NCBI GenBank assembly: GCA_040755715.1
Contig: JBFLXN010000041.1
Span: 1-18,356, forward strand
From: JBFLXN01 sp040755715 [NCBI: Candidatus Edwardsbacteria bacterium]
GTDB lineage: Bacteria > Edwardsbacteria > AC1 > JBFLXN01
DNA: 18,356 nt
Direction of reading: 5' to 3'
Shown here: in pieces, positions 1-18,356 of the stretch
Numbering within the stretch: position 1 is the stretch's first letter
Layout of the letters: each line of letters starts with the position of its first letter
Notes under the pieces: generated by a model
Told to the model about the DNA's origin: nothing
Database searches by the model: none
Seen by the model: the letters and a program-made list of their open reading frames with translations, nothing else
Made by a program: the position numbers and the translations under genes

Positions 1-127
1 GGAATTTATCGTTCTCGCAAAGGAAAAAGAAAATAAGAATAGAAAATGTCAAAGAGCAAAAACTTTGGCTTCCCTTATCAGGAACCAGTTATATTGAAGT
101 CTTAATTTTTCACCAGTAACTATTATA
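1..127 (-). repeat. Left copy of 127-bp terminal inverted repeat; outward-reading rRNA-type leader
   Basis: The first 127 bases are the reverse complement of the last 127 (18230-18356). The outermost 102 bases match perfectly and only positions 103-104 differ. Read on the minus strand, the copy starts with TATAAT and contains a boxA-like TGCTCTTTGACA about 57 nt after the expected transcription start. BoxA antitermination sites are typical of rRNA operon leaders and are also known before some CRISPR arrays. I infer that the contig stops inside an rRNA operon leader. No 16S sequence is visible, so the assignment is indirect. Confidence 0.85.
47..58 (-). promoter_or_regulatory. boxA-like antitermination element
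   Basis: The minus strand reads TGCTCTTTGACA, one base different from the E. coli rrn boxA TGCTCTTTAACA, which recruits NusB/S10. It sits about 57 nt downstream of the inferred start of transcription. The identical element occurs in the right-end copy at 18299-18310. Confidence 0.65.
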
Positions 128-175
128 CAAAAATTTTTCCGCTTTGTCAAGTCTTTTTTAAAAAAAATTTTGATT
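122..175 (-). promoter_or_regulatory. Perfect consensus sigma70 promoter with UP-like element (rRNA-type), reading outward to the left
   Basis: On the minus strand a TTGACA (150 to 145), a 17-nt spacer and TATAAT (127 to 122) give a perfect consensus promoter with transcription starting near 115. Immediately upstream (about 151-175) lies an A/T tract of A4-T8-A6 type that resembles the UP element bound by the alpha subunit of RNA polymerase. This combination is what strong rRNA promoters look like. Transcription would leave the window through the boxA. Confidence 0.8.
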
Positions 176-221
176 TTTCAAATTCTTAATTCCAATAACC
201 AGTCAAAGTCCAAGACTACTT

Positions 222-280
222 TTAACGAGAGAAACCTATCAGATTCAAATCTCGTATTCTACCCATTGTTTTGCCTCCTT
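222..280 (-). other. Possible 14-codon mini-ORF with a perfect ribosome binding site (leader peptide or gene remnant)
   Basis: On the minus strand AAGGAGG (280 to 274) is followed after 7 nt by ATG (266) and a 14-codon frame, MGRIRDLNLIGFSR, ending in TAA at 224-222. The ribosome binding site is better than that of most full-length genes here, yet the frame is tiny and matches no family I know. It may be the remnant of a deleted gene whose 5' end survives, or a chance match. Dispersed repeat sequence abuts it upstream and the rRNA-type promoter lies downstream. Confidence 0.25.
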
Positions 281-286
281 TTTAGT

Positions 287-350
287 TTACGCAGATTACG
301 CAGAAAAAACACAGATTACGCTGATTCACATTCTGCGGAATCTTAAAAAT
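287..350. repeat. Copy of the GCAGATTACGCAG dispersed repeat
   Basis: Positions 294-326 match 12454-12486, inside the membrane glycosyltransferase gene, at 30 of 33 bases. A third, more diverged copy lies at 14571-14667. Repeats of this look, with CGCAGATTACGCAG arms and CTGCGG near the other end, are scattered palindromic elements. Confidence 0.7.
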
Positions 351-459
351 ATTCTGCGGTCTCTACGGATTTTGTTGGGTTTGTTGGATTTTAGTAACCC
401 GATAAACTCAATAAACCAAGTAACCCAATAAACCCATTTCTCGCTACTTGTCCGTCATG

Positions 460-503
460 CCGCCCTTAATCCACCCTTAATCCACTCTTAATTCGCCCTT
501 AAT
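460..503. repeat. Four tandem 11-bp units (CCGCCCTTAAT type)
   Basis: Four adjacent units of exactly 11 bp: CCGCCCTTAAT, CCACCCTTAAT, CCACTCTTAAT and TCGCCCTTAAT. There are no spacers, so it is not a CRISPR array. No function is evident. Confidence 0.85.
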
Positions 504-651
504 GTGCCGATGTCGCTTTTTTATTGCTCTTTTTTCTCTAAGCCTCTTTTTTATCAAGACTTATATTAAAAAAATCTCCTCTTCGCCTCACCCTTCCATC
601 TCCTAAAGCTTTAGGAGAAGGACAGAGGGAGAGGTTAAAGGGGATATCTCG

Positions 652-682
652 AAGCATAGGAATTTGAAAAATTCCTATGCTT
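652..682. terminator. 14-bp perfect hairpin just past the end of the leftward operon
   Basis: Arms 652-665 and 669-682 are perfect reverse complements around a 3-nt loop. The hairpin begins 10 nt beyond the stop codon of the last leftward gene, where a terminator or 3'-end stabilising hairpin would be expected. On the minus strand no T-run follows, so a classical Rho-independent terminator is not proven. Confidence 0.5.
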
Positions 683-692
683 TAAAATAAGG

Positions 693-1727
693 TCAAGCAT
701 TCTTTAACACTAATTCATACACCTCTGTAGTTGCTTTGGCGATTTTTTCCCAGGAAAAATTTTCTCTCAGATGTTCTCTTAGTTTTTCATCTTTCTTTTT
801 GTTTAAGGCTCGGATTATTCCTTGATAAATTGATTTTTCAGAGTTTGGTTTGACATATTCAGCATATTGGCGAAAATATTCTTCTGTGCCACCGTATTTA
901 GTAACGACAATCTTTGCCCCGGCTAAACCAGCTTCTAAAGCCGCTAATCCCGGAGTTTCAAAAAAAGAGGGGAGAACAAAAACATCACAGGCAGCATAAG
1001 CCGATTCCAAAAGAGGTGAGTCAGTGGAAATACCTGGAATAATCAAAATATTTTTACTCTTTTTTGCTTCTTTCAGACAAAGGTCAGCATAATCACTTTT
1101 GGCTATCGGTCCGATTAGAACAGAAGGGTAATCAATCTTTTTCAAGACTTGAATCAACCGCAAAGTATTTTTTCTACCACTGCCAATATGTCCGACATAT
1201 AAAATAAAGCTTCTCATTCCGTATTTTTGTTGGAACAATTCCGGAGTAGCATAATAAAATCTTTCTTCCACCGCATTAGGAACTACTGTAATTTTTGTCT
1301 TTGGTATTCCTAATCCCTGATGAAGAAGCTCTGCCTCTTTATTGGTATTGGGTAGATTCATCTCGGCCAGACGACCAAGCTTAGAAATAAAACCATACCA
1401 ATGATAGAACCCTCTGATTCTCTCTATAACTTTGCCACTATAATATAACCATCTTAAAGTTATGGGTCTTTGTCGGCTATAAAAGATGGGAGAGACGATT
1501 AGGGGAAAACCTTGTTCTCTCATAGTCTTACCTAAAAAATAGGTATTTAGATTTGCCCCAAAGAGATGGAATAAATCATAGTCTTCTTTTTGAAATGACT
1601 CCCACTCTTGAAAGAGTTTGACCTCGTGTCCGAGTTTTTCCAGGTATTTCTTGGTGTTCAAAATCTGAGTTAATCGCCCCCCCCCTTCAAGAAAGGTTGT
1701 CTGAGCACTGCCAAAGATAATTTTCAT
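693..1727 (-). CDS. GT4-family glycosyltransferase
   Basis: A 344-residue GT-B retaining glycosyltransferase that would add a sugar from a nucleotide donor to a growing glycan at the inner membrane. The N-terminus (KIIFGSAQTTFLEGGG, then a helix ending KLGHEVKLF) has the GT4 glycine-rich loop. The C-terminal donor domain shows TVVPNAVEE, FILYVGHIGSGRKN and the EX7E motif in FFETPGLAALEAG. I chose the ATG at 1727 because AAGGAG (1739 to 1734) precedes it by 6 nt; an in-frame ATG at 1745 would add six residues. The glycine-rich loop is encoded by a run of nine G (1677-1685 on the opposite strand), where a one-base slip would destroy the frame. It is the last gene of the leftward polysaccharide cluster. 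The acceptor and donor sugars cannot be read from sequence. Confidence 0.9.
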   Translation of the reverse strand: MKIIFGSAQTTFLEGGGRLTQILNTKKYLEKLGHEVKLFQEWESFQKEDYDLFHLFGANLNTYFLGKTMREQGFPLIVSPIFYSRQRPITLRWLYYSGKVIERIRGFYHWYGFISKLGRLAEMNLPNTNKEAELLHQGLGIPKTKITVVPNAVEERFYYATPELFQQKYGMRSFILYVGHIGSGRKNTLRLIQVLKKIDYPSVLIGPIAKSDYADLCLKEAKKSKNILIIPGISTDSPLLESAYAACDVFVLPSFFETPGLAALEAGLAGAKIVVTKYGGTEEYFRQYAEYVKPNSEKSIYQGIIRALNKKKDEKLREHLRENFSWEKIAKATTEVYELVLKNA

Positions 1728-1754
1728 TTCCTTCTCCTTGAACAAAAGTAATTC

Positions 1755-1831
1755 CGCAAAGAACGCAAAATATTCGCAAAGAACACCAAATTTATTTTTT
1801 GTGACTTTGCAAGATTTTTGCGACCTTTGCG
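1755..1831. repeat. 77-bp palindromic repeat overlapping the end of the deacetylase gene
   Basis: Arms built from CGCAAAG and CGCAAAA blocks form an imperfect palindrome centred at 1793. On the coding (minus) strand the first arm encodes the last 13 or so residues of the deacetylase-like protein. Its TAA stop (1794-1792) sits exactly at the centre. The second arm runs to just before the next gene. A stem-loop in the intercistronic mRNA is likely. Confidence 0.8.
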
Positions 1832-3390
1832 AGTCTATATTGATAGAACCAATTTTCTAAATCTCGCAAGACTAAAAACCATTTTCTCTTTTTCACTTTT
1901 AACATTCGTTTATCAAATTTTATTGGTGAAGGCAGCATCTTCCAAGATATTTGTGATAAGTCTATTCTCCCAGAATTAACTGGAGAAAAAAACTCTTCTC
2001 CCGAAGGAGAAATAAGGTGAAAGTGACATGCCGCTACATCCTCTTTAGTAAAGGAAGAGAAAGAAGCATTAGAGGGGTCGCTTTTAATATTTATTATATT
2101 ATTTTCCAGAGTGGGAACATAATGCATCTGTTTTCGTTCTTTCCAAAACTTCACAAATTGCCCAAAATTTGTTACCCAGAGGTTTTCTTTTTCCTTTACC
2201 CGGTTTATAATGAAATCTAAGACTTCAAGATTGGTATCCTTTGGATGATAATAGAGAAAAATTGGTTCACGGCGCTTGTATTTCTCATCAATAATTCGGG
2301 CAAAATAATCTTTCATTTCTTTTTGAGAAAATTTAGCAAAGCGGAAACTGCCAATACAGATAGGATGAATAGGAACTTGTAATACGCTATTCTTTTCTCC
2401 TATGAATGGATAGAACGGGAAGTCATCGTAATTCAGTGAAAATTCTGAGGAGTATGAAAAGCCCAGAGTTTCCAAAACTCTGGCCAAATTTTCATTCCAG
2501 ACACCAAAAGGAGCGGTGAAACCAAAGCTTTCTATACTGTTTTCTTTAAGGAGTCCTCTGGCTTTTTTTATATTTTCATAATTTCTTTTAAAACTTCGCC
2601 AGACATAATGCTCAAAACAATGCACTCCGATTTCTTGTCCTTGTTTTTGCCATTGAGCCATCTCATCTAAGATGTTTAGATGACTTTTGACATCAACAAA
2701 CCAACTAGCACAGATTTGATTATTTTTTAGTAATTCGTAGGTTTGGCGCATCTGGTGTAGATTAGCAAAGTCCGTATCAATCCGCAAGGCAAAGACAGAC
2801 TGGTGGTTATGGGGATAATACCAGAAATGTAGGTAGGGAAGATTGCGTTTGTGATATAATTGGCGAAGACAATTAATTACTAACTTCCTTACTTCTCCTT
2901 TGTTCACCAGAGAAACTTTTTCATCAGGAAGTCTCTTTGTGGCAGCGTAGAAGGCTTTTCGCTTTGTTCTTCTATCCAAGATAGTCTGATTCGCATCAAA
3001 AGGTAGAATAATAAAATATCCTTTCCCGCAAGAGCCTTGCATAACTCTATTTCCGTAACCCTTGAGGTACAAATCAACAAGTGAAACACTGGTAAAAATT
3101 TCTTCTTCTGGAGGGATGATATATTGTATTCTTTTTGGCTGAAATTTGAGAGTCGGTTGTATTTCTTGGAAATACCGAGCATCAGTTAAAATGGCTCCTC
3201 CCATTTCCAAATAGTCTTTGACGGTTCTGATTTCACTTGATGATAAGTGCCGATTGAGAATCAGAACAGCAAAATCTTCTGGTCTAATTGGTGACTGGCA
3301 CGCACATTGAATAAAGGAAAGTCCCTCTTGAGAAAGAATTTGTTGCCAGCCTGGTTTTTCTTGTAAAATTCCAACTTGTAATTGTGACAC
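1792..3390 (-). CDS. Two-domain polysaccharide deacetylase-like (NodB fold) protein
   Basis: A 532-residue protein with two recognisable parts. Residues 1-150 look like a GATase-1/ThuA-like alpha/beta domain (VGILQEKPGW, FAVLILNRHLS, LEMGGAILTDARYF). Residues about 185-415 are a NodB/CE4-type barrel: RIDTDF with Asp205 and Asp207 (motif 1), HCFEH with His257 and His261 as metal ligands (motif 2), FTAPFGVW near 291-298 (motif 3) and His342. CE4 enzymes remove N-acetyl groups from polysaccharide sugars using a metal ion; the local motifs are compatible with activity, but the substrate is unknown. No signal peptide is visible, so it may act in the cytoplasm or be a modified family member. The start is GTG with a weak GAGAG upstream. 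The last 13 or so residues come from a palindromic repeat. It sits between two glycosyltransferase genes in the leftward cluster. Confidence 0.8.
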   Translation of the reverse strand: MSQLQVGILQEKPGWQQILSQEGLSFIQCACQSPIRPEDFAVLILNRHLSSSEIRTVKDYLEMGGAILTDARYFQEIQPTLKFQPKRIQYIIPPEEEIFTSVSLVDLYLKGYGNRVMQGSCGKGYFIILPFDANQTILDRRTKRKAFYAATKRLPDEKVSLVNKGEVRKLVINCLRQLYHKRNLPYLHFWYYPHNHQSVFALRIDTDFANLHQMRQTYELLKNNQICASWFVDVKSHLNILDEMAQWQKQGQEIGVHCFEHYVWRSFKRNYENIKKARGLLKENSIESFGFTAPFGVWNENLARVLETLGFSYSSEFSLNYDDFPFYPFIGEKNSVLQVPIHPICIGSFRFAKFSQKEMKDYFARIIDEKYKRREPIFLYYHPKDTNLEVLDFIINRVKEKENLWVTNFGQFVKFWKERKQMHYVPTLENNIINIKSDPSNASFSSFTKEDVAACHFHLISPSGEEFFSPVNSGRIDLSQISWKMLPSPIKFDKRMLKVKKRKWFLVLRDLENWFYQYRLAKVAKILQSHKK

Positions 3391-3407
3391 TTTTATCTCT
3401 CAAGATA

Positions 3408-3515
3408 TTAGCCACAGATTAACACAGACGCCGTCGTCCAAAGCCTGCCAACATAGATGGTTGACTATGGCGTCGGACGATTTTCACCCCGATAAAATCG
3501 GGGTGTAATTCTGTG
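3408..3515. repeat. Nested palindromic repeats between two operon genes
   Basis: An outer pair (GCCACAGATTA and TAATTCTGTGGC) encloses a TCGTCC / GGACGA pair and a perfect 9-bp hairpin CACCCCGAT-AAA-ATCGGGGTG (3484-3504). It looks like palindromes inserted within palindromes. The CCCCGAT/ATCGGGG core recurs at 8380-8400 (GCCCTGAT...ATCGGGGC) and 18156-18172 (CCCGAT-AAATA-ATCGGG). The structure would fold in the intercistronic mRNA. Confidence 0.75.
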
Positions 3516-3522
3516 GCTTTAT

Positions 3523-4731
3523 TCAAATTCCGATACGGCAAGATATTCTCTCATAAATCTCAACTGTGTGACGAATGATGGATTTCCAATCAAAAAAAAT
3601 TTGGGCGACCTCTCGGCAATGCTTAAACACAGAAGGATTCTCAAGAATTTCCATAATTTGTTTTTCCACATCCTCGGGTGTTTCAGGAATTTTTCCACAC
3701 TTTGTCCACTCATCACTTGGAAAATGTTTTAGGGTGGTAGCCACTACGGGAGTATTGCAAGCCATAGCTTCTACTGTTGCCATACCAATCCCTCCGTTAT
3801 AATCTTCATGAAATGTAGGCAATAGATAGATGTCAGCGGCCGCATAATAGGGAACCAATTCTTTCTGAGGAATGCGTCCAAGAACTACTGCTCCTGATTG
3901 TGTTGCTTTCTCATAGAGCGGATCTTTTCTGTTTCCACCAATCAAAATCAAAACAAATCTGTCGCTATATTTTGTCTTCAAGGAGTAATAGATATTTATA
4001 ATAATATCAACACCCTTAAAGGAGGATAATTTACCAACATACAGTAAGATGTTCTTCTTTGGTGGCAAATTCAATATTTGGCGGGCTTCCATCTTATCCA
4101 TTGGATTGAACAGCTCAAAATCTACGCCCATCGTTTGGATTTCAATATTTGCACTTACTCCCATTCCTTCTAACCACTCCTTTTCACTCTTGGTTAACAC
4201 AAAGAAATGAGCAAAATGCTTAAGACTACAGTATTCCCAAAGTCTTTCCAGATATAGAAGAGGATAGAGAGATTTCTTTTTGATATACCTCAAGCAAATA
4301 TATTTGGGAATCCCACCGTGATGCTGTCCTACAATAGGAATGTTTTTGAATAATGTGCCGATGGCATAGGCTAAATAAGTATGGATTCCATGAACATGAA
4401 TAATCAGCTTTTGCTCACACTTTTTAGTTTCTCGGCTTAATTCTTTTAGAAGGGGAAAGGAAATTTCTCTGCTATAGCCAAAATGCCTTTGGGGACGACA
4501 AGGGAAAATTTTATGAATGATTCCGTTGACCTTTTTTTCATATATTCTTTTAGCCAATTTTTCTGGCCGCCAGCATTCCAATTCATATTTCTGTGGAAAG
4601 TGCTTCATTATTTGCTCGGCAACCGCCACTGACCATTCGTCTCGTCTAAATTCAATCTTCAACGGATGATCAAAATATGGTGAATAGGAATGATGTAACA
4701 GATGAATTATCTTTATTTTTTGGGTAGCCAA
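3523..4731 (-). CDS. GT4-family glycosyltransferase
   Basis: A 402-residue GT-B glycosyltransferase. The N-terminal acceptor domain has HLLHHSYSP, HVHGIHTYLAYAIG and VGQHHGG. The C-terminal donor domain has ILLYVGKLSSFKGVD, VVLGRIPQKELVPYYAAADIYLLPTF and GGIGMATVEAMACNTPVV. The second Glu of the EX7E motif is present, but the first position is Gly rather than Glu, with an ED pair four to five residues earlier. The best start is TTG at 4731, which overlaps the 3' end of the flippase gene by 19 nt and implies translational coupling; no ATG lies before the first conserved strand. It probably extends the glycan that the flippase exports. Confidence 0.88.
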   Translation of the reverse strand: MATQKIKIIHLLHHSYSPYFDHPLKIEFRRDEWSVAVAEQIMKHFPQKYELECWRPEKLAKRIYEKKVNGIIHKIFPCRPQRHFGYSREISFPLLKELSRETKKCEQKLIIHVHGIHTYLAYAIGTLFKNIPIVGQHHGGIPKYICLRYIKKKSLYPLLYLERLWEYCSLKHFAHFFVLTKSEKEWLEGMGVSANIEIQTMGVDFELFNPMDKMEARQILNLPPKKNILLYVGKLSSFKGVDIIINIYYSLKTKYSDRFVLILIGGNRKDPLYEKATQSGAVVLGRIPQKELVPYYAAADIYLLPTFHEDYNGGIGMATVEAMACNTPVVATTLKHFPSDEWTKCGKIPETPEDVEKQIMEILENPSVFKHCREVAQIFFDWKSIIRHTVEIYERISCRIGI

Positions 4732-6110
4732 CTTGTCTTCTCACCCATTAGATAAAGGGAAGCAAAATATATTAAAACACCCCCTCCTAACAAAAGGAAG
4801 AGATTCTCTTCCCTCAAGAACCAGAGAAAAAAAACCATTATCAGAGAAGAAAGAAAAGGTTTAAGCAGGTAGTTCCAGAACTGCAGTTTTACTACTTTTT
4901 CCAATTTGATATACATCAACATAAGCATCAATCCCTCACTTAAGACAGCGGCCAAGGCTGCTCCACTTGTTTCTAAGAACGGAATCAATGACAGATTGAG
5001 AACAACATTGCTAACGGTTCCTAGAGTGATTGCCCAAGCGTATTCTTTTTCTTTATCTAAACCAATTAATCCGTAGGTATAGATGCTATTAAGGCTGGTA
5101 ATAAATACTAGCCAAATCAAAATTTGCAGAACTACCGCACCATGGTCATATTTACCTCCATAAATTAAATGCATTAAAGGCCGAGCCAGAATTGTTCCTC
5201 CCACACTGATGGGAATGGCCGTAATATTTACCAATTTCAGAAATTCTGTTAATATTTCTTTCAGTCTTTGAAGAGAGATTTGGGAGTATCTGGAGATGAG
5301 GGGAAAGACAACTTCACAGAAAATTCTATCAAGCATCAAAACAAAAAAGACTAATTTATAAGCCGCGCTATAGAAGGCAACGCACTCATCACCCTTAAGA
5401 AAACCCAGGGCCACTAAAGCAAAATTGGAATAGACTTGAATCATGCCCGCCGCTACTCCCAAAGACAGAGAAAGTTTTAGAAACATTTTCCAGAAAGAGA
5501 AATCTAATGTTAGCTTGAGTCTACCGGAATTACGAAGAAAAAATGAGAAAAGAAAGAGAGCCGCCCCTACATTTCCTATTAACCAAAAAAAAGGAATCCT
5601 TGAAACTTGTGCTGAAGATTTGATGAGAGTAATTACCAAGAAGAAATAGATGAGGCTAGTGAGAATCCGACTCAAGGCAATATATTCCATTCTTTCCTGA
5701 GCCTGGAAAAACCAGTCTAAGAGAAGAGCAAAAGGGAAAAGTGAGAGACCGTAAGAGATAATGAGTCCCTTTGTGCTTGGAGATTGGGAAATGAGAAGGA
5801 CAAAGAGAGCCATTATAAGAAAAGAGAAAAAGGCTAAGAGAAGGCGAAGACCGAGAAGCCGTGAGACAAATAGGTTTTCAGAAAAAGTCTTTCCTTTTGT
5901 TCTGTTTTTGGCGACCTCTCTGGTTCCCAGGGTAGAAAGTCCCGGGTCAGCCAAAAGTTGAGCATAAGTGAAAATAGCCAGGGCAAAGTTTATTTTTCCG
6001 AAATCAGAGATGGCTAAAGTTCTAGCCAAATACAAAATAGTGACAAACCCCAAGAAACGGCAAAGGGCATTCCCGATAAATAAAGACAGAAAATTACGCC
6101 AGAGCCTCAT
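4713..6110 (-). CDS. Wzx-like polysaccharide flippase (MOP superfamily membrane protein)
   Basis: A 465-residue, highly hydrophobic protein with about 12-14 predicted membrane segments, typical of Wzx/RfbX transporters that flip undecaprenyl-linked oligosaccharides to the periplasmic face. Family-like stretches are the N-terminal FLSLFIGNALCRFLGFVTIL, YLARTLAISDFGKINFALAI, the GLSTLGTREVAKNR loop and a later YTYGLIGLDKEKEYAWAI. I place the start at ATG 6110, where GAGAG lies upstream and the protein opens directly at MRLWRNFLS; an upstream in-frame ATG at 6170 would add 20 poorly fitting residues. It overlaps the next glycosyltransferase gene by 19 nt. Its presence marks the locus as a Wzx-type assembly pathway, although no Wzy polymerase is in the window. 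Confidence 0.9.
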   Translation of the reverse strand: MRLWRNFLSLFIGNALCRFLGFVTILYLARTLAISDFGKINFALAIFTYAQLLADPGLSTLGTREVAKNRTKGKTFSENLFVSRLLGLRLLLAFFSFLIMALFVLLISQSPSTKGLIISYGLSLFPFALLLDWFFQAQERMEYIALSRILTSLIYFFLVITLIKSSAQVSRIPFFWLIGNVGAALFLFSFFLRNSGRLKLTLDFSFWKMFLKLSLSLGVAAGMIQVYSNFALVALGFLKGDECVAFYSAAYKLVFFVLMLDRIFCEVVFPLISRYSQISLQRLKEILTEFLKLVNITAIPISVGGTILARPLMHLIYGGKYDHGAVVLQILIWLVFITSLNSIYTYGLIGLDKEKEYAWAITLGTVSNVVLNLSLIPFLETSGAALAAVLSEGLMLMLMYIKLEKVVKLQFWNYLLKPFLSSLIMVFFLWFLREENLFLLLGGGVLIYFASLYLMGEKTSWLPKK

Positions 6111-6361
6111 TTTATCACTCTCTCTTCGGAAACTATCTGTGTTGTTGGCAAGAACCACAAAAAATAGCACTCGTAGAAGGCAAAGAATTGATTACACAAA
6201 GATACCAGAAGATACCCTAAAAGGCACAAATGGTCTACTTGTGAAAAACAAAATCTTCTTCTGATACTCCTGCATGAAAACCTTTTCTTATCCACCCAAA
6301 GATACACGGCTAATATCTTCCAACTACAGATAGTTTTTCCCCAATGGCCTAAACATTTCTT

Positions 6362-7249
6362 CTATAATTTTTCTAAAAATAGGTTAACATGATATAGCCC
6401 TCTACTTGAAATATTAATAATCTCATCTGTTTCCAAACTTTGAGCCTTTTCAGCTTCTCCATAAAATATAAACTTTATGTTGAATCCGTATTTTTTGAAC
6501 TTTTGTAACAACTTTAACGGGTCGGTCCCCACTTTCTCAAGTAGTGTGGGCGTAAATTCTATTAGGACTTTGATATCTTTGTTTCTTAATATTTTATCTG
6601 CACCTTCCAATATTATTCCTTCAGCTCCTTCAGCATCAACTTTAAGGAAGTTAACCTTATTATCCCCTACTATTCTCTCAAAAAAATAATCCAAAGTTAT
6701 TGTTTCGACCTCTATAAAGCCTGCTTTCTTCTTAATATTGGACTCTAAGAAGGAATGATTGCCTAAATTATATCCATCAACGAAAAGTTTAGCCTTTCCC
6801 ACTTTGTTAGAAACTGCTTTTTGAATAGGGACGATATTTGAATAATTGTTTATCTCTATGTTTTTGACAAGAAGTTTATAATTATTTGGTTCAGGCTCAA
6901 AGGCGTATATTCTACCATTATCCCCAACCAATTTTGCAGCAATCAGGCTATAATATCCAATATTTGCGCCAACATCTACTACAACCATATTTGGTTTTAT
7001 TGATCTTTTAAACATCTCTGTCTCAAGGTGTTCGTAGAATCCTCTAAGTAATAAAGAGCGGGCAATAGCAAAATCTTCTGTATTCAGATACATCTTATTC
7101 CCTTGACAGCTTATCAAGATTGTTCCTTTTGGTTTAGTGATTTTGAAAAGGAATCCATCAACAAACGAAATCCAGCGGTTCTTCTCAAATTCCCTTCCGC
7201 CAAAACTATTATAGAATCTCTTGTATAATGAAAACATCAGTTTTTTCAT
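6362..7249 (-). CDS. FkbM-family SAM-dependent methyltransferase
   Basis: A 295-residue protein with the FkbM/Methyltransf_21 fold. SAM-binding motif I is VVVDVGANIGYY (residues 89-100), followed by the acidic end of strand 2 in IYAFEPEP (Glu118), an NH-SFLE segment, and FLKVDAEGAEGIILEGA, the characteristic FkbM post-motif. Members O-methylate sugars or glycan ends, which fits its position between glycosyltransferase and flippase genes. The start ATG at 7249 follows a GGGGAT-type weak ribosome binding site and lies 14 nt after the upstream glycosyltransferase stop. By eye the gene is richer in AT than its neighbours, which may mean separate acquisition. About 250 bp without a convincing gene separate it from the flippase. 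Confidence 0.9.
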   Translation of the reverse strand: MKKLMFSLYKRFYNSFGGREFEKNRWISFVDGFLFKITKPKGTILISCQGNKMYLNTEDFAIARSLLLRGFYEHLETEMFKRSIKPNMVVVDVGANIGYYSLIAAKLVGDNGRIYAFEPEPNNYKLLVKNIEINNYSNIVPIQKAVSNKVGKAKLFVDGYNLGNHSFLESNIKKKAGFIEVETITLDYFFERIVGDNKVNFLKVDAEGAEGIILEGADKILRNKDIKVLIEFTPTLLEKVGTDPLKLLQKFKKYGFNIKFIFYGEAEKAQSLETDEIINISSRGLYHVNLFLEKL

Positions 7250-7263
7250 GGTCTATATCCCCA

Positions 7264-8253
7264 CTATAGAGGTCCTTCCCTCGTTTGCAAAATTATCTTT
7301 TTTAACTCTTTTATTTTTTCTTGCCAGTTTCTCTCTTTCTCTTCGTTTAATTCAACCATCTTTCTTTTTAAGGAATGATAGGAGGGGAAAATCTTTGTTA
7401 TTCCTTGACTGATTGCTTCTGCAGTATTTTTCACATAAACTGTTCCCTTATAAAAGTGGTGGCGAAGTAGAGGTAAATCGGAGGTAATTAATGGTTTACC
7501 CACAGCCACAGCCTCATAGGCTCCGCAGAGCAAAGTATGGGGTCGAGTAGTAAGAACCATTATTACTTCTACGCTCTGAAGCAGTTTAATATATTCTTCA
7601 TCAGGGAGAAAACCAGTAAGGGTCACGTTGGAAGAAAGCTTCTTCTTTAATTTTACATTTAATTTTTTCTTATCGCCGGTGAGATGAAAATGGACTTCGG
7701 GAATTTTGTGGGTCGCCTCTAAAATCTCCTCAATTGGCTCATCAGAAGAAAAACTGCAAATGACTCCCACGCTCATTTTCTTTCTTTTTTCCTGAACGCA
7801 ATAACTTTTGAAGTAAGGAATTCCATCTTCTAAGACATACCAATTTATTTTCCAAGAGCGAACAAACTGGACTAATTCTTCATTATGAAGCAAAGTAAGC
7901 AAGGCATGGCGAGAAAAGTAGTGGTGCCAAGCCAAAAAAAGACGGTGATACCATTTCTCTATTATAAAGGGGCGAGTGGAGGAATCAATGATAAATTTTC
8001 GGTGATGAAATTTTGCAAAGAGAAAAACAAACAGAACAGCATAAATTGGAGGGTTTTCTACGAAAATTATTTCCGGTTTTTCTTGGTGTAAAATTTTAAA
8101 TGTTTGCCATCCTTGAATTAGGTAGCGATAAAATCTCAGGGGAAATATTTTTCTGTTTCCTTTTATCAGAAATATTTTTGCTGGCAGAGTTTCAGCTAAT
8201 GTTTCACTTCTGCGACTGAAAGGAGACCAGACAACAAAAACGCTTTTTCGCAT
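7264..8253 (-). CDS. GT-B glycosyltransferase, first gene of the leftward cluster
   Basis: A 329-residue putative glycosyltransferase. The N-terminus (SVFVVWSPFSRRSETLAETL), a middle stretch IIFVENPPIYAVLF and FIIDSSTRPF belong to a GT-B acceptor domain. The C-terminal half contains MSVGVICSFSSDEPIEEI, VTLTGFLPDEEYIKLL and CGAYEAVAVGKPLI, which keeps the second Glu of the EX7E motif. The frame is open upstream to 8361, but I choose ATG 8253 because the conserved domain begins there and a TTGACA-N18-TATCTT promoter puts transcription start on the A of this ATG. No ribosome binding site is seen, which agrees with a leaderless message. It heads the leftward polysaccharide cluster. Confidence 0.8.
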   Translation of the reverse strand: MRKSVFVVWSPFSRRSETLAETLPAKIFLIKGNRKIFPLRFYRYLIQGWQTFKILHQEKPEIIFVENPPIYAVLFVFLFAKFHHRKFIIDSSTRPFIIEKWYHRLFLAWHHYFSRHALLTLLHNEELVQFVRSWKINWYVLEDGIPYFKSYCVQEKRKKMSVGVICSFSSDEPIEEILEATHKIPEVHFHLTGDKKKLNVKLKKKLSSNVTLTGFLPDEEYIKLLQSVEVIMVLTTRPHTLLCGAYEAVAVGKPLITSDLPLLRHHFYKGTVYVKNTAEAISQGITKIFPSYHSLKRKMVELNEEKERNWQEKIKELKKIILQTREGPL

Positions 8254-8289
8254 ATATATAAGATACCATAAATTATCTTCTGGTGTCAA
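8254..8289 (-). promoter_or_regulatory. Promoter for the leftward cluster, predicted to give a leaderless mRNA
   Basis: On the minus strand TTGACA (8289 to 8284), an 18-nt spacer and TATCTT (8265 to 8260) are followed by six bases and then the A of the ATG at 8253. The usual distance from the -10 box to +1 places the start of transcription on the start codon. The -10 box is imperfect (4 of 6). Confidence 0.55.
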
Positions 8290-8379
8290 AGGGTTTTTTA
8301 ATCCCGCCTCGGTTTGATTTTCCTTGACCCGTTGGAAGAATAGACAAAGTAGAGTGGTCAAGAAACTTCTAGACCTAAG

Positions 8380-8400
8380 CCCTGATTTTACATCGGGGCA
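8380..8400. repeat. Short palindrome in the divergent intergenic region
   Basis: GCCCTGATTTTACATCGGGGC is an imperfect stem-loop lying between the two divergent promoters. It resembles the CCCCGAT/ATCGGGG elements at 3484-3504 and 18156-18172. It could be a dispersed palindrome or an operator; the resemblance to the other copies favours the first. Confidence 0.55.
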
Positions 8401-8415
8401 TTAGCCAGAATTTTC

Positions 8416-8445
8416 TTGACTTTCATTAGTTTAACTAATTATACT
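8416..8445 (+). promoter_or_regulatory. Sigma70-type promoter for the rightward cluster
   Basis: TTGACT (8416-8421), an 18-nt spacer and TATACT (8440-8445) predict transcription from about 8452. This gives a leader of only about 13 nt before the ATG at 8465, with a GAG available as a weak ribosome binding site. Confidence 0.7.
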
Positions 8446-8464
8446 TTATCAGTAGAGAACTAAA

Positions 8465-10633
8465 ATGTTCAGAACTAGATTTTTCTTTCTTGGCAATTTA
8501 CTACTCCTTCATATTTTCTTAGTCTCACCGGTATTCGCCACGACTGAACGCTGGGTTACTTATACTAATTCTAATTATGTTCAAGATTTGGCGGTAGAAG
8601 GTAACTTCATCTGGTGCGCTACTACCGGAGGTGTCACAAAATTCAATGTATTTGACACCACTTTCACTAAATATACTAATGCCGATGGCTTGGCCGATAT
8701 AGAAGTTAGAGCAGTAGTTATTGATAGCCTTGGAAACAAATGGTTTGGCACAGCAGATGGACTGAGTCGGTTTGACGGCTCAAGCTGGAAAAACTATTCT
8801 TCTTACGAATTGCCGAGTAGCAATATCCTTTCTTTGACCACTGGCTCAGGAAAGATTTGGGTTGGCACAGATCAGGGATTTTGCTATTTTGATGGAACAA
8901 ATTTTAGTATTCCTTATGACCAGGGGAATGTTCCTTTGCCAGATAATTCTATTTCGGTTTTACTCTGCCAAAGAGACACACTCTGGATTGGTACCTCCAA
9001 AGGGTTATGTAGAGTGCCAGTCCTCTTTTTAGACAATCCTCTTGCTTGGCAAAAATTTGATACCACTAATAGTGGAATAATTAGCAATCAAATTCAGACC
9101 GTATGTAAAAAGGATTCTCTCTTATTTGTAGGTAGTGTTCGTGGTGTTTCTCGCTTTAATGGAATGAAATGGGACACTCTGAATGCGGGACTTCCTTCTT
9201 TGAATGTCCGTGACCTCACCTTTTCTGCTGATACACTTTGGGCAGCTACTGCTAATGGAGCTTGTAAGTTGATAGGAACTACTTGGGTCATAGTAAATAC
9301 TGGGCTTTTATCCAGAAATCTTTATGCTTTAGCAGTAACTCAGACTGGACAACTCTGGACCGGAAGTTGGGGTGAAGGAATTGCGAAATTAGAAGGAAGT
9401 ATCTGGCATATTTACTGCAGTAATGGACCAGCTTGGAATTTTTTAGGTTCTGGTCTTGCTTTTGATTTGGATGGAAGTGTCTGGGCTACTCATTGCAGTG
9501 CTGGAGCGGGACCCGGGGGACTCAGTCAGTTAGACCGCCAGGGGAATTGGAATATCTATAATAGTGCTAATAGTGGTTTTGTAACTAATACACTTCCCTA
9601 CCTTGATATTGATAGAGATGGAAATAAATGGATAGGCACTTGGGGATATGGACTCATCAAGATGGATAACACCGGGCGATGCACTACATATACCAACCCT
9701 ACTCCATTGCTTGGTCGTTATGTTTTAGACATTTATCTAGATGAACAAAATAATCGCTATTTTGTTACTTGGGTTGAAAATGGTGTCTCCGTATTAACAA
9801 AAGAAAATACTTGGCAATATCACTATGACCCATTTATTACTAACACTTTTCCTCATTGTGTCGTTCGTGGACCTGATGGCACAATTTGGGTGGGAACCAA
9901 AGAAAACGGTCTGGCCAGAATTAATCCAGATGAAACTTGGACATATTTCAATCCTTCCAATAGTGGAATTGCTTCCGGCCGCCTTCAGAGTATGGTTTTT
10001 GATAATGAAGGAAACTTGTGGCTGGGAACATTCGGTGGCGTAAGCAGATTTGACGGTTCAAGTTTTACAAATTTTACTATGGAAAACTCTCCGCTCCGGT
10101 CAAATGTAATTATTGCAGTGAAAGTTGACCCGATAGGCAACAAGTGGTTCGCCACACTTGACGCTGGGTTATATTGTCTTGATGCGGCTGGTAATTGGTC
10201 AGTATATGCCAAAAACGATCTTGGCAGAAGGGGGAGTAAATTAGTTGATGACCATCTGAATTCTTTGGCACTCCGCCTGACAAGTTCCCACTGTGAAGAA
10301 ATCTGGATTGGTTCCGTCCGGGGCTTGAATTGCCTAATTTTAGATAATCCAGAATCTTCAGAACCCAATAAGGCTTACACTTATCCCAACCCCTTCCGAC
10401 CAGAAATTCATAAAAAACTTACTTTTGCAGAAATTCCGGATAATTCTATTATTAAAATCTTTACCCTTTCTGGAGAATTGATTAAGGAAATTGGTCAAGT
10501 TAATACATTTACTCATACTGCCGTTTGGGATGGAAAGAATGAAAGAGGTGTAATGGTAGCTAGTGGAATATATCTTTTTTTAGTAAAGACAGATAAGCAA
10601 ACAAAATTAGGAAAATTTGCGGTTGTTAGATAA
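8465..10633 (+). CDS. Secreted 14-blade propeller protein (two-component-regulator propeller) with FlgD-like C-terminal tail
   Basis: A 722-residue exported protein. Residues 1-25 form a signal peptide (hydrophobic core, cleavage after VFA). I count 14 Reg_prop blades marked by W-x-G-T-x-x-G-L type motifs at about residues 50, 93, 132, 174, 221, 259, 298, 340, 389, 432, 475, 519, 561 and 614, which matches two seven-blade propellers as in the sensor half of hybrid two-component systems. No transmembrane, kinase or response-regulator domain follows. Instead the last 83 residues (YPNPFRPE..., FTLSGELIKEI, AVWDGKNERGVMVASGIYLF) form a FlgD-like/T9SS type-A-like beta domain, usually linked to secretion or surface anchoring. 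It has its own promoter, and its TAA overlaps the ATG of the next glycosyltransferase (TAATG), so the two are translationally coupled. A ligand such as the local polysaccharide is only an inference. Confidence 0.88.
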   Translation: MFRTRFFFLGNLLLLHIFLVSPVFATTERWVTYTNSNYVQDLAVEGNFIWCATTGGVTKFNVFDTTFTKYTNADGLADIEVRAVVIDSLGNKWFGTADGLSRFDGSSWKNYSSYELPSSNILSLTTGSGKIWVGTDQGFCYFDGTNFSIPYDQGNVPLPDNSISVLLCQRDTLWIGTSKGLCRVPVLFLDNPLAWQKFDTTNSGIISNQIQTVCKKDSLLFVGSVRGVSRFNGMKWDTLNAGLPSLNVRDLTFSADTLWAATANGACKLIGTTWVIVNTGLLSRNLYALAVTQTGQLWTGSWGEGIAKLEGSIWHIYCSNGPAWNFLGSGLAFDLDGSVWATHCSAGAGPGGLSQLDRQGNWNIYNSANSGFVTNTLPYLDIDRDGNKWIGTWGYGLIKMDNTGRCTTYTNPTPLLGRYVLDIYLDEQNNRYFVTWVENGVSVLTKENTWQYHYDPFITNTFPHCVVRGPDGTIWVGTKENGLARINPDETWTYFNPSNSGIASGRLQSMVFDNEGNLWLGTFGGVSRFDGSSFTNFTMENSPLRSNVIIAVKVDPIGNKWFATLDAGLYCLDAAGNWSVYAKNDLGRRGSKLVDDHLNSLALRLTSSHCEEIWIGSVRGLNCLILDNPESSEPNKAYTYPNPFRPEIHKKLTFAEIPDNSIIKIFTLSGELIKEIGQVNTFTHTAVWDGKNERGVMVASGIYLFLVKTDKQTKLGKFAVVR

Positions 10634-11925
10634 TGAAAAATGTTTTGTTCATAGCCTATTATTTTCCTCCCTTGGGAATGAGTGGAATCCAGCGGACGCT
10701 GAAATTTGTTAAATACCTTCCAGAATTTGACTGGCATCCTCTCATATTGACCATTAGGCAAACCGTATATTATGCTAAGGATTTTTCTCTCTTCAAGGAA
10801 ATTCCTAATTCAGCCGAAGTTTATAGAACCTTTTCTTTGGAACCGTTGAGCCTTTGGTCTTATCTTAAGTCTTTCCTGGGGGGACAAAAAGGTTTGAGCG
10901 TCCAAAGTTTTGCTACTACTCGCCAGAGATTCAAAGTTTTTAATGATTGGCTTTTTATTCCTGATAATAAAACTGGTTGGTTACCTTTTGCCTTTTGGAG
11001 TGGCCTAAAACTAATCAAAAAGGGAGAAATAGATGTTATTTATTCCACTGCCCCCCCCTATACTTCTCATTTGATTGGTTATTTGTTAAAAAAATGTTCA
11101 GGAAAGCCACTGGTGCTTGACTTTCGGGACCTCTGGACCCAGCGCCCTCTTCTTTCCTATCCTACTTTGTTTCATCAAAGAGCAAATGAATTTTTAGAAA
11201 GGAAAATTTTACAAGAAGCGGACCAAATTATCACCATTAGTGAACTCTGGAAAAGAAATTGGATTTTGAAATATTCTTTTCTTCCTGAACAAAAGTTTAC
11301 CGTGATTTCTCATGGTTTTGACTCAGAAGATTTCATAGGAGTGATACCTCATCGGACTGAAGTTTTTACAGTAACTCATGCAGGTGCACTCATTGAAATT
11401 ACGGCTAAATACTTCTTCTTAGCTCTTAAATCCCTTCTTGAAGAGTATCCAGAGTTTAAAAACAAAATGGCAGTAAAATTTATCGGTGTCGCCAAAAGGG
11501 AAGAGCAAGAAATAGTAAGAGAATTTGGTTTAGAAAACACCGTCCGTTTTATTCCATATCTACCTCATCAACAATGTCTACAAGCGGAAGCGGATTCTGA
11601 TGTTTTGCTCTTACTGACGATGGAAGAAGAAGAAATGAGAATACGAGGCAAACTTTATGAATATTTGGGAACTGGCAAGTCTATCTTAGCTATAACCCCC
11701 GAGGGAGAAACGGCCAACTTAATCAAAGAACTAAAAGTAGGCAAAGTAGTTTCTCCAAAGGATATTTCAGGAATTAAGGAGGCGATTCTTTCTTATTATC
11801 ATCAATATGCAAATGGGTTTCTTCCAACATTTAAACCAGCCATAAAGAGATTTGACAGAAAAAATTTGACCTTACATTTAGCAGAAGTTTTTAATGAGGT
11901 CTCTGGGGAAACCTCTTTAAATTAA
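10633..11925 (+). CDS. GT4-family glycosyltransferase
   Basis: A 430-residue GT-B glycosyltransferase. The N-terminus MKNVLFIAYYFPPLGMSGIQ and the following RTLKFVKYLPEF are typical of WcaI-like GT4 enzymes. YSTAPPYTSH (137-146) and DFRDLW (163-168) follow, and the C-terminal domain has VTHAGALIEIT, GKLYEYLGTGKSILAI and the GETANLIKE segment. It starts within the stop of the propeller gene (TAATG) with no separate promoter. The AP-P part of the conserved STAPP motif is encoded by GCC CCC CCC, a run of eight C at 11051-11058, where slippage would inactivate the gene. The linkage formed is unknown. Confidence 0.9.
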   Translation: MKNVLFIAYYFPPLGMSGIQRTLKFVKYLPEFDWHPLILTIRQTVYYAKDFSLFKEIPNSAEVYRTFSLEPLSLWSYLKSFLGGQKGLSVQSFATTRQRFKVFNDWLFIPDNKTGWLPFAFWSGLKLIKKGEIDVIYSTAPPYTSHLIGYLLKKCSGKPLVLDFRDLWTQRPLLSYPTLFHQRANEFLERKILQEADQIITISELWKRNWILKYSFLPEQKFTVISHGFDSEDFIGVIPHRTEVFTVTHAGALIEITAKYFFLALKSLLEEYPEFKNKMAVKFIGVAKREEQEIVREFGLENTVRFIPYLPHQQCLQAEADSDVLLLLTMEEEEMRIRGKLYEYLGTGKSILAITPEGETANLIKELKVGKVVSPKDISGIKEAILSYYHQYANGFLPTFKPAIKRFDRKNLTLHLAEVFNEVSGETSLN

Positions 11926-11950
11926 ACTCAGAAATCTCTATTGAAAAAAG

Positions 11951-13564
11951 ATGAAGCGTCTTTTTATCTTCCTTTTCATCTTAATTCTTTTTGTTCAGTT
12001 AATCCTTTTGTTTCTTTTTGTTCACTTCCGCTTTATTGGTGCTGACGAAGGGCTTCTTTTGGAAGCATCCTGGCAAGTGAGTAAGGGTAGAATTCCTTAC
12101 ATTGATTTTTTCTATGTCCAGATGCCGCTTTTGCCCTATATTTATGCAGGTCTTCTGAAATTAAATATTTCTTCATTTCATACTTTGAGGCTCTTTCTCA
12201 TTTTTTTAAGTTTCGGCTTAGGTTTGGTGATTATGGTTTGTGCCTATAGAAATACCTCTCCCTTTTTCCCTCCCCCACAGAGGGAGGGAGAGGTGGCCCT
12301 CAGTGTAATTTTTCTTTATGCCTTTAATGGATATGTTCTTACTTGTCATTCACTAATCAAGGTTTTTGCCTGGACTGACCTTTTTGCCTTCTTATGTTTT
12401 TTTCTTCTTAACTTGAATTTTTTAGAGATTTCTGAAAAAGTCCAGAAATCGCCGATTACGCAGAAAAAGCACAGATTACACAGATTAAAAGCTTTGAAAA
12501 TATTTACTCTGCGCAATCCCTTAGAAATCCGTGTAATCTGCGGACGAGTTTTCCTGGCGGGAATTTTTTTAGGGATAGCGCTCAACATCAGAGCGACAGT
12601 CCTTCCCTTGGTTCCTCTTTTTGTAATCTGGAATGCAGTGGGCTCTCATTCTTTTAAACAATTTCTCTTTAGTTCTGCAATATTTATCTTAGGGGTTCTC
12701 GTTGTATCTCCTTTAAGTCTATATCTTTTTTTCCGTGACCCAGAGGCATTTGTAATGAACAATTTAATATTTCATCTAATCTGGTATCCTGTTCAGGAGC
12801 CAAAGAGTCTTTTCTGGCAAAAGATTACTGCTATTTCTCGCTATTTGCTACCGCATGCACAAAACTTTATCCTAACACTTCTGGCATTCTGGGGGGTAAA
12901 AATGAGTTTCTTTGATAGGAAATCCTGGAGTGGCAAGAGAAGAGAAGACCGAACTGCATTGATTGCATTTTCCTTTGCAGGTGTGATTGTGATTACTTAT
13001 CTGTTTGCGACGCCGATAATAACCCAATATTTTGTGCAAATAATACCATATTGCTTAATAATGACGATTCCTGCGTTAAAGCGAGTCTTTGAAAAGCAGG
13101 ATTTTCTTTGGTTAAATAAGAAGTTATTTTTAATTGTGTTTGCCGCCCTTTACTTCATAATGCTCTTTCCATATATTCTGATTTTTATTGGAAGTGTTAG
13201 AGAGAAAGATAAGATGTGGGAGATAAAAGAAGTTATGGCGGTAGCAAGGACAGTTCAACAAGTTTCTGCTCCTCAAGACTCAGTTCTCTCTTGGTGGCCG
13301 GGATATGTCTTTTTCGCCAACCGTCCGCCTGTCTCCCATTCAGAATTCTGTGGTTATCAATTTACAAATAGACTGAAAGAAGAGGACTATTCACGATATC
13401 ATATTCTTAACGATAAGCAAATTACTGAAATAATTTCACAGCGAAGGGCAAAAGTATTGGTTTTTGATGAGGAGATGACAGTCAAATTTGCCGATGAGAT
13501 CGATCAGTCTTATAGATTTTATAAGGAAGTCGGGGAACAACTAATATATTTACGAAGAGAGTGA
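11951..13564 (+). CDS. ArnT/PMT-type (GT39/GT83-like) membrane glycosyltransferase with two in-frame repeat inserts
   Basis: A 537-residue multi-pass membrane protein. It starts with a hydrophobic helix, then the family's first periplasmic loop with the catalytic-type acidic pair in FIGADEGLLL (Asp32, Glu33) and KGRIPYIDFFYVQMPLLPY. Such enzymes move sugars from polyprenyl-phosphate donors to lipid A, glycans or proteins outside the inner membrane. The C-terminal soluble part includes SVLSWWPGYVFFANRPP. Residues about 102-115 and 168-199 are encoded by dispersed palindromic repeats and both fall in hydrophilic stretches between predicted membrane helices. The frame is intact through both. The gene starts 25 nt after the preceding glycosyltransferase with a poor ribosome binding site. 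Function after the insertions is plausible but unproven. Confidence 0.85.
   Translation: MKRLFIFLFILILFVQLILLFLFVHFRFIGADEGLLLEASWQVSKGRIPYIDFFYVQMPLLPYIYAGLLKLNISSFHTLRLFLIFLSFGLGLVIMVCAYRNTSPFFPPPQREGEVALSVIFLYAFNGYVLTCHSLIKVFAWTDLFAFLCFFLLNLNFLEISEKVQKSPITQKKHRLHRLKALKIFTLRNPLEIRVICGRVFLAGIFLGIALNIRATVLPLVPLFVIWNAVGSHSFKQFLFSSAIFILGVLVVSPLSLYLFFRDPEAFVMNNLIFHLIWYPVQEPKSLFWQKITAISRYLLPHAQNFILTLLAFWGVKMSFFDRKSWSGKRREDRTALIAFSFAGVIVITYLFATPIITQYFVQIIPYCLIMTIPALKRVFEKQDFLWLNKKLFLIVFAALYFIMLFPYILIFIGSVREKDKMWEIKEVMAVARTVQQVSAPQDSVLSWWPGYVFFANRPPVSHSEFCGYQFTNRLKEEDYSRYHILNDKQITEIISQRRAKVLVFDEEMTVKFADEIDQSYRFYKEVGEQLIYLRRE
12254..12295. repeat. 42-bp palindromic repeat inserted in frame in the membrane glycosyltransferase gene
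   Basis: ACCTCTCCC at the left and GGGAGGGAGAGGT at the right make an inverted repeat of exactly 14 codons (TSPFFPPPQREGEV, residues 102-115). It resembles the CCTCACCC...GGGAGAGG element at about 586-636. It joins helix-like VIMVCAYRN to ALSVIFLYAF without breaking the frame. Confidence 0.7.
12452..12547. repeat. 96-bp GCAGATTACGCAG-type repeat inserted in frame in the membrane glycosyltransferase gene
   Basis: The first part matches the intergenic copy at 294-326 at 30 of 33 bases. Its right end (AATCCGTGTAATCTGCGG) is the imperfect reverse complement of its left end. It contributes 32 codons (residues 168-199), rich in Lys, Arg and His, with no stop, placed between two membrane helices. 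Confidence 0.8.
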
Positions 13565-13573
13565 TTCTAATCT

Positions 13574-14449
13574 ATGCTTAATCTTTCAGTTATTATTGTC
13601 ACCTGGCAAAGTGAGAAATATATAAAGCCCTGCCTGCGTTCGGCAGAACGAGAATTGAATAGTCTTAATGGTGAAATCATTGTAGTGGACAATCACTCAT
13701 CTGATGGAAGTGTAGAGGCTCTTAGGAAAGATTTCCCTACTGTCCAGATAGTAGAGAATTCTCAAAATCTTGGCTTTGCTAAAGCGGTCAATCAAGGCTT
13801 AAGGCTAGCTAAAGGCAAATATATTTTTCTTCTCAATCCGGATACAATTATATTACCCGGGGCTCTTTTGGAAATGATTAATTTTTTAGAAAGTCATCCG
13901 ACAGTGGGGATATTGGGTCCTCAATTACTTAATTCTGATGGAACTATTCAGTCTTCCTGTCGTGAATTTCCTTCTTATCAAAATCTAATCTGGGAAATTT
14001 TAGGATTGGCACGCCTTTTTCCAAAACACAAAATTTTTGGTCGCTGGAAGATGAGTTATTTTTCTCATAATGAATTGAGAGAAGTAGACCAACCCATGGG
14101 TTCTGCCTTAATGGTGAGGAAAGATGTGGTAGAGCAAATAGGAGTGATGGATGAGCGATTTTCAATGTTTTTTAATGAGGTTGATTGGTGTTATCGGATG
14201 AAGGAGATGGGCTGGAAGATTTATTTTCTACCCCAAGCCAAGATAATTCATCATTTGGGTGCCAGCACCTGCCAAAGCAAAATCAGGATGATTCTTTTTC
14301 TACACTATAATCTTTTGCGATTTCTGGCTAAATATGAAAGAAGACCGTTAGGGTTTTTGCCACTGACGGCTTTGGCTACTTTATTATTATTTGTAACTAT
14401 TATTAGAATTTGTTTTAATCTCATATTTGATAGGAGTCACAACCTTTAG
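13574..14449 (+). CDS. GT2-family glycosyltransferase (rhamnosyltransferase-like)
   Basis: A 291-residue inverting GT-A enzyme. LSVIIVTW opens the nucleotide-binding fold. VVDNHSSDGS (Asp39), LGFAKAVNQG and LLNPDT (the DXD-like position, Asp90) follow, then GSALMVRKDV and the catalytic-base region FFNEVDWCYRMKEMGW (Glu202, Asp204, Arg208). A C-terminal hydrophobic segment near residues 262-285 suggests membrane association. It begins 9 nt after the membrane glycosyltransferase stop with AGAGAG upstream, so it belongs to the same rightward operon. The protein stops soon after the hydrophobic segment, where repeat-rich sequence begins. The family is sure; the sugar is not. Confidence 0.92.
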   Translation: MLNLSVIIVTWQSEKYIKPCLRSAERELNSLNGEIIVVDNHSSDGSVEALRKDFPTVQIVENSQNLGFAKAVNQGLRLAKGKYIFLLNPDTIILPGALLEMINFLESHPTVGILGPQLLNSDGTIQSSCREFPSYQNLIWEILGLARLFPKHKIFGRWKMSYFSHNELREVDQPMGSALMVRKDVVEQIGVMDERFSMFFNEVDWCYRMKEMGWKIYFLPQAKIIHHLGASTCQSKIRMILFLHYNLLRFLAKYERRPLGFLPLTALATLLLFVTIIRICFNLIFDRSHNL

Positions 14450-14570
14450 GTAAACCCCCGCACCCCCCACAGGGGGCAGGACTTTTGTGGGAAACAGAAT
14501 TTTTGCACCCTTCATCCACGTCTACATGACGGAACCTTCTGGGTGCGGGGTAAAGAGAGCTCTCTGAGTA

Positions 14571-14667
14571 TGGGGATTACGCAGATTTATAGCGGATTAT
14601 GCAGAGTAAGTATTTTCAAAGGTTTTAATCTAGGTAATCTGTGGTTCTTTTGCGTAATCAGCGTCTT
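14571..14667. repeat. Third copy of the GCAGATTACGCAG dispersed repeat
   Basis: GATTACGCAGATT at the left and TAATCTGTGG...GCGTAATCAGCG at the right form imperfect inverted arms. Sequence and layout resemble the copies at 287-350 and 12452-12547. Confidence 0.65.
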
Positions 14668-14679
14668 ATTAAAAAGGGA

Positions 14680-14709
14680 TTGACATAATTGAAATTACTG
14701 TGCTAAACT
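14680..14709 (+). promoter_or_regulatory. Sigma70 promoter for the methyltransferase-to-M16 gene group
   Basis: TTGACA (14680-14685), an 18-nt spacer ending TGTGC and TAAACT (14704-14709) predict transcription from about 14716. This leaves a long leader of nearly 190 nt before the ATG at 14904. Confidence 0.65.
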
Positions 14710-14794
14710 ATTTTTGCGCTATTCTGGAAGCTGGGAATTTTTCGCCAAAGGCGAATCCCAAAGGGATTATCTTAGTTCTCCGGAAAAGTGTGAC

Positions 14795-14809
14795 GAAAAT
14801 GTCAAAGAG
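14795..14809 (-). repeat. 15-bp match to the boxA region of the terminal repeats
   Basis: The minus strand reads CTCTTTGACATTTTC, identical to the boxA-containing core of the terminal repeats (42-56 and its mirror). The flanks differ and no promoter of matching orientation is obvious nearby. It may be a fragment of an old leader copy. Confidence 0.5.
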
Positions 14810-14850
14810 TAATCTTACTACTTCTTGAGTTCTGTTTGTTCTAACCTGGT

Positions 14851-14884
14851 AAAATGGGCTCTGTCTGAGACAAAAAGCCATTTT
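14851..14884 (+). promoter_or_regulatory. Hairpin just upstream of the methyltransferase ribosome binding site
   Basis: AAAATGGGCT (14851-14860) pairs with AGCCATTTT (14876-14884) with one bulged G and a 15-nt loop that holds the small palindrome GTCTGAGAC. It ends only a few bases before the GAGAGGG ribosome binding site, so it could modulate translation. It matches no riboswitch class I recognise. Confidence 0.35.
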
Positions 14885-14903
14885 GTAAAGAGAGGGCGCT
14901 GGG

Positions 14904-15713
14904 ATGAAGCAAAGAGAAAGAATATTGAAATTGTACGATAACCCGTTGAGGAAACTGGACCATGTAGTAGAAAAAGATCTTTTAGAAGCAGAATTCTATA
15001 ATCATAAAGCTGAAGAATTTCTAACTAATTTTGATGAAAGTCAGCTCCTTTATAATCGCCCCGATGAACAGACATCAAGGCATACTTATTTTTACTCTTT
15101 ATTAGATAATATTCAAGACAAACAAGTGCTTGATTGTTGCTGCGGAAATGGAGCGGATTCAATAATTTATGCTAAGAGTGGTGCTATTGTTCATGGTATT
15201 GATATTTCAGAGAAAATGCTTGAGATAGCTAAAATAAATACTAGAGTGAATAAAGTTTTAGATAAAGTAAGATTATATTTAATGTCAGTTCAGCAGATGG
15301 CTTTTAGAGATGCTCAATTTGATATAGTTGTTGGTCGCGGAGCATTACATCATTTACAGCTACAATTAGCAGGCAAAGAGATTTCCAGAGTCCTAAAGAA
15401 AGGTGGAAAGGCTATTTTTCTTGAGCCCTTAGCGAACAGTAGATTACTTTTAATTTGGATTAGAAGTTTGATACCGGTAGAATGTTTTGAATCGCCAGGA
15501 GGGGGGCCATTAACTTATCGTGACATTAAATACTTAAGTAGATTCTTTCGTAACACTTACTTTAAGGAATTTTACTTGTTTTCTAAACTTCTTCGTTTCA
15601 AAATATTTAAGAGGTTTCAGAAGAAGTTAGAACGACTTGATGAGCAGTTATTTAAAAATTTTCCCTTTATGAGGAAATATGCAGGGGCCGTTGTGATTCA
15701 ATTTATATGTTAA
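14904..15713 (+). CDS. Class I SAM-dependent methyltransferase
   Basis: A 269-residue Methyltransf_11/25-type enzyme. Motif I is VLDCCCGNGADS (75-86), with Asp100 ending strand 2 in IVHGIDISEKMLEIA, then FDIVVGRGALHHL (about 139-151) and VLKKGGKAIFLEPL. The run of three cysteines in motif I is unusual. The N-terminal 60 residues resemble the lid region of small-molecule methyltransferases, and the C-terminal 70 residues are basic and helical. The start follows GAGAGGG. It ends 38 nt before the ATG I favour for the next gene, or overlaps an alternative ATG by 7 nt. The substrate is unknown; a sugar or lipid is possible given the neighbouring cluster. Confidence 0.88.
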   Translation: MKQRERILKLYDNPLRKLDHVVEKDLLEAEFYNHKAEEFLTNFDESQLLYNRPDEQTSRHTYFYSLLDNIQDKQVLDCCCGNGADSIIYAKSGAIVHGIDISEKMLEIAKINTRVNKVLDKVRLYLMSVQQMAFRDAQFDIVVGRGALHHLQLQLAGKEISRVLKKGGKAIFLEPLANSRLLLIWIRSLIPVECFESPGGGPLTYRDIKYLSRFFRNTYFKEFYLFSKLLRFKIFKRFQKKLERLDEQLFKNFPFMRKYAGAVVIQFIC

Positions 15714-15751
15714 ATCAAAATAAAATTAATCCAGGCAGGGGCTTATTTATT

Positions 15752-16045
15752 ATGCAAAAACCTGAAGCCGTCGGCTCAATCTTAAAAAGAGTAATTTCCG
15801 ATTTAGGTATTGAGAAGAAACTCAAAGAAGAAGAAGCGATTTTGCAGTGGCCAGAAGTAGTTGGACCCCTCATTGCCGGGAAAACCTTGCCTTTTCGGGT
15901 TGAAAGAGGGAAACTTTTTGTAAAAGTCTCAAGTTCAGTCTGGATGCAACAATTGATATTCTTGCGACCACAGATTGTAGAAAAATTAAACACAAAGATA
16001 GGTAAGAAGGCAATTGAGGAAATTATTTTTTTAGTAGGAGAATAA
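15752..16045 (+). CDS. DUF721/DciA-like protein
   Basis: A 97-residue protein with the DUF721 pattern: GSILKRVISDLGIEKKL at the start, ILQWPEVVGPLIAGKT with the conserved W-x-x-V-V-G, then LFVKVSSSVWMQQLIFLRP. DUF721 includes DciA, the helicase-loading factor that acts with DnaB in bacteria lacking DnaC/DnaI; simpler members are of unknown function. I choose ATG 15752, with AGGGG upstream and the conserved domain starting at once. ATG 15707 would add 15 residues and overlap the methyltransferase. This is housekeeping-type content unlike the polysaccharide genes to its left. Confidence 0.8.
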   Translation: MQKPEAVGSILKRVISDLGIEKKLKEEEAILQWPEVVGPLIAGKTLPFRVERGKLFVKVSSSVWMQQLIFLRPQIVEKLNTKIGKKAIEEIIFLVGE

Positions 16046-16140
16046 TCACGCTAAGTGCAAAATGTCAAACGCTAGACGCTGAATGCCGAATGATGAACAC
16101 AAAAAGCGAATAGCAGATAGCAAATAGGAAGGAGGCAAAG
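16046..16140. other. Short intergenic region with a strong ribosome binding site
   Basis: The region contains repeat-like words (AACGCTAGACGCTGAATG and AGCGAATAGCAGATAGC). It ends with AAGGAGG (16129-16135), five bases before the ATG at 16141. No clear promoter is seen. Confidence 0.6.
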
Positions 16141-16398
16141 ATGGAAGAACAAAAGATTGGGAGAGTCAGTCACTATTTTGGTCATATCTCAGTGGCAGCA
16201 ATTGAACTGACCGATGGCGATTTAAGTATCGGAGACACTATTCACATCAAAGGACACAGCAGTGATTTCACTCAGAAAGTAGAGTCAATGCAGATTGAGC
16301 ATCAATCAGTAAATAGAGCCGAGAAAGGAGCCAGCATCGGCATCAAAGTGAAAGAGCACGCCCGTGAGCATGATGTGGTTTATAAGGTGATTGAATAG
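16141..16398 (+). CDS. Translation elongation factor-like small protein (EF-Tu domain-2 fold)
   Basis: An 85-residue protein with the pattern of the small 'translation elongation factor-like' family. IGRVSHYFGHISVAAIELTD, LSIGDTIHIKGHSSDF, the VESMQIEH strand and GIKVKEHAREHDVVYKV together trace the six-stranded barrel of EF-Tu domain 2. No GTPase domain is present and the length is normal for this stand-alone family, whose role is unknown. A near-perfect AAGGAGG five bases upstream predicts strong translation. It is flanked on both sides by repeat-rich DNA. Confidence 0.88.
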   Translation: MEEQKIGRVSHYFGHISVAAIELTDGDLSIGDTIHIKGHSSDFTQKVESMQIEHQSVNRAEKGASIGIKVKEHAREHDVVYKVIE

Positions 16399-16828
16399 AC
16401 AAAAGCACAGGAATTTGAAAAAACAGTAGCGAGTAGCCTCGCCCGTAGGTCTTACCCGTAGGCTCGCCCGTTGGGCTATGCCCAAAGGGTTACCACCGAG
16501 GGCTACGGCCGAGGGAGAGTAGCAAGTATTTCAAAAAACACTAAACTCTAAACACTAAATCCTAAACAAATCCAAAATTCAAAAAAGTAAAACTCAAAAC
16601 AGTTTAGAAAATTTGAGCTTTGTCCCGCTATAGCGGGATCCCGCCAAAGGCGGTGATGTTTTGAGTTTATTTAGAGTTTAGAATTTAGGATTCAGAGTTT
16701 TAATAATATTCTCTCTACTTGTCGCCTTAGGCGACCTGCCTCCCTGGCCGTTGTGGTTGCTTCAAGGAAGAACGGGCAGACAGGTATGGCTACTCGCTAC
16801 TTGTTGAGCGTAGCGAGGCTTATTTTGT
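16399..16828. repeat. 430-bp block of nested palindromes between two housekeeping genes
   Basis: No gene is seen. The outer arms AGTAGCGAGTAGCC (16425-16438) and GGCTACTCGCTACT (16788-16801) are perfect reverse complements. Inside are GCCCGTAGG-type repeats (about 16440-16515), AAACTCTAAACACTAAATCC-type low-complexity runs (about 16538-16570 and 16663-16700), an AACTCAAAAC / GTTTTGAGTT pair (16591-16600 and 16658-16667), the perfect palindrome TCCCGCTATAGCGGGA (16623-16638), CCGCC-AAA-GGCGG (16641-16653) and TCGCCTTAGGCGA (about 16722-16734). The block runs to within about 10 bases of the M16 gene start. Confidence 0.85.
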
Positions 16829-18070
16829 ATGGATTCCCTTTACGAAAAAACAGTTCTCCCTTCTGGACTATCTGGACTAAGAGTAATTAGTGAAAAGATG
16901 CCGCAGGTGCGCTCTGTAGCTGTGGGCGTTTGGATTGCCAAGGGCTCACGAGATGAGAAGAAAGAGGAAAACGGTCTCTGCCATTTTATTGAGCATATGT
17001 CCTTCAAAGGCACCAAAAAAAGAACGGCTCCAGAAATTGCCAAAAGTCTTGAGTCTATCGGTGGACATCTTGATGCTTTTGCTTCCAAAGAAGAGACCTG
17101 TTTTTATGCTCGGGCCTTAGACGAACACTTGCCTTCGGCTCTTGAAGTTATCTCAGATTTGATCTGTCACTCATTGTATAACCCTAAAGATATTGAACGA
17201 GAGAAGAAAGTCGTCTTAGAAGAAATAAAGAGTTTGGAAGACACACCCGACGAATTGGTTCACGAACTCTTTGCCGCTACTCTATTTAAAGACCATCCCT
17301 TAGGCCGACCGGTATTGGGCAGTAAAGAGAGTTGTCAGAATTTTAGTCGGCAAAAACTTATTGATTTCTGGCAGAGAAATTATACCGCCTCAAATGCAGT
17401 AGTAGCAGTAGCGGGGAATGTAGAGCATAATTACTTATTAGAACTTGCTACCAATTTTTTTTCTTTTAATGAGGGAAGAGAGTTACCGCCGGTGGACTTA
17501 CCTCCGTTTAAACCAGAAATAAAGAAAGTTCCTAAGAAAATCTCCCAGAGTCACATCTGTTTAGGCACCCGCACCCTTTCCTACGCTCATCCACAGCGTT
17601 ATGCCTTACTTCTTTTAAGCACTATTCTTGGCGGTGGAATGAGTTCCAGACTCTTCCAAAAGGTCAGAGAGAGAGAAGGATTAGCCTATACTATTTTCTC
17701 TTATGCGGAACTTTATCAAGATACCGGTCTTTTTGGAATTTATCTTGGAGTTGACCCCAAACAGAGTAAAAGAGCAATTGACCTTGTCTTCAAAGAAATT
17801 GAGCAATTGAGACAGAATGGCCTACAAAAAGATGAACTCACTCATGCTAAAGCCCAACTTAAAGGCGGGCTGATGCTTGGCTTAGAGAGTACTTCTAACC
17901 GAATGATGCGTCTGGCTAAAATGGAAATAAACCTGCAAAAGTATTGTCCGTTGGACGAAACTATAAAAGAAATTGATGCGGTAAGAGAAGAAGAGGTTTT
18001 GCATTTAGCCGACTCCCTTTTAAGAAAGGAACTTCTTTCTCTTGTTATTCTCGGACCAAACAAATCTTGA
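16829..18070 (+). CDS. M16-family zinc peptidase (insulinase / processing-protease type)
   Basis: A 413-residue member of the M16B group. The inverted zinc motif HFIEH gives His52 and His56 as ligands and Glu55 as catalytic base. The third ligand is Glu132 in VVLEEIKSLEDTPDE, at the usual 76-residue distance. The second half carries GGGMSSRLFQKVREREGLAY, with the conserved R...Y substrate-binding pair. The length is normal for a single-chain bacterial M16B enzyme; such proteins degrade or process peptides. No signal peptide is visible. The start ATG at 16829 has only GAGG about 12 nt upstream, and this sits in the tail of the palindromic repeat block, so the 5' end may depend on repeat-derived sequence. 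The last gene before the right-end repeat. Confidence 0.93.
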   Translation: MDSLYEKTVLPSGLSGLRVISEKMPQVRSVAVGVWIAKGSRDEKKEENGLCHFIEHMSFKGTKKRTAPEIAKSLESIGGHLDAFASKEETCFYARALDEHLPSALEVISDLICHSLYNPKDIEREKKVVLEEIKSLEDTPDELVHELFAATLFKDHPLGRPVLGSKESCQNFSRQKLIDFWQRNYTASNAVVAVAGNVEHNYLLELATNFFSFNEGRELPPVDLPPFKPEIKKVPKKISQSHICLGTRTLSYAHPQRYALLLLSTILGGGMSSRLFQKVREREGLAYTIFSYAELYQDTGLFGIYLGVDPKQSKRAIDLVFKEIEQLRQNGLQKDELTHAKAQLKGGLMLGLESTSNRMMRLAKMEINLQKYCPLDETIKEIDAVREEEVLHLADSLLRKELLSLVILGPNKS

Positions 18071-18090
18071 AACACACATCCTATAAGACT

Positions 18091-18226
18091 CACCGCGAAG
18101 ATGCAGAGACCATAGAGGAATAATCTCATTGGAAATTGCAAAATTAGCAATTAGTCCCGATAAATAATCGGGAATAGTTTTGCATTGATAATTTTGAAAT
18201 GAATTTCTCCGCGTCTCTGCGGTGAA
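18091..18226. repeat. MITE-like nested palindrome inserted between the M16 gene and the right-end leader
   Basis: Outer arms starting CACCGCGAAGATGCAGAG and, reversed, CACCGCAGAGACGCGGAG match at 14 of 18 bases. Inside lies a perfect CCCGAT-AAATA-ATCGGG hairpin (18156-18172). The right arm ends three bases before the TATAAT of the right-end leader. Confidence 0.8.
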
Positions 18227-18229
18227 CAT

Positions 18230-18356
18230 TATAATAGTTACTGGTGAAAAATAGAGACTTCAATATAACTGGTTCCTGATAAGGGAAGCCAAAGTTTTTG
18301 CTCTTTGACATTTTCTATTCTTATTTTCTTTTTCCTTTGCGAGAACGATAAATTCC
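18230..18356 (+). repeat. Right copy of 127-bp terminal inverted repeat; outward-reading rRNA-type leader
   Basis: This is the mirror of 1-127. It begins with TATAAT (18230-18235) and carries the boxA-like TGCTCTTTGACA at 18299-18310. Unlike the left copy, the -35 position (18207-18212) reads CTCCGC inside a dispersed repeat, so no consensus -35 box remains. An rRNA gene is expected just beyond the window edge. Confidence 0.85.

Follow-up and report, generated by a model that had tools for sequence, protein, structure and literature searches.

The window, meaning the whole 18,356-nucleotide stretch of DNA that was analyzed, carries an intact ORF of 537 codons whose frame stays open across two repeat segments, referred to here as A and B (Table 1). 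The initial annotation had described two unrelated palindromic segments lying in frame in one membrane glycosyltransferase gene, and this description holds. The assignment of the gene, a probable one, comes from its family. Compared with Pfam, the window protein gives no match at an E-value of 0.001 and nothing meaningful at an E-value of 10, and NCBIfam and PDB chains, searched with the same protein, gave no match. PMT_2 (PF13231) is matched by two of the four homologs that were scanned, and a profile of the family finds a weak match in the PDB to the protein O-mannosyltransferase TMEM260 (E 0.0044), with hits to unrelated proteins setting in at E 0.018. P62 and R214 do not vary across 29 aligned glycosyltransferase sequences, and D32-E33-G34, a candidate for the acidic motif after TM1, is nearly invariant; the window protein keeps these residues of the catalytic loop and of the family. 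The best identity of the window protein to the aligned homologs is ~34%, and a single-sequence AlphaFold model of it was too poor for use (pLDDT 44.5). The neighboring M16 peptidase is closest, at 54% identity, to proteins of a Candidatus Edwardsbacteria MAG and an uncultured-bacterium MAG (14 loci found). The ends of the contig (1-127 and 18230-18356) are 127-nt inverted repeats that are 98% complementary, either a true inverted repeat or an effect of assembly.

Table 1. Features of the window, with positions counted from its first nucleotide
Feature	Position	Strand	Basis
Membrane glycosyltransferase gene (GT-C, PMT_2-like), carries both repeats	11951..13564	+	ORF, homolog Pfam matches, conserved residues
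Repeat A, CCTCTCCC-type palindrome in frame, codons 102-115, TM2-TM3 loop, net gain 8 residues	12254..12295	.	Hairpin, homologs
Repeat B, GATTACRCA-type palindrome in frame, codons 167-198, ~32 extra residues	12450..12544	.	Copies, homologs, shuffles
Intergenic inverted copy of B	14575..14663	-	83% over 89 nt; score 103; hairpin z -3.9
Partial intergenic copy of B (left arm)	290..326	+	Direct, 89% over 37 nt; local score 54
Intergenic hairpin laid out like repeat A, kinship at chance level	586..636	.	Hairpin z -4.6

The unchanged protein sequence found no homologs of the glycosyltransferase in sets of 14, 10 (the same 10 genomes, searched twice) and 9 genomes, and one weak match in a set of 39; it found no homolog in plasmids and none in the genome contigs collection. 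Once segments A and B were removed from the query, homologs appeared in 26 of 386 genomes, with several of the matches short and weak. When the unchanged protein was compared with relatives of the best-matching genome, homologs were found in 26 of 288 genomes (E 1e-10). From 56 hits, 31 proteins (E < 1e-8, >400 residues) were aligned, and the other 25, which were weaker, shorter or duplicates, were left out. No close relative with an empty insertion site was found among these homologs. A check set in advance, for homologs with conserved residues at both segments, was run on the 31 proteins and gave no refutation of the insertions.

Repeat B, whose codons read SPITQKKHRLHRLKALKIFTLRNPLEIRVICG, is in frame in the window gene and absent from all 31 homologs, as had been proposed for its ~32 residues. 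Between anchor residues 150 and 204 there are 53 residues in the window protein and 14-21 in the homologs (median 18). Without the 32 codons of B the window protein would have 21, which fits the loop length of the homologs and argues that B is a clean insertion. HMMER matches of many homologs in the 26 matched genomes are split at the edges of B, with the first part ending at ~151-161 and the second beginning in most cases at 198-202, and in others at 192 or 246. Further copies of B are present within the contig. Compared with the rest of the window, B scores at most 103, a value reached by none of 200 dinucleotide shuffles (mean 25.2, maximum 34), and both intergenic relatives that the initial annotation had pointed to, one inverted and one partial, are confirmed. 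The frame of the inverted copy that corresponds to the one read in the gene holds a stop. Read directly from the sequence, just one of the six frames of the 9-base unit GATTACACA contains a stop, so copies of the B type are often open.

Repeat A, whose codons read TSPFFPPPQREGEV, forms a 41-bp hairpin (-25.7 kcal/mol, z -3.3) that is matched in stability by none of 200 shuffles. Between anchor residues 97 and 120 the window protein has 22 residues, compared with 13-14 in 30 of the 31 homologs and 27 in the remaining one (L098). When its 14 codons are taken away, 8 residues are left, fewer than in any of the 31. The gain relative to the homologs is therefore 8 residues and not the 14 first supposed, which suggests that about six native residues gave way to A or that a deletion accompanied it; the in-frame position and the longer loop stand. 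The proposed copy of A at 586-636 did not hold up: the best score of A against the rest of the window is 24, the shuffle mean is 22.4 and 49 of 200 shuffles score as high, so the link is a likeness of layout only. A search of Rfam gave no match. The membership of A in a mobile family is putative, since the search patterns came from A and the rest of the case is its layout. Hydropathy predicts that loop A joins TM2 to TM3 and that loop B joins TM4 to TM5, in agreement with the annotated loop positions. By the same simple prediction, both loops would be cytoplasmic if the charged N-terminus is inside. These sites are compatible with the suggestion in the initial annotation that selection may tolerate such repeats in loops only.

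Other short-unit repeats occur in the window. The intergenic DNA at 260-690 holds several side by side, among them GATTACGCA (290-326), AACCC/AATAAACC (~365-437), CTTAATCCAC (~455-505) and two hairpins (586-636 and 645-689). Repeat-like arms are also seen in intergenic DNA at 18090-18230 (GCGAAGATGCAGAGACC with CCGCGTCTCTGCGG, not picked out by local alignment) and at 14447-14556 (CCCCGCACCCCCC with GGGTGCGGGG).

Both repeat types are found in other genomes. With up to 2 mismatches allowed, 74 of 288 genomes contain the B unit CGCAGATTACRCAGATTA, and one of them (G124) has 72+111 matches and 0 in its control; lone matches in a genome may be due to chance, since the control too gives 1-2 matches in some. 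A close variant of the unit is present in 7 of 10 Edwardsbacteria-group genomes (control 0). Palindromes of the CCTCTCCC type are present in 59 of 288 genomes. Two examples have counts of 125 compared with 2 and 82 compared with 3 in the reversed control, and a few genomes fall below the control (G473, 5 and 22; G213, 0 and 9; G185, 4 and 7). A 15-kb contig of genome G089 (C24, in and around L107) has at least 11 B units, and ten IMG/VR contig stretches (L229-L238) match a 25-base B pattern exactly, one of them (L238) four times.

Across 130 loci, most of them chosen for their repeats, there are 121 distinct B elements, of which 19 fall within an ORF and 102 in the spaces between ORFs. Among 34 rows of ORFs spanning B units, five rows from three genes were taken as real: three from L204 and one each from L109 and L199. 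The others, being single units, low-complexity sequence or open frames of high G+C content, were judged by eye to be likely chance. Family matches back the three genes, which lie in other genomes: L204 (three places) and L109, the latter cut by a contig end, are N6_N4_Mtase DNA-methyltransferase genes, and L199 is a GT4-like glycosyltransferase gene. The B family is therefore present in several unrelated genes of other genomes. Apart from L199 itself, 290 genomes yielded one homolog, which is 17 residues shorter at the insert, split over two gaps.

The methyltransferase of L204 was aligned with 19 homologs, some of which end early. Its first loop has 42 residues, compared with 12-38 in 18 of the 19 homologs and 42 in L210; its second has 38, compared with 10-31 in 18 and 78 in L225; and its third has 30, compared with 0-19 in 18 and 33, of unrelated sequence, in L207. 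These lengths show that loops 1 and 3 vary on their own. The length of the second loop of L225 is due to a pair of CCCTCACCCC...CCCTCTCCCAGAAGGAGAGGG palindromes in frame, and CCTCTCCC-type palindromes are found in loop 1 of L209 and L210. Both repeat types of the window gene thus reach the same loops of another gene elsewhere.

What do these observations say about the window gene? Most likely, A and B are palindromic repeats of a short, interspersed kind. They would have entered, in frame, two putatively cytoplasmic loops that tolerate changes in length, in a glycosyltransferase that still works. B would be a GATTACRCA-type element inserted without loss of native sequence, and A would be a CCTCTCCC-type palindrome that took the place of some native residues or arrived with a deletion. 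Both would be translated as extra loop sequence of the glycosyltransferase.

It is possible, but unlikely, that B alone was inserted, and that A is native loop sequence that turned C/T- and G/A-rich and forms a hairpin by chance. The chance-level score against its sole candidate copy would fit this, as would the small net gain and a loop that, minus 14 codons, is shorter than in every homolog. Against it, the 41-bp palindrome is near-perfect and more stable than all of its shuffles, and its outer arms are the same as those of the palindromes that exceed their controls so strongly in the two genomes cited above. Palindromes of this type are, moreover, in frame in methyltransferase homologs. There is a smaller chance that the repeats are kept for a function, with the basic peptide of B anchoring a cytoplasmic loop or the A hairpin acting in the mRNA. 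Indeed, B makes its loop basic (11 K+R at residues 156-201, compared with a homolog mean of 2.5), and A is a strong RNA hairpin. Against this, B is in none of the homologs examined, a similar copy is intergenic with a stop in the corresponding frame, and there is no sign of selection on the peptides; the insertions are presumably neutral. An assembly join at a repeat, or a gene in decay, is highly improbable despite the metagenome-like contig with its terminal inverted repeats, because the sequences on either side of B align, in order, with one and the same set of homologous genes, the 537 codons have no stop or frameshift and the family residues are kept. Three further ideas were rejected: phase variation by tandem repeats, because the repeats are single-copy; an RNA family, because there is no Rfam match; and a chimeric join, because both halves match the same homologs.

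The preferred reading, that A and B are inserted repeats, raises the question of which protein might move them. PDDEXK_3 is the commonest Pfam family among 111 ORFs adjoining B elements (five members; the next families have three), and the three PDDEXK_3 ORFs scanned against NCBIfam are TIGR04256, GxxExxY. In the loci examined, phmmer finds eight GxxExxY ORFs. B units flank five of them on both sides (L037, L024, L194, L204 and L109), two at one end (L119 and L030) and one, from a locus that was not chosen for its repeats, at neither (L001). Within 100 repeat-chosen loci, with orientation left free, B units stand at both ends of 5 of 7 GxxExxY ORFs and of 8 of 762 other ORFs (Fisher p 1e-8), a comparison of genes inside such loci only. 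Five of these eight other ORFs come from L198 and L199, both in genome G113, where B units lie between many neighboring genes.

The GxxExxY ORF both starts and stops inside the arms in L109 and L204, and only starts there in L024 and L119. In L109 and L204 the arm-encoded ends read NPQITQINAD or NPRISQIDAD at one end and NLRESVTSAD or NLRKSAQSAD at the other. The copies inside the methyltransferase genes read PQITQMNADEE...NLRKSVQSAD and PQMTQMTTDKRNLRESVKSAD, that is, both GxxExxY ends without the core. In the genomes of L204 and L109, the GxxExxY gene directly adjoins the methyltransferase gene. A nuclease-coding GxxExxY element was not seen among the ORFs of the window.

GxxExxY genes are also found away from B arms. 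Eight plasmid records were chosen by their GxxExxY protein alone, and GATTACRCA arms are present in none of the eight. Other inverted repeats bracket three of these genes, with scores of 45 (L243), 36 (L244) and 43 (L246); 0, 1 and 0 of 200 shuffles, respectively, score as high. Among 379 control places, five reach a score of 36 and none reaches 43. The other five plasmid genes have bracket scores of 22-24, within the range of their own shuffles. The bracketed genes come from Bacteroides finegoldii, Bernardetia and Sphingomonas, and their units are CACAGAGGACRCAGAGG, AACACAGAGA and TTCACGCGAAG, respectively. One GxxExxY relative was found in viral contigs.

Taken together, the plasmid brackets, the B arms and the methyltransferase copies support the view that some palindromic elements form a nuclease-coding class and have given rise to short derivatives; their movement is putative. 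The short copies may derive from nuclease-coding elements. Specifically, B-type repeats could have arisen from elements that code for a GxxExxY PD-(D/E)XK protein between their arms, with the short forms being internal-deletion derivatives; this is a tentative proposal that we consider somewhat less than evenly probable. A broader version, to which we give the same guarded credence, short of an even chance, casts GxxExxY proteins, a PD-(D/E)XK-like family, as the enzymes that mobilize short-unit palindromes over a wide range, with GATTACRCA and no fewer than two further units among them. In this version the short palindromes in intergenic DNA and within proteins, those of the window glycosyltransferase included, would be internal-deletion forms of such elements, and translation of the methyltransferase copies would join the first and last coding peptides of the element.

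What are the implications of these findings? First, the presence of two unrelated repeats in one gene, and of the same types in methyltransferase loops elsewhere, points to a general route by which proteins acquire loop segments. Second, the arms around GxxExxY genes would offer a testable candidate for the mover of such repeats. If the link to the nuclease is true, the finding goes beyond another protein-coding palindromic element. A literature search by title and abstract, covering the letters of the repeats, GxxExxY with its accessions, and the phenomenon, returned nothing on these two families in coding sequence.

There are parallels with several known systems. In REP/RAYT systems, short palindromes are tied to a gene for a protein that is thought to move them. 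The likeness here lies in short palindromes with an associated gene, in this case GxxExxY (PDDEXK_3, TIGR04256); the difference is that in two copies the ORF starts and ends inside the arms. The enterobacterial RU-1 to RU-3/MITE-like repeats, as described in PMC2759123, are 103-168 bp long and enter genes with an open frame. Like the window repeats, they are small, lie inside annotated genes and leave a repeat peptide that is kept; unlike them, they belong to enterobacteria and have a different length, a comparison made by description and not by sequence. The closest match in kind is to the Rickettsia palindromic elements (RPEs), a likeness that had been proposed for the window repeats and that the account in PMC10969869 supports. 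According to that account, RPEs were described by Ogata et al. in 2000 and 2002, are ~150 bp long, and in R. conorii nearly half of them lie in ORFs as in-frame fusions; among the references of PMC10969869 is a 2002 paper whose title presents protein-coding palindromes as a feature unique to Rickettsia. In both cases there are short palindromes of several families, found between genes and in frame in unrelated genes. Compared by description, the window repeats have other units, are shorter (42 and 96 bp) and come from uncultured bacteria, and the B type occurs around GxxExxY genes. Hence, repeat B is a protein-coding palindromic element of the kind typified by RPEs, repeat A is a putative one, and the coding copies in methyltransferases and glycosyltransferases extend a phenomenon known from Rickettsia to other repeats and other bacteria.
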